This document shows, piece by piece, positions 1-64,000 of a stretch of 64,000 nt of DNA. Each line of letters starts with the position of its first letter. The stretch's first letter is position 1. A program made the position numbers and the translations under genes. Origin of the DNA: Woeseiaceae bacterium (GTDB taxonomy: Bacteria > Pseudomonadota > Gammaproteobacteria > Steroidobacterales > Woeseiaceae); the NCBI GenBank assembly GCA_024640315.1, contig JAHEFF010000003.1, positions 1 through 64,000 on the forward strand, given 5' to 3'. Below the pieces are notes generated by a model. That model ran no database searches, was not told where the DNA came from, and saw only the letters and a program-made list of their open reading frames with translations.

Positions 1-75
1 CCACTGCTCGAAGAATGTGCCCCCTGGTACGAAAAACTTTATGCGCACGCATTCCGCGCAGGCATCAATGACTAA
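1..75 (+). CDS. C-terminal fragment of an upstream protein
   Basis: Frame 1 is open from the window edge and ends in TAA at 73-75. It encodes 24 residues ending ...WYEKLYAHAFRAGIND. The stop lies 14 bp before the start of the aminotransferase gene, so the two may be co-transcribed. The tail recalls C-termini of some sulfotransferase-type proteins, but 24 residues are too few to assign a family. Only the reading frame and stop are certain. Confidence 0.45.
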   Translation, partial: PLLEECAPWYEKLYAHAFRAGIND

Positions 76-89
76 TATGGAGACAGACC

Positions 90-995
90 TTGCAATCACC
101 TGACCCGAGAAATGCGGATATCCTCGTTCATGTAAATGGCACAATCGTGCCAAGAAATGAGGCCCGTGTTTCAGTGTTCGACAGTGTTGTGCAAGGCGGT
201 GACGCGGTCTGGGAAGGGCTGCGTGTTTACAAGGGTCGAATCGCGGCATTGGGCGAGCACCTCGAAAGACTTCAAAACTCAGCGAAAACGTTGGCCTTCA
301 ATGCGATTCCGTCATCGGATCACATTCGCAATGCAATATTTGCGACGCTCGAAGCAAACGGGATGACGGACGACACTCATATCCGCCTGACTCTGACTCG
401 TGGCGAGAAAATCACCTCGGGAATGAACCCGAAACTCAATCAATCGGGCTGCTCACTGATTGTTCTTGCAGAGTGGAAACCGCCCGTTTATTCGGACGAC
501 GGAATTCGTGTGATCACATCTTCGACGCGGCGCAATACTCCTGAATGTCTCGACTCCAAGATTCACCACAACAACCTGCTGAACAATATCCTTGCAGCTA
601 TCGACGCCAACGTTGCCGGGGTCGATAGCGCAATCATGCTTGATATCAACGGTTTCATTTCCGAAACCAATGACACCAACATCTTCCTTGTCCGTCACGG
701 CGTAATGTTGACACCGTTTGCCGATGCCTGCCTTCCCGGCCTCACCAGGCAGATGATTCTCGATATCGCAGAAGAGCAAAATCTGCCCGTACGCGAGAAG
801 AATCTGTCGCTGACCGAGCTATACTCGGCCGACGAAGCGTTCACGACAGGCACGATGGGTGAACTGACCCCGATCCTCGAAGCTGACGGCAGAATCGTCG
901 GCAGCGGCGGGCCCGGCGACCTGACCCGCAAGCTGCAAGTGCTCCATCGCGAGTACGCATTCGCGCACGGCGAACCGCTACCCTTCGCTCTTTAA
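90..995 (+). CDS. Class IV PLP aminotransferase (branched-chain / D-amino acid type)
   Basis: A 301-residue fold-type IV PLP aminotransferase. These enzymes move an amino group between a branched-chain or D-amino acid and a 2-oxo acid, or act as aminodeoxychorismate lyase. Visible family signatures are FDSVVQGGDAVWEGLRVYKG near residue 30, LDSKIHHNNLLNNILA near residue 155 with the Schiff-base lysine, ISETNDTNIFLV near residue 190, and a C-terminal TTGTMGELTPI with the phosphate-binding threonines. The start is TTG at 90, chosen because GGAG at 79-82 sits 7 bases upstream and no in-frame ATG fits. The length is typical. IlvE-like or D-amino acid transaminase specificity cannot be separated here. 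Confidence 0.85.
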   Translation: MQSPDPRNADILVHVNGTIVPRNEARVSVFDSVVQGGDAVWEGLRVYKGRIAALGEHLERLQNSAKTLAFNAIPSSDHIRNAIFATLEANGMTDDTHIRLTLTRGEKITSGMNPKLNQSGCSLIVLAEWKPPVYSDDGIRVITSSTRRNTPECLDSKIHHNNLLNNILAAIDANVAGVDSAIMLDINGFISETNDTNIFLVRHGVMLTPFADACLPGLTRQMILDIAEEQNLPVREKNLSLTELYSADEAFTTGTMGELTPILEADGRIVGSGGPGDLTRKLQVLHREYAFAHGEPLPFAL

Positions 996-1133
996 CCCCT
1001 CGCCCATCAGGCAGGCGCGAAGCGCAGGCAGCCAGTCGATAACCATTCGGATGGCGCGGATTGATCTCTTGTAAAAATCAAACAAACATGAATCTTTTTG
1101 TTTGCCGACTTTTGGCTGAAGAGGGGAATGAAC

Positions 1134-2735
1134 CTAGTCGCAGCAACCCTGCTCAGAGAAGTACTGCTGAAGATATTCATCGAAGCTGACTTCGTCGCCG
1201 GCCTCGATCTGTTTCTGCCGTTCGATCGACGTGGCCGCTTCATCGCTATAGATCTTAAGTCGATCGTCTTCCAGGTCGGCGAGCGCGGCAAAATATTCTT
1301 TATGGCTCTTCGCACAATTCATGGCGAAGTGAAAAAAACCGGTGCCAGTCTGGCGCATTTCATCCAGAACACGCGCAGATGGCGTTGCGTCCGGATCATC
1401 AACAAGTGCCATCTGGACATCAACAGCCTGTACGTATTCTTCGCCGCCTTCCCCTCTGTCGATAATTTCTGCAATTTCACGAACGTCGCTGGTAATTTCG
1501 CGCGCCCATTCCTGCAGCGGCACTTCCGCGCCATCACGTATCAGCCTGAAGTCCGGGTCACGACCGAAGCGTGCGGTTTGACCATGATTTCTCGTGACCT
1601 CGTCCCAGCTCGCGTCAGTAAACAGCGGACTATCGTGAAGCAAACAATAGACCAGGAAGGCTTCCATAAAACGCATCGCGTTCTGGTTGACGCCGACCGG
1701 ATCGAATACATTGAGATCCATTGAACGAATCTCGACGTACTCGACGCCGCCTCTCGCCAACGCTGCAGTTGGTCGCTCACCCGACCTTGCTACCCGCTTT
1801 GGTCTGACCGGGCTATAAAACTCGTTCTCGATCTGCAACTGGTTTGCGCTCAACTGTCGATATTCACCATCAACTTTGACGCCGATCCTTTCGTATTGCG
1901 GTTCCTTTGTGCAAATCGCACAGCTTAGATCGTTAATATAGTCGTCCAGAGAATCGAGAGATACCCGGAGCCGCGCCTGAGTACTGTTGGTGTAACCCAG
2001 ATCGCTCATTCGCAATGACGTTCCAAACGGTTCGAAGTGTGTATTGTCGTTAAAGCTCTTCATGTCGGTGTCTGCATCGCCGATAAACGACTTGCACAAA
2101 GCAGGAGATGCGCCGAACAAGTACAACACGATCCAGCCAAATCGACGAAAATTCCGCACCATTCCCATGTAGGCGTCAGAACGAAAGTCATCCAGACTGA
2201 GCGAAGATTTTTCGAGTTCCAGGTACGCGGGCCAGAACTGTGTTGGCAATGAATAGTTAAAATGTACGCCGGCAATAGTCTGCATCTTGCGCCCGTATCG
2301 ATATCCAAGACCGTTGCGATAGACGGTCTTCATCCTGCCAATATTGGAGCTTCCATACTGTGCCAGTGGGATGTCGGCATCGTCGGCCATAAGACACGGC
2401 ATACTCGTGACCCACAACAACTCATCGCCTATGCGCTCATACGCAAACTGGTGAATTTCGCAAAGTACCCTGAGTGTTTCCCAGGTATGTGCCTCTGCCG
2501 GCGTAACGAACTCCAGCAGCGCCTCGGAAAAGTCGGTTGTGATGAATTGATTCGTCATCGCCGAACCGAGCGCACGCGGGTGCGAGGTATGAGCAAGATT
2601 GCCGTCTTCCGAAACGCGAAGCGATTCTTTCTCGATACCTTTGAGGCCGCCCGCGAGAACGTTTTTTGGCCCCTTATGGGCCAGTCTCTCGATTCTTTGT
2701 TTAACCAACCGATTCAATAGAGCCGCCTCTGGCAT
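1134..2735 (-). CDS. gshA: Glutamate-cysteine ligase, type 1
   Basis: A 533-residue ATP-dependent glutamate-cysteine ligase, catalysing the first step of glutathione synthesis in the cytoplasm. It matches the gammaproteobacterial type 1 family: GGLKGIEKESLRV near residue 30, ITTDFSEALLEFVTPA near residue 65, a GVHFNYSLP segment near residue 155 and VEYVEIRSMDLNVFDP near residue 330. The length is close to E. coli GshA (518). Start is ATG at 2735. The gene stands alone, convergent with the aminotransferase; no gshB is in the window. Nothing in the reading frame suggests damage. Confidence 0.95.
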   Translation of the reverse strand: MPEAALLNRLVKQRIERLAHKGPKNVLAGGLKGIEKESLRVSEDGNLAHTSHPRALGSAMTNQFITTDFSEALLEFVTPAEAHTWETLRVLCEIHQFAYERIGDELLWVTSMPCLMADDADIPLAQYGSSNIGRMKTVYRNGLGYRYGRKMQTIAGVHFNYSLPTQFWPAYLELEKSSLSLDDFRSDAYMGMVRNFRRFGWIVLYLFGASPALCKSFIGDADTDMKSFNDNTHFEPFGTSLRMSDLGYTNSTQARLRVSLDSLDDYINDLSCAICTKEPQYERIGVKVDGEYRQLSANQLQIENEFYSPVRPKRVARSGERPTAALARGGVEYVEIRSMDLNVFDPVGVNQNAMRFMEAFLVYCLLHDSPLFTDASWDEVTRNHGQTARFGRDPDFRLIRDGAEVPLQEWAREITSDVREIAEIIDRGEGGEEYVQAVDVQMALVDDPDATPSARVLDEMRQTGTGFFHFAMNCAKSHKEYFAALADLEDDRLKIYSDEAATSIERQKQIEAGDEVSFDEYLQQYFSEQGCCD

Positions 2736-2906
2736 CGGGTACTTTGCTTGATCATCCGGGGACTATACAGAGACAGTCCGAAGGTGCCAACGAAAGCGCC
2801 CGTATGCGGTAAGTCATTGTCTTTTAAAGATGAAAAGAAAGTGGTGATACCTGGTTTACAATAGTGACCCAACCGCTGATTAGATTTCTGTTGCCGCGAC
2901 CCTTAC

Positions 2907-3290
2907 ATGCCATCGAGACTTAAGAACCTGCTGAAGACAGTTGCCACGACCGGCGCGCTACTGGTTCTTTGTGACAACGCCTGGGCTTTGCGCTGTGGCA
3001 GCAAGCTGATCAAGGAGGGCATGGTTGAAGCTCAGGTCATTAAGTTATGCGGTCAGCCGATATCCGTGAGGAAGCTTGGCCACGTCTTGCGTCCATATAT
3101 CATAAAGCGCCCGGGTGGATCGACTGGCCTCCATTCAACGCAACATGTCTACGCTGGATTCCACCAGGAACTGGCGGTTTCAGAATTGCTGTTCAATTTT
3201 GGCCCGCACAAGCTGATGCGTTTGATTCGCTTCGAGGGAGGGCGACTTACCCGTATCGAAACTGCCGGTTATGGACATCTCGAGAAATAA
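2907..3290 (+). CDS. DUF2845 family secreted protein
   Basis: A 127-residue protein with an N-terminal signal peptide (positively charged start, hydrophobic stretch to about residue 27 ending NAWA). The mature part begins LRCGSKLIKEGMVEAQVIKLCG, the DUF2845 pattern with two conserved cysteines that could form a disulfide in the periplasm. The function of the family is unknown. The gene faces away from gshA and is followed 97 bp later by the bactofilin gene on the same strand. Confidence 0.75.
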   Translation: MPSRLKNLLKTVATTGALLVLCDNAWALRCGSKLIKEGMVEAQVIKLCGQPISVRKLGHVLRPYIIKRPGGSTGLHSTQHVYAGFHQELAVSELLFNFGPHKLMRLIRFEGGRLTRIETAGYGHLEK

Positions 3291-3387
3291 CGGCAACAGG
3301 TCGACAATGTCACATAAATGGGTGCGGCGACGATGTATCATCCGCTGTGCCTAACCATGAGATGACCCTTAAGGAGACAACCGTCTA

Positions 3388-3798
3388 ATGAGCGATTCAA
3401 AGATGCGACGACTTCGGGACGCGGCGAGCGGCCCGGGTACCCTGATCAGCGAAGACTGCAAGATAGAAGGCCTGGTGACCGGCAGCGGCAACTTCATGAT
3501 CAATGGTTCGGTCGAGGGAGAGTGTGACATCGATGGCTCGGTTACGCTCGCGAAGGGCGGCTTTTGGAAAGGCGTATTAAAAGCAAATTCCGTTATCATT
3601 GCCGGCACCATTGACGGCGACATCGTTGCAGCAGGCCAGGTCGAAATAAGTGATACGGCAAAAATCACCGGTACCGTCTCCGGCGAGGCCATTGCAGTTG
3701 CTGAGGGCGCAGTCGTCGAAGGAGTTATGAAAACGACCGGCCATGAAAATCCTCACGAATTTGTCGAAAAACGGCAGTCCGGCGATGAGCCAGACTAG
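3388..3798 (+). CDS. Bactofilin (polymer-forming cytoskeletal protein)
   Basis: A 136-residue bactofilin. Residues about 15-115 form the right-handed beta-helix core, recognisable by short repeats such as GTLISEDCKIEGLVTGSGNF and VIIAGTIDGDIVA, flanked by charged tails. Bactofilins self-assemble into nucleotide-free filaments that scaffold cell-shape, stalk or envelope machinery, often with peptidoglycan hydrolases. No such partner is adjacent here; the next gene converges 11 bp away. AAGGAG lies 12 bases before the ATG. Confidence 0.9.
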   Translation: MSDSKMRRLRDAASGPGTLISEDCKIEGLVTGSGNFMINGSVEGECDIDGSVTLAKGGFWKGVLKANSVIIAGTIDGDIVAAGQVEISDTAKITGTVSGEAIAVAEGAVVEGVMKTTGHENPHEFVEKRQSGDEPD

Positions 3799-3809
3799 CG
3801 AAACCGACA

Positions 3810-5135
3810 TCAGTAACTGTCAGGATAAACCGATATTTCGACACGATTATTAGCGGCAGCAATCCGGTTCCACTGACTTGCGGATACGCCTTCTGGCGAC
3901 ACCGGATATGGCATCAACGGATCCGAATTTCCCATTGAAATGATTTCATAGCGAACCCTGCCGCCGGTTCGCTCCTCTCCAAGGCGAATAAAGTTGGCAA
4001 ACGCCACAGACTGCTCCAACCCTGACTCGTACGCCTCTCCGGGGGTAACTCCGATCGCATCGCAATCCGCCGCACCCATATCACCTGTGGCAAGGGTGAA
4101 CCCGTCAGTGCCGGCGACGGTCAGGCAAAAATTTGCAACATGCGTTTCTATCCGGACAACACCGGAAAAATTGATCGCGGCCAGCTGATCGCTGAGTTGC
4201 TCGACGACGGCAAGCCGTTCATCACCGAGCGGCGACTCTCCGTAGCCATATTCCGATGCCTGATTTGCGCCCCACTCCAGGCCACTGATTGTGGCGGCAT
4301 ACATCGACTCAAGAGATTGCTGGTAACCGCCGATTTGCTGTATCACCTGCAAAGAGTCCTCGGCATCGGCGACACGCTGACTTTCGACGATCTGCTGTAA
4401 CGCCTGGTGTTGTTCCTGCAGCGCCTGCCAGCCCTGCTCCCTCTGCCAATAAAGCCAGGCGAACACCATAGCGACCATGGATAGTACGGCGACCGCCGCC
4501 TGGGCGAGTCGCGACATTCCCCCGCTGGCTGACGTCTCCATTTCAGTTTCGCCTTCATCCTCGGGAGGACGAATCTCGTCAACGACACGACTCGCGATCG
4601 TTTCGTAGCTATCAAGCAGATCACGGCGCAATACCGCACGTTGTTGATCGAAAAGATCCTGAATCAGGAGCCTGATGTCCTGATCGAGCGTTTCCAGCGC
4701 GGGAAAAGTTCCGCTGATATCTACAACCGTCCTGGCCTCGTCGGCCTGATCAGCAGAATCACCGCTTTCGATGACCCTCAAGGACTTCAAAACCTTGGAC
4801 ACTTCCACCGGCGCGATATTCTTGGGTAATACACCGATCGCGCCGAGTGCACGTGCCTGTCCCACGTATACCTCGCCTTCCTGCGACGTGTACATCATGA
4901 TCGGAATCGTCGCGGTGTCCGGGTTTCGCTTGATTGCGGAAACAGCCTCAAAGCCATCCATACCGGGCATCATGTGATCCATAAAGATCACATCCGGTCT
5001 GTTCGAATTAAGGTAGTCGAGGGCGTCCTCGGCAGACTCGGCAGTGTCGACGTGCAGCGTGTGCGTTTCAAGCACCTTTTTGAGCACGACCCGAGCGGAT
5101 CTCGAATCGTCGACGATAAGCGCGGTTTTACCCAT
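3810..5135 (-). CDS. Membrane-anchored response-regulator receiver protein with OmpA-like C-terminus
   Basis: A 441-residue protein of unusual design. Residues 1-120 are a CheY-type receiver domain with acidic pocket D9/D10, phosphoacceptor D53 (FMDHMMPGMDG), T83 and K105 all present, so it should be phosphorylatable. A linker follows, then one transmembrane helix (about 211-231), a coiled-coil-like segment (about 232-275), and a C-terminal domain ending RIAAANNRVEISVYPD that recalls OmpA-family peptidoglycan-binding domains. Predicted topology puts the receiver in the cytoplasm and the C-terminus in the periplasm. No histidine kinase is adjacent; the divergent neighbour is a cyclic-di-GMP protein. 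The receiver call is firm and the OmpA-like call is tentative. Confidence 0.75.
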   Translation of the reverse strand: MGKTALIVDDSRSARVVLKKVLETHTLHVDTAESAEDALDYLNSNRPDVIFMDHMMPGMDGFEAVSAIKRNPDTATIPIMMYTSQEGEVYVGQARALGAIGVLPKNIAPVEVSKVLKSLRVIESGDSADQADEARTVVDISGTFPALETLDQDIRLLIQDLFDQQRAVLRRDLLDSYETIASRVVDEIRPPEDEGETEMETSASGGMSRLAQAAVAVLSMVAMVFAWLYWQREQGWQALQEQHQALQQIVESQRVADAEDSLQVIQQIGGYQQSLESMYAATISGLEWGANQASEYGYGESPLGDERLAVVEQLSDQLAAINFSGVVRIETHVANFCLTVAGTDGFTLATGDMGAADCDAIGVTPGEAYESGLEQSVAFANFIRLGEERTGGRVRYEIISMGNSDPLMPYPVSPEGVSASQWNRIAAANNRVEISVYPDSY

Positions 5136-5485
5136 CGTGCATTCCCCGATATATCGTGCAGGTATGGCCGCCGACAGCCACAGCGCTACCCCTTAATCGC
5201 TGCAATCCGGGGTAATTCCCCGGTTTCACAGCCGCCCAATACAGTCGATTATGTCACGAGCGACCCAAGGTTGCTGAATTCGATCGGTATATCATCACCA
5301 CCATATGTATCAATGGATCGATCAGGAATTGTCAAAGTGGTAAACTACCGGGCTTCCGCGTCAGAAGAAAACACTGCAAAAGCCCTAATCAGGCGATTTG
5401 CCGAGAATAATAAAGAAACAGGCTTGCGAGTCAATGCGGGTGAGCGCTGCCGCAATCGCATTGGTTTTCGCTGTCTGAACAAATC
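5136..5485. other. 350 bp divergent intergenic region
   Basis: This region separates the receiver-OmpA-like gene from the GGDEF/EAL gene and must hold both promoters. One plus-strand frame is open up to the GGDEF start but shows no recognisable protein and no ribosome-binding site, so I call no gene. I looked for a cyclic-di-GMP riboswitch because of the downstream gene and saw no convincing match. Confidence 0.4.
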
Positions 5486-7933
5486 ATGACCCGCAGATTC
5501 CTGCCAAGATATTTGATTCTCGCCTCGACCATCGCATTGGTCGGCATAGGCCTTATGTTGTCCATTTTCTACGGCCAGCACCAATGGCTCACATCCGGCA
5601 TTGTCGCCACCAGCGTGCAGCAACACGAAATAAGCCTTGCCGGAAGTTTCGAACGCCGTGCAAGGGGCCAGCTTTACCGGATCGCGAATTCAATTTCAGG
5701 TTCAGATATCACGTTAAGCGGCGAGGCTCGGAACATACTCGAACGCGCAATTGCCGAAAACGAAACACTGATCGGCCTGCGCTTCACGCGGAATGACGGC
5801 GCCAACGTGCAGGCCGGGTTGGTCGAGGAAGAACCGCTCGATGGCAGTACTCTTTGGCGCCCCGAGCGGCTCTACATGAAATTCCCGGTAGTGCGGGACG
5901 ATGAAAACATTGGTTCGCTATCGGGTAGCTTCATTACGGCAACGCTGATCGGCGAAACCGAGGCATTTGAAGACCAGCTTGTCGCCCTTGGCACGGAAAA
6001 CAGGAAGACGAGTTTCGCCTGGATTGGAGCTGCAACACTGGTCACGCTGGCGCTTTGCGGTTTCGTCATCTGGCTGATCGCAAAAATGCAGGCGGAGCGC
6101 ATAAAGGAGCTTAAGGTCCAGGCGGAACAATTAAGCGATGCGAACTATGGCGAACCATTGGATTTCGTCCGGGGAGACCTGCTTGGCGATCTCGCTGCAG
6201 TCTTCAATGACATGCGAGAGAAACTCAAACGCACGACAATTTCACGCGACTATGTAGACAGCGTGTTGTCGAGCATGAATGAGGCCATTATCGTCACGTC
6301 CGAAGACGGCATCATTACCCGAGTCAATTCGGCGACGACACGAATGCTGGGCTACTCCGACCGCGAACTGGTGGGCCACCACATCGACCTTATTGTCGAT
6401 CAAAATAAGGGTGGCTCGCTGGATGCAGGTACACGACCCGGCGTTCCGCGTGAAGCATCCCTGATGTCCAAATCCGGCGACCGTATTCCCGTTTCCTACA
6501 CCAGTTCGTCCATTGAGGCCGAAGGCGATTTTCACGGCCACCGGATCTATGCTGCGCAGAACATAACTCAGCGTCGCAAAGCAGAGAAGAGGATTCGTTA
6601 CCTGGCGAGAATCGACGCACTGACAAAAGTGCCGAACCGCATGCAGTTTCAACATTTGCTGCAACGCGCCATCGCCCGTGCAAAACGGCGGGGAAAGACG
6701 ATCGCTCTGTTCTATATCGACATCGATCAGTTCAAGGAGATCAACGACACTTTTGGCCACCTGGCCGGTGACGCCACACTTGAAACCGTAGCGGAACGCC
6801 TCCGGCAGTCATTACCGCAAGAATCAGTTATTGGCCGTTTGGCCGGTGACGAATTTGCAGTGATCATAGACAGGATAGACAACGTGCAGGAGCGAAATCC
6901 AACGGTCGACAAATTTGCCCGGCAACTGCTGGACAAGCTCGCCGAGCCGTTTTTCGTTCAGGGTCATGAGGTCTTCATGACAGCCAGCATGGGTGTCGCC
7001 TTTTATCCGACTGACGCGCCGAACGTGATTGACCTGATCCGTAACGCCGACGCTGCGCTTTATCACGCGAAGAAGTCCGGCGGCAACATACATTCTTACT
7101 ATCTTCCGGAAATGAACGAAGCGGCCGTCGAACGCCTGATGACCAAGAGTAAGCTGAAGCGCGCATTCGAACGAGACGAGCTGCTGGTTCACTACCAGCC
7201 AAAATACAGCCTGCGAACAGGCGAAGTGATTGGAGCTGAAGCACTGGTTCGCTGGGAGCTGCCGGATCGCGGCATTATCCTGCCTTCCGACTTCATTCCG
7301 CTTGCCGAGGAAACCAATCTGATCATTGAGATCGGCGAATGGGTCCTGGACCGTGTTTGCGAAGACTTCAGATACTGGCAGCGATCTGTGCCGTCACCCA
7401 GTCGCGTGTCTGTCAATTTGTCACTTAAGCAACTGCGTCAGCCCAATTTCATCAATCGAATCAGCGCAATTCTCCGGAGTTACGAGGTATCGCCGACGTC
7501 GCTCGAGCTCGAGATCACCGAAACCACCCTGATGGAAAATCCGGAGCGTACGATCAAAATCCTCGATCAGTTGTATGCGCTTGGCCTACATCTCGCTATC
7601 GACGATTTTGGAACCGGCTACTCGTCATTGAGCGCATTGCAGCAATTTCCGATCAGTACGCTGAAGATTGACAAGTCCTTCGTCAAGGATGTTGCCGTGA
7701 ATGCCGATGACGCCACGATCGTCGGCACAATCATTCACATGGGTCAGAGCCTGAATTTGGATGTTGTCGCGGAAGGCGTAGAAACTGAAGATCAACTGGC
7801 GTTTCTTCAATCCCACGATTGCACCTACGTGCAGGGCCTGCTGTTTGGCGACCCGATGAGCTCGGATAGCTACCTGGAACTACTGCTGGCACAGGTGGAT
7901 GGAACTGATAAGCACCGGACGCTGTTTGCATAA
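5486..7933 (+). CDS. Membrane PAS-GGDEF-EAL cyclic-di-GMP enzyme
   Basis: An 815-residue cyclic-di-GMP turnover protein. The order is TM1 (about 8-28), a periplasmic sensor region, TM2 (about 172-197), a HAMP-like linker, a PAS domain (about 250-365), a GGDEF domain (about 370-535) and an EAL domain (about 550-805). The GGDEF signature reads AGDEF near residue 452, a tolerated variant, and the EAL motif (AEALVRW near 585) is intact with downstream DDFGTGYSSL. It may therefore synthesise or degrade cyclic-di-GMP; the direction cannot be set from sequence. The periplasmic domain suggests an external signal. It diverges from a receiver protein that could be a partner. Confidence 0.92.
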   Translation: MTRRFLPRYLILASTIALVGIGLMLSIFYGQHQWLTSGIVATSVQQHEISLAGSFERRARGQLYRIANSISGSDITLSGEARNILERAIAENETLIGLRFTRNDGANVQAGLVEEEPLDGSTLWRPERLYMKFPVVRDDENIGSLSGSFITATLIGETEAFEDQLVALGTENRKTSFAWIGAATLVTLALCGFVIWLIAKMQAERIKELKVQAEQLSDANYGEPLDFVRGDLLGDLAAVFNDMREKLKRTTISRDYVDSVLSSMNEAIIVTSEDGIITRVNSATTRMLGYSDRELVGHHIDLIVDQNKGGSLDAGTRPGVPREASLMSKSGDRIPVSYTSSSIEAEGDFHGHRIYAAQNITQRRKAEKRIRYLARIDALTKVPNRMQFQHLLQRAIARAKRRGKTIALFYIDIDQFKEINDTFGHLAGDATLETVAERLRQSLPQESVIGRLAGDEFAVIIDRIDNVQERNPTVDKFARQLLDKLAEPFFVQGHEVFMTASMGVAFYPTDAPNVIDLIRNADAALYHAKKSGGNIHSYYLPEMNEAAVERLMTKSKLKRAFERDELLVHYQPKYSLRTGEVIGAEALVRWELPDRGIILPSDFIPLAEETNLIIEIGEWVLDRVCEDFRYWQRSVPSPSRVSVNLSLKQLRQPNFINRISAILRSYEVSPTSLELEITETTLMENPERTIKILDQLYALGLHLAIDDFGTGYSSLSALQQFPISTLKIDKSFVKDVAVNADDATIVGTIIHMGQSLNLDVVAEGVETEDQLAFLQSHDCTYVQGLLFGDPMSSDSYLELLLAQVDGTDKHRTLFA

Positions 7934-8084
7934 GCAGTCATTTCCCGCGGCTAATTCTCTGATTTATTTGGTATTTGGCTAAGCGCTTCACTACCTTCGA
8001 TCGACATGTTTAAATAACACTGATTTTTTTAATCCTTCTATCCACAGACTGCCGGACGTACCGACAGTCGACAACTTCGAAGTC

Positions 8085-8450
8085 ATGAACATGAAAAAAT
8101 TTATCAAGATTATCCTCAGCTTCTCCCTAATGTTCGCCGCTCAATCCGTCTTTGCATGTGAATACCCGGAGCGCGTTTTGATTCCAAACGGCAATACCGC
8201 GACGAAAGAAGATATGATCGCGGGGCAAAGTGGCGTTAAGAAATATGTCGCCGATATGGAGATCTACCTTCAATGCATTCAGGACGAGGAAAGGGCTGCA
8301 CGCGAAGCGATGACCGACCTGAAACCGGAAGATGAGCAGGAACGCGAGGACATGCTGAACAAGAAGTACAACGCAGCTGTCGATGAAATGGAGAGAGTTG
8401 CCGCACAGTTCAATTCTGAAGTGCAGGCGTATCGCGCTAAGTCCCAATAG
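8085..8450 (+). CDS. Small secreted protein of unknown function
   Basis: A 121-residue protein with a signal peptide (KKFIKIILSFSLMFAAQSVFA, cleavage near residue 24). The mature part starts CEYPERVLIPNG and then becomes a charged, probably helical segment rich in Glu, Lys and Ala. Two cysteines (in CEYPE and LQCIQ) could form a disulfide. I do not recognise a named family. A strong terminator follows 20 bp after the stop, so this is a single-gene unit. Confidence 0.6.
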   Translation: MNMKKFIKIILSFSLMFAAQSVFACEYPERVLIPNGNTATKEDMIAGQSGVKKYVADMEIYLQCIQDEERAAREAMTDLKPEDEQEREDMLNKKYNAAVDEMERVAAQFNSEVQAYRAKSQ

Positions 8451-8470
8451 TTCCGCAACGGATCCCAAGC

Positions 8471-8502
8471 AAAAACGCCCGTCAATGACGGGCGTTTTTT
8501 TT
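8471..8502 (+). terminator. Rho-independent terminator
   Basis: A perfect 13 bp stem (arms 8471-8483 and 8487-8499, G+C-rich in the middle) with an AAT loop, running into eight T residues. It ends the small secreted protein gene. The minus-strand psp genes converge from the other side, and the A-rich left flank means the hairpin may also work for them. Confidence 0.9.
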
Positions 8503-8516
8503 GGCACTGTGCTGCC

Positions 8517-8738
8517 CTACAAAGAATCGATTTCTCTTTTTAAATCGAATCGATTTTCAGTGATGATCCGCTCAAGCACTTTTATCCTGTCCTCCAGGAG
8601 ATCGATTTTCGCAAGTGTTTCCTCAAGCTCTCCGGATTTTTCAGGTTCGGGTTTTCGTTGTTTAAGCCAGGTCTGAACAATGTTTGCACAGGTCAGAAGC
8701 GCGACCAGCATGAGCACAAAGATTAGCGAACTGTTCAT
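8517..8738 (-). CDS. Small coiled-coil membrane protein at the end of the psp operon
   Basis: A 73-residue protein with one N-terminal transmembrane helix (about 4-23) and a C-terminal coiled coil (LEDRIKVLERIITENRFDL). This layout matches PspB-type proteins, and the gene follows the two pspC-like genes on the same strand, so I infer a role in the same envelope-stress complex. It is not clearly PspB itself, since a better PspB lies at 9444-9683. The 29 bp gap upstream suggests operon membership. Confidence 0.6.
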   Translation of the reverse strand: MNSSLIFVLMLVALLTCANIVQTWLKQRKPEPEKSGELEETLAKIDLLEDRIKVLERIITENRFDLKREIDSL

Positions 8739-8767
8739 TATATGGAGTCCTCAAAGACGGAAATAAC

Positions 8768-9154
8768 TCAGAGATTGCGAAATTCCTGATCCAGGTTGAA
8801 TCTCGGGGAAGTCACATATCTTTCCAGGCGAGCCAGTCTGCTATCAAGTGACTGGAACCTTCTCTTCACGTCACTCAACGTCTGACCGGGATCCGACCTT
8901 ACTGCTTTACGGAATTCGGCGTCATAACTCTGCCGCCCGCTCGGACCGGATGCTGCAGGCACCAGGAAAACAGTGGCGAAATAGACAAGCAGCGTAATCG
9001 GCGTCGCCATGACCAGCGAGATAAACGCCAGAAAACGTGTGACTCTCAGATTGAAACCGAAATAGTCGGCGAGACCGGCGCAAACACCTGCAACCATTGC
9101 ACGGTCACGATCCCTGTAAAAACGCCGTCTCGGTATTGCATTGTATTCGCTCAT
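8768..9154 (-). CDS. pspC: PspC-domain envelope stress protein (distal copy)
   Basis: A 128-residue inner-membrane protein. Residues about 10-70 carry the PspC domain (FYRDRDRAMVAGVCAGLADYFG) with one transmembrane region, followed by a soluble C-terminal tail with a predicted coiled coil. PspC domains signal membrane damage to PspA in the phage-shock response. Its ATG overlaps the stop of the preceding pspC-like gene in ATGA, so translation is coupled. It is the second of two adjacent PspC-domain genes. Confidence 0.85.
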   Translation of the reverse strand: MSEYNAIPRRRFYRDRDRAMVAGVCAGLADYFGFNLRVTRFLAFISLVMATPITLLVYFATVFLVPAASGPSGRQSYDAEFRKAVRSDPGQTLSDVKRRFQSLDSRLARLERYVTSPRFNLDQEFRNL

Positions 9155-9447
9155 GGGTGACTCCAGCGGTCGTTCCCGTCACGCTGCCTCCAGAATTCAT
9201 ACTCTCGGCGACTGCCAGAGTAGATCAGCGGCTTCTCTTTGAGCAGCATGGTTGCACCAATATAGATTATTACCGCCCCCCAGAAAAACAGGGCCAGGCA
9301 TATCACTGCAATGAGTCGAACGGTCCCCGTACAGAAGTTGAAGCGTTCCGCAATACCTGCACAGACGCCGAAAATCCAGCCGTTTTCCCTGTCGCGGTAT
9401 AGCCCGCGCAACGGTCCATAATCCAGATTCCAGGTCTCTCGGCTCAT
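9151..9447 (-). CDS. pspC: PspC-domain envelope stress protein (proximal copy)
   Basis: A 98-residue PspC-domain protein: GLYRDRENGWIFGVCAGIAE near residues 15-34, then a hydrophobic stretch (about 43-68), then a short polar tail. It is the shorter of two tandem PspC copies, without the long coiled-coil tail of its neighbour. It overlaps pspB upstream and the second pspC-like gene downstream by 4 bp each. I infer inner-membrane sensing together with PspB. Confidence 0.85.
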   Translation of the reverse strand: MSRETWNLDYGPLRGLYRDRENGWIFGVCAGIAERFNFCTGTVRLIAVICLALFFWGAVIIYIGATMLLKEKPLIYSGSRREYEFWRQRDGNDRWSHP

Positions 9448-9683
9448 AATTTTCTCCTCCAGTCTGGCAGTTCACTATCGAGAATGGTTTCGAGGCTTTC
9501 CAGTCTCTGCTCTAGTCGCTGAGACAGCGTCCACAGGTCCTCGAGCATTTCTTCGTCCCCTCCCGATATTTCGCGTGACTGCTTCCATTTTGTTATGAAA
9601 TGCAAAACGATAAACAGCGGCGCCGGAATTAATAAGAAGACGATTAGCGCAATCGTCAAAAGCTGATCAATGCCAAATCCCAA
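9444..9683 (-). CDS. pspB: Phage shock protein B
   Basis: A 79-residue PspB: an N-terminal transmembrane helix (about 8-30), the KWKQSRE basic boundary and a C-terminal amphipathic segment (RLEQRLESLETILD). PspB works with PspC to release PspF from PspA under membrane stress. The start is TTG at 9683, directly after the pspA stop TAG, with GGAG nine bases upstream. Order and size match pspA-pspB-pspC of other gammaproteobacteria. Confidence 0.88.
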   Translation of the reverse strand: MGFGIDQLLTIALIVFLLIPAPLFIVLHFITKWKQSREISGGDEEMLEDLWTLSQRLEQRLESLETILDSELPDWRRKL

Positions 9684-10370
9684 CTACTTGGTCTCCGTTG
9701 TGGCGCCCGCGCCGGGTGACACACGCCTCTTGAGTTCATCCAGCTCCCTGGCAATCGATTCTTCTGCCTCCAGGCCCGCGAATTCGTGATTCAGATCCTT
9801 CGGTAATCCGAGATCGTAGGCTTCGATGCGGCCCTCGACATCGTCAATGCGGCGCGTGTATTGCTCGAATCGAATCATGGCATCGTCTATTTTATAGTCG
9901 TGAATCTTCTTCCTTACCGCCAGGCGGCTATTGGCGGTCTTGTGCCGTGCGAGTAGCGCCTTCTGTCGAGTCTTCGCATCGTCGAGTTTCTTCTCCAGTC
10001 TTGAGATATCGTGGTTTAATTTTGCGAGGCCTTCGTCAACTGCCGAATAGTCTGCCCGAATGATTTCAGCTGCGGATGACGCCCTCGATTTCTCCACAAG
10101 CGCTGCCTTTGCCAGGTCCTCGCGTCCTTTTCGCAGCGCCAGCTCGGCCTTCGAATCCCAATCGTCCTGTTCGCGCTCGAGGTGCTCCAGTTTGCGATTG
10201 AGATCCTTCTTGTCTGCTATTGATCGTGCAGCGGCAGAGCGTACCTCCACCAGCGTGTCTTCCATTTCCTGGATCATCAGCCGCACGATTTTCTCCGGGT
10301 CTTCAGCTTTATCGAGAATCGCGTTGATATTCGAATTCACGATGTCGCTGAATCTCGTAAATATGCCCAT
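9684..10370 (-). CDS. pspA: Phage shock protein A
   Basis: A 228-residue PspA/IM30 family protein. It binds stressed inner membrane as an oligomer and, in the absence of stress, inhibits PspF. Evidence is the N-terminal amphipathic stretch MGIFTRFSDIVNSNI, the PEKIVRLMIQEMEDTL segment near residue 25, and long alpha-helical coiled coil to the C-terminus. The start at 10370 is preferred over an ATG seven codons upstream because GAGAGGA lies at proper spacing before it and the protein then begins like known PspA. It is the first gene of the psp operon behind a sigma-54-type promoter. Confidence 0.95.
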   Translation of the reverse strand: MGIFTRFSDIVNSNINAILDKAEDPEKIVRLMIQEMEDTLVEVRSAAARSIADKKDLNRKLEHLEREQDDWDSKAELALRKGREDLAKAALVEKSRASSAAEIIRADYSAVDEGLAKLNHDISRLEKKLDDAKTRQKALLARHKTANSRLAVRKKIHDYKIDDAMIRFEQYTRRIDDVEGRIEAYDLGLPKDLNHEFAGLEAEESIARELDELKRRVSPGAGATTETK

Positions 10371-10419
10371 TGGTTCATCCTCTCTCTGCATAGGGTTTCT
10401 TTCAGGTCACTATAGTTAC

Positions 10420-10436
10420 TGCAGCATCCATGCCAA
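10420..10436 (-). promoter_or_regulatory. Sigma-54 (-24/-12) promoter of pspA
   Basis: Read on the minus strand, the site is TGGCATGGATGCTGCAG: GG at 10434-10433 and GC at 10422-10421 with exactly ten bases between, as sigma-54 promoters need. Predicted transcription starts near 10410, about 40 bases before the pspA ATG. The divergently encoded activator is PspF, a sigma-54 enhancer-binding protein, which makes this assignment coherent. Confidence 0.8.
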
Positions 10437-10518
10437 CTCCCTCTATTATGAGTAAGGCATTGTTTCTATAAGATATTCTGGTACCACCGGTGCCAATGGC
10501 GACAATTTCATTTGATCA

Positions 10519-10550
10519 TTTTTGCTAATAATTTGTTTTTTTCGCTAAGT
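10519..10550. promoter_or_regulatory. Possible PspF upstream activating sites
   Basis: Two copies of GCTAA, each preceded by a run of T, lie at 10524-10528 and 10544-10548. They are 20 bp apart, about two helical turns, and about 90-110 bp upstream of the pspA -24 element, the usual distance for enhancer sites. They also cover the pspF leader, consistent with autoregulation. Assignment to PspF is inference from position and repetition. Confidence 0.4.
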
Positions 10551-10567
10551 TTTGGTTTATTTGGTCA

Positions 10568-11596
10568 ATGTCTTCAGATCGCCCAACACAACACATCATC
10601 GGCGAGGCGCCTGCGTTCCTCGAGATGCTTGAGCACGTCTCACGCGCGGCACCCCTGAACAAATCCGTGCTCGTTGTCGGCGAGCGCGGTACCGGCAAGG
10701 AATTGATCGCTTCAAGACTTCACTTTCTGTCGAAACGCTGGGAACAGCCGCTGGTCAAGGTCAACTGCGCAGCGCTGACGGAGTCGATTCTTGAGTCGGA
10801 GTTATTCGGTCATGAGGCCGGTGCATTTACGGGGGCGGCCCGAACGCATATTGGGCATTTCGAAAGAGCCGACGGCGGCACGCTGGTGCTCGATGAGCTC
10901 GCGATGATTTCGCTCAGAATGCAGGAAAAGATTCTTCGGGTGATCGAATACGGCGAGTTGCAGCGCGTCGGAGGGAGTGAAACGATTTCGGTCGATGTCC
11001 GAATTGCAGGGTCGACCAACTCCGATCTTCAGGCGCTAACGAAAGAGGGGCGGTTTCGTGAGGACCTTCTGGACCGCCTGGCATTTGACGTGATCACTAT
11101 CCCACCACTGCGCGAACGCGTCGAAGATATTTTGCCGCTTGCCTACGCCTTCGCAATGAATATGGTCAGCGAACTCGACCTGCCATTGTTTCCGGGCTTC
11201 GGTGTTCGCGCATCGTCGGCTTTGTTGCGTCACGACTGGCCGGGCAACGTTCGCGAACTTAAGAATGCAGTGGAGCGATCGGTGTACCGCCTCAAGGACA
11301 AGAGCCGACAAATCACGGAGATCGCGTTTGATCCCTTTGACTCTCCCTATCGGCTGCGCGAGTCACGCCGCCCTGTATCGGAAGCGCCTGATCCGGCCGC
11401 TGCCGGCCATCGGCATGTGTTGCCGGTCAATTTGAGCGACAGAATGAAGAGCCTCGAGAAGGATCTCGTCGACGCAGCGTTGCGGCGTGCAAAATTCAAT
11501 CAACGCGTCGCCGCAGATCTTTTGGGTCTGACTTACCACCAGCTGCGTGGCAAAATCCGTAAACATGAACTTGACGTCAGGAAGCCTGCGTCCTGA
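10568..11596 (+). CDS. pspF: Phage shock operon transcriptional activator
   Basis: A 342-residue sigma-54 enhancer-binding protein without an N-terminal receiver domain, as expected for PspF. The AAA+ domain (about 8-240) has Walker A GERGTGKE near residue 38, the sigma-54 contact loop GAFTGA near residue 87, Walker B GGTLVLDEL near residue 105 and the arginine-finger region. A Fis-type helix-turn-helix (NQRVAADLLGLTYHQLRGKI) ends the protein. It diverges from pspA across about 200 bp holding the sigma-54 promoter. No clear Shine-Dalgarno precedes the ATG, suggesting low expression. Confidence 0.93.
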   Translation: MSSDRPTQHIIGEAPAFLEMLEHVSRAAPLNKSVLVVGERGTGKELIASRLHFLSKRWEQPLVKVNCAALTESILESELFGHEAGAFTGAARTHIGHFERADGGTLVLDELAMISLRMQEKILRVIEYGELQRVGGSETISVDVRIAGSTNSDLQALTKEGRFREDLLDRLAFDVITIPPLRERVEDILPLAYAFAMNMVSELDLPLFPGFGVRASSALLRHDWPGNVRELKNAVERSVYRLKDKSRQITEIAFDPFDSPYRLRESRRPVSEAPDPAAAGHRHVLPVNLSDRMKSLEKDLVDAALRRAKFNQRVAADLLGLTYHQLRGKIRKHELDVRKPAS

Positions 11597-11599
11597 CGT

Positions 11600-12520
11600 T
11601 TAGCTCTCATCCCTGTATCTGCGAACGTAAATCGCAGCTGCAGTGAACAAACCGCAGACGATGATTCCAAGCCACAATTGTGGGTCACTCAGAAAGCCGC
11701 CGAGATCCATTAGTGACATCAGGCTGAGCTTCGCTTCTGCGAGCCTGGCGAATTCGTCACCCTCCTGAAAAAGGATCTCCATATTATCCAGGCCGACAAA
11801 CAGCGGCATCTTCACCGAACGAACGAAAAACGTTTCGGCAAATACGGCACTGTCGAACAGAATCTTCTCCAGCAGTGGGAGCATGACAATCGGCAGTGCA
11901 GCCATCAGCAGCGGAGATCGTTTCGTGAAAGCCGATACGAACAGAAACCAGCCGATGAATGGCGACAACCACAACGGCAGCGCGAGGAGAAAGACCAGGG
12001 TGGCTGTCCAGTTATCAACAAACGGAGCCGCCGACCAGATCAGGTGCCATACGCTTCCACCGCGCAAATCAACCCAGATGGTGACATTGAGGAGCACGAA
12101 CAGGTGAGTTGCCGCAATGATTATGAATGTCACCAGCGGAATTACGAACATTGCAGTCAGCAATTTCGACAAGACTGTTTCAAAATCAGAGCAGGGAATT
12201 GAACGCCAGAACAAAATGCTGCGGTCTTTTCTTTCCGCATAAAGAGAATCAAGCGAGTAGAAAATCGTCAGAATCCACATCGCAAAAACGAACGTGCTGG
12301 ACACCGCGATCATGAGTCCCGACAGGGCAGCGGACCGCGCGTTATCTGGCATATTCGTTGCGCCGAGAATCCCGATGTCGACGTGTTCCATTTGCCCGAT
12401 CGAGACTTGCCCCGTCAAAGACGTAAGCACCATTAATACTGCGACGATGACCGGAACGAAGAAAATCGCCCTGTGCTCCCAGAATTCGCGACGCAGGAGT
12501 GCAATCTGGTTCCGAATCAT
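11600..12520 (-). CDS. ABC-2 type exporter permease
   Basis: A 306-residue membrane protein with about six hydrophobic segments: after a basic N-terminus (RNQIALLRREFWEH), near residues 18-40, 70-92, 112-135, 160-190, 195-215 and 280-298. It pairs with the ATPase immediately upstream, which it overlaps in ATGA, so the two form an ABC exporter. The substrate is unknown. In YtrA-type loci, such exporters often respond to cell-wall-active compounds, but this is only a contextual suggestion. Confidence 0.8.
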   Translation of the reverse strand: MIRNQIALLRREFWEHRAIFFVPVIVAVLMVLTSLTGQVSIGQMEHVDIGILGATNMPDNARSAALSGLMIAVSSTFVFAMWILTIFYSLDSLYAERKDRSILFWRSIPCSDFETVLSKLLTAMFVIPLVTFIIIAATHLFVLLNVTIWVDLRGGSVWHLIWSAAPFVDNWTATLVFLLALPLWLSPFIGWFLFVSAFTKRSPLLMAALPIVMLPLLEKILFDSAVFAETFFVRSVKMPLFVGLDNMEILFQEGDEFARLAEAKLSLMSLMDLGGFLSDPQLWLGIIVCGLFTAAAIYVRRYRDES

Positions 12521-13374
12521 GCCGACCCTCCCTTAACCTTGGCCACGAACAGATCTGCGATATCCGGCGTCCGAAGTTCACCGAGGCCGGTTAGCTGGTC
12601 ACGATCGACACCCTCGAAAGTGAAGACCTTCTTGCCGAAAACCTCTCTCTCATAAATGGGACTGAACTGCTGCGCTTTGGCAGCGTTGTCGCCTGATGTA
12701 AGCAATTCGACATAGCGTTCCGGAATGTCATCCATTTTGGCATCCAGAACCACTTTTCCATGGTTGATAAACATGACGTCGGTCAGCAGGTTCTCGATTT
12801 CCTCGACCTGGTGCGTCGTAATGATGATGGTTCGTTCTCCGTCAAAATAATCATTCAGGAGATTGCCGTAAAACTCCTTGCGAAAAATAATATCCAAACC
12901 AATCGTTGGCTCATCCAGAACGAGCAGTTTGGCGTCAATCGCAGTGATTATTGACAGGTGCAGCTGCGTGACCATGCCCTTAGACAGTTGGCGCACCTTT
13001 GATTTCGAATTAATGTCCGTCTTTGCGAGAAGCTCCTCAGCGCGGGACCTGGAAAACCTGGGATGAACCGATTCCAAAAAATCGAGAAGCTGATCGACGC
13101 GGATCCATCGTGGCAGAACAGCAACGTCCGCAATGAAACAAATGTTTTGCATCAGCTCCCTGCGCTGACGAAACGGATCGAGACCCAGGACAGACAGACT
13201 TCCCTGGCAGTCGGTCAAACCGAGCATGGCTTTGAGCAATGTAGTCTTGCCCGCGCCATTCGGGCCTATCAGGCCCATGATTCTGCCCTTTTCGATATCG
13301 AAGCTAACATCGTCTACGGCATGCAAGGCACCGAACGACTTCGACACATTTCGGGCGCTGACAAGGCTAGTCAT
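12517..13374 (-). CDS. ABC transporter ATP-binding protein (GntR-linked)
   Basis: A 285-residue nucleotide-binding subunit. Walker A is GPNGAGKT near residue 38, the signature is degenerate (QLSKGM instead of LSGGQ), and Walker B is LLVLDEPTIGLD near residue 155. The start at 13374 gives MTSLVSARNVSKSFG, normal for the family, and overlaps the repressor gene stop by 8 bp; a start 17 codons further upstream would lie deeper inside the repressor gene and is less likely. It energises the ABC-2 permease encoded next. Confidence 0.88.
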   Translation of the reverse strand: MTSLVSARNVSKSFGALHAVDDVSFDIEKGRIMGLIGPNGAGKTTLLKAMLGLTDCQGSLSVLGLDPFRQRRELMQNICFIADVAVLPRWIRVDQLLDFLESVHPRFSRSRAEELLAKTDINSKSKVRQLSKGMVTQLHLSIITAIDAKLLVLDEPTIGLDIIFRKEFYGNLLNDYFDGERTIIITTHQVEEIENLLTDVMFINHGKVVLDAKMDDIPERYVELLTSGDNAAKAQQFSPIYEREVFGKKVFTFEGVDRDQLTGLGELRTPDIADLFVAKVKGGSA

Positions 13375-13747
13375 TCTTATCCCCTTTACCAGGCTTACCG
13401 ACATCCTTGAGCAGGTCTTCTGCACTCAGCCCCAGCCGCTCAATTGTCGCCGAGACGATCGGCCATTCTTTTTCAATAAAACGCCGCCTTTCGTCCTTCA
13501 GGAGTTTTACGCGCGCTCCGTCATTGACGAACATCCCGCGTCCCCTTTTCTTTTCGACGAGCCCCTCATCAACAAGCTCCTGATAACCTTTGAGAACTGT
13601 CAGGGGGTTTAGCCGATATTCCGCTGCGACATTTCGCACTGACGGTAAGGCATCACCATCGCCGAGGACACCCTCCAGAATCATCGCAACTACGCGGTCG
13701 CGCAGCTGGCGATAAATCGGGAGGTCTTCATTCCACTTGGGGTCCAT
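13367..13747 (-). CDS. GntR-family repressor, YtrA subfamily
   Basis: A 126-residue regulator. An N-terminal winged helix-turn-helix (LPSVRNVAAEYRLNPLTVLK near residues 35-54, then GLVEKKRGRGMFV) is followed by a short helical tail. This size and the linked ABC exporter define the YtrA subfamily. It sits in the middle of its operon, and a perfect palindrome overlapping the operon promoter (14295-14316) is the probable binding site, so autorepression is likely. Confidence 0.88.
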   Translation of the reverse strand: MDPKWNEDLPIYRQLRDRVVAMILEGVLGDGDALPSVRNVAAEYRLNPLTVLKGYQELVDEGLVEKKRGRGMFVNDGARVKLLKDERRRFIEKEWPIVSATIERLGLSAEDLLKDVGKPGKGDKND

Positions 13748-13764
13748 TAAATTCCGGTCCTTTA

Positions 13765-13923
13765 TTACGTCTTGCTTTGTCCGGCAACATGCGCCGGAAT
13801 TTCACCGGCAACACGTTCGGAAATGGTAACAGGACGAAGCACCAGTTCACCGTAGGAAAGCAGCGGATTCCATGACAGAAGATAAGCGGCGAAACGCTGC
13901 CTTATTGAAACCAGATTAGTCAT
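13765..13923 (-). CDS. Small 52-residue ORF in the GntR/ABC operon
   Basis: Between the 104-residue gene and the repressor gene lies an ATG at 13923 preceded by AAAGGAGG seven bases upstream, a near-perfect ribosome-binding site that overlaps the preceding stop. The frame runs 52 codons to TAA at 13765. The product starts MTNLVSIRQRFAAYLLSW and ends HVAGQSKT, with no clear transmembrane helix and no family I recognise. The strong ribosome-binding site and tight fit between two genes are the case for translation. Confidence 0.6.
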   Translation of the reverse strand: MTNLVSIRQRFAAYLLSWNPLLSYGELVLRPVTISERVAGEIPAHVAGQSKT

Positions 13924-13936
13924 ATCGAATCCTCCT

Positions 13937-14251
13937 TTACTGCTTCAAAGATCGTGGTGCAGATTCATTTTCGCCATTGATTGAAGAACGACCGGCATCG
14001 TTACCGAGATCAACTTCAATTTGCAGCTTCAACATTGATTCGAGAACGTTTGGCAGGTCATCCAGGTTTTCTTTGAGCAACTTGCCAGTAACCACGATAT
14101 GCATGGATGCCGCCGACATTGGTGCCGGTACCGCCTTCATATCGGCGGGCAGGTTTGCCCGGGCCTGTCCGGTTATCAAAGCGGCTGCAAACAGCAAAAG
14201 AACCGAAACCGGGATCCAGCCACTGGTCATTTGAATAAACTTCTTGCTCAT
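13937..14251 (-). CDS. Small signal-peptide protein heading the GntR/ABC operon
   Basis: A 104-residue protein with a hydrophobic N-terminal segment (about 12-30, IPVSVLLLFAAALITGQARA) that may be a signal peptide or anchor. The rest (about 33-104) is polar, with ASMHIVVTGKLLKENLDDLP, and has no family I recognise. It is the first gene after the palindromic operator, followed closely by the 52-residue ORF, repressor and exporter, so it probably shares their inducing signal. Confidence 0.55.
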   Translation of the reverse strand: MSKKFIQMTSGWIPVSVLLLFAAALITGQARANLPADMKAVPAPMSAASMHIVVTGKLLKENLDDLPNVLESMLKLQIEVDLGNDAGRSSINGENESAPRSLKQ

Positions 14252-14294
14252 CGTCTTTTCGCCAGGATTCCCTGACCCTCAATTAAGTGACGTA

Positions 14295-14334
14295 GTGTTA
14301 TAGTTGACTATAACACCATATTGGCTAATTGCAA
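14295..14334 (-). promoter_or_regulatory. Promoter with perfect palindromic operator of the GntR/ABC operon
   Basis: A perfect 22 bp inverted repeat occupies 14295-14316 (arm GTGTTATAGT, 2 bp spacer, arm ACTATAACAC). On the minus strand, a -35-like TTGCAA (14334-14329) and -10-like TATAGT (14312-14307) are 16 bp apart, and the -10 lies inside the palindrome. Occupation by a dimeric repressor would block the promoter. The operon encodes a YtrA-type GntR regulator, the obvious candidate. Confidence 0.7.
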
Positions 14335-14609
14335 GCAACCCGCAAAAAAACCCCGCGCGGTCGTTTGATCCGTTTAATTACCTGGTCGAATACCATATTT
14401 ATTATTTAAATCAGTGACATATAGGGTGTTCGAAGAGACATTTCCGGTGCCTGCTCGACGCGCCAGGGGCCTGGGAAAGATCGAAATTGTCCAATCGCGC
14501 CATAAAATCGGCGGATTCCAGAGACCATAAGATGACTTTGCTGAGCACCACTGCGGACTATCCCGACACTGCGCTTTGCGGCCGCAACCGCGTCGCTTAT
14601 GCTCGCCGC

Positions 14610-15170
14610 ATGGGCGAACAGCTGGAAGATTCCGCACTAATGCTCCGTTACCGGGAGGGCGACGTTGCTGCCTTCGAGAGTCTCTATCGCAGGCACAACG
14701 ATTCTGTTTTTCGTTACCTGCTCAGATTGTCCCTGAATCGCCATACTGCAGAGGATGTTTTTCAGGAGACGTGGGGCAAGATCATCAGGGCACGCGAGAG
14801 CTACCGGCCGACCGCGAAATTCTCCACCTACCTGTTTCGGGTTGCGCATAACTGTTTCATCGACCATGTCAGACGCAACAAGCGCCACTTGCACGAAACC
14901 AACATAGATCCCGACCTGAGTCCCGCTACTGACCACGAACCTGAGCAAACCACGGAGCGGCTGCTCGCGCGGCAACGTTTGCACGAGTCACTCAGGCAAT
15001 TGCCTGACGAGCAGCGAGATGTGTTTTTGCTATCCGAAGAGGCGGGCTTGTCGATCGATGAAATCGCTCACGTGACCGGCGTAAATCGGGAAACAGCCAA
15101 AAGCCGACTCAGGTACGCAGTCACCAAAATCCGCGCGTCCATGGCAGATGCGGACGCCGGCAATGAATAA
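14610..15170 (+). CDS. ECF-type RNA polymerase sigma factor
   Basis: A 186-residue sigma-70 family ECF factor. Region 2 includes AEDVFQETWGKIIRARESY and FSTYLFRVAHNCFIDHVRRN; region 4 includes LPDEQRDVFLLSEEAGLSID and INRETAKSRLR-like recognition-helix residues (VNRETAKSRLRYAV). The ATG at 14610 puts region 2 about 15 residues in, as usual; in-frame starts at 14532 and 14487 are possible. The membrane protein encoded 15 bp downstream is the likely partner or anti-sigma factor. Confidence 0.88.
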   Translation: MGEQLEDSALMLRYREGDVAAFESLYRRHNDSVFRYLLRLSLNRHTAEDVFQETWGKIIRARESYRPTAKFSTYLFRVAHNCFIDHVRRNKRHLHETNIDPDLSPATDHEPEQTTERLLARQRLHESLRQLPDEQRDVFLLSEEAGLSIDEIAHVTGVNRETAKSRLRYAVTKIRASMADADAGNE

Positions 15171-15185
15171 GCGAACCGGATATTC

Positions 15186-15788
15186 ATGATGAATAACGAC
15201 CTCGAATCCGACCATGGAATGAGTGCTCAGCTATCGTCAGAGTACGGCGCTGTCGCCACGGAATCAGCGCCGGAGAAGCTTGATCGGGCGATACTCAGGC
15301 TGGCTAAGCAAGAGCTGCGGTCCTCAAACGGTGCTGCGTGGAGGGATCGGTGGTATCGCCCGGCTGTATTCGTGGCAACTGTGTCCTTGAGCCTTGCACT
15401 CATCCTGCAATTGAACGAATCATCCTTCCTGGTTTCGCCGGACGGTGTTACCAGTGCGCCTTTGAACGGAATCACGCCGGTACCTGAAAACGCGTTCCAG
15501 GATGCTGCCAGGGCAACCTCACAAAAATTGCGACAAATTGAAGCCGACGCGAAACCCTCCATGTCAGATTCGACATCCCCGATGTCAGTGCCCGAGCGCA
15601 GCGCCGGCACGACTGACGCGGGCACGTTGCTGCCAACGAACGGACATTGCGGCACCGAACAACGCGCGAACATCGAAAGCTGGTGGCGTTGTATAAAGGA
15701 GCTGGAGAGCAAGGGTCTCACGCAGTTCGCGGAGCTCGAGCTACAGGCGCTTCTGCGCGACTACCCACAATTCGTGGCACCCGAGTAG
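15186..15788 (+). CDS. Single-pass membrane protein linked to the ECF sigma factor
   Basis: A 200-residue protein with one transmembrane helix (about 59-77, PAVFVATVSLSLALILQL). The N-terminal 55 residues would be cytoplasmic and the C-terminal 120 periplasmic, with a low-complexity Ser/Thr/Pro region and then a compact segment containing two cysteines (GHCG and WWRCIKELE). Position after a sigma gene and topology suggest an anti-sigma factor, but no zinc-binding anti-sigma motif is visible. I see no named family. Confidence 0.55.
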   Translation: MMNNDLESDHGMSAQLSSEYGAVATESAPEKLDRAILRLAKQELRSSNGAAWRDRWYRPAVFVATVSLSLALILQLNESSFLVSPDGVTSAPLNGITPVPENAFQDAARATSQKLRQIEADAKPSMSDSTSPMSVPERSAGTTDAGTLLPTNGHCGTEQRANIESWWRCIKELESKGLTQFAELELQALLRDYPQFVAPE

Positions 15789-15868
15789 GCGCTGAAATGC
15801 TCACTAGGTAATTCCAACGGGTGCCGATGTCGCCTTCGGGTGCTAGAATCGCGCGCCGTTACCCGTAA

Positions 15869-16873
<1,005 letters not shown>

Positions 16874-16968
16874 GTAGTCGCATCTTGCAGTAAGCATGGG
16901 ATTCAGGTCACGGGTATTTGAGCCATACTCTGGCAGGATGAACCCCTCAGGTGTTAGCCTGCATACGA

Positions 16969-16999
16969 GGCCGGTATTCTTCGCCCGGCCCGTTTTTTT
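16969..16999 (+). terminator. Probable terminator between mdh and fadE
   Basis: GGCCGG at 16969-16974 pairs with CCGGCC at 16985-16990 across a 10-base loop, then CG and seven T residues. It lies only 12 bp before the fadE start, so if it works it ends mdh transcripts, and fadE transcription would have to start upstream and read through or be attenuated here. Confidence 0.6.
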
Positions 17000-17011
17000 G
17001 AGGGAAATTCG

Positions 17012-19618
17012 GTGTCCGGTCTTCTAATCAGTCTCGCCTGGTTTCTGCTGTTTCTCGGCGGCGCCATCTATCTTGCCTACAACCGTGTCAGCCTGCTGTC
17101 GTCCACTATTGCCATGGGCGGCATATTGCTTGTCTACCTTTTCTATGGCTCCTGGCACCCGCTGTGGATGCTGGTGCTCATTCTGCTCTTTGGCCTTTTG
17201 ATCGTACCGAACCTGCCCGACTTCCGCCGTGAAAGGATTACGCGGCCGGCGCTGGAGATTTACCGGACCATGCTGCCATCGATGTCCGATACCGAAAAGG
17301 AAGCGCTTGAGGCGGGCAACATCTGGTGGGATGGCGAGCTGTTCTCCGGAATGCCGGACTGGGACAAGCTCATGTCGTTCCCGGCACCGAAACTTTCGGC
17401 TGAGGAACAAGCGTTCCTGGACGGACCCTGCGAAGAACTCTGCGCAATGCTCGACGACTGGGAAATCTCACACGAGCGTGGCGACTTGCCACCCGCAGCC
17501 TGGGAATTCATCAAGAAGCAGGGTTTCTTCGCGATGATCATCCCGAAGCAATATGGCGGTCTGGAATTTTCCGCCTACGCCAACGCCATGGTGATCGCAA
17601 AACTCGCGAGCAGAAGCTCGATCGCATCGTCGACCGTGGGTGTACCCAACTCGCTTGGCCCGGCGGAGTTGCTGCTGCACTACGGCACCGACGAACAAAA
17701 GGAACGCTGGCTGCCAGGACTGGCGGCAGGCGACGAGATTCCCTGTTTTGCGCTAACGTCTCCACAAGCCGGGTCTGACGCTGCCGCATTAATCGACAGC
17801 GGCGTGATTTGCAGGGGTGAGTGGGAAGGCGAACAGACTGTCGGCATCCGACTCAACTGGGACAAGCGCTACATCACCCTTGCTCCGGTCGCAACCGTTC
17901 TTGGACTGGCGTTCAAACTTTATGATCCTGATCATATTATTGGCGACAAAGACGAATACGGCATTACCGCCGCGTTGATCCCGACTGACCTGCCCGGCGT
18001 CAATATCGGGCGTCGGCACGATCCTTTGTCCGTCCCGTTTCAGAATGGCCCTACGTCCGGCAATGATGTGTTCGTGCCGCTGGACTTCATCATTGGCGGT
18101 CAGGATATGGCCGGCAAGGGGTGGAAGATGCTGGTGGAGCTGTTATCGGTCGGTCGTGCCATCACCCTGCCATCGACTGCAGCTGGAGGTGGCCAGGCGG
18201 CTGCTTACTCAGCGGGCGCCTATACGCAGATCAGGCGGCAGTTCAACCTGCCTATCGCGAAATTCGAGGGTGTTGGCGAGGCGCTTGCACGAATTGCCGG
18301 CAACACGTATATCATGAACGCAGCGGTGTCGGTCACGTCCGGCGCCATCGATCAGGGTGAAAAGCCCGCCGTACCATCGGCAATCCTCAAATATCACTGC
18401 ACCGAACTTGGCCGCAAGGTCGCCAATGACACGATGGATGTTCATGGCGGAAAGGCGATTATGATGGGGCCGAAAAACTATGCCGGCCGACCCTACATGG
18501 CGACGCCAATCGCCATAACCGTTGAAGGCGCGAATATTCTTACCCGCAGCCTGATTATCTTTGGCCAGGGCGCGATGCGATGCCACCCTTACGTGCTTCG
18601 TGAGCTGCAGGCTGCGCAGGACGAGGATACCGAGCGCGGCCTTACCGAATTCGACGACGCCCTCTTCTCTCATGTCGGCTACGCAGTCAGCAACGCTGCG
18701 CGCGCCTTTTTCCTGGCACTGACTCACGCCAAGTTCAGCAAGGTGCCGTTGAATACGCCGACCCGCCGTTACTACCAGAATGTCAATCGCTATAGCGCAG
18801 CGTTTGCGCTCACCACCGACTTTGCAATGCTCACCCTGGGCGGCAGACTAAAAGTGAAAGAATTGCTGTCTGCGAGACTCGGCGACGTGCTGAGTTGTAT
18901 GTATCTCGCATCGGCTGTATTGAAGCACTTTGAAAATCAGGGCCGCCGCGCGGCGGATATTCCGCTGGTCGAATGGTCGGTCAGGACACTCATGTATCAT
19001 GCGCAGGAACAGCTGCATAGCTTCCTGAGAAATTTCCCAAACCGCCCGGTCGCCTTTTTGTTGCGCTGCATAATTTTCCCGCGCGGGCGAACATATTCCT
19101 CGCCCTCAGATGAAATCGGCAAGAAGATCGTGTCACTGATAACGGAAACAGGCGAAGCGAGAGAGCGGCTGAGTGAGCAAGCCTACAAAGCGCTCGCACC
19201 AAACAACCCATTGGGCCTGTTGCAGGAAGCCCTTGAACTATCCGAGCAGTTCTTGCCCATGGAGAAAAAACTCGGCCAGGCGCGCAAAGAAGGGCTCATT
19301 CGATCAGAGTATTTCGGTCATCAGATTGATGAAGCAGAGAAAGCCGAAATAGTCAGCCGCAACGAAGCAGCAGAGTTACGCGACTATCACGAGAAGGTGC
19401 TTTTCCTTTTGTCGGTCGATGACTTCTCACCCGATGAATTCGGCAGAAAGAGTGGCGGCAATGCCCCGGTTCCGGAAATGGACCACGCAGTTGTGCCTTC
19501 GATTGTCATTCCCGCAGAGGAAGAGCCTGCCGCGAAAAAGAAAGTAACAAAGAAGAAAGCCACAAAAAAGGTCGGCGGCAAAAAGGCCAGCAGTAAGAAA
19601 AAGAAAAAAACAGGATAG
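17012..19618 (+). CDS. fadE: Acyl-CoA dehydrogenase, FadE type
   Basis: An 868-residue membrane-associated acyl-CoA dehydrogenase, the FAD enzyme for the first step of fatty acid beta-oxidation. Two to three N-terminal transmembrane helices (residues 5-70) precede the acyl-CoA dehydrogenase core: IPKQYGGLEFSAYANA near 185, CFALTSPQAGSDAAAL near 250, and VHGGKAIMMGPKNY near 480. It then has the FadE-specific C-terminal domain. The last ~30 residues are an unusual lysine-rich tail (KKKVTKKKATKK...). E. coli FadE is 814 residues. Start is GTG at 17012 after GAGGGA. Confidence 0.92.
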   Translation: MSGLLISLAWFLLFLGGAIYLAYNRVSLLSSTIAMGGILLVYLFYGSWHPLWMLVLILLFGLLIVPNLPDFRRERITRPALEIYRTMLPSMSDTEKEALEAGNIWWDGELFSGMPDWDKLMSFPAPKLSAEEQAFLDGPCEELCAMLDDWEISHERGDLPPAAWEFIKKQGFFAMIIPKQYGGLEFSAYANAMVIAKLASRSSIASSTVGVPNSLGPAELLLHYGTDEQKERWLPGLAAGDEIPCFALTSPQAGSDAAALIDSGVICRGEWEGEQTVGIRLNWDKRYITLAPVATVLGLAFKLYDPDHIIGDKDEYGITAALIPTDLPGVNIGRRHDPLSVPFQNGPTSGNDVFVPLDFIIGGQDMAGKGWKMLVELLSVGRAITLPSTAAGGGQAAAYSAGAYTQIRRQFNLPIAKFEGVGEALARIAGNTYIMNAAVSVTSGAIDQGEKPAVPSAILKYHCTELGRKVANDTMDVHGGKAIMMGPKNYAGRPYMATPIAITVEGANILTRSLIIFGQGAMRCHPYVLRELQAAQDEDTERGLTEFDDALFSHVGYAVSNAARAFFLALTHAKFSKVPLNTPTRRYYQNVNRYSAAFALTTDFAMLTLGGRLKVKELLSARLGDVLSCMYLASAVLKHFENQGRRAADIPLVEWSVRTLMYHAQEQLHSFLRNFPNRPVAFLLRCIIFPRGRTYSSPSDEIGKKIVSLITETGEARERLSEQAYKALAPNNPLGLLQEALELSEQFLPMEKKLGQARKEGLIRSEYFGHQIDEAEKAEIVSRNEAAELRDYHEKVLFLLSVDDFSPDEFGRKSGGNAPVPEMDHAVVPSIVIPAEEEPAAKKKVTKKKATKKVGGKKASSKKKKKTG

Positions 19619-19621
19619 CGA

Positions 19622-21034
19622 ATGTCAGATAACTTCGGGCCGGTCTACGAAGTCACGCACAGCGTTGATCGCGAAGTCGTTGGGGATTTTGACGCCTGGC
19701 TTGCGCAGCATATTGAGGAAATGCTCGAGTTGCCGGGCATCGTCCGGGCCAGCTCCTATGCTGCAGATGAAGACGAGCAGGGACGCCCACGCAGAGTCAC
19801 ACTCTACTACTTCGACAGCGATTCCGACCTTGATGCCTACCTGGCCGGTCCGGCCGCTGCTATGCGCCAGTCTTCCGAGGACCTGTTCGCCGGAAAATTC
19901 GACGTAGCGCGACGTACCCTGCACGAAACGGCGGTCATCGATGACACGCTGACTCCCGCCGAGTCCTGCCTGAATTGTGGAACGGCGCTGACGGGGCAGT
20001 ATTGCGGAGAGTGTGGCCAGCGAGCAAGAAGCAGGCTGATCAGCATCTGGGAACTGATTCAGGAGGCATTCGGCGATCTGCTGGAACTCGATTCGCGCCT
20101 GTGGCGAACGCTGATTCCGCTGGCCATGCGTCCCGGAAGACTGACGCGCGACTACCTCGAAGGTCGGCGGGCACGATTCATGCCGCCGTTTCGCACCTAC
20201 CTGGTTTTGAGCATCGTCTTTTTCGTCGTCGTTTTCTTCGATCCGCGAGAGGAATTCGGCATCTTCTTCGATCCTGAAGAGGATGTACCGGAGGTTACGG
20301 ATGAACAAGGAAATATTGCGGAGGAAATTCGAGGTGAAGTGCTGCAGGATCTGGTCGACGATGGCGTTCTTTCCGCTGATCAGGCGGCAACAATGCTTCC
20401 CGACGGAACCGCGATCACCGGGGAGGAAAGCCCGCAACCAGACGGCGAGGACAATGCCGACGAAGACGACAACGGTGACATAAACATCAGCATTAACAGC
20501 GGTGAATCGACGGCGTCGGGTACATGCGACGATATCGAGACGAATGACTTTCCGCCATGGCTGTCGGCCAGGCTGACACCAGAACGAATGCAGGCGGCCT
20601 GTGAACGAATTGTCGCCGACGAGGGCAAGACGTATCTTGGCAAGCTGCTGGACAGCGTACCCGCAGCGCTGATTGCATTGCTGCCAATCATGGCGCTGGT
20701 GTTGAAGATGCTATACCCGCTGTCGAAGCGCTATTATGTTGAACACGTGCTGTTCATTGTCCACTACCACGCGTTCTTTTTCCTGATCCTGACATTGCAG
20801 ACCTTGTTCCTGCGATTTGCGTCGCTCCTGAGTCTGCCCGACGGCGTTTCGGCTTTAACCACACTTGCCGTATCGATCTACATTATGGTGTACCTCTTCA
20901 AAGCTATGCGCCTGGTCTACGATCAGGGCCGACTCATTTCATTCACCAAATACCTGGTCCTGGTCGTCGCCTACCTGGTCGGCCTGGCGCTCGTCCTCGC
21001 CATAACGGGGATTCTGGCAGCATTCTCGATCTGA
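19622..21034 (+). CDS. DUF4286-DUF3667 membrane protein with zinc ribbon
   Basis: A 470-residue protein. Residues 1-105 resemble DUF4286 (YEVTHSVDREVVGDFDAWLAQH), followed by a zinc ribbon CLNCGTALTGQYCGECGQR near residue 118 and a DUF3667 membrane region. Transmembrane segments appear near 193-210, 342-365, 378-400, 412-430 and 440-465. An acidic Asp/Glu/Asn-rich loop of about 100 residues lies between the first and second. The function of both families is unknown. It starts 3 bp after fadE, so it is probably co-expressed with it. Confidence 0.75.
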   Translation: MSDNFGPVYEVTHSVDREVVGDFDAWLAQHIEEMLELPGIVRASSYAADEDEQGRPRRVTLYYFDSDSDLDAYLAGPAAAMRQSSEDLFAGKFDVARRTLHETAVIDDTLTPAESCLNCGTALTGQYCGECGQRARSRLISIWELIQEAFGDLLELDSRLWRTLIPLAMRPGRLTRDYLEGRRARFMPPFRTYLVLSIVFFVVVFFDPREEFGIFFDPEEDVPEVTDEQGNIAEEIRGEVLQDLVDDGVLSADQAATMLPDGTAITGEESPQPDGEDNADEDDNGDINISINSGESTASGTCDDIETNDFPPWLSARLTPERMQAACERIVADEGKTYLGKLLDSVPAALIALLPIMALVLKMLYPLSKRYYVEHVLFIVHYHAFFFLILTLQTLFLRFASLLSLPDGVSALTTLAVSIYIMVYLFKAMRLVYDQGRLISFTKYLVLVVAYLVGLALVLAITGILAAFSI

Positions 21035-21156
21035 GCTTATGATCCGCACAGTGTAAGAACATGCCGCAATAGCCTTGAGCGAGGGAGCATGTACCACTAG
21101 AATTTGCGGGCTGAGCTCTAAACGGAGCCGAACAGAGAGTTTCCGACAGTCTAACC

Positions 21157-22629
21157 ATGGAAAGAAAAAGCATAGGAATCAGTGGGCTCGCCGCCTATAC
21201 GCCGCCTTTCCGGGTCTGGCTGGAGGACTGGTGCCAATGGACCGGCAACCACTGGCCCAAGATTCGCGAGGTGGTTGGCCGTAGTTTCCGGGTCCGCGGG
21301 CCAAATCAAAGCGTTTACACCATGGCAGCCACGGCAGTCATGCGCCTGATCAACCAGTACGACATTGATCCCACCAGGGTTAAATTCCTGGGGCTGGGCA
21401 CAGAGTCGAGCACCGACAACTCGGCCGGCGCCATCATTGTGAAGGGTATGGTTGACCAGGCATTGGCTGCGCAGGGCAAACCTCCGATCGCGCGAAGCTG
21501 CGAAGTTCCTGAATTCAAACATGCCTGCCTCGGCGGGGTATACGGCATGAAGAGCGCAATCCGTCACCTGGCTCTGGACGGGGCCGGCGGCCAGGCGATC
21601 GTTGTATGCGCGGATATTGCCGAATACGCGCGAGGATCCAGCGGCGAACCGACACAGGGTGCCGGCGCCGTCGCCATGCTGCTGGAGGAAAATCCGCGGC
21701 TCGCCGAGGTCGACCTGGTCAAATCCGGATCCGCTTCCGACTATCGCATCATGGATTTTCGCAAACCGATGCTCCGTTTCTGCGGACAGGACCGTAGTGA
21801 AAGCCACCAGGTGCAGGACTTCCCCGTCTTTAATGGCAAGTATTCAACGACCTGCTACATCGACGAGACACTTCACGCACTCGACGATATGTATGAAAAG
21901 CGCGGCATCCGGGCCAGCGAATACCTGCGGTCACTGAAAACCGTTTTCATGCACAGGCCCTACCGGAGAATGCCGGAGACCGGTTGGGCAGTTGCTTACC
22001 TGTTCGCGCTCGGCAGCGGGTCGCCGGAGGACCGGGCTGAACTCGCATCATTTTGCTACGAGGCTGGCGTCGAGCCCGACGCATTGCTGGCGGAGATGAG
22101 CAGCAAGCCCGAAATCGTTCTGTTGGCCGATCCGGAGCGACTGAATTACGAAGCCTTCCCCCTGACCATGGCAGTGTTCCGCATATTCCGGGCATCGAGG
22201 AGGTACCGCCGCGAGATCCTGGACAAGCTGGCGCTTGGCAGCGACACCATGCTGGACCTTGGCAATTTGTACACTGCCGCATTGCCGGCATGGATCGCCG
22301 CCGGGTTTGAGCAGGCGATTGACGAGGGCTGTGACCTGACGGGCGAGGAATTGCTGACGCTCGGATACGGCAGCGGCGATGCAGCCGAAGTTATCCCGTT
22401 TTTTGTTGCGGACGGCTGGCGGGAAGCGACGGCAAAGATCGGCTTCGGCAAATCCATGGAATTCACGGTCGACCTGGATGAAGCCCAGTACGCCGCGTTG
22501 CACGACGGCCGCCGCGTTTACAACCTCGATTACCTGCCGCATAACGAATTCGTCATCGACAAAGTCGGGCGAACAGATGAGCGACAATTTCAGGATGTGG
22601 GGATCGAGTACTACAAATACGTGAGCTAA
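21157..22629 (+). CDS. mvaS: Hydroxymethylglutaryl-CoA synthase
   Basis: A 490-residue HMG-CoA synthase, which condenses acetyl-CoA with acetoacetyl-CoA as the entry step of the mevalonate pathway. Thiolase-fold signatures are visible: GLGTESSTDNSAGA near residue 74, the catalytic cysteine in FKHACLGGVYGMKSA near 120, FRKPMLRFCG near 200 and FMHRPYRRMPETG near 265 with the catalytic histidine. It is longer than the ~390-residue Firmicute enzymes. It converges on the idi-reductase/kinase-PMK-mvaD operon, so the whole upper and lower pathway is within 7 kb. Confidence 0.88.
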   Translation: MERKSIGISGLAAYTPPFRVWLEDWCQWTGNHWPKIREVVGRSFRVRGPNQSVYTMAATAVMRLINQYDIDPTRVKFLGLGTESSTDNSAGAIIVKGMVDQALAAQGKPPIARSCEVPEFKHACLGGVYGMKSAIRHLALDGAGGQAIVVCADIAEYARGSSGEPTQGAGAVAMLLEENPRLAEVDLVKSGSASDYRIMDFRKPMLRFCGQDRSESHQVQDFPVFNGKYSTTCYIDETLHALDDMYEKRGIRASEYLRSLKTVFMHRPYRRMPETGWAVAYLFALGSGSPEDRAELASFCYEAGVEPDALLAEMSSKPEIVLLADPERLNYEAFPLTMAVFRIFRASRRYRREILDKLALGSDTMLDLGNLYTAALPAWIAAGFEQAIDEGCDLTGEELLTLGYGSGDAAEVIPFFVADGWREATAKIGFGKSMEFTVDLDEAQYAALHDGRRVYNLDYLPHNEFVIDKVGRTDERQFQDVGIEYYKYVS

Positions 22630-22649
22630 ACTCTACTCAGCTGGCGCCG

Positions 22650-22672
22650 GGCATCGTTAAAAAAACGATGCC
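22650..22672. repeat. Inverted repeat between convergent mevalonate genes
   Basis: GGCATCGTT (22650-22658) and AACGATGCC (22664-22672) form a perfect 9 bp stem around an A5 loop. It sits between the stops of the convergent HMG-CoA synthase and idi genes. There is no T-run on either side, so it is not a standard intrinsic terminator, though it could slow polymerase or protect 3' ends. Confidence 0.55.
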
Positions 22673-22748
22673 GAATGCTCATGTGCCGGTTCATACACTT
22701 CGCTTCGTCATCCAGTTTTTCCTCGCTTCGCATCCACCCGAAGCCGTT

Positions 22749-23342
22749 TCAAATATCGTGAGGCACTCGACTGGAGATATACGTCGCGAGCGTCTCGGAA
22801 TATTCTTCTGTTAGCCGCTGCCATTCCATTCGAAACCAGGGCGTGAACTGCTGCGGTGTTTCCAGGAACTCTCTTTCCAGCGCCGCGGCCGATACATAGC
22901 GTATGGCTTCGATCTCGGTGTCGTTGGCGCTTGGCCCGGACTCGATACGACCGAGAAAAACGTGGCAAAGCTCATGTTCCGAACCGAGCTCGCCAAATGG
23001 TGCCTGGTAAACAAACTTATAGACGAACTTCAGATCACTTGCCGCGTGCAGCTCGTCCTGCAGCCGTCTGGAGGCTGCTTCCGGAACCGACTCTCCCTCC
23101 CTCGGATGACTGCAACAACTGTTTGACCAGTACATGGGCCAAAGGCGTTTACCTGCAGCACGCTGTTGCAGCAGAAGCTCGCCGTTACTGTTAAAGAGGA
23201 AAACCGAAAACGCCCGGTGCAGAACACCATCGCCATCATGGCACTCCGCCTTACTCAGGAACCCCGTTTCATTGTCGTCGGCGTCAACGAGTATCAGGCG
23301 CTCGTCCTCGGACGAGACAATTCTGGCCGATGATTCAGTCAC
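22749..23342 (-). CDS. idi: Isopentenyl-diphosphate isomerase, type 1
   Basis: A 197-residue Nudix-type isomerase converting isopentenyl and dimethylallyl diphosphate. Visible are HRAFSVFLFNSNGELLLQQR near residue 45, the active-site cysteine region YWSNSCCSHP near 72, AASRRLQDEL near 90 and the glutamate-containing EHELCHVF near 123. The GTG at 23342 is chosen because it overlaps the reductase-kinase stop by 8 bp and gives the normal family length; an open frame further upstream lies inside that gene and is not Idi-like. It is the last gene of the mevalonate operon. Confidence 0.88.
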   Translation of the reverse strand: MTESSARIVSSEDERLILVDADDNETGFLSKAECHDGDGVLHRAFSVFLFNSNGELLLQQRAAGKRLWPMYWSNSCCSHPREGESVPEAASRRLQDELHAASDLKFVYKFVYQAPFGELGSEHELCHVFLGRIESGPSANDTEIEAIRYVSAAALEREFLETPQQFTPWFRMEWQRLTEEYSETLATYISSRVPHDI

Positions 23343-25584
23343 GCTGGTCCCCGTCTGCCGCCATTCGGATGATCTCGTAGCCGGCCAGTCCCAGCGCCTC
23401 CGAAACTTCGTTGACCTTACCGGGACAGAGCGCAACAATCGACCCGCCTCCACCCGCACCGGTAAGTTTCGCGCCAATTGCCCCCGCGCTACGGGCGATA
23501 TGAATCATCTTTTCAAGCTCCGGCGTCGATACCTCGATCGCGTTCAGAAAACCCTGACATACGTTCATCATTGAGCCAAGGTATGCATAGTCGGCCTCTC
23601 TGAGTGCGGTTGCGCCTGCGACGCTGAGCTCGCCAATCTCATCGAATATCGTTGTGTAGAGCGCTTCATTTTGTTCATAGCGCGAGCGGACTCCTGCAAC
23701 CATTTCCCTGGTATCCCCCTTGATTCCACTGGACGCGATAACGAGCGGCGGAATCTCCACGAGCGAAACCGGTATCGTCCGGCCGCTGCTGCCCCTGGAG
23801 TAAAGCACCGGTTCGCCAAAAGTCGCAATGTTGTTATCGATTCCTGACGGCGTACCGTGCGTAAGGCCCTCGCAACGAAACGCAAGCCGGTCGATCTCCA
23901 GCTCCGTCTGTTTCAACCCAAGCAATTGGTCGAGTGCACGAATGACCGCCACGGCAAATGCCGCCGAAGACCCAAGGCCCATTCCAATCGGAACGCGCGA
24001 GGAAACCCGGATATCGAATCCCCGATTGGTCAGGCCCAGCTGCAGCATAATCAGGTCGATAACGATTGAAGCGCCGCCCGGTTTTCGGTTCCGGTCCGAC
24101 CAGTCATCATGAATTCCCCATTGCGGAATCGAGAGCCTGATGCCGGACTCGCGCTCGGCAATCTGCGCCGTGACCGCCGCAGCAATGGGCAATGCCAGCA
24201 CGTGGCGATCATAAACCGCAGCATGCTCACCAAGGAGTATGACTTTCGCACACGCCTCACCAATGGCCGCATTGCCTGTCAGCGGTTCATCAGGCATCCC
24301 GTCGGGAGTGGCAGAACTCGCGAGCTCCTCCGCCTTCCAGGTTTTGACGTCACCGCTTTCGATCATGCCCGCGACGACATTGTCGAACTGGTCGTCCGGA
24401 ATGCCTGCTGCCGCAGCAACGCTGCGTGCGTGCAGACTCATATGACCTTTCTGAATTCCATGGGTGACCAGCGCCCGCAGCGCTGCGAAATTCTGCGCGA
24501 GACCGGTTGCCGCCATGAGCCGGGCCAGTTCCGTTGCCGACGATACGCCGGCAATGGCAAGTCCGGTCCTCGCACCGGGATTCGACGACAACGATCCCCC
24601 TACAATGCCAACCTTAAGCGGCATCGTCAGCTCGCCTGTCAGGTCACCGTTTGATTCGACAGACCATGAAGTCAACGATCGGTACGCGCCCTCTTTGACA
24701 GCAAACGCATGCGCGCCAGCTTCGATCGCGCGCCAGTCGTTGCCGGTAGCGATCGCGAGTGCGTCGACGCCATTCATTATTCCTTTGTTGTGGGTTGCCG
24801 CACGATATGGATCCGTATTGGCAAAATCGGTTGCCAGAACGATCCCATCCCGAACGAACTCAGCACTGTGTCCATCGCTGCCAAGTGATGCGAGGGCAAT
24901 GGTCGCTTTCACCTTAACCAGGGATTTGTCCGCAAGATTGGAAAGAATTCGCAAAACAACATTACCGCTACAAACTTCCTCGACCCGCGCCGCCAGACCT
25001 TCGCACATGGCATTTACAATGTTGGCGCCCATCGCATCCCGCGTGTCAACGAGCAAATGAAGGACCACGGTCCAGTCACCGTCTGGCAGCCGGTACTTGT
25101 AGAACTCTATCTCGCGAGCACCTCCTCCTCGCTTCTCGAGATTGGGCTGGAGGCTATTCGCGAGCGCAATCAGCTCGTCCTGTACCGAGAAAAGAGACTG
25201 TACCGCCCTGTCCGGGTCCCTGACGCCGACAATCTGGATCTGACCAATCAGTATTGGGTCGCTCGATGTGGCAACGAAGCCGCCGGAATTACGGAAAATC
25301 CGCGCAGCACCACTCACACCCGCAATGATTGAAGGCTCTTCAACCACCATTGGAACAACGTAGTCTTTGTCATTGACCAGGAAATTCGGCGCAATACCAA
25401 ACGGCAGGCCGAATACGCCAATCACATTTTCGGCCATCCGGTCTGCCGTACCCAGCGGTAATAGTGGCGCTCCTTCAAGCAACGCTTTGGCCGCGTCACG
25501 ACTCAGGAAACCTCGCTTAACCAACTCGCCGATGCGGTCATTCACGGACAGGCGATAGAGTCCGGAAATGCGTGAATTACTCAT
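23335..25584 (-). CDS. HMG-CoA reductase (class II) fused to mevalonate kinase
   Basis: A 749-residue two-enzyme fusion. Residues about 1-430 are a class II HMG-CoA reductase: ENVIGVFGLPFGIAPNFLVN near 53, DAMGANIVNAMCEGLA near 185, the catalytic lysine in THNKGIMNGVDALAIATGND near 265, GGSLSSNPGA near 337 and catalytic histidine in GIQKGHMSLHAR near 378. Residues about 437-749 are a GHMP mevalonate kinase: AKVILLGEHAAVYD near 447, PIGMGLGSSAAFAVAV near 535, LTHGTPSGIDNN near 579 and KLTGAGGGGS near 710. Both active sites look intact, so one chain should take HMG-CoA to phosphomevalonate. It overlaps its upstream and downstream genes by 8 bp. Confidence 0.92.
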   Translation of the reverse strand: MSNSRISGLYRLSVNDRIGELVKRGFLSRDAAKALLEGAPLLPLGTADRMAENVIGVFGLPFGIAPNFLVNDKDYVVPMVVEEPSIIAGVSGAARIFRNSGGFVATSSDPILIGQIQIVGVRDPDRAVQSLFSVQDELIALANSLQPNLEKRGGGAREIEFYKYRLPDGDWTVVLHLLVDTRDAMGANIVNAMCEGLAARVEEVCSGNVVLRILSNLADKSLVKVKATIALASLGSDGHSAEFVRDGIVLATDFANTDPYRAATHNKGIMNGVDALAIATGNDWRAIEAGAHAFAVKEGAYRSLTSWSVESNGDLTGELTMPLKVGIVGGSLSSNPGARTGLAIAGVSSATELARLMAATGLAQNFAALRALVTHGIQKGHMSLHARSVAAAAGIPDDQFDNVVAGMIESGDVKTWKAEELASSATPDGMPDEPLTGNAAIGEACAKVILLGEHAAVYDRHVLALPIAAAVTAQIAERESGIRLSIPQWGIHDDWSDRNRKPGGASIVIDLIMLQLGLTNRGFDIRVSSRVPIGMGLGSSAAFAVAVIRALDQLLGLKQTELEIDRLAFRCEGLTHGTPSGIDNNIATFGEPVLYSRGSSGRTIPVSLVEIPPLVIASSGIKGDTREMVAGVRSRYEQNEALYTTIFDEIGELSVAGATALREADYAYLGSMMNVCQGFLNAIEVSTPELEKMIHIARSAGAIGAKLTGAGGGGSIVALCPGKVNEVSEALGLAGYEIIRMAADGDQRD

Positions 25585-26593
25585 CGCGATCCCCTGAATC
25601 CATCGCGATTCCGTTCTTGTCCGGCTGTACATTCAAAGGTATGAATCCGTGTTCACGGGCGCGCCCGCAGAAAAGCTCAATATCATCAATGCTGCTTGCC
25701 AACGCAATACCGATATCGCCGCCACCAGCTCCGCAGGGTTTGTATACGGCGCCAACGGTCGTAGCCAGATCGACCATGGCGTCGTGACCAGCAGAAAAGA
25801 CACCAAGTTTGTAGGCATCGCTGAATTGCGCAAGACACTTTGTATAACGACGGAGGGAGTCGAGGAAATCTTCCCTGTTCCCTGTCGCCCAGGCTGCAGA
25901 TGATTCTTCCGCCGCTGACATCAACATCCGCCACGGCTCATCAGCCGACGACGTACCGTCCAGTTTACCGAGTGCGGCGAGAGTGTCAGCGGGCCTGCCG
26001 CTATACAGGAATCTGAATTCCAGACCTGCCGGCCACGCCTGTGCCGCCGGTGTTTCAGCGTCATCGCTCCTGAATCGAATTACGCCGCCATGGCAGCTGG
26101 TGGCCACATCCACGCCACTGCCCCGGCCGCACTGGAGTGAAAGGTGGACACTGCGAGCCACGGCGCACAAATCCGCTGTCGTCTTGTCCGGGCGTGACAG
26201 GCCCGCCACGAGGGCGACCGTTGCGGCGGCGCTTGATCCAAACCCCAGTTTATCGCCGGATTGAGGGTCAAAGAACTCGCCCGTGTCGACGCTGACCGAG
26301 ATAGGCGCCAACTCATCGCGCACGCAGGCCTTAAAGGCCTCTTCCAGCAATCTGAAACCTCGTGCCGGGGGTTGGTCCAGCCACTCGACACGACCGTCCG
26401 CACCCGCACGAAACCGCCAGTGGCCGTTTGCGAACCCCGGCGCTGTAAAGTTGTGGTACTGGTCAGCCGACGGGGAAAGGCAGACCCTGGCCCGTCGATT
26501 AACTGCCATTGAAAGGGCCGGGGCGCCACGAAGCACGGCGTACTCCCCGCAGAGAACGGCCTTGCCTGGCGCGCTGATGTACAGCCCGGTCAT
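25577..26593 (-). CDS. mvaK2: Phosphomevalonate kinase (GHMP family)
   Basis: A 338-residue GHMP kinase that most likely phosphorylates 5-phosphomevalonate. It begins LYISAPGKAVLCGEYAVLRG, the GHMP substrate-binding start typical of phosphomevalonate kinases, has the ATP loop KLGFGSSAAATVAL near residue 125, HLSLQCGRGSGVDVATSCHG near 160 and a C-terminal KPCGAGGGDIGIAL. The ATG at 26593 overlaps the mvaD stop in ATGA; sequence upstream in frame lies inside mvaD. It fills the step between the kinase fusion and the decarboxylase. Confidence 0.87.
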   Translation of the reverse strand: MTGLYISAPGKAVLCGEYAVLRGAPALSMAVNRRARVCLSPSADQYHNFTAPGFANGHWRFRAGADGRVEWLDQPPARGFRLLEEAFKACVRDELAPISVSVDTGEFFDPQSGDKLGFGSSAAATVALVAGLSRPDKTTADLCAVARSVHLSLQCGRGSGVDVATSCHGGVIRFRSDDAETPAAQAWPAGLEFRFLYSGRPADTLAALGKLDGTSSADEPWRMLMSAAEESSAAWATGNREDFLDSLRRYTKCLAQFSDAYKLGVFSAGHDAMVDLATTVGAVYKPCGAGGGDIGIALASSIDDIELFCGRAREHGFIPLNVQPDKNGIAMDSGDRDE

Positions 26594-27546
26594 GCGCCGA
26601 TCAGCCTCGCGCCGGCTCCAAGGCGGCTTTGCATCGTATGAATTACGCCCTCCGTTTGAGCCAGTGCCGATTCGACCGCCCCGGCGGATTTGGGCAAGCA
26701 CACAGCCTTGACCTGGGGCCCGGCATCGATCGTAAAGAAGACGGAATGCCCTTCCGCCTGCAGGGCTCGCACGGTTTCCATACAGGCCAGCGTCGCTTTG
26801 TTCCAGTAGACGATCGGCGGCCTGGAACTCCACATGACCGAATGCATCTTCAGGCAATTATGTTCGGCAACTCCCGCAAGTGCGGCAAATCCTCTCGCAA
26901 TAACCGCCTCGCGGGCAGTCTGCATATCAGCATCCTGCTGCTCGATCCAGCCAGGATAGAATGGCGAGGTTTCAGCGCCCCTTATCATCGCATCTCCGGA
27001 ACCGACCGGCTTCGGGCCCTCTTCAGTCACGGCGACGATCACCTCGAGCGGCCACTCGTCAGCATCCATGAGTCGGTGCACATCAATTTCATCCGCCCCG
27101 GCAATCAACTCCACAATTCCGCCATAGAGCGACCTGGCAGCCGACCCCGATATGGCGCCTGCCAGCCTGGCCAGGGTCAGCCTGTCATGACCGGTACCTG
27201 CCGCCGCATCGGCCGCGACCACCAGCGCCGCAAATGCCGATGCCGAAGAAGCAAGGCCAGCGCCAATCGGAAAGTTACTCTCGCTCGTCACTCGCGCACG
27301 TGGACGATCCTCGCCAGCCACGTAGTCGAGGCATCGGCTGACGCGTGCCAGCATGTCGGGCGAATCAGCGCCATTCACCTCAAGCGAATCAGCCTCCCTG
27401 CCATCGAAACTGACCGACATCCTTGTCCAGAGACTATCGAGAGTGACAGACAGAGAGCTCACGGCAGGCAGGTTCCGATCCAGGTCGCGTTTGCCCCAAT
27501 ACTTGACCAGTGCAATATTCGGCTGCGCTTGTGCGGTTGCTTGCAT
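26590..27546 (-). CDS. mvaD: Diphosphomevalonate decarboxylase
   Basis: A 318-residue GHMP-fold decarboxylase that makes isopentenyl diphosphate from mevalonate diphosphate. Family motifs: NIALVKYWGKRDLDRNLPA near residue 10, ASSASAFAALVVAADAAAG near 98, SGSAARSLYGGIVEL near 132 with the catalytic arginine, and FTIDAGPQVKAV near 273 with the catalytic aspartate. It is the first gene of the minus-strand operon and diverges from ispA across 85 bp that should hold both promoters. Confidence 0.92.
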   Translation of the reverse strand: MQATAQAQPNIALVKYWGKRDLDRNLPAVSSLSVTLDSLWTRMSVSFDGREADSLEVNGADSPDMLARVSRCLDYVAGEDRPRARVTSESNFPIGAGLASSASAFAALVVAADAAAGTGHDRLTLARLAGAISGSAARSLYGGIVELIAGADEIDVHRLMDADEWPLEVIVAVTEEGPKPVGSGDAMIRGAETSPFYPGWIEQQDADMQTAREAVIARGFAALAGVAEHNCLKMHSVMWSSRPPIVYWNKATLACMETVRALQAEGHSVFFTIDAGPQVKAVCLPKSAGAVESALAQTEGVIHTMQSRLGAGARLIGA

Positions 27547-27631
27547 TCTTGATATCCGGTGTCCGGCGTTTTGCCGGGAGCCGGATTATATCGTCCGGGG
27601 GCAGTTGAAACAGGATTGGTGTACGCTTGAG

Positions 27632-28552
27632 ATGATGAGTGGAATGCGACAAGCAAGCGCAGAAAATGCGGATTTTGCGACCAGGATGCCTGCATACGTC
27701 GTCCGGGTTGAACAGTGTATGGACGACGCATTGCCGACCGCGGACCAGGTACCGGAGCGCCTGCACGAGGCCATGAGATATGCCGCGCTCACCGGCGGCA
27801 AGCGTATCCGGCCGTTGCTCGTATATGCAACCGGCGAATGCCTCGAAATTGATCCGGCAAAACTGGATATTCCAGCTACCGCCATTGAACTCATTCACGC
27901 CTTTTCCCTGGTGCATGACGATTTGCCGGCAATGGATAATGACGATTTACGCCGTGGCCAACCAACCGTGCATCGCAAGTTCGATGAGGCCACCGCCATC
28001 CTCGCGGCGGACGCGTTACAGCCGCTCGCGTTTCAGGTCATCGCAACGGCTGATCACCTGAGCGCAACTGAAATCAAGGCACTGATTTCCCTCATTTCAG
28101 AGGCCTGTGGTTCATTGGGCATGACCGGTGGACAGGCGATCGACCTCGCATCCGAGGGCCGCCAATTGTCCGTTGATGAACTTGCGCGAATGCACGGCTT
28201 GAAGACCGGCGCCTTGATCAGCGCATGCGTGATGTCAGCCTGCAGTCTGGCAGCAGAAATGAGCGACGAGAAACTTCGGGCGATGCGTCAGTTCTCGCAC
28301 GACATCGGTCTCGCGTTTCAGATTCGCGACGACATCCTCGATGTCCAGGGCGATACGGAAGTGATCGGCAAACCCGTCGGCTCAGATCAGGCCCTTAAGA
28401 AAGCAACCTGGCCTGCGCTGTTTGGCATCGAGGAAAGTGACCGTCGCTGCATCGAACTCCTGAATGGCGCCATGGACCAACTGTCACTTTTTGGTGACTC
28501 GGCAGATTCTTTGCGAGCGCTGGCGAGCCTGATTGTCGAGCGGGTAAAGTGA
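27632..28552 (+). CDS. ispA: Polyprenyl synthetase, FPP synthase type
   Basis: A 306-residue trans-prenyltransferase that joins isopentenyl and dimethylallyl/geranyl diphosphate, most likely giving farnesyl diphosphate. First aspartate-rich motif HDDLPAMDNDDLRRG near residue 95, GGKRIRPLL near 54, and second motif DDILDV near 238. The ATG at 27632 is chosen for length; alternatives at 27635 and 27644 differ trivially. It uses the product of the divergent mevalonate operon. The stop overlaps the dinB start in GTGA. Farnesyl rather than geranyl chain length is inferred from similarity to IspA. Confidence 0.9.
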   Translation: MMSGMRQASAENADFATRMPAYVVRVEQCMDDALPTADQVPERLHEAMRYAALTGGKRIRPLLVYATGECLEIDPAKLDIPATAIELIHAFSLVHDDLPAMDNDDLRRGQPTVHRKFDEATAILAADALQPLAFQVIATADHLSATEIKALISLISEACGSLGMTGGQAIDLASEGRQLSVDELARMHGLKTGALISACVMSACSLAAEMSDEKLRAMRQFSHDIGLAFQIRDDILDVQGDTEVIGKPVGSDQALKKATWPALFGIEESDRRCIELLNGAMDQLSLFGDSADSLRALASLIVERVK

Positions 28553-29724
28553 CAGACGAGCGCAGGATTCTGCACGTCGATATGGATGCATTTTATGCAT
28601 CGATCGAGCAACGCGATGACCCGTCATTGAGAGGCAAGCCCGTTGTCGTTGGTGGAAACACTCGTGGTGTCGTGGCGGCAGCCAGTTACGAGGCGAGGGT
28701 TTTCGGTATTCGTTCTGCTATGCCAATGCGCGACGCACTGCGTCGCTGCCCGAACCTGCACAGAGTTCAGCCGCGCATGTCGCGTTACCAGGAAGCTTCA
28801 AAAGAAGTCTTCACGATATTTCGTGAATTCACCCCGTTGGTCGAGGGGCTGTCGCTTGATGAGGCTTTTCTCGATGTGACGAACAGCATGCAGTTGTTCG
28901 GCGACGAAATCCGCATTGCGCGCGAAGTCAAGAAGCGAATCAGGGAACGGACGAAGTTAACCGCATCGGTAGGCGTAGCATCGAACAAGCTTGTTGCCAA
29001 GATCGCGTCTGACCTCGACAAGCCCGACGGCCTGTTCGTCGTCACCACCGACAATATGCGCGAAGTGCTGGATCCGTTACCGGTCAGCGTCATCCCCGGA
29101 ATCGGACCGGAAACGCTGTCCCGGTTAAGTCGCATTGGCATTGCCACCGTAGCCGATCTCCGCCTGGCGTCCGACCACGACCTGGAACCTGTTTTTGGTC
29201 GATTCACGAATCGAACCCGGGATCGCGCCGCCGGTATCGACGACCGGCCGGTTCAACCGTCCCGGCCGGACAAATCGATCAGTGCTGAGGAAACATTCGA
29301 CGAGGACCTGTCCGAGCTTGGCACCATGCGGCGCCAGCTCTTGCGTCTTTGCGAGAGAACGGCCAGTCGACTCAGGGCGAAAGAGCTCGTCGCGGGCACG
29401 GTACAGATCAAGATTCGGCAGTCAGACTTCACGACCTTCACCAGGCAATGCGCCTTGCGGCCACCGGCGAGCAGCACCGAAACGCTTTACGCCACAGCAA
29501 CAAAACTGCTTGTAGACTGGCTGGCCGAATTCCCAGGCGCACGCGTTCGTTTGCTCGGCGTAGGGGGCAACGATCTTGCCAGGGATACGCAGCCCGACCT
29601 TTTTGCACCGGGCCTGCCTGCCGGCGGGTCTCAGCTCGATCAGGCGGTGGATAAGATCCGCGACCGATTCGGCGATGAATCGCTTGGCCGGGCCAGAACA
29701 CTGGATTCCGGACAAATCAGGTAA
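28549..29724 (+). CDS. dinB: DNA polymerase IV
   Basis: A 391-residue Y-family translesion polymerase. Palm motifs HVDMDAFYASIEQRDDP near residue 9 and SLDEAFLDVT near 102 carry the catalytic acidic residues; SYEARVFGIRSAMPM near 46 is the fingers region; helix-hairpin-helix PGIGPETLSRL follows near 183; the little-finger domain completes it. A clamp-binding motif QPDLF lies near residue 348. The GTG start overlaps the ispA stop, so the polymerase is probably translated from the ispA mRNA rather than from a dedicated SOS promoter. Confidence 0.93.
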   Translation: MTDERRILHVDMDAFYASIEQRDDPSLRGKPVVVGGNTRGVVAAASYEARVFGIRSAMPMRDALRRCPNLHRVQPRMSRYQEASKEVFTIFREFTPLVEGLSLDEAFLDVTNSMQLFGDEIRIAREVKKRIRERTKLTASVGVASNKLVAKIASDLDKPDGLFVVTTDNMREVLDPLPVSVIPGIGPETLSRLSRIGIATVADLRLASDHDLEPVFGRFTNRTRDRAAGIDDRPVQPSRPDKSISAEETFDEDLSELGTMRRQLLRLCERTASRLRAKELVAGTVQIKIRQSDFTTFTRQCALRPPASSTETLYATATKLLVDWLAEFPGARVRLLGVGGNDLARDTQPDLFAPGLPAGGSQLDQAVDKIRDRFGDESLGRARTLDSGQIR

Positions 29725-29756
29725 GATCTGACAATCAACGAACTCGTACCTCTGAT

Positions 29757-31391
29757 ATGTACACAGACTTCTTCGGGCTGAATGAAAAGCCATTCACGAT
29801 AACGCCGGATCCGCGATATCTGTTTATGAGCGAACGCCATGGCGAAGGGCTTGCGCATCTCGTATATGGCGTCACTGAAAGTGGCGGTTTCATTCAGCTA
29901 ACGGGTGAGGTGGGCACAGGCAAAACGACGCTGGTTCGCACGTTGCTTGGGCAAATTCCGGACGAAGTCGATATCGCCCTGATTCTCAACCCGCAGCTAA
30001 CGGCAGTCGAGTTCCTGATGACGATCTGCGAAGAACTCGGTATTGAACTGCCGAAGCAAAAATACAGCGCAAAAGCGCTGGTCGACGCACTCAATCGCCA
30101 TTTGCTTGAGGCGCACTCGCGTGGCCGGCGGACAATCCTTCTGATTGACGAGGCACAAAACCTTTCGGCGAGTGTGCTCGAACAACTCCGGCTCCTGACC
30201 AACCTCGAAACGTCCAAACAAAAACTGCTGCAGATCATCCTGATTGCACAGCCCGAATTGCGCGAGAAGCTTGCGCAGGAAAACCTGCGACAACTCGCAC
30301 AACGTGTTACCGGCAGGTATCACCTCGAACCCCTGTCGAGGGAAGAAGCCTTTCAGTACATCGATCACCGGTTACGAGTAGCCGGAGCACTTATAGAAAT
30401 TTTCGATCCCGCCGCCAAACGCGAGGTCTACCGCCTGGCAGGCGGAGTGCCCCGAATCATGAATGTAATCTGCGATCGTGCGCTGCTGGGCGCGTACAGC
30501 AAGGGATCAAGAACGGTAGACAGAAGACTGGTCCGCAAAGCAGCATCAGAGGTATCGGGCCAGACCATCACGCCAGCACTCGTTAAGTGGCTGGTGCCGG
30601 CCCTCGCTATAGCTGGCTTGATTCTCGCCGGCACGGTACTCAGGTCTACCTTTGAATCGACGGAACCGGACGGCAACGCCGGCACAATTTCTTTACCGCT
30701 CGATGAGACCGGGGCTGAGCCAGGAATTGCATTTGCGACTTCCGAGCCACTTGCGCAGTCGCCAGCCAACGCAAGCAATGTTGTCGACGCGCTGTTTGCA
30801 GACTACAACGACACCACTGGTTACCAGGCATTGCTTGGCTTGTGGGGCGTCAACTATGACCCCGCCGGCGGCACAGCCTGCGCACAAGCGGAGGCCGGTG
30901 GCCTAAGCTGCTATTTCCAGCGTGGTTCGTGGACTTCATTGGCGCAGCTCAATCGCCCGGCGATCTTGACACTGACCTCAGAGAACAGTGAGACCAATGA
31001 GTTTGCCTTGATAGGCCTTGACGGAGATATTGCAGAGCTCGCAACTGCGGACGGTCCGGTAGCGATACCTGTGGACACCCTGTCTGACCTCTGGTTCGGC
31101 CAGTTTCTGCTGATCTGGCGGCCAGTAAACGGCACGGTCGAGCCAATCGGCCCGGGGATGCGAAATGAAAATGTTCGCTGGCTGCGTCAGAGCCTGGCCT
31201 CTCTCGATTCAAACTATCAGCCGGCAGCGATCGACTCCGAATTTTTCGACGATGAACTCAAACAACAACTGATCGCGTTTCAACGTCAGCATCGGCTCGA
31301 AGCTGATGGTCTTGCCGGGCAGAAGACGCAAATCATCATCAACTCTCTCCTGGCTGCGGATGACACGCCGCGCCTTGCCCTCAATCACTGA
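29757..31391 (+). CDS. exeA: ExeA/GspA-like AAA ATPase with peptidoglycan-binding domain
   Basis: A 544-residue inner-membrane ATPase of the ExeA family. The AAA domain (about 1-260) starts MYTDFFGLNEKPFTITPDP, has Walker A GEVGTGKTT near 47 and Walker B LLIDEAQNL near 127. One transmembrane helix (about 281-298) leads to a periplasmic part ending in a peptidoglycan-binding-1 domain (about 465-535). ExeA works with ExeB/GspB to place the type II secretin through peptidoglycan. The gspB gene follows by 17 bp. No other type II secretion genes are in the window. Confidence 0.9.
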   Translation: MYTDFFGLNEKPFTITPDPRYLFMSERHGEGLAHLVYGVTESGGFIQLTGEVGTGKTTLVRTLLGQIPDEVDIALILNPQLTAVEFLMTICEELGIELPKQKYSAKALVDALNRHLLEAHSRGRRTILLIDEAQNLSASVLEQLRLLTNLETSKQKLLQIILIAQPELREKLAQENLRQLAQRVTGRYHLEPLSREEAFQYIDHRLRVAGALIEIFDPAAKREVYRLAGGVPRIMNVICDRALLGAYSKGSRTVDRRLVRKAASEVSGQTITPALVKWLVPALAIAGLILAGTVLRSTFESTEPDGNAGTISLPLDETGAEPGIAFATSEPLAQSPANASNVVDALFADYNDTTGYQALLGLWGVNYDPAGGTACAQAEAGGLSCYFQRGSWTSLAQLNRPAILTLTSENSETNEFALIGLDGDIAELATADGPVAIPVDTLSDLWFGQFLLIWRPVNGTVEPIGPGMRNENVRWLRQSLASLDSNYQPAAIDSEFFDDELKQQLIAFQRQHRLEADGLAGQKTQIIINSLLAADDTPRLALNH

Positions 31392-31408
31392 CCGGCCCCG
31401 GATCAACA

Positions 31409-32029
31409 ATGTCCTTCATTCTTGACGCGCTGAAAAAGTCCGAGGCTGAACGCCAGAGACAGAATGCGCCGGGCATTGCGAATATTCCGCAAGGCGGCCG
31501 ACAGGAAAGAAGCTCCAAATGGATTTTGATTATCGCCGGACTGCTGATCGTTAACCTGATTGTCATCTCGGGCCTGGTGATGAAACCGGACAGCGAGAAG
31601 GCGGCGCCCCCTGTGCAGAATCCAGCCTCCGTTTCCGTCGCCAGGCCTGCACCCGAAAGATCTTCTGGAATTGCAAACGAAGCACAGCGAAGCACTTCTC
31701 CGACGTATTCGACGGAACAGGTTCAATCGGCTCAGCCGGATGTGAGCACCCCCGCTGCATTGCCGGTCACGGCAGAACGGCCGGCGACCGTCTCGGAAGG
31801 CCTGCCGTCATTTAACGAGCTGAGGGTCCAGGGCATTCTCCAGCTGCCTGACATGCACCTCGATATTCATGTATACAGCGGGCAACCGGCCGACCGATTC
31901 GTATTCGTTAACATGTCCAAATACAAGGAAAACGCAACGCTGGCCGAGGGCCCGGTTGTTAGTGAAATCGCACCGGAAGGGGTTGTGCTGGAATACCAGG
32001 GCAAGCGGTTTCTCCTGCCGCGAGAATAA
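31409..32029 (+). CDS. gspB: General secretion pathway protein B
   Basis: A 206-residue single-pass membrane protein. It starts MSFILDALKKSEAERQRQ, diagnostic for GspB/ExeB, with a transmembrane helix near 36-54, a Pro/Ser/Ala-rich periplasmic linker and a C-terminal GspB domain (about 130-206, with LPSFNELRVQGILQLPDMHL and GVVLEYQGKRFLLPRE). It is the partner of the ATPase encoded just upstream. Confidence 0.9.
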   Translation: MSFILDALKKSEAERQRQNAPGIANIPQGGRQERSSKWILIIAGLLIVNLIVISGLVMKPDSEKAAPPVQNPASVSVARPAPERSSGIANEAQRSTSPTYSTEQVQSAQPDVSTPAALPVTAERPATVSEGLPSFNELRVQGILQLPDMHLDIHVYSGQPADRFVFVNMSKYKENATLAEGPVVSEIAPEGVVLEYQGKRFLLPRE

Positions 32030-32040
32030 ACAGAAGTATT

Positions 32041-33876
32041 TTGGGCAACCTGTCGTCAGGCGCTTCGCACCTTGATACCGAGCAGCTGGCACTCGCGCTC
32101 CGCTCCGGCATTCACCGGGTCATTCTTGCACAGGAAGACCTGAATCGGATCAACGTTTTCCCGGTCGCTGACGGAGACACCGGCACTAACCTGAGCGTAT
32201 CCCTCGGCGCCGCACTCGCCTATCTTGCGAATCCGGGCGAAAAGCACACCGGGTCATTCCTTGCAGTATTGGCGGATATGTTGCTCGACAGTGCTCGCGG
32301 CAATTCCGGCGCAATCATCGCGCAGTTCTTTCAAGGGATGAGCGATTCGGCCGAAAATGTCTCCCTTTTTTCAGCCAGGACCTTCGCGAACGCAATTCTG
32401 CTCGGCAGCGACTATGCCCACGACGCCCTCGCAAAACCGCGGGAAGGGACCATTCTTTCGGTAATCGCGGTATTTGCCGCCAGCCTGCGCGAACATGTCT
32501 CTATTGATCCCGATATTTCGATCGGAACATCGATCACCCATGCGGCGCAAAAAGCCGGAGAAGCTCTTGTCAGGACGCAGGAGCAGCTGGACGTCCTCAG
32601 GAAAGCCGGCGTTGTCGACGCGGGTGCCAGCGGATTCATTACGCTGATCGAGGGGATGAAGGACTTCATTGTGGACGGCGCTTTCACGGAGAAGCCCAAT
32701 CTCGCTGATACCCTGGTTCGCGACGGCCCCCTGAATACCGCCGGCGTCGAGACATCCCTTACATACCGGTTTTGTACCGAATGCGTAGTGAACGGGGCCG
32801 ATATCGACAGACGCAAACTCCGTGAGCGACTCTCGGATCTCGGCGATTCACTGGTTTTGGCTGGTACAAAACGTAAGGCCAAAATCCATATCCATGTGAA
32901 CGAGCCTGAACAGGTTTTTGACCTCGCGCGAGAATACGGCGAAATAGCCGGAATCAAGGCAGACGACATGCAGCGCCAGCAACACAGTACCCATGACGGA
33001 ATTGCCCGGTTCGCTGTGATCACCGATTCGGCGGCCGACATCCCGGATGAAGAAATGGAGCGCCTGGATATCCATATGGTCCCGTGCCGCATCCAGTTCG
33101 GCGACCGCGGTTACCTCGACAAAGTCAGCATCTCCAGTGCTGAATTCTTCGACGAACTGGCAAGCAATGCCGTCGCACCGACGACGTCACAACCTTCGCC
33201 AGGCGACTTCCGGCGACATTTCCAGCACCTGGCCAGTCACTTCCCGGATGTCGTCTCGATCAATCTGACACCAGGAGTCAGTGGAACATTGCAGGCAGCC
33301 CGGTCGGCTGCCGCCCGAACCAACGCCTCCGGTAAAGTACACGTAGTCAATTCGCAAAATGCGTCACTGGGTCAGGGACTCCTTGCCGTTTTCGCCGCCG
33401 AATGTGCAACCGCGGGACTGGATATCGAAACGGCAATGGCAGCGATCGAGAAAATGATTCCTGTCACAACCAGTTTCGCGCTGATACGCGACCTTACCTA
33501 TGCAGTTCGCGGCGGGCGTATTCCTGCTTCGAGGAAAATTATCGCCGACTGGCTTCGCCTGACACCGGTTATCCGCACCGAGGCGGACGGGAGCCTTTCC
33601 GCGAGCGGAATACTACCGGGCAGAAAGAATCTGCTACCCAAGTTCGCTCGTTACGTTGCAAAAAACTGCAATCCAGACACCGAATTGCACCTGGCGATCG
33701 GTCACGCCATCTGCTCCGATGACGCCTGCAATCTGCAGGAGCTGTTGCACGGACGACTGCCCAATATCCGAAAGAGTTCGATAACAGGTCTGGGGTCTGC
33801 ACTCGGTGCGCATGGCGGTCCGGGCAGCCTCGTGGTCGGCGTACAGGAGTATCGTGCGCCGGAGACTTTCAGCTGA
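32041..33876 (+). CDS. FakA-FakB-like fusion: DAK2 kinase domain plus DegV fatty-acid-binding domain
   Basis: A 611-residue fusion. Residues 1-200 are a DAK2/DhaL-type ATP-binding domain (NRINVFPVADGDTGTNLSVS near 38; ARGNSGAIIAQFFQGM near 86). Residues about 225-320 match the FakA middle region (FCTECVVNG; AKIHIHVNEP). Residues about 327-611 are a DegV domain (FAVITDSAADIP; LTPGVSGTLQAARSA; GSALGAHGGPGSLVVG). In Firmicutes, separate FakA and FakB proteins phosphorylate exogenous fatty acids; here both are in one chain. The start is TTG at 32041 with a weak ribosome-binding site. The fatty-acid role is inferred from the families. Confidence 0.85.
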   Translation: MGNLSSGASHLDTEQLALALRSGIHRVILAQEDLNRINVFPVADGDTGTNLSVSLGAALAYLANPGEKHTGSFLAVLADMLLDSARGNSGAIIAQFFQGMSDSAENVSLFSARTFANAILLGSDYAHDALAKPREGTILSVIAVFAASLREHVSIDPDISIGTSITHAAQKAGEALVRTQEQLDVLRKAGVVDAGASGFITLIEGMKDFIVDGAFTEKPNLADTLVRDGPLNTAGVETSLTYRFCTECVVNGADIDRRKLRERLSDLGDSLVLAGTKRKAKIHIHVNEPEQVFDLAREYGEIAGIKADDMQRQQHSTHDGIARFAVITDSAADIPDEEMERLDIHMVPCRIQFGDRGYLDKVSISSAEFFDELASNAVAPTTSQPSPGDFRRHFQHLASHFPDVVSINLTPGVSGTLQAARSAAARTNASGKVHVVNSQNASLGQGLLAVFAAECATAGLDIETAMAAIEKMIPVTTSFALIRDLTYAVRGGRIPASRKIIADWLRLTPVIRTEADGSLSASGILPGRKNLLPKFARYVAKNCNPDTELHLAIGHAICSDDACNLQELLHGRLPNIRKSSITGLGSALGAHGGPGSLVVGVQEYRAPETFS

Positions 33877-34537
33877 TCGCAGCGCCCACCGCATCAATCA
33901 GATCCGGAGCTTCATTTCTCGCGTTATTGACTTTGCGATCAACCGGCCAGGCGCGAAAACCCGGACTGTTTGCGACGGCCTCTTCGAGCATGCCCATGTC
34001 GCCGTCGAGCCAGCGACCGCCGGATTCAGGATCGAGCACAATCGGCATTCGGTTGTGCAATTGCGAGAGGAAATCGTTGGCCGCCGTGGTGACGATGGTC
34101 GCCGTCTGCAGGGATTCATCTGTGTCCTTGCTCTGCCAATGCTCCCACAATCCGGCAAACGCGAATGGCTCTCCGCTTGCCAGCGAGATGAAATACGGAA
34201 TCTTGACGCCACCTTCGGTGTGCCACTCGTAAAAACCGTCCGCGAGAATAAGGCAGCGTCTCTTCCGATAGGCCGCCCGAAATGACGGTTTCTCAGCCAC
34301 AGTTTCGGCGCGCGCGTTGATCATTCGATTGCCAATCGCGGGATCCTTCGCCCAGAACGGCACCAGCCCCCAGCGAAACATTGCCAGCCCCGGACTATTT
34401 TCGTCGCTCTTCCGAATGGCAGCAATGTAAGAGGTCGGTGCAATGTTGTAACGCGGCAGAACGGCTTGGGAAAATTCGGCGCCGAACAAAGCCGCAGTCG
34501 CCTCACTGGGAGAGTAGAATGCGAAGCGTCCACACAT
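33869..34537 (-). CDS. SOS response-associated peptidase (SRAP/HMCES family)
   Basis: A 222-residue SRAP protein like E. coli YedK. The catalytic Cys2 is exposed after removal of Met1 (MCGRFAFYSP), which crosslinks to abasic sites in single-stranded DNA. Other family residues are PRYNIAPTS near 28, MINARAETVAEKPSFR near 72, CLILADGFYEWH near 94 and the conserved histidine in LHNRMPIVLDP near 160. It converges with the Fak-like gene with an 8 bp overlap. Confidence 0.92.
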   Translation of the reverse strand: MCGRFAFYSPSEATAALFGAEFSQAVLPRYNIAPTSYIAAIRKSDENSPGLAMFRWGLVPFWAKDPAIGNRMINARAETVAEKPSFRAAYRKRRCLILADGFYEWHTEGGVKIPYFISLASGEPFAFAGLWEHWQSKDTDESLQTATIVTTAANDFLSQLHNRMPIVLDPESGGRWLDGDMGMLEEAVANSPGFRAWPVDRKVNNARNEAPDLIDAVGAAIS

Positions 34538-34549
34538 CTTGCGACCTCC

Positions 34550-35323
34550 TTATTCCCGAATCCCGACGCCACGATTCAGAAGCATCAGATTCAGCGCGAA
34601 CAAGCCGACCACAAATACCGCGACAATCAGGTAGGCCCAGCCAATGCTGATGTCCGACACTCCGAGAATTCCGTAACGGAAGGCGTTGACCATGTAGAGA
34701 ATCGGGTTTCCGAGCGATACTTTTTGCCAGAATTCCGGCAGCAGGGAAATTGAGTAGAACACGCCGCCCAGGTAGGTCAACGGCGTCAGGACAAATGTTG
34801 GTATGATCGAAATATCATCGAATTTGTTGGCGAAAACCGCGTTTACAAACCCGAGTAATGCAAAGACCGTGGACGCGAGAATTACCATTGAAAACGTTAT
34901 CAACGGATGCGCAACGTCCAGGTCGGTAAAACCGAGTGCGATGATTGTGACCAGCCCGCCAACCATCAAGCCACGCATCACACCACCGGCCACGTGACCA
35001 ACGATGATGGTTGCGTTCGACATCGGCGACACGATCATCTCCTCAACGTGTTTGCCAAACTTTGCGCCGAAGAAAGACGAGACGACATTGCCATATGAGT
35101 TGGTAATAACCGACATCATGATCAGACCCGGCGCGATGTATTGCATGTAGTCGAAGCCATCCATCATGCCTATGCGCCGGCCAATCAAATTGCCGAAAAT
35201 GATGAAGTAGAGTGTCATCGTAATTGCCGGTGGCACGATCGTCTGAACCCAGATCCTTACGACGCGAAGAATTTCCTTGCGCACGAGGGTTTTGAAACCG
35301 ATCCAGTTAACCCTGATATCCAT
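34550..35323 (-). CDS. yadH: ABC-2 exporter permease, YadH-like
   Basis: A 257-residue permease with about six transmembrane helices. WVQTIVPPAITMTLYFIIFG near residue 25, GLIMMSVITNSYGNVVSSFF near 88 and a long ABC-2 signature (LTPLTYLGGVFYSISLLPEFW) match the YadH group; E. coli YadH has 256 residues. The ATPase gene ends 5 bp upstream on the same strand. The substrate of this exporter type is not established. Confidence 0.88.
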   Translation of the reverse strand: MDIRVNWIGFKTLVRKEILRVVRIWVQTIVPPAITMTLYFIIFGNLIGRRIGMMDGFDYMQYIAPGLIMMSVITNSYGNVVSSFFGAKFGKHVEEMIVSPMSNATIIVGHVAGGVMRGLMVGGLVTIIALGFTDLDVAHPLITFSMVILASTVFALLGFVNAVFANKFDDISIIPTFVLTPLTYLGGVFYSISLLPEFWQKVSLGNPILYMVNAFRYGILGVSDISIGWAYLIVAVFVVGLFALNLMLLNRGVGIRE

Positions 35324-35328
35324 CCCGA

Positions 35329-36267
35329 TCAGTCTCCCTGCCCGCCTGACACCTGGTGCTTACCCTCGACCAGCCCCATGAATAACTCTTCCAGCCGGTT
35401 GGCCTTGTTGCGAAGACTGACGACACTGATTCCTGCCCGGGTCAACACATCGAATAACGAATTCAGATCGTCTTTTGCGTCCAGTACCACCTCAAGTTCG
35501 CCATCGTTACGCAGGGACGTTTCGAAGCCAGGTAATGTTGGCGCTTTCGTCAGCGGATCGCGGAGACTCAGGACGAAGATTTCGCGCTGCAGTTTCCTTA
35601 GAACCTCGCTCATCTTTGCGTCCTCGATGATTCTCCCTTCATCGATAATCGCTACGTGGCGGCACAAGTTTTCTGCTTCTTCGAGGTAATGAGTCGTCAG
35701 GATAATCGTCGTGCCAGCCTCGTTCGTACGGCGAAGAAAATCCCACATCGATCTTCGTATCTCGATATCAACACCAGCCGTCGGCTCATCGAGGATGAGC
35801 AGTTTCGGTTCGTGAATCAGCGCGCGCGCAATCATCAGTCTGCGCTTCATGCCGCCCGACAGGTTTCTGGCCGAGTCGTCTTTTCGGTCCCAGAGTCTTA
35901 ATTCGGAAAGATACTTTTCGGCACGCTGCAAGGCCGTACGACGATCGATGCCGTAATAACCGGCCTGGTTCACTACGATATTCAGAACGGAATCGAACAG
36001 GTTCATGTTCAGTTCCTGCGGCACGAGCCCAATACACGCTTTCGCGGACTCCAGATCCGTGTCGATATCGTGGCCGAATATCTCCACGGTACCGGACGTC
36101 TTGTTGACGAGGGACGTCATGATTCCGATTGCAGTCGTTTTGCCCGCACCATTGGGCCCCAGCAATGCGTAGAAATCACCGGATTCGACGTTGAAGTCGA
36201 TGCCTTTCAGCGCCTCGGTGCCGTTGGCGTAGATCTTGGTCAGGTTTTGAATGGATAGTGCGCGCAT
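35329..36267 (-). CDS. yadG: ABC exporter ATP-binding protein, YadG-like
   Basis: A 312-residue ATPase. Walker A is GPNGAGKTT near residue 38, the signature is NLSGGMKRR near 138, Walker B LLILDEPTAGVD near 158 and the H-loop TTHYLEEAE near 193. Sequence and length fit YadG (308 residues in E. coli). It forms an exporter with the permease downstream. No regulator is adjacent. Confidence 0.9.
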   Translation of the reverse strand: MRALSIQNLTKIYANGTEALKGIDFNVESGDFYALLGPNGAGKTTAIGIMTSLVNKTSGTVEIFGHDIDTDLESAKACIGLVPQELNMNLFDSVLNIVVNQAGYYGIDRRTALQRAEKYLSELRLWDRKDDSARNLSGGMKRRLMIARALIHEPKLLILDEPTAGVDIEIRRSMWDFLRRTNEAGTTIILTTHYLEEAENLCRHVAIIDEGRIIEDAKMSEVLRKLQREIFVLSLRDPLTKAPTLPGFETSLRNDGELEVVLDAKDDLNSLFDVLTRAGISVVSLRNKANRLEELFMGLVEGKHQVSGGQGD

Positions 36268-36294
36268 AACAGCCGCGTATTGTATACGCCGCCG

Positions 36295-36969
36295 CTATTT
36301 CTGTGTCACATCGTTTTCCCCGGCAATGCTCAAACCGGGCGCCATGATCTTGCGTGCGGCCAGGTTCCATGACTCGCTCCTCTGTTTTTCGGCCGGATCC
36401 GTCAGGACAACCTGTAACGCACTCAGTTGTGCGGCATGTCGAACCGGGTTGTGCTTGCTGACGCCGCTCTCCAGGAGCTTTCGCCATAGCTCGTTCCGGC
36501 CCGCAATTCGCAATACGGGCACATCCCCTGAACAGCGAACTGCCTCCAGCAGGCGGTAGAAAGTCAGCTCCGCAATCCGTTCACACCAATAGAGTGTCGC
36601 GCCGCAGAACAGCCTGAGAGCGTAAGGATTTCGCCTGGCCAGCTGCCAGATGAATCCCAACGCAGCAGATATCAGCGTGTCGACATCGTCAGAACCCGCC
36701 GGGCTGAAAAGATCAGCATCGCCGGCATTGTGAAGAATGCGGGTCCAGTACCGATCGTCGCGCTCCCGAAACGAAAACAGCAGGAATGGTGCTTCTGCCA
36801 ACCTGTCAACCCGGTGCTGACTCAGCTTAACGAGGCGCTGGCGAAGTGGCTCCGCACAGCCGTTCAGGCCCCGACACAGCTCCTTGTCCCGTCGAAGGAG
36901 CGCCAAATACGCCTGGTTCAGCGCCACGACATTTGCATAGTCATCCATATCGGGGCCTTCAAAAGACAT
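36295..36969 (-). CDS. Protein of unknown function divergent from FlhC-like regulator
   Basis: A 224-residue cytoplasmic protein with no signal peptide or clear membrane helix. It is rich in Leu, Arg and Ala and probably mostly helical; noticeable segments are NQAYLALLRRDKELCRGL near residue 18 and TLYWCERIAELTFYRLLEAV near 128. GGGAGG lies 7 bases before the ATG at 36969, so translation looks efficient. I do not recognise the family. It diverges from an FlhC-like gene across 143 bp of AT-rich DNA, which hints at joint regulation. Confidence 0.65.
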   Translation of the reverse strand: MSFEGPDMDDYANVVALNQAYLALLRRDKELCRGLNGCAEPLRQRLVKLSQHRVDRLAEAPFLLFSFRERDDRYWTRILHNAGDADLFSPAGSDDVDTLISAALGFIWQLARRNPYALRLFCGATLYWCERIAELTFYRLLEAVRCSGDVPVLRIAGRNELWRKLLESGVSKHNPVRHAAQLSALQVVLTDPAEKQRSESWNLAARKIMAPGLSIAGENDVTQK

Positions 36970-37056
36970 TGTCTATCCTCCCAAATTACGCTTAAGCGCT
37001 TATTTTTTTGCTTTGTGGCTAGTTACTGTATTTTTCATTGTGTTCCCATTTATAGA

Positions 37057-37076
37057 TGATATATGCTCTTATATCA
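37057..37076. promoter_or_regulatory. AT-rich palindrome upstream of the FlhC-like gene
   Basis: TGATATA (37057-37063) and TATATCA (37070-37076) make a 7 bp inverted repeat with a 6 bp spacer, 36 bp before the FlhC-like ATG. The surrounding 100 bp are markedly AT-rich against the local G+C-rich background. It may be an operator or core promoter of the gene; the binding protein is unknown. Confidence 0.4.
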
Positions 37077-37112
37077 CTATATATGGTCTAAAACTAGCAC
37101 AAAGGGGGAAAT

Positions 37113-37667
37113 ATGCGGCTTACAGACAACCGCTATGCAAACGAAAAACAGCAGTTCGAGCTGGCCCTCCGCATGATCAATCACGAGGCGAGGACACGCA
37201 CAATCAGGGAGTGCACAGGCTTGAGCGACGACCGGATTCGCAAAGTCTTCAATACCTATTTCAAGCAGTCGGGCCACGGCAACGTAAAGCGACGTCGGGG
37301 CAAGTCGCCGCAACAAATCAGCTTGTTCGTCAAGACTCCGCAGCATCAACTCGAGGCCACAACGCTCGTGGCACTTTACTGCGCGAGCCTGCTGTTGCGC
37401 GTTGACAGCTCAAACAAGGTCCATTCATGCTGGCCCCGACCGGATGTGGAGTATGGCCATCGCCTGTGCAGGGCTTTCGAAACCTACCAGCTTTTACATC
37501 CACGATCTGCGCTCAGCTTTGAGTGGGCGTGGAACCTCCTTCGAAGTATTGGCAGGAACGATGAACTGTACCTGGCCACCTGCCGGGGTTGCCGGGCGCG
37601 CTATGTCCAGGATGCCTATGCGCTGGACCGACGTACCTGCCCAAGCTGCGAGATAGCACACCACTAA
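37113..37667 (+). CDS. Orphan FlhC-like transcriptional regulator
   Basis: A 184-residue protein with the layout of FlhC, the DNA-binding subunit of the flagellar master regulator FlhD4C2. It has an N-terminal helical part (FELALRMINHEARTRTIREC then GLSDDRIRKVF), a central helical core, FEWAWNLLRSI near residue 137, and a zinc site C157-x2-C160 ... C176-x2-C179 at the same place as the FlhC cysteine cluster. AAAGGGGG sits just before the ATG. No flhD or flagellar gene is in the window. Similarity is by pattern; overall identity to FlhC looks low. Confidence 0.65.
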   Translation: MRLTDNRYANEKQQFELALRMINHEARTRTIRECTGLSDDRIRKVFNTYFKQSGHGNVKRRRGKSPQQISLFVKTPQHQLEATTLVALYCASLLLRVDSSNKVHSCWPRPDVEYGHRLCRAFETYQLLHPRSALSFEWAWNLLRSIGRNDELYLATCRGCRARYVQDAYALDRRTCPSCEIAHH

Positions 37668-37714
37668 CGGGAAGCGTGCGGTTGTAACCAGGTTTTCTGT
37701 ACACTGCGCTACGC

Positions 37715-38596
37715 ATGAATGGCCACAATGTATTTGCAGGCGCATTTGTTGATCGATCCGGCCACCGACGGGAAGACCCGAAGTGGCTTGCGGAGGCAAT
37801 TGCCAGTCCGGCGGCGCGCTTCGCACCGGTCTGGCACGACAAATGTCTGGCGGCCGGTGAGCCGCCGACTGTCTCTCTGCTTTGCCATCGACATATCGAT
37901 CCCGACCTGTCTGCGGATGACTCTGTTTTTCTCGGTATGTACCAGGACAGGCCCGTATTCGCTTACGAGATTGAGTGCGAAGATCCGCCATTTGCCGAAT
38001 CGGGCCAGTTTCACGACCTCAGATATCTCGGCAGTGTCCTGCCCGCCGATGAAGCGAATCTTGTCGCGCACGCTGTCGCGTTGATCAACTGGCATCGGCT
38101 GCAAAAGTTCTGCGGTGTTTGCGGGGCCCGATCCCGGGCAGAGTCAGGCGGCAACACACGGATCTGTACCGCAGAAGCTTGCACCACGCGAATCTTTCCG
38201 CGCGTCGATCCTGCCATCATCGTGCTGGTTTCAGACGGTGATCAATGCCTGCTCGGACGGCAGACGAGCTGGCCAGAGGGTCGATATTCGACGATCGCAG
38301 GATTCGTTGAACCGGGCGAGAGCCTTGAAGACGCGGTGCGCCGGGAGGTTCTCGAGGAAACCAATATCGAGGTCGGTGATGTACGCTATCACAGTTCGCA
38401 ACCCTGGCCATTTCCGTCATCGCTGATGCTCGGTTTCACCGCAAAGGCATTGAGCCGCGAGATCGAGCTTAACGATGGCGAACTCGAAGATGCCCAATGG
38501 TTTTCAAGAAAAGAGTGTCAGTCCGGATTTCCGAAGCTGCCGTTTCGACTATCGATTGCCCGTCGCCTGGTCGATGACTGGCTGAACGAAGACTGA
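37715..38596 (+). CDS. nudC: NAD(+)/NADH pyrophosphatase
   Basis: A 293-residue Nudix hydrolase of the NudC type, which cleaves NADH and removes NAD caps from RNA. It has an N-terminal domain, a zinc ribbon (CGVCG near residue 134, then two more cysteines by about 158), a Nudix box starting GFVEPGESLEDAVRREVLEE near 192, and the NudC signature SQPWPFPSSLM near 228. In the Nudix box the usual glycine after EE-x is Asn-Ile. It is followed 2 bp later by the NRDE gene, so they probably share a transcript. Confidence 0.93.
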   Translation: MNGHNVFAGAFVDRSGHRREDPKWLAEAIASPAARFAPVWHDKCLAAGEPPTVSLLCHRHIDPDLSADDSVFLGMYQDRPVFAYEIECEDPPFAESGQFHDLRYLGSVLPADEANLVAHAVALINWHRLQKFCGVCGARSRAESGGNTRICTAEACTTRIFPRVDPAIIVLVSDGDQCLLGRQTSWPEGRYSTIAGFVEPGESLEDAVRREVLEETNIEVGDVRYHSSQPWPFPSSLMLGFTAKALSREIELNDGELEDAQWFSRKECQSGFPKLPFRLSIARRLVDDWLNED

Positions 38597-38598
38597 TT

Positions 38599-39375
38599 AT
38601 GTGCCTCGTTGTCTTTGCGTGGAAGGTTCACCCCGAGTATCGGCTGATACTTGCGGCAAATCGTGACGAATTTCATCAACGTCCCTCCCGGGAATTGCAC
38701 TGGTGGCCGGATCGGCCGGACATTGTTGCCGGTCGCGATTTGCAGGCCGGAGGCACGTGGCTGGCGGCTGGTCGATCCGGTCGTTTCGCCACGGTAACGA
38801 ACTATCGTGAACAGCAGAGAAAGACATCGGGCCACCTGTCACGAGGGGCACTGGTGGCTGACTTTGTCGGCTCCAGGGATCAACCCGGGGTTTTTGCGGA
38901 GCGCATCGAGGGTGACCGTTATGCCGGATTCAGCCTGCTCGCCACCGATGGAGAAGACCTTTGCTACGTGTCCAATCGAGGCGATGGGCCGACCATCCTG
39001 GCGGCGGGAATTTACGGCCTCAGCAACGCGTCGCTGGACACGCCGTGGGCGAAAGTCGTACGCAGCAGGGAAGCAATGCAAACCCTGATTGATTCCGGGA
39101 ACATCAACAGCACGTCTCTGCTTCGACTCCTTGCAGACCGGACCGCAGCGCCGATTGCCGACGTCGAAACGGGCGAGATGCCATTTGAACTCGCCCGCGC
39201 CCTGACGGCGCCTTTCATCGTGTCGCCTGACTACGGCACTCGCTGCACAACCGTTGTTGCGTGGTCGTATTCAGGAGAAATATCGCTTAGCGAGCAACGC
39301 TTCGATCCGACCGGCAAACGGTCCGGCGAGTCCCAATTTCAATTCAGGCCGGCTGCGAATCAACTCCCGGCGTAA
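38599..39375 (+). CDS. NRDE (TANGO2) family protein
   Basis: A 258-residue protein of the NRDE/TANGO2 family. It begins MCLVVFAWKVHPEYRLILAA and continues into the defining NRDE motif (ANRDEFHQRP), with GGTWLAAGRSGRFATVTNYR near 50 and GIYGLSNASLDTPWAK near 135. Cys2 at the N-terminus is family-typical. The molecular function is unclear; eukaryotic TANGO2 has been linked to heme and acyl-CoA metabolism. Its last 16 bp overlap the convergent esterase gene. Confidence 0.9.
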   Translation: MCLVVFAWKVHPEYRLILAANRDEFHQRPSRELHWWPDRPDIVAGRDLQAGGTWLAAGRSGRFATVTNYREQQRKTSGHLSRGALVADFVGSRDQPGVFAERIEGDRYAGFSLLATDGEDLCYVSNRGDGPTILAAGIYGLSNASLDTPWAKVVRSREAMQTLIDSGNINSTSLLRLLADRTAAPIADVETGEMPFELARALTAPFIVSPDYGTRCTTVVAWSYSGEISLSEQRFDPTGKRSGESQFQFRPAANQLPA

Positions 39376-40043
39376 ACCGACAACAACCAGTGTCGAATGT
39401 CAGCGATCTCTTCGGCGCACACGGCGTGCGCCATTGGGTAGTCATGCCACTCGACCCGGTAGCCTGCTGCGGTAACAAGCGCATTCGAGTGCTCGCCCAG
39501 CGCCATGGGTAATACCGGATCAAAAGTTCCGTGCGCCATGAAGATCGGCAGTTCGCGGCTTTGTGCAGCAGGGTTGTCGAATACCTCCACGTCGAGCGTT
39601 GCGTCCAATGGCAGGTAGGACGACAGTGCCATCAAACCGGCCAGCCGGTGCGGAAATCTCAACGCGGTGTGCGAGGCAATTGCGCCGCCTTGTGAGAATC
39701 CCGCCAGGACAATCTTTTCATAGGGAATTCCTCGCTCATGCTCGCGCTCGATCAGCGCCGCAAGATGTGTGGCGCTTTCCCTGATCCCGACCTCGTCGAC
39801 CGGACCGCTGCGCTCCAGCGTGAGAATGTCGTACCAGGCTCGCATCGCCATGCCGCCATTGATCGTTACCGGGCGAACCGGTGCGTGTGGAAATACAAAA
39901 CGCAAACCCACGGATCCGGACAGTTCCAGTTCCGGAACGATGGGCTCGAAATCGTGCCCGTCGGCGCCAAGGCCGTGTAACCAGATAACACTGCCTTCCG
40001 GATCGGCGCACTCCTCGATTTCTACAGTGCCAGGTGACTCCAC
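39360..40043 (-). CDS. Carboxylesterase / acyl-protein thioesterase-like hydrolase
   Basis: A 227-residue alpha/beta hydrolase of the phospholipase/carboxylesterase group. It has VIWLHGLGADGHDF near residue 19, the nucleophile elbow LAGFSQGGAIAS near 117, an aspartate in GTFDPVLPM near 173 and a histidine in YPMAHAVCAEE near 207, completing the triad. The cytoplasmic substrate is not predictable. It is convergent with the NRDE gene and divergent from argH. Confidence 0.9.
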   Translation of the reverse strand: MESPGTVEIEECADPEGSVIWLHGLGADGHDFEPIVPELELSGSVGLRFVFPHAPVRPVTINGGMAMRAWYDILTLERSGPVDEVGIRESATHLAALIEREHERGIPYEKIVLAGFSQGGAIASHTALRFPHRLAGLMALSSYLPLDATLDVEVFDNPAAQSRELPIFMAHGTFDPVLPMALGEHSNALVTAAGYRVEWHDYPMAHAVCAEEIADIRHWLLSVYAGS

Positions 40044-40148
40044 GGAATTGCCCTCAAATGTGAAAGATGTGCAGTGTAAATGATTTCGGAAAGACGTCCC
40101 TAAATCGTGACATACTCATCGAAAGCTACAACGTCGCAAAGAAAAAAT

Positions 40149-41333
40149 ATGAGCCGCCTCTGGGAAAAAGGCCTGCCGCTGGATGAACGCGTCCTGCGTT
40201 ATACGGCAGGAGAAGATCACAAACTCGACAGCCGACTGGTCGCATATGATGTGCGTGGCAGCATTGCACACGCCGAAATGCTCAGGGAACAGAAGCTGCT
40301 GTCCCCTGAAGACTGCGAGAAGATCGTGAAGGGGCTAGCGCAGCTGGCCGCCGACTTCGAAGCGGGCAAATGGAAGATCGAACTTGAAGATGAAGATGTT
40401 CACACAGCGCTCGAAAGCCAACTGACCGAACTGATCGGTGAAGCCGGCGGACGAGTGCACCTCGGTCGTTCACGCAATGACCAGGTGTTGACGGCACTCC
40501 GACTTTACCTGCGCGATGCGACCGAAGTTGTCAGTGAACACGTAACGGGGCTCGAGACTGCGCTTGGCGAACTGGCGGAACGTTTCAACTCCATCGCCAT
40601 TCCTGGTACCACGCATATGCAGCATGCGATGCCATCCACAGTCGCGTTATGGGCCGGTGGATTTTCTGCAGCGTTTGCAGATGCCAGAGAGGGCCTCGCA
40701 TCCGCAATGCGGCGCATTAACAAGAACCCATTGGGTAGCGCCGCTGGTTACGGAACACCAGGGCTCGACATCGATCGTGAATCGACGACAAAGAAACTCG
40801 GCTTCGCCGAAACACAAACTCCAGTCACGGCCGTGCAACTCTCGAGGGGCAAGGCGGAGGCCGGGCTGCTTTTCGAACTGTCGCTGTTGATGCAGGACCT
40901 GGGTCGTCTCGCCACCGACCTGCTGCTGTTCTACACACAGGAATACCGCTACATCGACCTCGCGCCCGAAGTCACGACCGGTTCGTCGATCATGCCGCAG
41001 AAGAGAAATCCAGACGTACTGGAGCTGGTGCGCGGCGCGGGCGGCACGGTACAGGCGGCCTTGCAGGAAGTCCTGATCATCATGGGTAAGCTGCCGTCCG
41101 GGTTTCAAAGGGATTTACAGCGCGTCAAACCTCCGCTGTTCAGGGCCATCGACCTGACCATCGAGAGCATTGACATAATGGCTTACACCGTTTCGACAGT
41201 AAGATTTCTGCCTGAAAACATCCAGCTGGGAGACGAGCTGTTTGCCACCGAAGAGGCGTATAAGCTCGTAAGAACCGAAGGCATTCCGTTTCGCGAAGCC
41301 TATCGACGCGTCGCGAAGCAGCTGCAAGAGTAG
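40149..41333 (+). CDS. argH: Argininosuccinate lyase (short form)
   Basis: A 394-residue lyase of the fumarase/aspartase superfamily, making arginine and fumarate. Motifs include GRVHLGRSRNDQVLTALRLY near residue 100, the acid histidine in PGTTHMQHAMPS near 153, and the signature GSSIMPQKRNPDVLELVRG near 279 carrying the catalytic serine. E. coli ArgH is 457 residues; the shortening is at the C-terminus. The start ATG at 40149 gives MSRLWEKGLPLDERVLRYT, normal for the family; an upstream GTG at 40107 is less likely. argG is not adjacent. Confidence 0.88.
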   Translation: MSRLWEKGLPLDERVLRYTAGEDHKLDSRLVAYDVRGSIAHAEMLREQKLLSPEDCEKIVKGLAQLAADFEAGKWKIELEDEDVHTALESQLTELIGEAGGRVHLGRSRNDQVLTALRLYLRDATEVVSEHVTGLETALGELAERFNSIAIPGTTHMQHAMPSTVALWAGGFSAAFADAREGLASAMRRINKNPLGSAAGYGTPGLDIDRESTTKKLGFAETQTPVTAVQLSRGKAEAGLLFELSLLMQDLGRLATDLLLFYTQEYRYIDLAPEVTTGSSIMPQKRNPDVLELVRGAGGTVQAALQEVLIIMGKLPSGFQRDLQRVKPPLFRAIDLTIESIDIMAYTVSTVRFLPENIQLGDELFATEEAYKLVRTEGIPFREAYRRVAKQLQE

Positions 41334-41421
41334 CGCCAAAGGACTGCATCACGGTTTTCCCGGCCATTTTTGTATAACATGCCGGACTCCGTCATGAATG
41401 CCGAAACGAAGGGGCATTGCC

Positions 41422-41619
41422 ATGCATCATTCAACGAAATACCTGGTCCTCGTCCTGCTTTCTCTCGCGTTCCTGGCGGCCTGTGGTCAGAAAGGGCCGC
41501 TGTTTTTACCGGGCGACCCGAGCGCAGTCCGTTCGGCAATCCCGCCGCAACAGCAACAGACTGAAGAGAGCGAAGCAGACGAAGACGAAGACGAAACTCC
41601 CATAACAAACCTCAAATAA
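41422..41619 (+). CDS. lptM: LptM-type small outer-membrane lipoprotein
   Basis: A 65-residue lipoprotein. The signal peptide ends in a lipobox LAACGQKGPLFLP, the hallmark of LptM (YifL), which helps LptD mature in the LPS transport complex. The tail is acidic (SEADEDEDE). The ATG at 41422 puts the basic n-region directly before the hydrophobic stretch. It lies between argH and polA; in E. coli the gene sits near lysA instead. Confidence 0.85.
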   Translation: MHHSTKYLVLVLLSLAFLAACGQKGPLFLPGDPSAVRSAIPPQQQQTEESEADEDEDETPITNLK

Positions 41620-41651
41620 CCGGGTGCGGCTAAAGCCGCAATAAAGAGCTG

Positions 41652-44375
41652 ATGAGCGACAGCAAACTCGTCCTGGTGGACGGATCTTCCTATTTGTACC
41701 GCGCGTACCACGCGCTACCCAAGTTGACGACCTCACGCGGTGAGCCAACCGGTGCAATTCATGGCGTGTTGAACATGATCAACAAGCTTGCGGCCGAAGA
41801 AAGCACGGAGCACTTCGTCGTCGTGTTCGACGCACCGGGCAAGACATTCCGTGACGAATTGTTCGAAGAATACAAGGCAAACCGGCCGTCAATGCCGGAT
41901 GAGCTGCGCGAACAGATTGACCCGCTCCTGGAAGCGATTCCGGCCATGGGACTGCCGCTAATAAGAATTGCAGGCGTCGAAGCCGATGACGTAATCGGTA
42001 CACTTTGCCGCCAGGCTGCGGAATCCGGAATGAAGGTGCTCGTTTCCACTGGCGACAAGGACATGGCACAGCTCGTCGACGACAACGTCACGCTCGTGAA
42101 CACGATGACCGGCACGATCCTCGATCGCGAAGGTGTAAAGAAGAAATTCGATGTCTTTCCAGAGCAGATAATCGACTGGCTGGCGCTGGTGGGCGATGCC
42201 TCGGATAACATCCCGGGCGTTCCAAAGGTCGGTGCGAAGACCGCAGCGAAGTGGCTGAACCAGTACGAAAGTGCCGATGAAATCATTGCGAATGCTGACG
42301 ATATCCCGGGCAAGGTCGGTGAAAGCCTGCGAGAACACATCGAGCAGCTGAAGCTGTCGCAGGACCTGGCGACTATCCGCCAGAATGTCGAATTGCCCGA
42401 CGAGCTGAAGGACCTCAAACGCGGCGAGGCCGACACGGATAGGCTCAGAACACTGTATACGAGACTGGAACTCAGAAGACTCCTGGGTCTGCTCGATGAC
42501 ACATCCGGGTCGGTGGGCGATTCGCCTGAATCAGCAGGCAAGCCGGCTGAACCCGCGGCGCAAACCAAGGGCAAGTACCACACCGTATTGACGCAAAAAG
42601 ACTTTGACAAGTGGCTCAAAAAAATTAGCCAGGCGGAACTCGTTGCGGTCGATACTGAAACGACCAGCGTCGATTACATGGTGGCGGAGCTGGTCGGTTT
42701 ATCAGTTGCCGTTGAAACCGGCGAAGCCGCCTATATCCCGGTCGCCCACGACTACCCGGGTGCGCCGGACCAGTTGAATCGGGACGACGTGCTGGCCGCG
42801 ATGAAAGATTTCCTTGAAGACGACAATAAGAAGAAAGTCGGTCATCATCTCAAGTACGACGCACACATCTTCGCCCGCTACGGCATTCACCTGAAGGGAA
42901 TGGCATTCGATTCGATGCTGGAGTCCTACGTGCTGAACAGCGTCGCGACACGGCACGACATGGATTCCGTTGCAGGCTACTACCTGAACGTCGACACGAT
43001 TCATTATGAAGATGTCGCGGGCAAGGGCGCCAAACAACTCACGTTTAACCAGGTCGGCCTCGAACAGGCGGCACCGTACGCGGCGGAAGATGCGGATATC
43101 ACGCTCAGGCTCCATGAACACCTGTGGGGAGAACTGCGAAGGATTCCACCACTCCAGTCGGTCTACGAAGATATCGAACAGCCGCTCGTACCTGTACTGC
43201 TCGCGATGGAAGAGACGGGTGTGCTGCTTGATCGGGATATGCTCCGCAAGCAGAGCAATGAGCTTGCAAAGAAGATGATTGACCTGGAGAAGCTGGCCCA
43301 CGAGGCGGCCGGCGGACCTTTCAACCTGGGCTCACCAAAACAGCTGCAGGAAATCCTGTTTGGTCAGCTGGGCCTCCCCGTCATTCGCAAGACACCCAAA
43401 GGTCAACCCTCTACTGCCGAAGATGTATTGCAGGAACTGGCAGACGATTATGATCTGCCTCGAATCATTCTCGACTATCGCAGCGTCAGCAAACTGAAGA
43501 GCACCTACACGGACAAACTGCCCGGGCAGATTTCGGAGCTGACGGGCCGGATTCACACTTCATATCACCAGGCTGTTGCTGCCACCGGCCGTCTCTCTTC
43601 GACAGATCCCAATTTGCAGAACATCCCGATTCGAACACCCGAGGGCAGGCGGATCCGGCAGGCATTTGTCGCACCACCAGGCAATGTCCTGCTGGCAGCC
43701 GACTACTCGCAGATAGAGCTGAGAATCATGGCGCACCTGTCCGGAGATGAGGGACTGGTCAGCGCCTTCAGGGACGACCTCGATGTCCATAGTGCGACCG
43801 CCGCTGAAGTCTTCGAGCTTGAGCTCGACGAAGTCACCGCCGACCACCGTCGCTCGGCCAAAGCCATCAACTTCGGCCTGATGTACGGCATGTCGGCGTT
43901 TGGCCTGGGAAAACAACTCGGTATTGGCCGCGGTCAGGCGCAGGAATATATGGACCTGTATTTTGACCGCTACCCCGGCGTCAAGAAATTCATGGACGAC
44001 ATCCGCGAACAAGCGCGACAACAGGGCTTTGTTGAGACCGAATTCGGCCGCCGACTGTACCTGCCGGAAATCAATGACCGGAACGCGCAACGACGGCAAT
44101 ATGCGGAACGAAGCGCGATTAACGCCCCAATGCAGGGAACCGCGGCAGACATTATCAAACGGGCCATGGTCACCGTGCAGAACTGGCTGATCAATGCGGA
44201 CGCACCCGCACGAATGATCATGCAGGTGCATGACGAGTTGGTGTTCGAAGTGGAGGCGGATTCGGTCGCCCCGGTGCGCGACGAAATTGTCTCAATCATG
44301 AATGCCGCGGCGGACCTTTCAGTGCCACTCAAAGTCGATGCAGGCGTTGGCAATAATTGGGACGAAGCTCACTAG
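41652..44375 (+). CDS. polA: DNA polymerase I
   Basis: A 907-residue three-domain polymerase for Okazaki fragment processing and repair. Domains: 5'-3' nuclease (1-290; LVDGSSYLYRAYHALP, VEADDVIGTL, STGDKDMAQLV); 3'-5' exonuclease (about 310-500; VAVDTETTSVDYM near 335, with the DxE metal ligands kept, so proofreading is expected); polymerase (about 530-907; ADYSQIELRIMAHLSGDEG near 685, RRSAKAINFGLMYGMSAFG near 734, MQVHDELVFE near 858). E. coli PolA has 928 residues. It is followed by an sRNA candidate and engB, an arrangement shared with other gammaproteobacteria. Confidence 0.97.
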   Translation: MSDSKLVLVDGSSYLYRAYHALPKLTTSRGEPTGAIHGVLNMINKLAAEESTEHFVVVFDAPGKTFRDELFEEYKANRPSMPDELREQIDPLLEAIPAMGLPLIRIAGVEADDVIGTLCRQAAESGMKVLVSTGDKDMAQLVDDNVTLVNTMTGTILDREGVKKKFDVFPEQIIDWLALVGDASDNIPGVPKVGAKTAAKWLNQYESADEIIANADDIPGKVGESLREHIEQLKLSQDLATIRQNVELPDELKDLKRGEADTDRLRTLYTRLELRRLLGLLDDTSGSVGDSPESAGKPAEPAAQTKGKYHTVLTQKDFDKWLKKISQAELVAVDTETTSVDYMVAELVGLSVAVETGEAAYIPVAHDYPGAPDQLNRDDVLAAMKDFLEDDNKKKVGHHLKYDAHIFARYGIHLKGMAFDSMLESYVLNSVATRHDMDSVAGYYLNVDTIHYEDVAGKGAKQLTFNQVGLEQAAPYAAEDADITLRLHEHLWGELRRIPPLQSVYEDIEQPLVPVLLAMEETGVLLDRDMLRKQSNELAKKMIDLEKLAHEAAGGPFNLGSPKQLQEILFGQLGLPVIRKTPKGQPSTAEDVLQELADDYDLPRIILDYRSVSKLKSTYTDKLPGQISELTGRIHTSYHQAVAATGRLSSTDPNLQNIPIRTPEGRRIRQAFVAPPGNVLLAADYSQIELRIMAHLSGDEGLVSAFRDDLDVHSATAAEVFELELDEVTADHRRSAKAINFGLMYGMSAFGLGKQLGIGRGQAQEYMDLYFDRYPGVKKFMDDIREQARQQGFVETEFGRRLYLPEINDRNAQRRQYAERSAINAPMQGTAADIIKRAMVTVQNWLINADAPARMIMQVHDELVFEVEADSVAPVRDEIVSIMNAAADLSVPLKVDAGVGNNWDEAH

Positions 44376-44454
44376 AAGCCGGTTAAATGCGATAAATCAA
44401 ATGGTTACAGAACCGGGAACTCCGGCCGAAGAATTTGTTCCAATCTTTGAGTGC

Positions 44455-44560
44455 GTTAGTCACTTGCCCGCTTACCTCCCTAAGCGGGCTTGCAACAAGG
44501 TCACCCCAAACCTGTTGCGTTTCTTAAACCCCGGTAGCCTTTGGCAACCGGGGTTTTTTT
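44455..44560 (+). ncRNA. C-rich-loop sRNA candidate downstream of polA
   Basis: Three hairpins follow one another on the plus strand: 44466-44489 (perfect 9 bp stem, loop CCTCCC), 44492-44518 (GCAACA/GGT stem with one bulged A, loop CACCCCAA), and an intrinsic terminator at 44527-44560. C-rich loops exposed this way can pair with G-rich ribosome-binding sites. The locus between polA and engB hosts Spot 42 in E. coli and ErsA in Pseudomonas, and sX13 with C-rich loops lies next to polA in Xanthomonas. I could not find a clear promoter, so the 5' end is a guess and processing from the polA mRNA is possible. Confidence 0.6.
44527..44560 (+). terminator. Rho-independent terminator after polA / sRNA
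   Basis: AACCCCGGT (44527-44535) pairs with ACCGGGGTT (44547-44555), with an inner GCC/GGC stem around a TTT loop and an A-A mismatch, followed by a T-run to 44560. The last T residues form part of the engB stop codon on the other strand, so the two transcription units meet here. Confidence 0.92.
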
Positions 44561-45152
44561 ATTCTTCGCCCTTTGCCAGAAAATTCTCCAGGACATCGCA
44601 GGCTTCGTCAGTACCCTGCCGTTTGAGGGCGGAAAAAAGCTGGACAGTTGCCGCGCCATCAAGCGCTTTCCTGACCTGCAGCAGCGCGGTCGCCGCTTGG
44701 CCACGCTTGAGCTTGTCCGCCTTGGTCAGCAATATATGAACCGGCAATGACACTGAGGCGGCGAATGCCAGCATTTGCTGGTCAAAGTCGGTCAGCTGCC
44801 GCCTGATATCGACGACCAGGATCAGGCCGGCGAGGCTTTTCCGGCCCTCGAAGTAGTCCTGCAACAATTGTCCCCAGTGCCGCCGCATGGACTCGGACAC
44901 CTTGGCAAAGCCGTAACCGGGAAGATCCACCAGGCGCTGGCCGTCCCGCAAACTGAAGAAATTGACGAGCTGCGTCCGGCCGGGCGTCTTACTGGTCCTG
45001 GCAAACTGACGCCGGTTGACGATGACATTGATCGCACTCGATTTGCCTGCATTGGAACGCCCTGCCACAGCCACCTCGACGCCAGTATCCGGCAGAAACT
45101 GAGCGGGCGCATTGGCGCTCGTAATGAACTTTGCGTCAGGGAATTGCGACAT
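44559..45152 (-). CDS. engB: Ribosome biogenesis GTPase EngB (YihA)
   Basis: A 197-residue GTPase needed for 50S subunit assembly. G1 is GRSNAGKSS near residue 32, the G2 threonine region is RTSKTPGRTQLVNFF near 53, G3 DLPGYG near 75, G4 TKADKL near 142, and the G5 region follows. Length and neighbours (polA, cytochrome c4) match other gammaproteobacteria. It is convergent with the polA/sRNA unit and divergent from cytochrome c4. Confidence 0.95.
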   Translation of the reverse strand: MSQFPDAKFITSANAPAQFLPDTGVEVAVAGRSNAGKSSAINVIVNRRQFARTSKTPGRTQLVNFFSLRDGQRLVDLPGYGFAKVSESMRRHWGQLLQDYFEGRKSLAGLILVVDIRRQLTDFDQQMLAFAASVSLPVHILLTKADKLKRGQAATALLQVRKALDGAATVQLFSALKRQGTDEACDVLENFLAKGEE

Positions 45153-45173
45153 GGGAACTGGGCCCGATATGTG

Positions 45174-45179
45174 TATAAT
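45174..45179 (+). promoter_or_regulatory. Possible -10 element for cytochrome c4
   Basis: A consensus TATAAT preceded by TGTG lies in the engB-cytochrome c4 gap. I see no good -35 at 16-18 bp. If it is used, the cytochrome c4 mRNA would carry an untranslated leader of about 185 bases, with a G+C-rich inverted repeat (GGGGCC ... GGCCCC) right after the start. Confidence 0.35.
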
Positions 45180-45372
45180 TTGGGGCCTGCTGCGCTGGCC
45201 GGGCCCCGATATTGACGGGTCTGGAGGCAGGCGGCAAGGCCACTGGCCAATTCCACATCAGATGCCCGCCAGGCCCCGGATGCCGGAAATACGCCAGGTC
45301 TTTAATTCTGTTTTTTGCATTTGTTTTGCGGTAAATCTTTGGCTACCGCTCCAGAAAGTACGGTTGATTGAT

Positions 45373-45993
45373 ATGAAGAACATCATTGCGGCACTGGCAT
45401 CCACGCTCCTTTTTACGGGCGCAGCATACGCCGATGGCCTCGTTGAGGGTGATGCCGAGGCCGGCAAGTCCAAGTCCATTACCTGTTCTGCCTGCCATGG
45501 TCAGGACGGCAACAGCGTGAACCCGGTTTGGCCGAGCATCGCCGGCCAGCACCCGACCTATATCGTCGAGCAGCTTATGGCATTCAAGAGCGGAGCCCGC
45601 AATGAGCCGCTGATGCTCGGCCAGGTCATGACGCTGAACGACGAGGATATGCGGAACCTCGCCGTGTATTTTTCAGAGATGCCAGCGGCTGCGAAGTCGG
45701 TATCTGACCCGGCTGTCGTCGATCGAGGCCTGCGCCTTTACCGCGGTGGCGATCGCGAGAATAACTCCAGCGCCTGTATTGCCTGCCATGGCCCGACGGG
45801 GCGCGGCAATCCTGCAGCTTCTGTTCCGTCAGTTCGCGGACAGTATGCAGTCTATACAGCGGCGCAGCTTCGCGCATATGCAGCGGGCACACGCAAGTCC
45901 GATGGCCCCACCCGCGTCATGAGAGATATTGCAGCTACATTAAGTGAAGAAGACATCCTTGCGGTCTCTTCTTACATGCAAGGATTGCAGTAA
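45373..45993 (+). CDS. Diheme cytochrome c4
   Basis: A 206-residue periplasmic cytochrome with a signal peptide (MKNIIAALASTLLFTGAAYA) and two heme-binding motifs, CSACHG near residue 38 and CIACHG near 138, in two similar halves. Each half has a later methionine ligand region (LMLGQVMTLNDEDMRNLA; PTRVMRDIAATLSEEDI). Cytochrome c4 passes electrons to terminal oxidases. ATG at 45373 is chosen because it starts the signal peptide. It is adjacent to engB and dsbA, as in Pseudomonas. Confidence 0.93.
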   Translation: MKNIIAALASTLLFTGAAYADGLVEGDAEAGKSKSITCSACHGQDGNSVNPVWPSIAGQHPTYIVEQLMAFKSGARNEPLMLGQVMTLNDEDMRNLAVYFSEMPAAAKSVSDPAVVDRGLRLYRGGDRENNSSACIACHGPTGRGNPAASVPSVRGQYAVYTAAQLRAYAAGTRKSDGPTRVMRDIAATLSEEDILAVSSYMQGLQ

Positions 45994-46067
45994 ATCACCT
46001 AAACCAAACCCGATCGAGCCTGTCAGAACAGACTGTTCACAATATATTTCCTTCCGGAGAAATCCCG

Positions 46068-46910
46068 ATGAAGCGTTTCAGTTTTCTTGCCCTTGTTTTG
46101 TCCTTTGCGCTTGCCGCTTGCGGCGGTGCCGAGCAACCCGTTGTGGAAGCACCCGTTGCACCGCCGGCGCAGGAAGAAGCCGTTGTTGAAACGCCTGATC
46201 CAGCCGCCGAGGTCGTTGATGAAGCGCCCGAGATGGTAGAAGAATCGGCTGCTGAGGAGGAAGACGTCCAGGCGGTCGATCAACCGATAATCCTGGCCCA
46301 GGCGGAAACATCCGCAGCCTCGCAAGAGTGGAAGTTCACCGAAGGTGTGCATTACGCCCGCTTGGTGCCGACCCAACCCACCGTTGGCGGCGCGGACAAA
46401 ATCGAAGTCGCCGAGGTATTCTGGTACGGCTGTGGCCATTGTAATGACTTCGAGGCGTTCATTGACCGCTGGCTCGAGACCAAACCCGCCAACGTGCGTT
46501 TTGTGCGTATCCCGGCGATCTGGAATCCGCTTGTCAAGCTTCACGCCCAGCTCTATTACACGGAGGAAGTCCTCGGCAATAGCGGCAAAATCGCCGACAA
46601 GAAGGCGTTCCGCGCTGCGGTCTTCGCTGAATACCATCGTCGTGGCAATCGACTTGCGTCGGTCGATGCGATACAGGAAGTGTTCGAAAAGCACGGCGTG
46701 AGCGCGGAAGACTTCAATAGCACCTGGAACTCATTCGAGGTATCCCAGAAGCTGCGTGTCGCTGATGACCTGGCACGTCGCTACAGCATCACCGGAGTGC
46801 CTGCCGTCGTCGTCAACGGTAAATATCGAAGCGGCGCGGCGGAAGCCGGCGGCTATCCGCGGCTGCTTGAATTGATTGATGAACTGATCGTCAAGGAAAG
46901 CATCCGGTAA
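46068..46910 (+). CDS. dsbA: DsbA-type thiol:disulfide interchange lipoprotein
   Basis: A 280-residue DsbA family oxidase with active site CGHC in VFWYGCGHCNDFEAF near residue 122 and the cis-proline loop in YSITGVPAVVVNGKY near 243. The N-terminus is unusual: a signal peptide ending in a lipobox-like LAACGG (Cys18) followed by about 65 residues rich in Glu, Pro, Ala and Val. Ordinary DsbA is a soluble ~210-residue periplasmic protein. The enzyme is therefore predicted to be lipid-anchored on a flexible acidic tether. AGGAGA-like TTCCGGAGAAA precedes the ATG. Confidence 0.9.
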   Translation: MKRFSFLALVLSFALAACGGAEQPVVEAPVAPPAQEEAVVETPDPAAEVVDEAPEMVEESAAEEEDVQAVDQPIILAQAETSAASQEWKFTEGVHYARLVPTQPTVGGADKIEVAEVFWYGCGHCNDFEAFIDRWLETKPANVRFVRIPAIWNPLVKLHAQLYYTEEVLGNSGKIADKKAFRAAVFAEYHRRGNRLASVDAIQEVFEKHGVSAEDFNSTWNSFEVSQKLRVADDLARRYSITGVPAVVVNGKYRSGAAEAGGYPRLLELIDELIVKESIR

Positions 46911-46929
46911 CCGTCAAAAAACGAATAAG

Positions 46930-46965
46930 AAAGGGGTCAGAGCCTTGCTCTGACCCCTTTTTTTT
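46930..46965 (+). terminator. Terminator with REP-like GGGGTCAGAGC stem
   Basis: A perfect stem (AAGGGGTCAGAGC paired with GCTCTGACCCCTT, loop CTT) is followed by eight T residues. It ends the dsbA transcript and also faces the convergent L,D-transpeptidase gene. The GGGGTCAGAGC core is a sequence I associate with REP-type palindromes scattered in other proteobacterial genomes, so it may be a repeat-family member as well. Confidence 0.85.
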
Positions 46966-46987
46966 ACCGCTGTATTACGGCCGGAAT

Positions 46988-47920
46988 CTAACCCGAGCCT
47001 TCGGACACGATTTGCCACTGGCTGTCGTCACTTCGTCGCCAGTAAAGTCGCCTGGTAGTCGTTACCGGCCCGACGTCGGTCGTGAGGACCTGGGTGAACC
47101 GGCTGAGATAAAGGCCGTCAACTTCGGGATCGGCAACCAGCATGACATCGTTCAGCGTGACCGCCTCAAGGTCCCTTTTCTCGAATACATTCAAACGATA
47201 AGAAGACCACGCATCGCGGTCCATACCCCGATAACGAAAATCATCGGCATAGAGCGACAGGTGCGTAATTATGTCGCCCCGCTCGAGGCTTTGACGCCAA
47301 ATATCCAGCGCCCGCCTGAACTCAAGTCGAAGCTGCTCCATCTCGGCAGGCAATGACCATTTCATTTCACGAGTCACAATCACCGGTGTCACCAGCGGCT
47401 CGAGCGTGTCGACGAGCTTCAGAAGCTCTTCATTCGGAATTGAAAGACAGCCGTCCGTATCGCGAGGCGGGCGCTCGGGGCTCTTGTGATCAACGCCGTG
47501 TAGCCAGATTCCACTACCGGTCCGATCATTGAGCCGGTCCCAGGCATTGGGATAATCGAGCGGAAATGCCGCAACGCCGTACTTGTCATGTAATTTACTG
47601 GTATCGAGGCTTTCGGTAATAAAATACACGCCGAGCGGTGTCCGTCGATCCCAGGCTTTCTCCTTCCCCGGGCCTTTAAGCCCGATCGACATGTAGCGCT
47701 TGTCTTTTTCGACGATACGATCGCCGTTACGTGTGAATCTGTACATCGTCGCCAACTCGGTATCGGCAATCAGAATATCCGTGACAGACTCTGGTAGTTC
47801 GAGCAGGTAAGCGGGCACATTCCTGATGCCCGCCGTTGTCAGGACGACGTCGTCGGCCACGGCAGAGACAACGCCACAACAAAGCAGCAAAGTCGTCAAT
47901 ATCCAGCGCGCCGGTTTCAT
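46988..47920 (-). CDS. L,D-transpeptidase (YkuD domain) with C-terminal SnoaL-like domain
   Basis: A 310-residue periplasmic protein with a signal peptide (MKPARWILTTLLLCCGVVSA). The YkuD domain (about 45-180) has the histidine in GIWLHGVDHKSP near 137 and the nucleophile in RDTDGCLSIPN near 152 (T-x-G-C form). Such enzymes make 3-3 crosslinks or attach proteins to peptidoglycan. Residues about 200-310 look like a SnoaL/NTF2-type add-on (LDIWRQSLERGDIITHLSLY). The ATG at 47920 starts the signal peptide; an in-frame start 12 codons upstream is less likely. Confidence 0.87.
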   Translation of the reverse strand: MKPARWILTTLLLCCGVVSAVADDVVLTTAGIRNVPAYLLELPESVTDILIADTELATMYRFTRNGDRIVEKDKRYMSIGLKGPGKEKAWDRRTPLGVYFITESLDTSKLHDKYGVAAFPLDYPNAWDRLNDRTGSGIWLHGVDHKSPERPPRDTDGCLSIPNEELLKLVDTLEPLVTPVIVTREMKWSLPAEMEQLRLEFRRALDIWRQSLERGDIITHLSLYADDFRYRGMDRDAWSSYRLNVFEKRDLEAVTLNDVMLVADPEVDGLYLSRFTQVLTTDVGPVTTTRRLYWRRSDDSQWQIVSEGSG

Positions 47921-47981
47921 AAGGTCTATTGCATCTTCTGGCGACGCAAAAGACAAGCGCGCTGGTCACAGAGCTTGTTCA

Positions 47982-49013
47982 TCATCCGTCTTCCAGCCCG
48001 CCCAGGAAGTTGACGGTGTTTTGCCCGATCCAGTCAACGGAGTAGCCGCCTTCCAGCACCACCAGCGTCGGTAACTTCAGCGATGCAATGGCGGCTCCCA
48101 TCCGTGTGAAGTCGTCCGTTGTAATTTCGAAGAATGTTGTCGGATCCCCGGCAAAAGTGTCCAGTCCCAAGGCGACAACCAGTACGTCCGGAGAAAAACG
48201 GCGCACCTGGTCCAGCGCATCGGACAATGCCACGCTATAGGAATCCCACGCCGTGCCAAATGGCAGCGGGTAGTTAACGTTAAAGCCGGCGCCATCTCCC
48301 TCGCCAGGTTCGTCGGCATAACCAAGAAAGAAGGGATACTCGACCTTCGGGTCTGCGTGCAACGAGATAGTCAACACGTCGTTCCGGTTGTAAAAGATAC
48401 TCTGCGTGCCATTGCCATGATGGTAGTCGACGTCGAGTATTGCGACCCGTGAAGCGCCATCATCCAGAAACGACTGTGCAGCAAGCGAATTGTTGTTGAG
48501 ATAACAGTACCCGCCACAGTAACTGACCGTGGCATGGTGCCCTGGCGGCCGGCAAGCAGAGAACGCCAGCCTCGCGCCACCCTTTATGATTTCTGCTCCG
48601 GTCAACGCAACATTTGCAGACGTTCGAATCGCCTGCCAACTGCCTGCAACGAATGGCGAAGTCGCGTCAAATGAATAACGACCCAACCTGCCCACAACGC
48701 ACTCCGTCTCTGCGTGTCGCATACCGGCGCCGACGAATGTATCGGGCCGCGCGTTGGCCCCTTTCTCACCCGATGCCAGCCATTCATTCCAGACAGACTC
48801 CAGGAACTGCAGGTAGTCCAACGAGTGAATTCTCAGAATCCTCTGATCGTCAAATACGTCCGGCCCAATGATTTCGCCGAATTGATTTTCCCGGATTGCA
48901 GTCTCGACATTGTTAGCGCGTGCCGGACACTCGGCGCTGGGACCCCAGTTGTCACCACGTGGATCGAGCAAGCCATCATGTAAATTGTGATCGTCAGAAT
49001 ATACGGTTTTCAC
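47982..49013 (-). CDS. Histone-deacetylase-family amidohydrolase (acetylpolyamine amidohydrolase type)
   Basis: A 343-residue zinc deacetylase. It has the tandem histidines in CRPPGHHATVSYCGGYCYLN near residue 150, zinc ligands in ILDVDYHHGNGTQSIFY near 188 and GLDTFAGDP near 276, and EGGYSVDW near 318. Length and start (MKTVYSDDHNLHDG) fit bacterial acetylpolyamine amidohydrolases, which free polyamines from N-acetyl forms. The start is GTG at 49013, overlapping an upstream small ORF in GTGA. Location near a Pot-type transporter and amine-processing enzymes supports a polyamine substrate. Confidence 0.87.
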   Translation of the reverse strand: MKTVYSDDHNLHDGLLDPRGDNWGPSAECPARANNVETAIRENQFGEIIGPDVFDDQRILRIHSLDYLQFLESVWNEWLASGEKGANARPDTFVGAGMRHAETECVVGRLGRYSFDATSPFVAGSWQAIRTSANVALTGAEIIKGGARLAFSACRPPGHHATVSYCGGYCYLNNNSLAAQSFLDDGASRVAILDVDYHHGNGTQSIFYNRNDVLTISLHADPKVEYPFFLGYADEPGEGDGAGFNVNYPLPFGTAWDSYSVALSDALDQVRRFSPDVLVVALGLDTFAGDPTTFFEITTDDFTRMGAAIASLKLPTLVVLEGGYSVDWIGQNTVNFLGGLEDG

Positions 49014-49171
49014 TGGACTTCCCCTGCCCCCTGGATATTCGCAACCAGCTTGCCGTTGACAACCAGGAGCCGAATATCGTCGTCTTCGGCAGCGTCACCA
49101 GGTGCAACGCAAATCGCATCCAGCATTGCACCATTGACCGCGATGGTGCGCGAACGAAACCATGAAACCAT
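49010..49171 (-). CDS. Small 53-residue ORF coupled to the deacetylase gene
   Basis: In the 200 bp between the GcvT-like and deacetylase genes, the minus strand has an ATG at 49171 and a 53-codon frame ending in TGA at 49010, overlapping the deacetylase GTG in GTGA. The translation (RSRTIAVNGAMLDAICVAPG, then DIRLLVVNGKLVAN) resembles the last strand region of amidohydrolases. No ribosome-binding site is visible. It may be a small coupled ORF or the tail of a deleted amidohydrolase gene. Confidence 0.3.
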   Translation of the reverse strand: MVSWFRSRTIAVNGAMLDAICVAPGDAAEDDDIRLLVVNGKLVANIQGAGEVQ

Positions 49172-49214
49172 GGGTCGAGCCGCTGCTTCATGGTCCGTGC
49201 CAGCGCTTCAGCAT

Positions 49215-50408
49215 TTAGTACGGGCCTGGCGGGGTGGCGCGCTTCCTTGGCGGATCCCAGAACGGTTTATCAACAACGGTTGCTTCGGCCATTACTCGCG
49301 ACCAATGCATTTCACGCTGGTAGTAAATCTCGACATACAGTTTGTCGCCCACCTTTCCGTGCGGCGCCTGTACGGTACCAAGGGCGATATTCTGTTTGCA
49401 TACCGGTGACCACATTGCCGACGTAACGAAGCCGATATTCTTGCCCCCCTTCTTCCCGGCGTAGATGTAGGAGTTATGCGCCTCCTTGTTTCCCTCAATA
49501 TCGAGTTTGACGAGACGCCAGGCCGAACCGTTGCGTTTCTCCTCCGCCAGCGCTCGCCGGCCATTGAAGTTCGGTTTTTTAAAATCAACCAGCCATTCGA
49601 GTCCCAGCTCCAGGGGAGATCGGGAACGACCCGTTCTGACGGTGACGTCAGCCGGAAGGAAATCGATATACGCTGCAATGAATCCCGCTTCGACCCTTGC
49701 GTGCTCGAGCGCCTCGGTTCCCATTGCCATGATTCCGTAAAGCTTGCCAGCGTCGAACAAGGCATCCCAAAGTTCTATTGCCTTGTCGGGGGTCAGCCAG
49801 AGCTCATATCCAAGGTCGCCCGTAAACCCGGTCCTGGACACCATCAATTCAGTACCCTGGAAATCAAACGTGGTCAGACCGAAAGGGCGCAGGTTTTCGA
49901 TGCCATCCAGCCCCATCGCCTGCAATACGCTGAATGAGGTTGGACCCTGAACTGCGAGGCCGCAAACGTCTTCAGTTTCGTCGACGATCGACACCTCCAT
50001 GCCTATCGCAGCAGCGGTCAGCCATGCCATGTGGCGTTCTTGCGAACAAAGCCTGTACTCACCCTGCCGCAGATGAAAGATCGTGCCATCATCGATGACC
50101 TGACCCTCGTCATCGCACCAAACGGCGTACGCGACACGGCCGGGTTTGATCTTGCTCATGTCGCGTGTAACCAGCCTGTTCAGGTAGTCGAGGGCATCCG
50201 GGCCGGTGATCCGGTACTTCGTCATCGGCGTCAGATCAAAAACACCGGTGCTGTTGCGAACCGAGAAATACTCAAGCGTCGTATCGTAAAATCCGTCGGC
50301 GCTGGCATAGCCCTTCCATTCATGCCAGCGAAACAGGCGGTCGAGTTCCGCTTGCCGTGGAAAGAATGGCGATCGCAATCTTCCCTGTTCCACTTCAGCA
50401 ATAGTCAT
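49215..50408 (-). CDS. GcvT-like folate-dependent aminomethyl/demethylase protein
   Basis: A 397-residue protein of the GcvT/DmdA family, which transfers one-carbon units from amines or other methyl donors to tetrahydrofolate. It has GVFDLTPMTKYRITGPDALDYLNRLV-type N-terminal features (VFDLTPMTKYRITGPDA near residue 55), VSRTGFTGDLGYELW near 195 and AMGTEALEHARVEAGFIA near 230. No glycine-cleavage H or P genes are nearby, so a stand-alone demethylase is more likely than a glycine cleavage T-protein. It overlaps the upstream flavoprotein gene in ATGA. The substrate is unknown. Confidence 0.82.
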   Translation of the reverse strand: MTIAEVEQGRLRSPFFPRQAELDRLFRWHEWKGYASADGFYDTTLEYFSVRNSTGVFDLTPMTKYRITGPDALDYLNRLVTRDMSKIKPGRVAYAVWCDDEGQVIDDGTIFHLRQGEYRLCSQERHMAWLTAAAIGMEVSIVDETEDVCGLAVQGPTSFSVLQAMGLDGIENLRPFGLTTFDFQGTELMVSRTGFTGDLGYELWLTPDKAIELWDALFDAGKLYGIMAMGTEALEHARVEAGFIAAYIDFLPADVTVRTGRSRSPLELGLEWLVDFKKPNFNGRRALAEEKRNGSAWRLVKLDIEGNKEAHNSYIYAGKKGGKNIGFVTSAMWSPVCKQNIALGTVQAPHGKVGDKLYVEIYYQREMHWSRVMAEATVVDKPFWDPPRKRATPPGPY

Positions 50409-51952
50409 ACCACTTTCTCCGATTTCAGAATGGCGCGCGCAGCGTTTCGGCCTGCTGCACCGCTCACGCCACCACCCGGATGGGTGCCGGCGCCGCAAAG
50501 GTAAAGTCCGTCGAGCGGCATCGCGTACTGGTGGGCTCCGCCGACCGGTCGCGTGAAGAGGAACTGATCCAGTACCAGCTCACCGTGATGCCAGTGACCA
50601 CCCGATATATGAAACTGCTGCTCGATGTCCGCCGGCGTCAGCAACTCTGAAGCAGTGATCCGCTGTGGCAGATCCGGCATGTACTCAGAGAGCGTATCGA
50701 TCGCCAGTTTCGTGAATGCGTCCCGCGCACCATCGGACCAGCCCTCACGTAATTCATAAGGAACGTACTGAACGATGGCCGACATCACATGCTTGCCCGT
50801 CGGCGCGAGGCTGTCGTCGCGGAAACTCGGAAACGTGATTTCAAAGACGGGCTTCGCCGAGGTCTCGCCATACTTGGCGTGATTGAACGCACGCTCGACA
50901 TATACCTCGTCAGGCGCAATGACGAACCGGTCAGCAAACTCACGTTTCTCAACGCCGGCAATGCTCGGCAGGCCGTCCAGTGCCAGATGAAGTTTTGCGG
51001 CGTCGCCACGCATCCGGATGTGATGCACGCGACGTGTAAAGCCTGTCTCTACGTTCCGCGCACCGACCAGATTCATGATGGTGGATTTCGGGTCCGCGTT
51101 CGACACAACCAGGCGACTTGAAAACGTTTCGCCCGATTCAGTCTCCACGCCGGCTGCACGCCCGTTTTGAACGACGATTCGTTTTACTTTCATGCCGGTG
51201 CGGATTGTGACGCCATTTTCTCGCGCAGAATGAGCCAGTGCTTCCGTAACCGAGCCCATACCGCCCGCAGGTTGGCTGAGCCTGGCGTGCGAACCTGCCA
51301 GACGGTACAGATAGGTCATGATGGTGTTTGGTGATCTGGGGCCCAGGTGCGTTCCCAGCACTGCGTCAAAACTGACCGCACCACGCAACAGGTCGCTCTC
51401 GAAGCGTTCCGTGACTTCATCACGAATATTCATGCCGATCAGTCGCAAAAACTCCTGCATCTCCTTCCTGCCCAGACGGCGAATATCAAAACCGAGTTGC
51501 GCGAGCGTCAACATGTCGGACTTGCTGGCGTCTTTTGCCAACCGCGGCGCGGTTTTGTTCAGGTAGGTTTTCAGCAGGTCAGCGAATCGTGTCATCCGCT
51601 TGCGGAAATCACGATAACTGGCGACATCCTCATCACCGACACCGGAGACATCGTTGCCGTTGATACGCACGTGCTTACCGTCTGCAGACAGAGCAACGGT
51701 ACCGAGCTTGTCCCTGGCCAGCTCGACCTTCAGCCCAAGATCCTTCGTGACCTGGGATTGCAGCTGGTACAAAAGATGCGCACAGGAGGAGACTGAGTAA
51801 CCGTCGGCAAATTCTCGCGTGACCGCGGCACCGCCAACCCGGTCGTTCGCCTCGAGGACCAGCACCTTCCTGCCGGCCTTGCCGAGCAAAGATGCACACA
51901 CCAGGCCATTGTGACCCGCGCCTACTACGATAGTGTCGTAACGTTCACTCAT
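50405..51952 (-). CDS. FAD-dependent oxidoreductase, PYROXD2/phytoene-desaturase-like (second of pair)
   Basis: A 515-residue flavoprotein. The N-terminal dinucleotide fold (YDTIVVGAGHNGLVCASLLG, then VLVLEANDRVGGAAVT) binds FAD, and the C-terminal motif LYLCGAGTHPGGGVSGAAGR completes the FAD site. The family includes phytoene desaturase-like and amine-oxidase-like enzymes. It is a paralogue of the gene directly upstream, whose stop overlaps its start in ATGA. With the neighbouring aminotransferase and GcvT-like protein I infer oxidation of an amine or its product; carotenoid genes are absent. Confidence 0.85.
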   Translation of the reverse strand: MSERYDTIVVGAGHNGLVCASLLGKAGRKVLVLEANDRVGGAAVTREFADGYSVSSCAHLLYQLQSQVTKDLGLKVELARDKLGTVALSADGKHVRINGNDVSGVGDEDVASYRDFRKRMTRFADLLKTYLNKTAPRLAKDASKSDMLTLAQLGFDIRRLGRKEMQEFLRLIGMNIRDEVTERFESDLLRGAVSFDAVLGTHLGPRSPNTIMTYLYRLAGSHARLSQPAGGMGSVTEALAHSARENGVTIRTGMKVKRIVVQNGRAAGVETESGETFSSRLVVSNADPKSTIMNLVGARNVETGFTRRVHHIRMRGDAAKLHLALDGLPSIAGVEKREFADRFVIAPDEVYVERAFNHAKYGETSAKPVFEITFPSFRDDSLAPTGKHVMSAIVQYVPYELREGWSDGARDAFTKLAIDTLSEYMPDLPQRITASELLTPADIEQQFHISGGHWHHGELVLDQFLFTRPVGGAHQYAMPLDGLYLCGAGTHPGGGVSGAAGRNAARAILKSEKVV

Positions 51953-53568
51953 CAGTCGTCACCGAAATTGGCCGGCGTAATTGCCGGACGCTTGAGATCC
52001 GATAGGATTTCCCGAGCCGCATTACAACCTGGTGCAGCCATGATGCCGCCGCCTGGATGGTTGCTCGACCCACACATATAGAGTCCACCGACGGGCCCGC
52101 GGTACTGCGCGTATCCCGGAATGGGGCGATTGAACATCAACTGATCCATTGTCAGTTCGCCATGGAAAATATTCCCCTCCGTGATACCGATTTCATCTTC
52201 GATGACACTCGGCGTGCGAATTTCTACGTGCTCGATCAGGTCTTTGAAATCCGGGCTGTAATCGGCGACCTGATCAAGAACGGTCTGCCCGAATTGTTGC
52301 CGTTCGTCCTCGGTCCACTCACGGCCCTCGATTTGTGCCGGACAATACTGAACAAAACAGCTCATGAAATGCTTGCCCGGCGGCGCCATGGTTGGGTCAG
52401 AAACGGTCGGGATGGTCATATCGATGTAAGGATCTTTCGACCAGGTACCATCCTTCCAGTCATCGTAGGCACGCTCCATGCGCTCCATCGAATCGATAAA
52501 GTGCATGTCGCCATCGAGCAGCGGGCTGCCCTTCGGCAACGCCGGGAACGTCGGCATTCCGCCGAGTGCGATATTGACTTTGCCCGATGATCCGCGAATT
52601 TTGAAATTCTTCACACGATGGTAAAAATCCTCATCAAGATCGTTCTTATCCATGCACCTGAGGAAGGTGTTCTTGACGTCCATCGCGGACACCACGATCT
52701 TCGCACTGATCTCCTCGCCAGTCGACAAAGCGACACCGGTCACCTTGCCATTCCTGACCAGGATCTGCTCAACGCCGGCATCCGTTCTGAGCTCGCCACC
52801 CAGTGATTTGAATGAGCTGCAGATGGCATCCGCCACCGCGCCCGTTCCACCGCGTGCATAACCCCAGGCACCCATGTTGCCGTCAACGTCGCCCATATAG
52901 TGATGCAACAGCACATAGGCCGTACCGGGCGAATGTATCCCGAGTGCCGTGCCGATAATGCCACTGCCTGACAGCGCCGCTTTGATGACGTCGGTTTCGA
53001 AATATTCATCCAGGTATTCGGCAACGCTCATCGTCCAGAAGCGAATCGTGTCGTACATGCGCTGCTCGCCCATCTCGAAGAACTTGGCACCCAGATAAGC
53101 CAGTTCCTTCAGATCTTTTGGCTTGAACGAAGCAGGATCAGGCGGTGTGCGCATCAGAAATTCACGAATGAAGCGGCACTGACGCATCGTATCCGCCGAA
53201 TATCGTTCATACGCATCGGCGTCTGCTTTCGAAAAACGTGCATATTCACGGTAGTGCACTTCGTGATCCGGATAACTGCCAAGGTAGTCTCCGTTTTCCA
53301 TGAAGACAGATCCACCGCCATACGGGGTAACCTGCAGACCATGTCGTGCGAGGTCGAGGTCACGGTAGATTTCCGGCCGGAGCAGACTGCAAACGTATGA
53401 GCAGTTCGAGTACTTCCAGTCCTTGTACAAATTACGGCTGACAGTTGCACCGCCGATGTATTCGTTTTTCTCAACACAAAGCGTATTGAGTCCGGACTTG
53501 GCGAGGTAAGCCGCGTTGGTCAGACCATTATGGCCGGCACCAACGACGATCGCGTCGTAGGTTTTCAT
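51952..53568 (-). CDS. FAD-dependent oxidoreductase, PYROXD2/phytoene-desaturase-like (first of pair)
   Basis: A 538-residue flavoprotein with TYDAIVVGAGHNGLTNAAYL at the N-terminus, ADAICSSFKSLGGELRTDAG near residue 245, and C-terminal LYMCGSSNHPGGGIMAAPG. It shares the fold and many positions with the next gene, so the pair arose by duplication or forms a heteromer. It starts 9 bp after the aminotransferase stop. No signal peptide is present, so it is cytoplasmic. The specific reaction is unknown. Confidence 0.85.
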   Translation of the reverse strand: MKTYDAIVVGAGHNGLTNAAYLAKSGLNTLCVEKNEYIGGATVSRNLYKDWKYSNCSYVCSLLRPEIYRDLDLARHGLQVTPYGGGSVFMENGDYLGSYPDHEVHYREYARFSKADADAYERYSADTMRQCRFIREFLMRTPPDPASFKPKDLKELAYLGAKFFEMGEQRMYDTIRFWTMSVAEYLDEYFETDVIKAALSGSGIIGTALGIHSPGTAYVLLHHYMGDVDGNMGAWGYARGGTGAVADAICSSFKSLGGELRTDAGVEQILVRNGKVTGVALSTGEEISAKIVVSAMDVKNTFLRCMDKNDLDEDFYHRVKNFKIRGSSGKVNIALGGMPTFPALPKGSPLLDGDMHFIDSMERMERAYDDWKDGTWSKDPYIDMTIPTVSDPTMAPPGKHFMSCFVQYCPAQIEGREWTEDERQQFGQTVLDQVADYSPDFKDLIEHVEIRTPSVIEDEIGITEGNIFHGELTMDQLMFNRPIPGYAQYRGPVGGLYMCGSSNHPGGGIMAAPGCNAAREILSDLKRPAITPANFGDD

Positions 53569-53577
53569 TGATTGAAC

Positions 53578-54933
53578 TCACCCATTTTTTCGGCGTTTTT
53601 GTGCCGTATTTATCGTGCTTTTATCGGCTTGTGAATTTTCTATTGTAATGTCCACCGCCGTCTCAAATTTGTCCAGCGTTTCCGCCAGACATTCCACATC
53701 ATGAGCCTCACACATAAACCAGGGTTCACGCGAGTCGGGCTCGACGAGAATACCAAGCTCATGCAATTCGAGCGCCAATGCATCGTAGAACGCGTAGTCG
53801 GTATTAATCCAGTCGCGGTAATTCTTCGGTGGATCATCGCTGAAAAACAAGCCCGTCATTGACGGATGGCCAACAAACGAATGTGCGATTCCACGCGCTG
53901 ACAGGATCTTGCTCAGGCCATGCTGAAGATCGGTGCCGTATTTTTCGATAGAGGCGAGCGCATCCGTCTCTTCCAGGATTTCAAGCGTCTTGTTCGCAGC
54001 TGCGAGTGACACAGAATGACCGGTAAAAGTGCCACCATGTACAACGCCATCCCCGACGTTCCGCATGATGTCCTCGCGACCGGCAACGACGGATATCGGG
54101 TACCCGTTAGCCAGTGCCTTGGCGAACGTACAAAGATCGGCTTTGACACCCAGCAACTCCTGCGCCCCGCCTTTCGCCACTCTGAAACCAGTTTTGACCT
54201 CATCGATGATCATGACAACATCGTATCGGTCACACAGAGACCTGACATCCCTGAGAAATTCGCTGCTGGCCGTCAGGCTACAGCAGTTGCCCATTATTGC
54301 TTCGATCAGAAAAGCGCCAATATCCTGATGGTGCTCCTTCAAAATGTCTTCAACGGCATTCGCGTCGTTTAGCGGCACGCTATGAAACAGCGGCCTGATA
54401 ATCTGCGGAACGCCATTGCCATAGGGCATGACTTCCGGAGCACCGTCTTCAGGCACCCATTCCTCGACTTCCGAATACCACATGACTTCGCTGAACACGC
54501 CGTGGTAGCCGCCCTCCAGAATGATATGCCCGTCTTTGCCAGTGTGCGCTCGCGCAATCCGGAGCGCTGCCATCACCGCTTCCGTACCTGAGTTTGAAAA
54601 TCTGACCAACTCGGCTGCCGGCACCATACGGCTGATCCTGGACGCCACCTCGTACTCGAGCTCAGTGCCGAGCGCGAAGACACCGCCGACATGCATGCCT
54701 TCACGAGCCGCCTGATCGACGCGCTCGTCCGCGTAGCCGAGGATCGCCGGACCGTAGCCAAGCCGGTAGTCTATGTACTCGTTGTCGTCTATGTCCCACA
54801 GTCGCGCGCCTTTGCCACGACGGACGTAGAGGGTCTTGTCTTCCCCCCAATAACGGAAATTGGACGATACGCCCAGCGGTAACTTGCTGAGCGCTTTTTT
54901 GAAATGCTGATTGGACTTTTCCAGGGACCGCAT
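53578..54933 (-). CDS. Class III PLP aminotransferase (GSA-aminomutase-like)
   Basis: A 451-residue fold-type I, class III aminotransferase. It resembles glutamate-1-semialdehyde aminomutases: PLGVSSNFRYWGEDKTLYVR near residue 20, SNSGTEAVMAALRIARA near 113, MIIDEVKTGFRVAKGG near 240 and the PLP lysine in LCTFAKALANGYPISVVAG near 270. hemL function is unlikely given the catabolic neighbours; transamination of an omega-amino compound is more plausible. GGAGG lies 4 bases before the ATG. It is the first gene of the minus-strand operon, opposite a TetR gene. Confidence 0.88.
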   Translation of the reverse strand: MRSLEKSNQHFKKALSKLPLGVSSNFRYWGEDKTLYVRRGKGARLWDIDDNEYIDYRLGYGPAILGYADERVDQAAREGMHVGGVFALGTELEYEVASRISRMVPAAELVRFSNSGTEAVMAALRIARAHTGKDGHIILEGGYHGVFSEVMWYSEVEEWVPEDGAPEVMPYGNGVPQIIRPLFHSVPLNDANAVEDILKEHHQDIGAFLIEAIMGNCCSLTASSEFLRDVRSLCDRYDVVMIIDEVKTGFRVAKGGAQELLGVKADLCTFAKALANGYPISVVAGREDIMRNVGDGVVHGGTFTGHSVSLAAANKTLEILEETDALASIEKYGTDLQHGLSKILSARGIAHSFVGHPSMTGLFFSDDPPKNYRDWINTDYAFYDALALELHELGILVEPDSREPWFMCEAHDVECLAETLDKFETAVDITIENSQADKSTINTAQKRRKNG

Positions 54934-54998
54934 CAGGCCTCCACACAGTAATACGCCAGCTCAGGGTCTCATGCCGGAGGGGCGAATGTCCAGAAAAC

Positions 54999-55016
54999 TG
55001 AATGAATACTCATTCA
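54999..55016. promoter_or_regulatory. Palindromic operator candidate for the TetR/BetI-type regulator
   Basis: TGAATGA (54999-55005) and TCATTCA (55010-55016) form a perfect 7 bp inverted repeat around a 4 bp spacer, a typical TetR-family operator shape. It lies between the divergent aminotransferase operon and the tetR gene, 66 bp from the first and 86 bp from the second, so one repressor could control both. A weaker AATGCT/AGCATT repeat is at 55072-55085. Confidence 0.6.
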
Positions 55017-55101
55017 TTTTATGGCATTATCCTCAATATAAACAATAATTTATAGCGATGATAATTTAGCAAATGCTTGAGCATTCAAAGAGTTGCAGAC
55101 C

Positions 55102-55731
55102 ATGATGGTAGAGGCGGAGAAGCCGGGCCGCAGAGCACTGGCCAAGCAACGCCGGCGCCAACAGCTGATCGACGCCACCATCAAGTGCATTTCAAAAAAG
55201 GGGCTCGGCAGTACCACCCTCGGCGACGTGGCTGGTGAAGCCGGTTTGTCGCAGGGCATCGTCAATCTGCATTTCAACAGCAAGGACAACCTGCTGGCAG
55301 AGACGCTTCGATATCTTGCAGAGGAATACGATGAACAATTCATGCAAACCCTCGAAAAGTCACCGCCCAACCCTGCCGCCCGGCTCAGCGCGCTGATGGA
55401 GATGGCTCTCAAACCCGCGGTATGCGAGCCGAGAAAACTTGCGGTCTGGTTTGCCTTCTGGGGCGAGGTCAAGACGGTGCCCACCTACCGAAAGATATGT
55501 GCCGACCGGGAGCAAAAATACGACGATATTATTCGCGGGCTGGTGCAGGACATCATTCGTGAGGGAGGCTACGACGGACGTGACGCAAAGACCGTAGCTG
55601 ATGCACTGTCATCAATAACCGACGGCATGTGGCTGTCATGCCTCATTAATCCAAAAACATTTGACCGGACCACTGCCTGGAACGCCGTAAGAAGCTACCT
55701 CAGTGCGATGTTTCCGGATCATTACCTATAG
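55102..55731 (+). CDS. TetR-family regulator, BetI-like
   Basis: A 209-residue TetR regulator. The N-terminal helix-turn-helix (TLGDVAGEAGLSQGIVNLHF near residue 40) is of the BetI type, and the C-terminal part (AVWFAFWGEVKTVPTYRKIC near 116) also resembles the BetI ligand-binding domain. BetI controls choline/betaine genes in response to choline. Here the targets should be the divergent amine operon and possibly the pot genes. ATG at 55102 (or 55105) is preferred over the upstream TTG at 55093. Confidence 0.88.
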   Translation: MMVEAEKPGRRALAKQRRRQQLIDATIKCISKKGLGSTTLGDVAGEAGLSQGIVNLHFNSKDNLLAETLRYLAEEYDEQFMQTLEKSPPNPAARLSALMEMALKPAVCEPRKLAVWFAFWGEVKTVPTYRKICADREQKYDDIIRGLVQDIIREGGYDGRDAKTVADALSSITDGMWLSCLINPKTFDRTTAWNAVRSYLSAMFPDHYL

Positions 55732-55760
55732 CGGGAGCGATACCCTGGATATCCAACCAG

Positions 55761-56120
55761 GTGAAAGCGAGAACCTACGCCGACGAGTATCTGCAACCGC
55801 ACGAAGTGGAAGCCGAACTAAACGGTGGTTGCCTGCCGGACAAGCTTGCCTAGCGCAACAAGATACGGGCAAACGAACCTGGATTCAGTGCAATAGACGC
55901 GCTTAAGTCGTGCGGCGGACTCGAACTGCCGATGATCGAGCAGGTTGCAACCCGGGAACAGCTTGGCCGTGTGACCAACGCCCTCTCCTGGTGTTTTTCC
56001 GAACCGCAGAAATGGATGTTCGAGGCATGCAGCGAAGAACAGATCCGGGAGGGGACAAGTGAGATTCAGCGTCTCATTATTGCCCGTAAGCTGTTGAAGC
56101 GCGGTCTTGACGACATCTGA
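55761..56120 (+). pseudogene. Acyl-CoA dehydrogenase relic
   Basis: One frame reads KARTYADEYLQPHEVEAELN ... LPDKLA, an in-frame TAG (55851-55853), then ANEPGFSAIDALKSCGGLEL and IEQVATREQLGRVTNALSW, then jumps directly to EGTSEIQRLIIARKLLKRG and a stop. The first parts match the N-terminal domain of acyl-CoA dehydrogenases and the last matches their C-terminal end, but roughly 250 central residues are missing. So the gene has lost its middle and gained a nonsense codon while the flanking frame survived. It sits between tetR and the transporter genes. Confidence 0.8.
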
Positions 56121-56148
56121 TACGGCTCAAACGTAGTATCCTTTGCGG

Positions 56149-57264
56149 ATGCCCGTATGCCAGCGCCTATTCATTGTGATGTCAGGACTTCTGTCCCTGG
56201 CGGGATGCACGACCGACAAGACGGCCGACACAGCAAGCTCTGAAAAAATCGTCAACGTATACAACTGGGCGGACTACATCGCTCCGGACACACTCGATAA
56301 ATTCGAAGCCGAATACGGCATCAAGGTTAACTACGACATTTACGACGGCTCGCAAGTCGTGGACGTCAAATTGCTCGCCGGCAACTCCGGCTATGACGTT
56401 GTCGTTCACTCAAGCCAGTATTCCTCCCGGCTAACGCCGATTGGCGTGTACGAGAAACTCGACTACAGCCGTCTGGACAACCGCCACCACATGGACCTGG
56501 AACTGCGCCGTAAAACCGATGTTTATGAGAAAACCCGTGGCTACGCGATCCCCTATCACTGGGGAACGACAGGCTATGCCTGGAACGAGAAGCTGGTTCG
56601 CGAAAGATTACCGAATCATCCTATGGATTCGGCAGACGTCCTGTTTGACCCCGAAGTGGCATCCAGGCTTGCTGACTGTGGCATCAGCCTGCTGGACGGC
56701 CCGACCGACATTTATCCGATGGTGCTTGCCTATCTTGGCCGCAATCCGAATGCAGTCGATGACGAAAGCCTGGCCGCTGCCGAAGCGCAGTTGATGAAGG
56801 TCCGCCCCTACATTCGCTACTTTAGCAATCAGAAAATGCAGATAGACCTGCCAACGCAGGAGGTTTGTGTTGCCATGAGCTGGTCGGGGGACTACGCCAC
56901 GGCGGAGCGGCGAGCCCGGGAAGCAGGCGTCGATATAAAACTGAACTACACGATGCCCAAGGAAGGTTCGGGCCTTTGGGTTGACGGCGTCTATATGCCT
57001 GCCGACGCACCGCATAAAGACAACGCCTACCTGTTTATGAACTTCCTGATGCGGCCCGACATCGCGGCAGACATTGCCAATGAAGTCTGGTACGCAAACG
57101 TTAACAAAGCTTCCTGGGAGCTGACCAATCCCAAAATCATGAATAATCCAGCCATCTACCCGCCGGAAAGCGAGTGGCATGTGCTCTACCCGGTCCTGGC
57201 TGTCGATCCGAAGCGAGAGCGATTCAGAACCCGTTCTTTTGCCCGCGTAAAATCGGGCATCTAG
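56149..57264 (+). CDS. potF: Putrescine/polyamine-type ABC substrate-binding lipoprotein
   Basis: A 371-residue periplasmic binding protein with a lipobox (LLSLAGC, Cys near residue 20), so it is a lipid-anchored receptor. The fold matches PotF: NVYNWADYIAPDTLDKFEAE near 37, GYDVVVHSSQYSSRL near 80, GYAIPYHWGTTGYAWNEKLV near 125 and MSWSGDYATAERRAREAGVD near 243. PotF/PotD proteins bind putrescine or spermidine; related ones bind other amines, and the ligand residues cannot be judged here. It heads a SBP-ATPase-permease-permease operon, the potFGHI order. ATG at 56149 is preferred to TTG at 56143. Confidence 0.88.
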   Translation: MPVCQRLFIVMSGLLSLAGCTTDKTADTASSEKIVNVYNWADYIAPDTLDKFEAEYGIKVNYDIYDGSQVVDVKLLAGNSGYDVVVHSSQYSSRLTPIGVYEKLDYSRLDNRHHMDLELRRKTDVYEKTRGYAIPYHWGTTGYAWNEKLVRERLPNHPMDSADVLFDPEVASRLADCGISLLDGPTDIYPMVLAYLGRNPNAVDDESLAAAEAQLMKVRPYIRYFSNQKMQIDLPTQEVCVAMSWSGDYATAERRAREAGVDIKLNYTMPKEGSGLWVDGVYMPADAPHKDNAYLFMNFLMRPDIAADIANEVWYANVNKASWELTNPKIMNNPAIYPPESEWHVLYPVLAVDPKRERFRTRSFARVKSGI

Positions 57265-57290
57265 ATCAGTCCAGACCTGACAATGAATAT

Positions 57291-58400
57291 ATGACAGCAC
57301 GATCGAGTAACAGCGCCTTCATTGAAGTTCGAAAGTTGAGCAAACATTTCGGCGACTTCGTCGCTGTGGATGCCGTCAGCCTCAAAATCGAGCGTGGTGA
57401 GCTATTCTCGATTCTTGGCGGCTCCGGATGCGGCAAGACAACGCTGCTGCGTATGCTGGCCGGTTTCGAGACGCCCACTTCCGGCCAGGTCTTTCTCGAT
57501 GGCGTCGACATCACGAACCAACCGCCCTATGAACGCCCTGTCAACATGATGTTTCAGTCCTATGCGGTTTTTCCGCATATGACAGTTGAGCAGAATGTCG
57601 CCTACGGACTGAAGAAAGAGCGCCTGCCAAAAGAAGAGACGGCTTCTCGCGTACGTGAAATGCTATCGCTCGTCAAACTCGATGACTTTGGAGCCAGAAA
57701 ACCAAATCAGTTGTCCGGAGGGCAGCGCCAGCGTGTTGCCTTGGCCCGCGCTTTGGTTAAAAAGCCAAAGGTGCTTTTACTTGACGAGCCGCTCGCGGCA
57801 CTCGACAAGAAGCTCCGTGAGCATACCCAGTTCGAGTTAATGAATATTCAGGATGAGCTCGGAATTACCTTTGTCGTGGTTACCCACGATCAGGAAGAGG
57901 CGATGATCCTTTCGAACCGGATCGCTGTTATGGAGAAAGGACGGTTCGAGCAAATTGGCACACCGAAAGAAGTCTATGAATTTCCCCGCAATCGATTTGT
58001 TGCCGACTTCATCGGCACGATCAACACCTTCGATGGTGTGGTGCAAAACTCCGGCGACGGCATCGTCACCGTGGCGTCGGACGAATGCGGGCAATCCCTG
58101 CGGGCCTTGTGCGACAAACCACCTAAGAACGGCAGCGACGTCTGCATTGCGGTGCGGCCCGAAAAAATCTTTATCAGTCAGTACAAACCCGACAACCATG
58201 AGGACGCCTGTCTTGAAGGGGTGGTCGAGGATTTGGGTTATTTTGGCAACCTGTCGTTGTACCGGATCCGCCTTGCGACCGGGAAAGTCGTTCAGGTCAG
58301 CTCCCAGAACCGGCGGCGCTCGATCGAGCGGTCCTTCGATTGGGATGACAACGTCTACATTTCCTGGCGGCCGCGAAGCGCGCTCGTACTGGAGCCATGA
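57291..58400 (+). CDS. potG: Polyamine ABC transporter ATP-binding protein
   Basis: A 369-residue ATPase with Walker A GGSGCGKTT near residue 42, signature LSGGQRQRVALARALV near 139, Walker B LLLDEPLAALDKKLRE near 162 and a C-terminal TOBE domain (about 290-365), as in PotA/PotG. The ATG at 57291 follows the receptor gene by 26 bp; the frame upstream of it lies inside that gene. The stop overlaps the first permease gene in ATGA. Confidence 0.92.
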   Translation: MTARSSNSAFIEVRKLSKHFGDFVAVDAVSLKIERGELFSILGGSGCGKTTLLRMLAGFETPTSGQVFLDGVDITNQPPYERPVNMMFQSYAVFPHMTVEQNVAYGLKKERLPKEETASRVREMLSLVKLDDFGARKPNQLSGGQRQRVALARALVKKPKVLLLDEPLAALDKKLREHTQFELMNIQDELGITFVVVTHDQEEAMILSNRIAVMEKGRFEQIGTPKEVYEFPRNRFVADFIGTINTFDGVVQNSGDGIVTVASDECGQSLRALCDKPPKNGSDVCIAVRPEKIFISQYKPDNHEDACLEGVVEDLGYFGNLSLYRIRLATGKVVQVSSQNRRRSIERSFDWDDNVYISWRPRSALVLEP

Positions 58401-59293
58401 GCAGACAAACCGGTCACAGTGATACGACGTGGCAGCGCATAGCTATCGCGTTGCCCTATCTCTGGCTGCTCATATTCTTCCTGGCGCCGTTCGCGATCAT
58501 CCTGAAGATCAGCTTCGCCGACCCGGTTATCGCCATGCCTCCGTTCACGCCGACATTCGGTGACGATGGCGCTCTGCAAATCACGCTGGACAACTACGCA
58601 TTTCTGTTCACGGACAAGTTGTATGCGGTGACCTACCTGAAATCCGTGCTCATGGCAGCGTCGGCCACCGCACTTTGCCTGCTACTCGGGTTCCCTATTG
58701 CCTATGGCATTGCCCGTGCAGAACCGGAAACGCGAAACATCCTGCTACTGCTCATCGTCCTGCCATTCTGGATTTCGTTCCTGCTGCGCGTATACGCCTG
58801 GATGGGCCTTCTGAACAACTACGGCGTCATCAATAACCTGCTGATGTGGGCCGGGGTCACGGATCAGCCACTGGCAATGATGTACACCGATTTCGCGATC
58901 TACATCGGTCTCGTTTATTCCTATCTGCCTTTTATGATTCTGCCGCTCTACGCCACGCTCGAACGCATGGACCTGGATCTCGTCGAGGCTGCTCAGGATC
59001 TGGGCGCCACCTCAACCGTAGCATTCTGGAATATCACCTGGCCGCTCGCCCGGCCAGGCGTCATTGCGGGTTGCCTGCTCGTGTTCATTCCAGCAACCGG
59101 TGAATACGTCATACCCTACTTACTCGGTGGCCCGGAGTCGCTACTGATCGGTCGTGTACTGTTTGATGAGTTCTTCACCAACAGGGACTGGCCGCTTGCG
59201 TCGGCTGTGGCAATCGTCCTCATCTTCCTGGTGGTCATTCCAATTGTGCTTCTGCAACGCAACCAGGCAAGAGCGACGGAGAATGCGGCGTGA
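58397..59293 (+). CDS. potH: Polyamine ABC transporter permease (PotH/PotB type)
   Basis: A 298-residue permease with six transmembrane helices (starting near residues 18, 80, 110, 165, 215 and 265). The EAA motif that contacts the ATPase is LVEAAQDLGATSTVAFWNIT near residue 197. Start and stop overlap the neighbouring genes by 4 bp, so the three subunits are coupled. Confidence 0.92.
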   Translation: MSRQTGHSDTTWQRIAIALPYLWLLIFFLAPFAIILKISFADPVIAMPPFTPTFGDDGALQITLDNYAFLFTDKLYAVTYLKSVLMAASATALCLLLGFPIAYGIARAEPETRNILLLLIVLPFWISFLLRVYAWMGLLNNYGVINNLLMWAGVTDQPLAMMYTDFAIYIGLVYSYLPFMILPLYATLERMDLDLVEAAQDLGATSTVAFWNITWPLARPGVIAGCLLVFIPATGEYVIPYLLGGPESLLIGRVLFDEFFTNRDWPLASAVAIVLIFLVVIPIVLLQRNQARATENAA

Positions 59294-60090
59294 AGGGAAA
59301 CTCCCGTTTTGTCATTTCTGTACTCGCGTTCGGCTACGCGTTTCTCTATCTGCCGCTGCTTTCCGTCATTGTCTACTCATTTAACGACTCGCAACTGGCA
59401 ACCGTGTGGGGCGGATTTTCGATGCGCTGGTACGGGGAGCTATTCAAGAACAGCCAGATCATCGACGCGCTGATGCTGAGCCTCAAGGTCGCAGTGAGCG
59501 CGGCGACGATGGCGACATTGTTCGGCACGATGGCTGGTGTTGCGTTATCGAGATTCGGTCGATTCCGGGGCAGAAACCTGTTCACCGGCATGATTACGTC
59601 ACCGATGGTGATGCCGGAAGTCATCACCGGTCTTTCATTGCTCTTGCTGTTCGTCAGCTTGCAGCAACTGACCGGCTGGCCGTCGCAAAGAGGCTACGGC
59701 ACCATCACAATAGCCCATACTACTTTTGCAATGGCCTATGTTGCTGTCATCGTGCAATCGCGCCTTGCTGCAATGGATGAATCACTCGAAGAAGCCGCAA
59801 TGGATCTCGGCGGTCGCCCTTTTCGCGTAATGATTGATATCACACTGCCGCTGATCGCACCGGCTATGCTTGCCGGCTGGCTACTGGCGTTTACTCTTTC
59901 CCTGGACGACCTGGTCATCGCCAGTTTCGTCTCCGGTCCGGGCGGCAGTACTTTGCCGATGCTGATATTTTCGAAAGTGAAGCTGGGTGTAACGCCTGAT
60001 ATCAATGCGCTGGCGACGCTGATCATGCTTTTCGTTTCGGCAGGTGTCGTTCTCGCGTGGGCCATTGGCCGTCGCATGCAAAAAGCCTGA
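59290..60090 (+). CDS. potI: Polyamine ABC transporter permease (PotI/PotC type)
   Basis: A 266-residue permease with six transmembrane helices. The EAA motif is LEEAAMDLGGRPFRVMIDIT near residue 165, and SFNDSQLATVWGGFSMRWY near 30 is typical of the PotC/PotI group. The start is GTG in a GTGA overlap with the preceding gene. It ends the transporter operon; the Rieske gene converges 43 bp away. Confidence 0.92.
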   Translation: MKGNSRFVISVLAFGYAFLYLPLLSVIVYSFNDSQLATVWGGFSMRWYGELFKNSQIIDALMLSLKVAVSAATMATLFGTMAGVALSRFGRFRGRNLFTGMITSPMVMPEVITGLSLLLLFVSLQQLTGWPSQRGYGTITIAHTTFAMAYVAVIVQSRLAAMDESLEEAAMDLGGRPFRVMIDITLPLIAPAMLAGWLLAFTLSLDDLVIASFVSGPGGSTLPMLIFSKVKLGVTPDINALATLIMLFVSAGVVLAWAIGRRMQKA

Positions 60091-60133
60091 AAGGAGACTC
60101 TAACGCCGCACCGCGCAGGCTGAGGCGCTTCAG

Positions 60134-61354
60134 CTAGCTGATGACACTTGGGGCTCGCCTGAGTTCGTGCAGGACCCACTCGATCCAGTGCCGTTCTGTT
60201 AACTCCATGGCAGAAAACGGTCCAGGCCGATAGAAGCGCGATTTCACGCCCGTCCAGTTATTGACGATAATCTTTTCGTCTGCATAGGTCGTAACGTCCC
60301 ACAACCACATCAGCTCCTCGCGATTGTAATCTTTGCCTTCCTCGGCATCGCCCCGCACCAACCAGTAAATCTGACACTGGCAATGAGTTTGATCTACCGG
60401 TGTAAACACATAGCCGACGACATGATCGCTATAGGCGAGAAGAAAAGAGAAAGGTCCGAAAGCGAGATCGGAGGCCCCGCCGTCGTAGTCCTTGAGGTCA
60501 CCTAACAGTGGCGCAATCGGTTCACCATCACCGCTGCCCGTCTTGTAGCCCTCGAACATCGCAGTACGACTGTAGTGGTACCCCTGCTCGCCCGGCGGTG
60601 ATTCCGTGGCGAAAAAATTGTATTCAATTTCCTTCATACCGCAGGCTTCCATCTTCTCTAACATGTGCTCCTGGACTCGCTCCCTTTTCTTTTCATCGAG
60701 CATGAGCGTGTGCATTTTCGCGTACTCGGGATGCGCCGGCGCGCAGTGATAACACTCCACGTAGTTCTCGATAGATAATTTCCAGTTTGCGGCAATCGGG
60801 TAGGTCTTGGTTGCGGCAACCTTGAGGTCATCGAAACCGAACATGGCCATCGGTTCAGCCAGGTCACGCTTTGCCGCTTCGAATGACGGGGCGTCAGTGC
60901 AGAAACAGATAAACACGAGGCCGTGCACGATGTCGACAGAGACCCTGTTCAGGCTGTGGTCTTCCCGCCTGAAACCCTCCGGCATAGCCCGGGCGCCGAC
61001 CAGTTCGCCTTCCGTGTCGTAGACCCAGCCGTGGTAGGGACAGGTAAACTTTCGTGTATTGCCTGATTCTTCCAGGCATACCAGGGACCCGCGATGACGG
61101 CAGACATTGGCAAACGCCCTGATTTCACCGTCCTGACCGCGAACGATGATGGCGGATTCATTTGCGACGTTGAATACCTTGAAGTCCCCCGGCTGCGCCA
61201 GCTCAGATTGATGGCCCGCCAAAATCCAGTTACGCATGACAATATTGTCCAGCTCCAGCTGGTAGATTTCGGGGTCCGTATAAAACCGCTGTTCAAGCGA
61301 CCAGCCAGGCTTCTGGCAGGCAATCAGTTCGCGGATGGGTCTGTCGTCGTGCAT
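60134..61354 (-). CDS. Rieske non-heme iron oxygenase, alpha subunit
   Basis: A 406-residue terminal oxygenase. The Rieske [2Fe-2S] site is CRH near residue 85 and CPYHGW near 105 (C-x-H-17-C-x2-H). The mononuclear iron site is in NYVECYHCAPAHPEY near 200 (two histidines), with the carboxylate in the C-terminal WLWDVTTYADEKIIV region. It resembles oxygenases that demethylate quaternary ammonium compounds, such as glycine betaine monooxygenase GbcA. No ferredoxin reductase partner is in the window. Its place at the end of the amine locus suggests oxidative N-dealkylation of the imported compound. Confidence 0.87.
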   Translation of the reverse strand: MHDDRPIRELIACQKPGWSLEQRFYTDPEIYQLELDNIVMRNWILAGHQSELAQPGDFKVFNVANESAIIVRGQDGEIRAFANVCRHRGSLVCLEESGNTRKFTCPYHGWVYDTEGELVGARAMPEGFRREDHSLNRVSVDIVHGLVFICFCTDAPSFEAAKRDLAEPMAMFGFDDLKVAATKTYPIAANWKLSIENYVECYHCAPAHPEYAKMHTLMLDEKKRERVQEHMLEKMEACGMKEIEYNFFATESPPGEQGYHYSRTAMFEGYKTGSGDGEPIAPLLGDLKDYDGGASDLAFGPFSFLLAYSDHVVGYVFTPVDQTHCQCQIYWLVRGDAEEGKDYNREELMWLWDVTTYADEKIIVNNWTGVKSRFYRPGPFSAMELTERHWIEWVLHELRRAPSVIS

Positions 61355-61479
61355 TTCGAGGACTCGTTGTGCTTTGACTGGCTATTTTAAGGCCGCGATA
61401 TTGATAGTCGAAACCGATGTTTCATCTTGTGAAGCAGGGGCACTATACATGGCCACGCTGTAAACGTACCCTTTGCCTG

Positions 61480-63435
61480 ATGATGACACGCCTCTCGAGT
61501 TGCCTGCTTTTACCAATTCTTTTCTGCGTGGCTACAAGCGATTTACTGGCTGCTGAGCAGAAACGACTGCCCAATATTGAAGACCGGGAAAACATTCGTT
61601 ACCCCGGATCGCCGCAAATATCACCGGATGGCAAACAAATAGCTTTTTCGGAGGACGGCACGATATACGTGATCGCCGAAAACGCACCTGAGCCGCGTGC
61701 GCTGACGACATCGAGCCATTCTGCGTGGAATCCCCGCTGGTCGGCCGACGGTAAATACCTCTATTTTCATTCTGACCGGGGCGAACAATCGCAGTTGTGG
61801 AAGCTGCCATTGGCAATGAACGGGGAAGCGATCCAGGTTTCCTCGTTCAGCCAAGGCCTTTCAACAGGCCTGTTGTCGCCGGATGAGACGAAATTGCTCG
61901 TCGCGTTCAGTGATGCTCAACTGGAAGAAGAGAGCAAAGCGGACGATGCCCTTCCGGAGCCATTCGTCATCACCCGCCGGCAATTCAAACGGGACGCGGG
62001 CGAGGGCTATATCACTGCCGGCAGCAGCCGGAATTTGTTCATCTACGACATCGATGACGACTCGCTCACGCGACTGACATCCGGAGACTATGGCGCCAGC
62101 GATGCTGCCTGGTCGCCCGACGGACAATCGATCGTGTTTGCGAGCAATCGGGAGACCAGGCCGGACGCCAGCTATCGCTCTGATATCTGGGTGGTTTCCG
62201 CAACCGGCGGCGAACTGGTAAAACTTACCGACAACGACAATTCAAAATACAGTCCGGCTTTCAGCCCTGACGGCAAATCGATCGCCTATCTCACGGCTGG
62301 GGACGGTGTTTACAGCGTGCCGCATATCGCAATCGTTCCGCTTACCGGCGGTACGCCGAGAATATTGACCCGCTCACTCGATCGCTGGATCGGCGGCTTC
62401 GAATTCTCGGAGAACGGCCGCTGGATCTACGCCAATTTTGACAACGCTGGCAGCAATCATGTCGCCCGCATTCGGCTGAGCGATGGTCGAATCGAGAGAA
62501 TCGTCGAGGGTGAAGTCAATGTCAGCGCCTTTGATGTCGGTCCGGGTTCTACGCTTGCGGTGAACTTGAGCCAGCGTGACGGAACTCCGGATGTGCACCT
62601 GCTGCAGGGCAAGTCGCTGCAAAAACTGACCCATCTGAATGCCGACTATTTCGCCAGGATTCTTGTCAGCCCGCAGCAGAAAGTTTCGTTTCCCAGCCGC
62701 GACGGAACCATTGTCGAAGCTTTCATTACGACGCCGCCGGACTACGATCCTGCGAAACGATATCCGACAATCCTCAATATTCACGGCGGCCCGGTCGGTC
62801 AGTTCGCCTGGGGATACAGTTTCAGTACACAATATTTTGCCGCGAACGGGTACGTGGTCGTCGAGCCAAATCCACGCGGCTCTTCGGGGTTTGGTGAAGA
62901 CTACGTTCGCGCTATCTTTCGCACCTGGGGCATCACTGACTACGACGACGTCATTGCCGCTGTCGACTACGCAATAGCGGCCGGTTTCGCCGACCCGGAT
63001 CGTCTTGCAGTAACCGGGTATTCGTATGGTGGTTACATGACCAATGTCGTCATTACTGAAACAGGACGCTTCGCGGCTGCTGCATCCGGCGCGGGCCACA
63101 GCCTGATCGAAGCAAATTTCGGTCACGATATTTATCAGCAATGGTATACGTGGGAGCTCGGCGTGCCTTGGGAGGATCGGGAGAACTTCGACAGACTTTC
63201 GCCATTCCTCAGGGTCGGGAAAGTGACGACACCGACACTGTACCTGGGTGGTCGCGTCGACTGGAACGTCCCCATTCTGAATGCAGAACTCATGTACCAG
63301 GCATTACAGGTCCGCGGAATCGATACAGAACTGGTTGTTTACCCGGACAGTCATCACGGCGGTTGGGCAACTGAATACGAGCAAGATTACCTGCGGCGAG
63401 TTACCGCCTGGTTCGATCGTTATCTGAAAGACTAG
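61480..63435 (+). CDS. S9 family prolyl oligopeptidase / acylaminoacyl-peptidase
   Basis: A 651-residue secreted serine peptidase. The signal peptide (TRLSSCLLLPILFCVATSDLLA) supports a start at 61480 or 61483 rather than 61417. A TolB-like beta-propeller (about 30-380; repeated WSPDGQSIVF and FSPDGKSIAYL motifs) covers the catalytic alpha/beta-hydrolase domain: LNIHGGPVGQF near 449, nucleophile in VTGYSYGGYM near 530, aspartate in GRVDWNVPI near 603 and histidine in PDSHHGGW near 638. It cleaves short peptides in the periplasm. Confidence 0.9.
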   Translation: MMTRLSSCLLLPILFCVATSDLLAAEQKRLPNIEDRENIRYPGSPQISPDGKQIAFSEDGTIYVIAENAPEPRALTTSSHSAWNPRWSADGKYLYFHSDRGEQSQLWKLPLAMNGEAIQVSSFSQGLSTGLLSPDETKLLVAFSDAQLEEESKADDALPEPFVITRRQFKRDAGEGYITAGSSRNLFIYDIDDDSLTRLTSGDYGASDAAWSPDGQSIVFASNRETRPDASYRSDIWVVSATGGELVKLTDNDNSKYSPAFSPDGKSIAYLTAGDGVYSVPHIAIVPLTGGTPRILTRSLDRWIGGFEFSENGRWIYANFDNAGSNHVARIRLSDGRIERIVEGEVNVSAFDVGPGSTLAVNLSQRDGTPDVHLLQGKSLQKLTHLNADYFARILVSPQQKVSFPSRDGTIVEAFITTPPDYDPAKRYPTILNIHGGPVGQFAWGYSFSTQYFAANGYVVVEPNPRGSSGFGEDYVRAIFRTWGITDYDDVIAAVDYAIAAGFADPDRLAVTGYSYGGYMTNVVITETGRFAAAASGAGHSLIEANFGHDIYQQWYTWELGVPWEDRENFDRLSPFLRVGKVTTPTLYLGGRVDWNVPILNAELMYQALQVRGIDTELVVYPDSHHGGWATEYEQDYLRRVTAWFDRYLKD

Positions 63436-63532
63436 ATGAACAAAGAAGCCTGCATTCAAAGCGCGCTGAATGCAGATTTTCCGCAACTCTACGAAGATTT
63501 CGGCAGCGTGCTTGCCACCGACGAGCGATCAT

Positions 63533-64000
63533 ATGCAGGAGCCGCCGAGAAGGGATACCGCAAGCATCTCGTTGCAGAACGAGCACCTGCTCGTATCCAT
63601 ATTGCCGGCAGCCGGCGGCAATATCACGGAACTCGTCGACCGACGAACCGGAAGAAACTGGCTCTGGACGAATCCTCATATTCCTGCAACACAACCGCGT
63701 GCCGGTCTGGACTATGGCAAAGAAATCGACTCCGGCGGTTGGGACGAAATTCTTTTGTCTGTTAGCCCTGACGATTTGAAGATTCCCGGCCGCTCGACAC
63801 GGCGAATACCCGATCACGGAGATCTTGTGCGACAAGCATGGTCCGTACTCGAGACCGATGACAGTGCTTTGACGTGCATGCTGGGGATTTCGGGCCAGTT
63901 GTTGAATTACCGCTTCGAAAGAATCGTTGTGCTGGCCGAGCGTGAGCCGGTAATTCAGTTGCACTATGAGTTAACTAACAATGAGTCCTTTCCATGGCCC
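63533..64000 (+). CDS. Aldose-epimerase-like protein, 5' part (runs off window)
   Basis: From ATG at 63533 an open frame of 156 codons reaches the window end without a stop. It begins MQEPPRRDTASISLQNEHLL and has ILPAAGGNITELVDRRTGRN near residue 22 and EIDSGGWDEILLSV near 66, the N-terminal pattern of galactose-mutarotase-like proteins (aldose 1-epimerase superfamily). The substrate is unknown. An overlapping frame from 63436, directly after the peptidase stop, looks protein-like only for its first ~45 codons, so the true 5' end is uncertain. Confidence 0.65.
   Translation, partial: MQEPPRRDTASISLQNEHLLVSILPAAGGNITELVDRRTGRNWLWTNPHIPATQPRAGLDYGKEIDSGGWDEILLSVSPDDLKIPGRSTRRIPDHGDLVRQAWSVLETDDSALTCMLGISGQLLNYRFERIVVLAEREPVIQLHYELTNNESFPWP

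What the first reader, a model, noticed from the sequence alone, without database searches (positions are those of the whole stretch)
47982..61354. Candidate undescribed amine/polyamine catabolic locus
Eleven intact genes gather around one TetR/BetI-type regulator: class III aminotransferase, two tandem PYROXD2-like flavoproteins, GcvT-like protein, acetylpolyamine-amidohydrolase-type deacetylase (minus strand, coupled ends), and PotFGHI-type importer plus a convergent Rieske oxygenase. Seen: the motifs, 4 bp overlaps and a shared palindromic operator. Known: Rieske enzymes of this type N-demethylate, GcvT/DmdA proteins pass one-carbon units to folate, Pot systems import polyamines. Inferred: the set imports and dismantles an acetylated or N-methylated amine. 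I know of no characterised pathway with this exact set.
Basis: partly seen in the sequence, partly recalled or inferred. Interest (0 to 1): 0.8.

Follow-up and report, generated by a model that had tools for sequence, protein, structure and literature searches.

The report
Marine bacterial N-methylated-amine breakdown cluster
A set of co-inherited genes in marine sediment bacteria looks built to take up an amine carrying methyl groups on nitrogen, strip those methyls off and feed the rest into metabolism; the exact amine is unknown and the enzyme team looks like a new variation on a known theme.

Summary
All eleven genes are present and open. Around AT3 in the same bacterial family most of them recur: in 25 well-covered loci FP1, FP2 and GcvT 25 each, Rieske 23, TetR 19, PotF 17. 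The deacetylase is an accessory (3 of 16 loci long enough to show it).

Here the dehydrogenase is a relic (55737-56117, stop inside, about 250 codons lost) and the ligase is gone.

FP1-FP2-GcvT stand adjacent in 60 of 63 testable loci. One palindrome (55001-55018) between AT3 and TetR is conserved.

The Rieske protein has quaternary-ammonium oxygenase hallmarks, GcvT keeps its Asp pair, and PotF keeps the primary-amine end of its pocket but not the distal end. The same contig holds a separate carnitine/betaine locus with fused flavin-GcvT enzymes.

Best reading: breakdown of a primary amine with a methylated distal nitrogen; Rieske, FP1 and FP2 remove methyls, the latter two to folate; AT3 removes the amine. 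Reactions and substrate are inferred, not shown.

The parts
47982..49013 (-). Histone-deacetylase-fold amidohydrolase, acetylpolyamine-amidohydrolase type; accessory, not core
   Evidence: PF00850; phmmer E 4e-111 to acetylpolyamine amidohydrolase 9gkz; in 3 of 16 named AT3 loci with room
49049..49141 (-). Possible short relic of an enoyl-CoA hydratase (weak)
   Evidence: 35-47% over 30-31 residues to hydratases at the syntenic position, best E 9e-4; uncertain
49215..50408 (-). Stand-alone GcvT-like folate-domain protein, third member of the triad
   Evidence: PF01571/PF08669; best solved relative TMAO demethylase C-terminus; Asp pair D107-D108 in 101 of 102 rows
50405..51952 (-). FP2, flavin amine oxidase-fold flavoprotein
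   Evidence: PF01593; model pLDDT 82.7; nearest folds 4rep, 3ka7, NicA2, MAO
51952..53568 (-). FP1, flavin amine oxidase-fold flavoprotein
   Evidence: model pLDDT 79.3; nearest folds 4rep, 4dgk, NicA2
53578..54933 (-). AT3, class III aminotransferase of the GSA-aminotransferase/GntE group
   Evidence: PF00202; GntE model 453 bits, cut-off 525
55001..55018 (.). Palindromic operator AATGAAT-N4-ATTCATT
   Evidence: exact and single in the window; conserved upstream of AT3 or FP1 in relatives
55102..55731 (+). TetR/BetI-type regulator
   Evidence: PF00440 and PF13977
55737..56117 (+). Relic of an acyl-CoA dehydrogenase (TAG at 55851-55853, central ~250 codons missing)
   Evidence: residues 9-109 at 55737-56048 (79% to L044) and 354-386 at 56019-56117 (67%); codon-position bias still visible
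56143..57264 (+). PotF-type solute-binding receptor
   Evidence: E 4e-91 to PotF; pocket comparison
57291..58400 (+). PotG/PotA-type ATPase
   Evidence: potA subfamily model above cut-off
58397..59293 (+). PotH/PotB-type permease
59290..60090 (+). PotI/PotC-type permease
   Evidence: ORF; named by position and as the query that found its relatives; not scanned against a family library
60134..61354 (-). Rieske oxygenase alpha subunit of the quaternary-ammonium type, convergent to the importer
   Evidence: PF00355/PF00848; best solved relatives 3n0q, 3vca, 4qup, CntA; E200, C201, C204 in 64 of 64 rows

Best explanation
The locus is a catabolic cluster for a primary amine whose other nitrogen carries methyl groups (an N-methylated diamine or polyamine type). 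Proposed order: the PotFGHI-type importer brings the amine in; the Rieske oxygenase removes the first methyl from a quaternary nitrogen, as formaldehyde; FP1 and FP2 oxidise the remaining tertiary and secondary N-methyl groups, and the GcvT-like protein they share moves the carbon to tetrahydrofolate; AT3 transaminates the primary amine to an aldehyde, which is oxidised to an acid; in relatives the acid is activated and desaturated by the CoA ligase and acyl-CoA dehydrogenase, an arm that has decayed in this genome; TetR/BetI represses both divergent units from one operator. Shown by sequence: gene content, conservation, motifs, operator and relic. Inferred: every reaction, the order of steps, the repression and the substrate.
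For: Gene set conserved. Triad adjacent in 60 of 63 testable loci; FP1, FP2 and GcvT in 10 of 10 distant loci. In Fuscovulum ytuae one strand holds AT3-FP1-FP2-GcvT-Rieske-Rieske-importer, divergent from a TetR gene. Rieske: bridging Glu and CxxC beside the iron site in 64 of 64 rows; passages of PMC10952381 give E205 as the bridging residue of CntA and say the cysteine pair is found in some group V (quaternary-ammonium) enzymes. GcvT: Asp pair in 101 of 102 rows; best solved relatives are TMAO demethylase, GcvT, dimethylglycine oxidase and sarcosine oxidase. FP1/FP2 fold: amine oxidase / carotenoid desaturase superfamily, with NicA2, MAO and putrescine oxidase among the matches. PotF pocket, 49 distinct rows: W37, W244, D247, D278 and Trp at 276 in 49, D39 in 48; distal positions changed (87 to Gln in 31, 182 to Gly in 33, 184 to Thr in 37, 185 to Asp in 36). 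Residue roles from passages of PMC8666671, which also give E185 as 96% or more conserved in their set. Comparator: about 18-31 kb past the window's end the contig has a GbcA-like Rieske, two fused DAO-GcvT enzymes, BKACE and carnitine dehydrogenase above its cut-off: one Rieske plus two flavin-GcvT enzymes, the same arithmetic as Rieske plus FP1, FP2 and GcvT.
Against: No ligand, activity or expression data. No Rieske reductase lies in the locus; of 7 ferredoxin-domain matches in the genome I examined one, and its best model is PaaE. PotF is missing in 8 of 25 and TetR in 6 of 25 well-covered family loci, and the importer is absent between dehydrogenase and Rieske in three relatives of the same genus. 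Rhizobial and P. marina clusters use a receptor only about 22% identical to PotF and other aminotransferases, so the substrate may vary. The flavoproteins' best fold match is a carotenoid desaturase and the list also holds Rab GDI, so the fold fixes only the superfamily. With the CoA arm gone, the end of the pathway is unaccounted for here.
Confidence: 0.5

Rival explanations
1. The cluster degrades a small carboxylated betaine (carnitine, gamma-butyrobetaine or a relative) rather than a polyamine-like amine: Rieske first, triad for the rest, CoA ligase and dehydrogenase for the chain.
For: BetI-type regulator; the lost dehydrogenase scores on acryloyl-CoA reductase and crotonobetainyl-CoA dehydrogenase models, below cut-offs; solved Rieske relatives include CntA; the importer is missing in some relatives.
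Against: A separate carnitine/betaine locus sits on the same contig; the PotF amine-binding residues are kept; a class III aminotransferase has no obvious place in betaine breakdown (inference).
Confidence: 0.2
2. Ordinary polyamine (putrescine/spermidine) catabolism in which FP1/FP2 act as plain amine oxidases, and the Rieske and GcvT proteins serve something else.
For: Pot importer; class III aminotransferase; in SAR92/OM182-type loci a ligase whose best model is gamma-glutamylputrescine synthetase (218 of 650 bits), an oxidase and often a glutamine amidotransferase share the cluster, and some Woeseiaceae loci have a PuuC-like dehydrogenase (549 of 850 bits).
Against: Rieske and GcvT are as conserved as the rest (23 and 25 of 25) and would have no substrate; the distal half of the PotF pocket differs from putrescine-binding PotF.
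Confidence: 0.15
3. In this particular genome the locus is on its way out: the acyl-CoA dehydrogenase is a relic, the ligase is gone, and the remaining genes may only serve detoxification or nitrogen scavenging.
For: Relic and missing ligase. Dehydrogenase and ligase are both present in 31 of 32 well-covered family loci and both absent in the other; L127, outside that set, keeps the dehydrogenase without the ligase.
Against: The eleven other genes are open; FP1 is 93% identical to the nearest relative with 87% of differences at third positions; a paralogous dehydrogenase-hydratase-ligase set lies at C66:90.9-94.9 kb.
Confidence: 0.1

Closest known systems
Glycine betaine route with Rieske oxygenase, dimethylglycine and sarcosine oxidases (GbcA / DMGDH / sarcosine oxidase type)
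   Same: A quaternary-ammonium Rieske enzyme plus flavin enzymes plus a GcvT folate domain, in the proposed reading removing N-methyls one after another
   Different: Here the flavoproteins belong to the amine oxidase/CrtI superfamily, not DAO, and GcvT is a separate gene; the fused DAO-GcvT version is present elsewhere in the same genome
Stachydrine demethylase Stc2 (name recalled) and carnitine monooxygenase CntA, group V Rieske enzymes
   Same: Sequence relatives with solved structures; bridging Glu and CxxC conserved
   Different: Curated GbcA model not reached (280.6 of 670 bits); substrate unknown; no reductase beside it
Trimethylamine N-oxide demethylase (C-terminal domain)
   Same: Closest solved relative of the GcvT-like protein
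   Different: Only the GcvT part is present; by inference it works with two flavoproteins
Puu and Pot polyamine pathway
   Same: PotFGHI-type importer; Puu-like genes join the cluster in SAR92/OM182-type bacteria
   Different: No Puu genes at the window locus; Rieske and GcvT are foreign to that pathway
Carnitine/gamma-butyrobetaine degradation
   Same: The dehydrogenase and ligase lost here have paralogues in this genome's carnitine locus
   Different: No carnitine dehydrogenase or BKACE at this locus; the paralogues are only 36% and 29% identical to the lost genes' relatives

Membership tests
Group V (quaternary ammonium) Rieske oxygenases | Rieske cluster ligands CxH and CxxH | tested here: met
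   C85, H87, C105 and H108 in 63-64 of 64 rows, the rest X
Group V (quaternary ammonium) Rieske oxygenases | Bridging Glu and a CxxC beside the mononuclear iron | tested here: met
   E200, C201, C204 in 64 of 64 rows; meaning of the residues from passages of PMC10952381, which report the CxxC for some group V members
Group V (quaternary ammonium) Rieske oxygenases | Oxidises a quaternary ammonium compound | not testable with these tools
   needs enzyme assay
Glycine betaine monooxygenase GbcA | Curated NCBIfam cut-off (670 bits) | tested here: not met
   280.6 bits
Glycine cleavage T-protein | Curated NCBIfam cut-offs (235.85 and 300 bits) | tested here: not met
   175.5 and 219.2 bits
GcvT-fold folate enzymes | Folate-binding domain and conserved Asp pair | tested here: met
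   PF01571; D107 and D108 in 101 of 102 rows; role of the Asp recalled, from no call
Dimethylglycine/sarcosine dehydrogenase family | DAO-family flavin domain fused to GcvT | tested here: not met
   GcvT stands alone; FP1/FP2 match CrtI/CrtO models best in NCBIfam and amine oxidase folds, with weaker partial DAO matches
PotF putrescine receptor | Curated PotF cut-off (636 bits) | tested here: not met
   334 bits
Pot-type polyamine receptors | Amine site and aromatic box (W37, D39, W244, D247, D278, aromatic 276) | tested here: met
   48-49 of 49 distinct rows
Pot-type polyamine receptors | Distal site and bridge as in PotF (S87, A182, E184, E185, L348) | tested here: not met
   Q, G, T, D and V in the window; mostly changed in relatives too
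Puu polyamine pathway | PuuA, PuuB, PuuC and PuuD genes at the locus | tested here: not met
   none among the ten genes scanned; Puu-like genes present in other lineages
Carnitine degradation | Carnitine dehydrogenase and BKACE at the locus | tested here: not met
   both lie in a separate locus of the genome
Acetylpolyamine amidohydrolases (deacetylase only) | Close sequence relation to solved members | tested here: met
   E 4e-111 to 9gkz, 8e-104 to 6phr
Acetylpolyamine amidohydrolases (deacetylase only) | Zinc ligands and activity on acetylpolyamines | not tested
   residues not mapped; assay needed

The most novel reading that the evidence does not exclude
FP1, FP2 and the stand-alone GcvT-like protein form a new type of multi-protein, folate-linked N-demethylase built on the amine-oxidase/carotenoid-desaturase flavin fold: two flavoproteins share one folate subunit, paired with a quaternary-ammonium Rieske enzyme. 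It lets sediment and seawater bacteria consume N-methylated diamines or polyamines, for instance the methylated long-chain polyamines of diatom silica.
Probability: 0.2. Interest if true: 0.8.

Novelty: new variant of a known kind. Interest (0 to 1): 0.55.

Why it matters
Woeseiaceae are common in marine sediments and SAR92/OM182-type bacteria in surface water (recalled). A conserved cluster with its own operator, found in them and (with a different or unrecognised operator) in culturable Alphaproteobacteria, points to an amine that marine bacteria meet often, and to a way of moving methyl groups to folate with a flavoprotein family not known to the author for it. Because Fuscovulum ytuae, Shinella zoogloeoides and Parasedimentitalea marina carry versions on plasmids, the question can be tested in cultured strains.

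Tried and rejected
Homarine catabolism was considered from memory. The listings showed no paper on its genes, so it was neither confirmed nor ruled out.

Acetylated-amine catabolism as the core idea was dropped because the deacetylase is accessory.

Long-chain diatom polyamines as substrate: the listings showed no bacterial pathway; kept only in the novel case.

'AT3 is replaced by Puu-like genes in SAR92-type bacteria' was tested (40 loci: AT3 only 14, ligase only 9, both 2, neither 15). The patterns follow lineage, so it is suggestive only.

An enoyl-CoA hydratase relic before the deacetylase is too short to be firm. The tblastn match of the CoA ligase at 49165-49434 overlaps the GcvT gene and was not counted as a relic.

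A first labelling of the distant loci missed genes because long antisense ORFs won; it was redone. The first PotF count (63 rows) held duplicates; the report uses 49 distinct rows. The deacetylase count (2 of 25) was replaced because 8 kb after AT3 can end before that gene.

Complex formation between FP1, FP2 and GcvT could not be modelled here.
Full report
WHAT IS THERE. The window lies in a 3.55 Mb, 101-contig genome (G000, contig C66). By FP1, its nearest named relatives are Woeseiaceae metagenome-assembled genomes. Families from Pfam and NCBIfam for ten of them: deacetylase (PF00850), GcvT-like (PF01571, PF08669), two flavoproteins (PF01593 and related), class III aminotransferase AT3 (PF00202), TetR with BetI-type C-terminus (PF13977), PotF/PotG/PotH-type importer parts, and a Rieske oxygenase alpha subunit (PF00355, PF00848). 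PotI was not scanned.

In relatives an acyl-CoA dehydrogenase lies between TetR and PotF. In the window only a relic is left: residues 9-109 at 55737-56048 with an in-frame TAG, and a stretch matching residues 354-386 at 56019-56117; about 250 codons are gone. Codon-position bias over the 97 codons compared still resembles that of the intact genes, so the loss looks recent. The CoA ligase that follows GcvT in relatives is absent; the only hit in the genome is 29% identical and sits elsewhere. An assembly error is not excluded.

HOW CONSERVED. AT3 matches at E 1e-100 or better in 58 of 107 genomes of the family, own included. I took the neighbourhoods of all 57 others. In the 25 with at least 8 kb on both sides, at 45% identity or more: FP1 25, FP2 25, GcvT 25, acyl-CoA dehydrogenase 24, CoA ligase 24, Rieske 23, TetR 19, PotF 17, PotG 17, PotH 16, PotI 16, aldehyde dehydrogenase 7. 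The scan of named genomes kept the best 80 of 408 relatives of FP1. The two sets overlap: of 55 family loci with FP1, 28 have the same FP1 DNA as a named locus. Of the 80 named loci 17 had too little sequence; of the other 63, 60 have FP1-FP2-GcvT adjacent in that order. The exceptions are L050 and L052 (lone FP1) and L115 (no GcvT).

WHAT VARIES. The deacetylase is in 3 of 16 named AT3 loci with at least 5 kb after GcvT, and in 1 of 16 family loci with the same room. In the window's genus it is in L047, L125 and L126 and not in L127, the four relatives that can show it. L125, L126 and L127 have no importer genes between the dehydrogenase and the Rieske gene; L124, L148 and L179 have them.

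BEYOND THE FAMILY. FP1 reaches E 1e-150 in 11 of 397 genomes of the phylum, own included. All 10 distant neighbourhoods fetched carry FP1, FP2 and GcvT. In the plasmid collection 20 of 72,556 records match FP1 at E 1e-100. I read five of those regions and one found by the Rieske protein. Fuscovulum ytuae has TetR divergent from AT3-FP1-FP2-GcvT-Rieske-Rieske-receptor-ATPase-two permeases on one strand. Parasedimentitalea marina, Shinella zoogloeoides and Rhizobium sp. SL42 have TetR divergent from FP1-FP2-GcvT, with importer genes, another class III aminotransferase and Rieske genes nearby. Leisingera caerulea (L208) has a related Rieske but no triad in the region read. Shinella sumterensis (L209) has an FP1-like gene (37%) and GcvT beside a CoA ligase, hydratase and hydroxyacyl-CoA dehydrogenase.

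REGULATION. The palindrome AATGAAT-N4-ATTCATT is exact once in the window. In the 400 bp upstream of AT3 it is exact in 39 of 56 relatives and within one mismatch in 43; none of 1120 single-base shuffles came within one mismatch. In 137 loci (2.19 Mb, with duplicates) there are 80 exact copies: 62 between annotated TetR and AT3 or FP1, 14 inside the 5' ends of ORFs called TetR or AT3 (these ORFs start at the first possible codon), 3 next to AT3 without a labelled neighbour, 1 between a Rieske gene and FP1. None is labelled next to a Pot gene. Among 54 AT3 loci with room, adjacent TetR and exact operator agree in 48 (42 both, 6 neither) and disagree in 6; four of the six have TetR and a one-mismatch copy. 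The four alphaproteobacterial clusters checked do not carry the palindrome exactly (best 3-6 mismatches).

PROTEIN EVIDENCE. The Rieske protein's closest solved relatives are 3n0q, 3vca, 4qup and CntA; that 3vca and 4qup are stachydrine demethylase is recalled apart from the chain name 'Monoxygenase; demethylase'. It carries E200, C201 and C204 in 64 of 64 rows; passages of PMC10952381 describe the bridging Glu of CntA and the CxxC of some group V enzymes. GcvT keeps D107-D108 in 101 of 102 rows but misses the curated T-protein cut-offs. PotF keeps the amine site and aromatic box in 48-49 of 49 distinct rows and changes the distal site (roles from passages of PMC8666671). The models of FP1 (pLDDT 79.3) and FP2 (82.7) match carotenoid desaturase 4rep best, with NicA2, monoamine and putrescine oxidases and also Rab GDI among the matches. 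The acyl-CoA dehydrogenase of relatives scores highest on acryloyl-CoA reductase, with crotonobetainyl-CoA dehydrogenase among the best four, and the ligase on acetate, 4-hydroxybutyrate and 3-hydroxypropionate ligases, all below cut-offs, which suggests a short acid.

AN INTERNAL COMPARATOR. At about C66:82-95 kb, roughly 18-31 kb past the window's end, lie a GbcA-like Rieske, two fused DAO-GcvT proteins, BKACE, carnitine 3-dehydrogenase (757.9 bits, cut-off 592), an acyl-CoA dehydrogenase, a crotonobetainyl-CoA-hydratase-like protein (312 of 500 bits) and a CoA ligase. The genome therefore seems to have a carnitine/betaine route with the classical fused enzymes, so the window cluster probably handles something else with a split version of the same chemistry. 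That locus's dehydrogenase, hydratase and ligase could also stand in for the lost arm; this is inference.

MECHANISM. Import by PotFGHI; first methyl off by the Rieske enzyme; further methyls off by FP1 and FP2 with GcvT passing carbon to folate; AT3 opens the primary amine end; aldehyde to acid; CoA arm in relatives. Every reaction and the order are inferred. The electron donor for the Rieske enzyme is not in the locus: the genome has 7 ferredoxin-domain matches, of which one was examined and fits PaaE best.

WHAT SPEAKS AGAINST. Importer, regulator and aminotransferase vary between lineages, and the importer even within the genus, so the substrate may not be the same everywhere. One search shows AT3 and the PuuA-like ligase mostly in different loci (14 and 9, 2 both, 15 neither of 40), but this follows lineage. 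In 32 well-covered family loci the acyl-CoA dehydrogenase and ligase are both present in 31 and both absent in 1; L127, outside that set, keeps the dehydrogenase without the ligase.

LITERATURE. The open-access library was searched ten times (two further calls failed). PMC8666671 and PMC10952381 were seen as passages, PMC12478193 and PMC8437039 as abstract and outline, the rest as listings. No paper describing this gene set was listed; most subscription papers are not held.

Noticed in passing
G000:C40, about 59.2-72.2 kb (L010 7226-11582 and 15809-19999; L011 545-2158): Two more FP1-FP2-GcvT triads (FP1 58% and 64% identical) in the same genome, one beside an aldehyde dehydrogenase and a cupin, one beside an AraC-type regulator and a MOSC protein: the triad is reused in other contexts. 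In the 58% copy FP2 comes before FP1.
   Followed up: partly
G000:C15 (L009 2620-8349); L050 and L052: A lone FP1 (84% identical to the window's) without FP2 or GcvT on its 11 kb contig, near a class III aminotransferase, an MFS transporter and an APH-type kinase; in L050 and L052 a lone FP1 lies near a gene that I labelled methylenetetrahydrofolate-reductase-like by eye.
   Followed up: partly
G000:C66 about 80.5-95 kb (L217 1063-15462): Carnitine/betaine locus with carnitine dehydrogenase-thioesterase, BKACE, acyl-CoA dehydrogenase, hydratase, CoA ligase, GbcA-like Rieske, two fused DAO-GcvT enzymes and an MttB-family protein.
   Followed up: yes
L209 5026-14164 (Shinella sumterensis plasmid): Distant FP1-like gene (37%) plus GcvT in a row with hydratase, CoA ligase and hydroxyacyl-CoA dehydrogenase, and a BKACE-type gene nearby.
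   Followed up: no
L099, L100, L101, L102, L104, L109, L116, L117, L118, L119: In all ten of these loci (several named SAR92, OM182 or Porticoccaceae) a PuuA-like ligase, a Rieske gene and an FAD oxidase follow the triad; seven also have a glutamine amidotransferase.
   Followed up: partly
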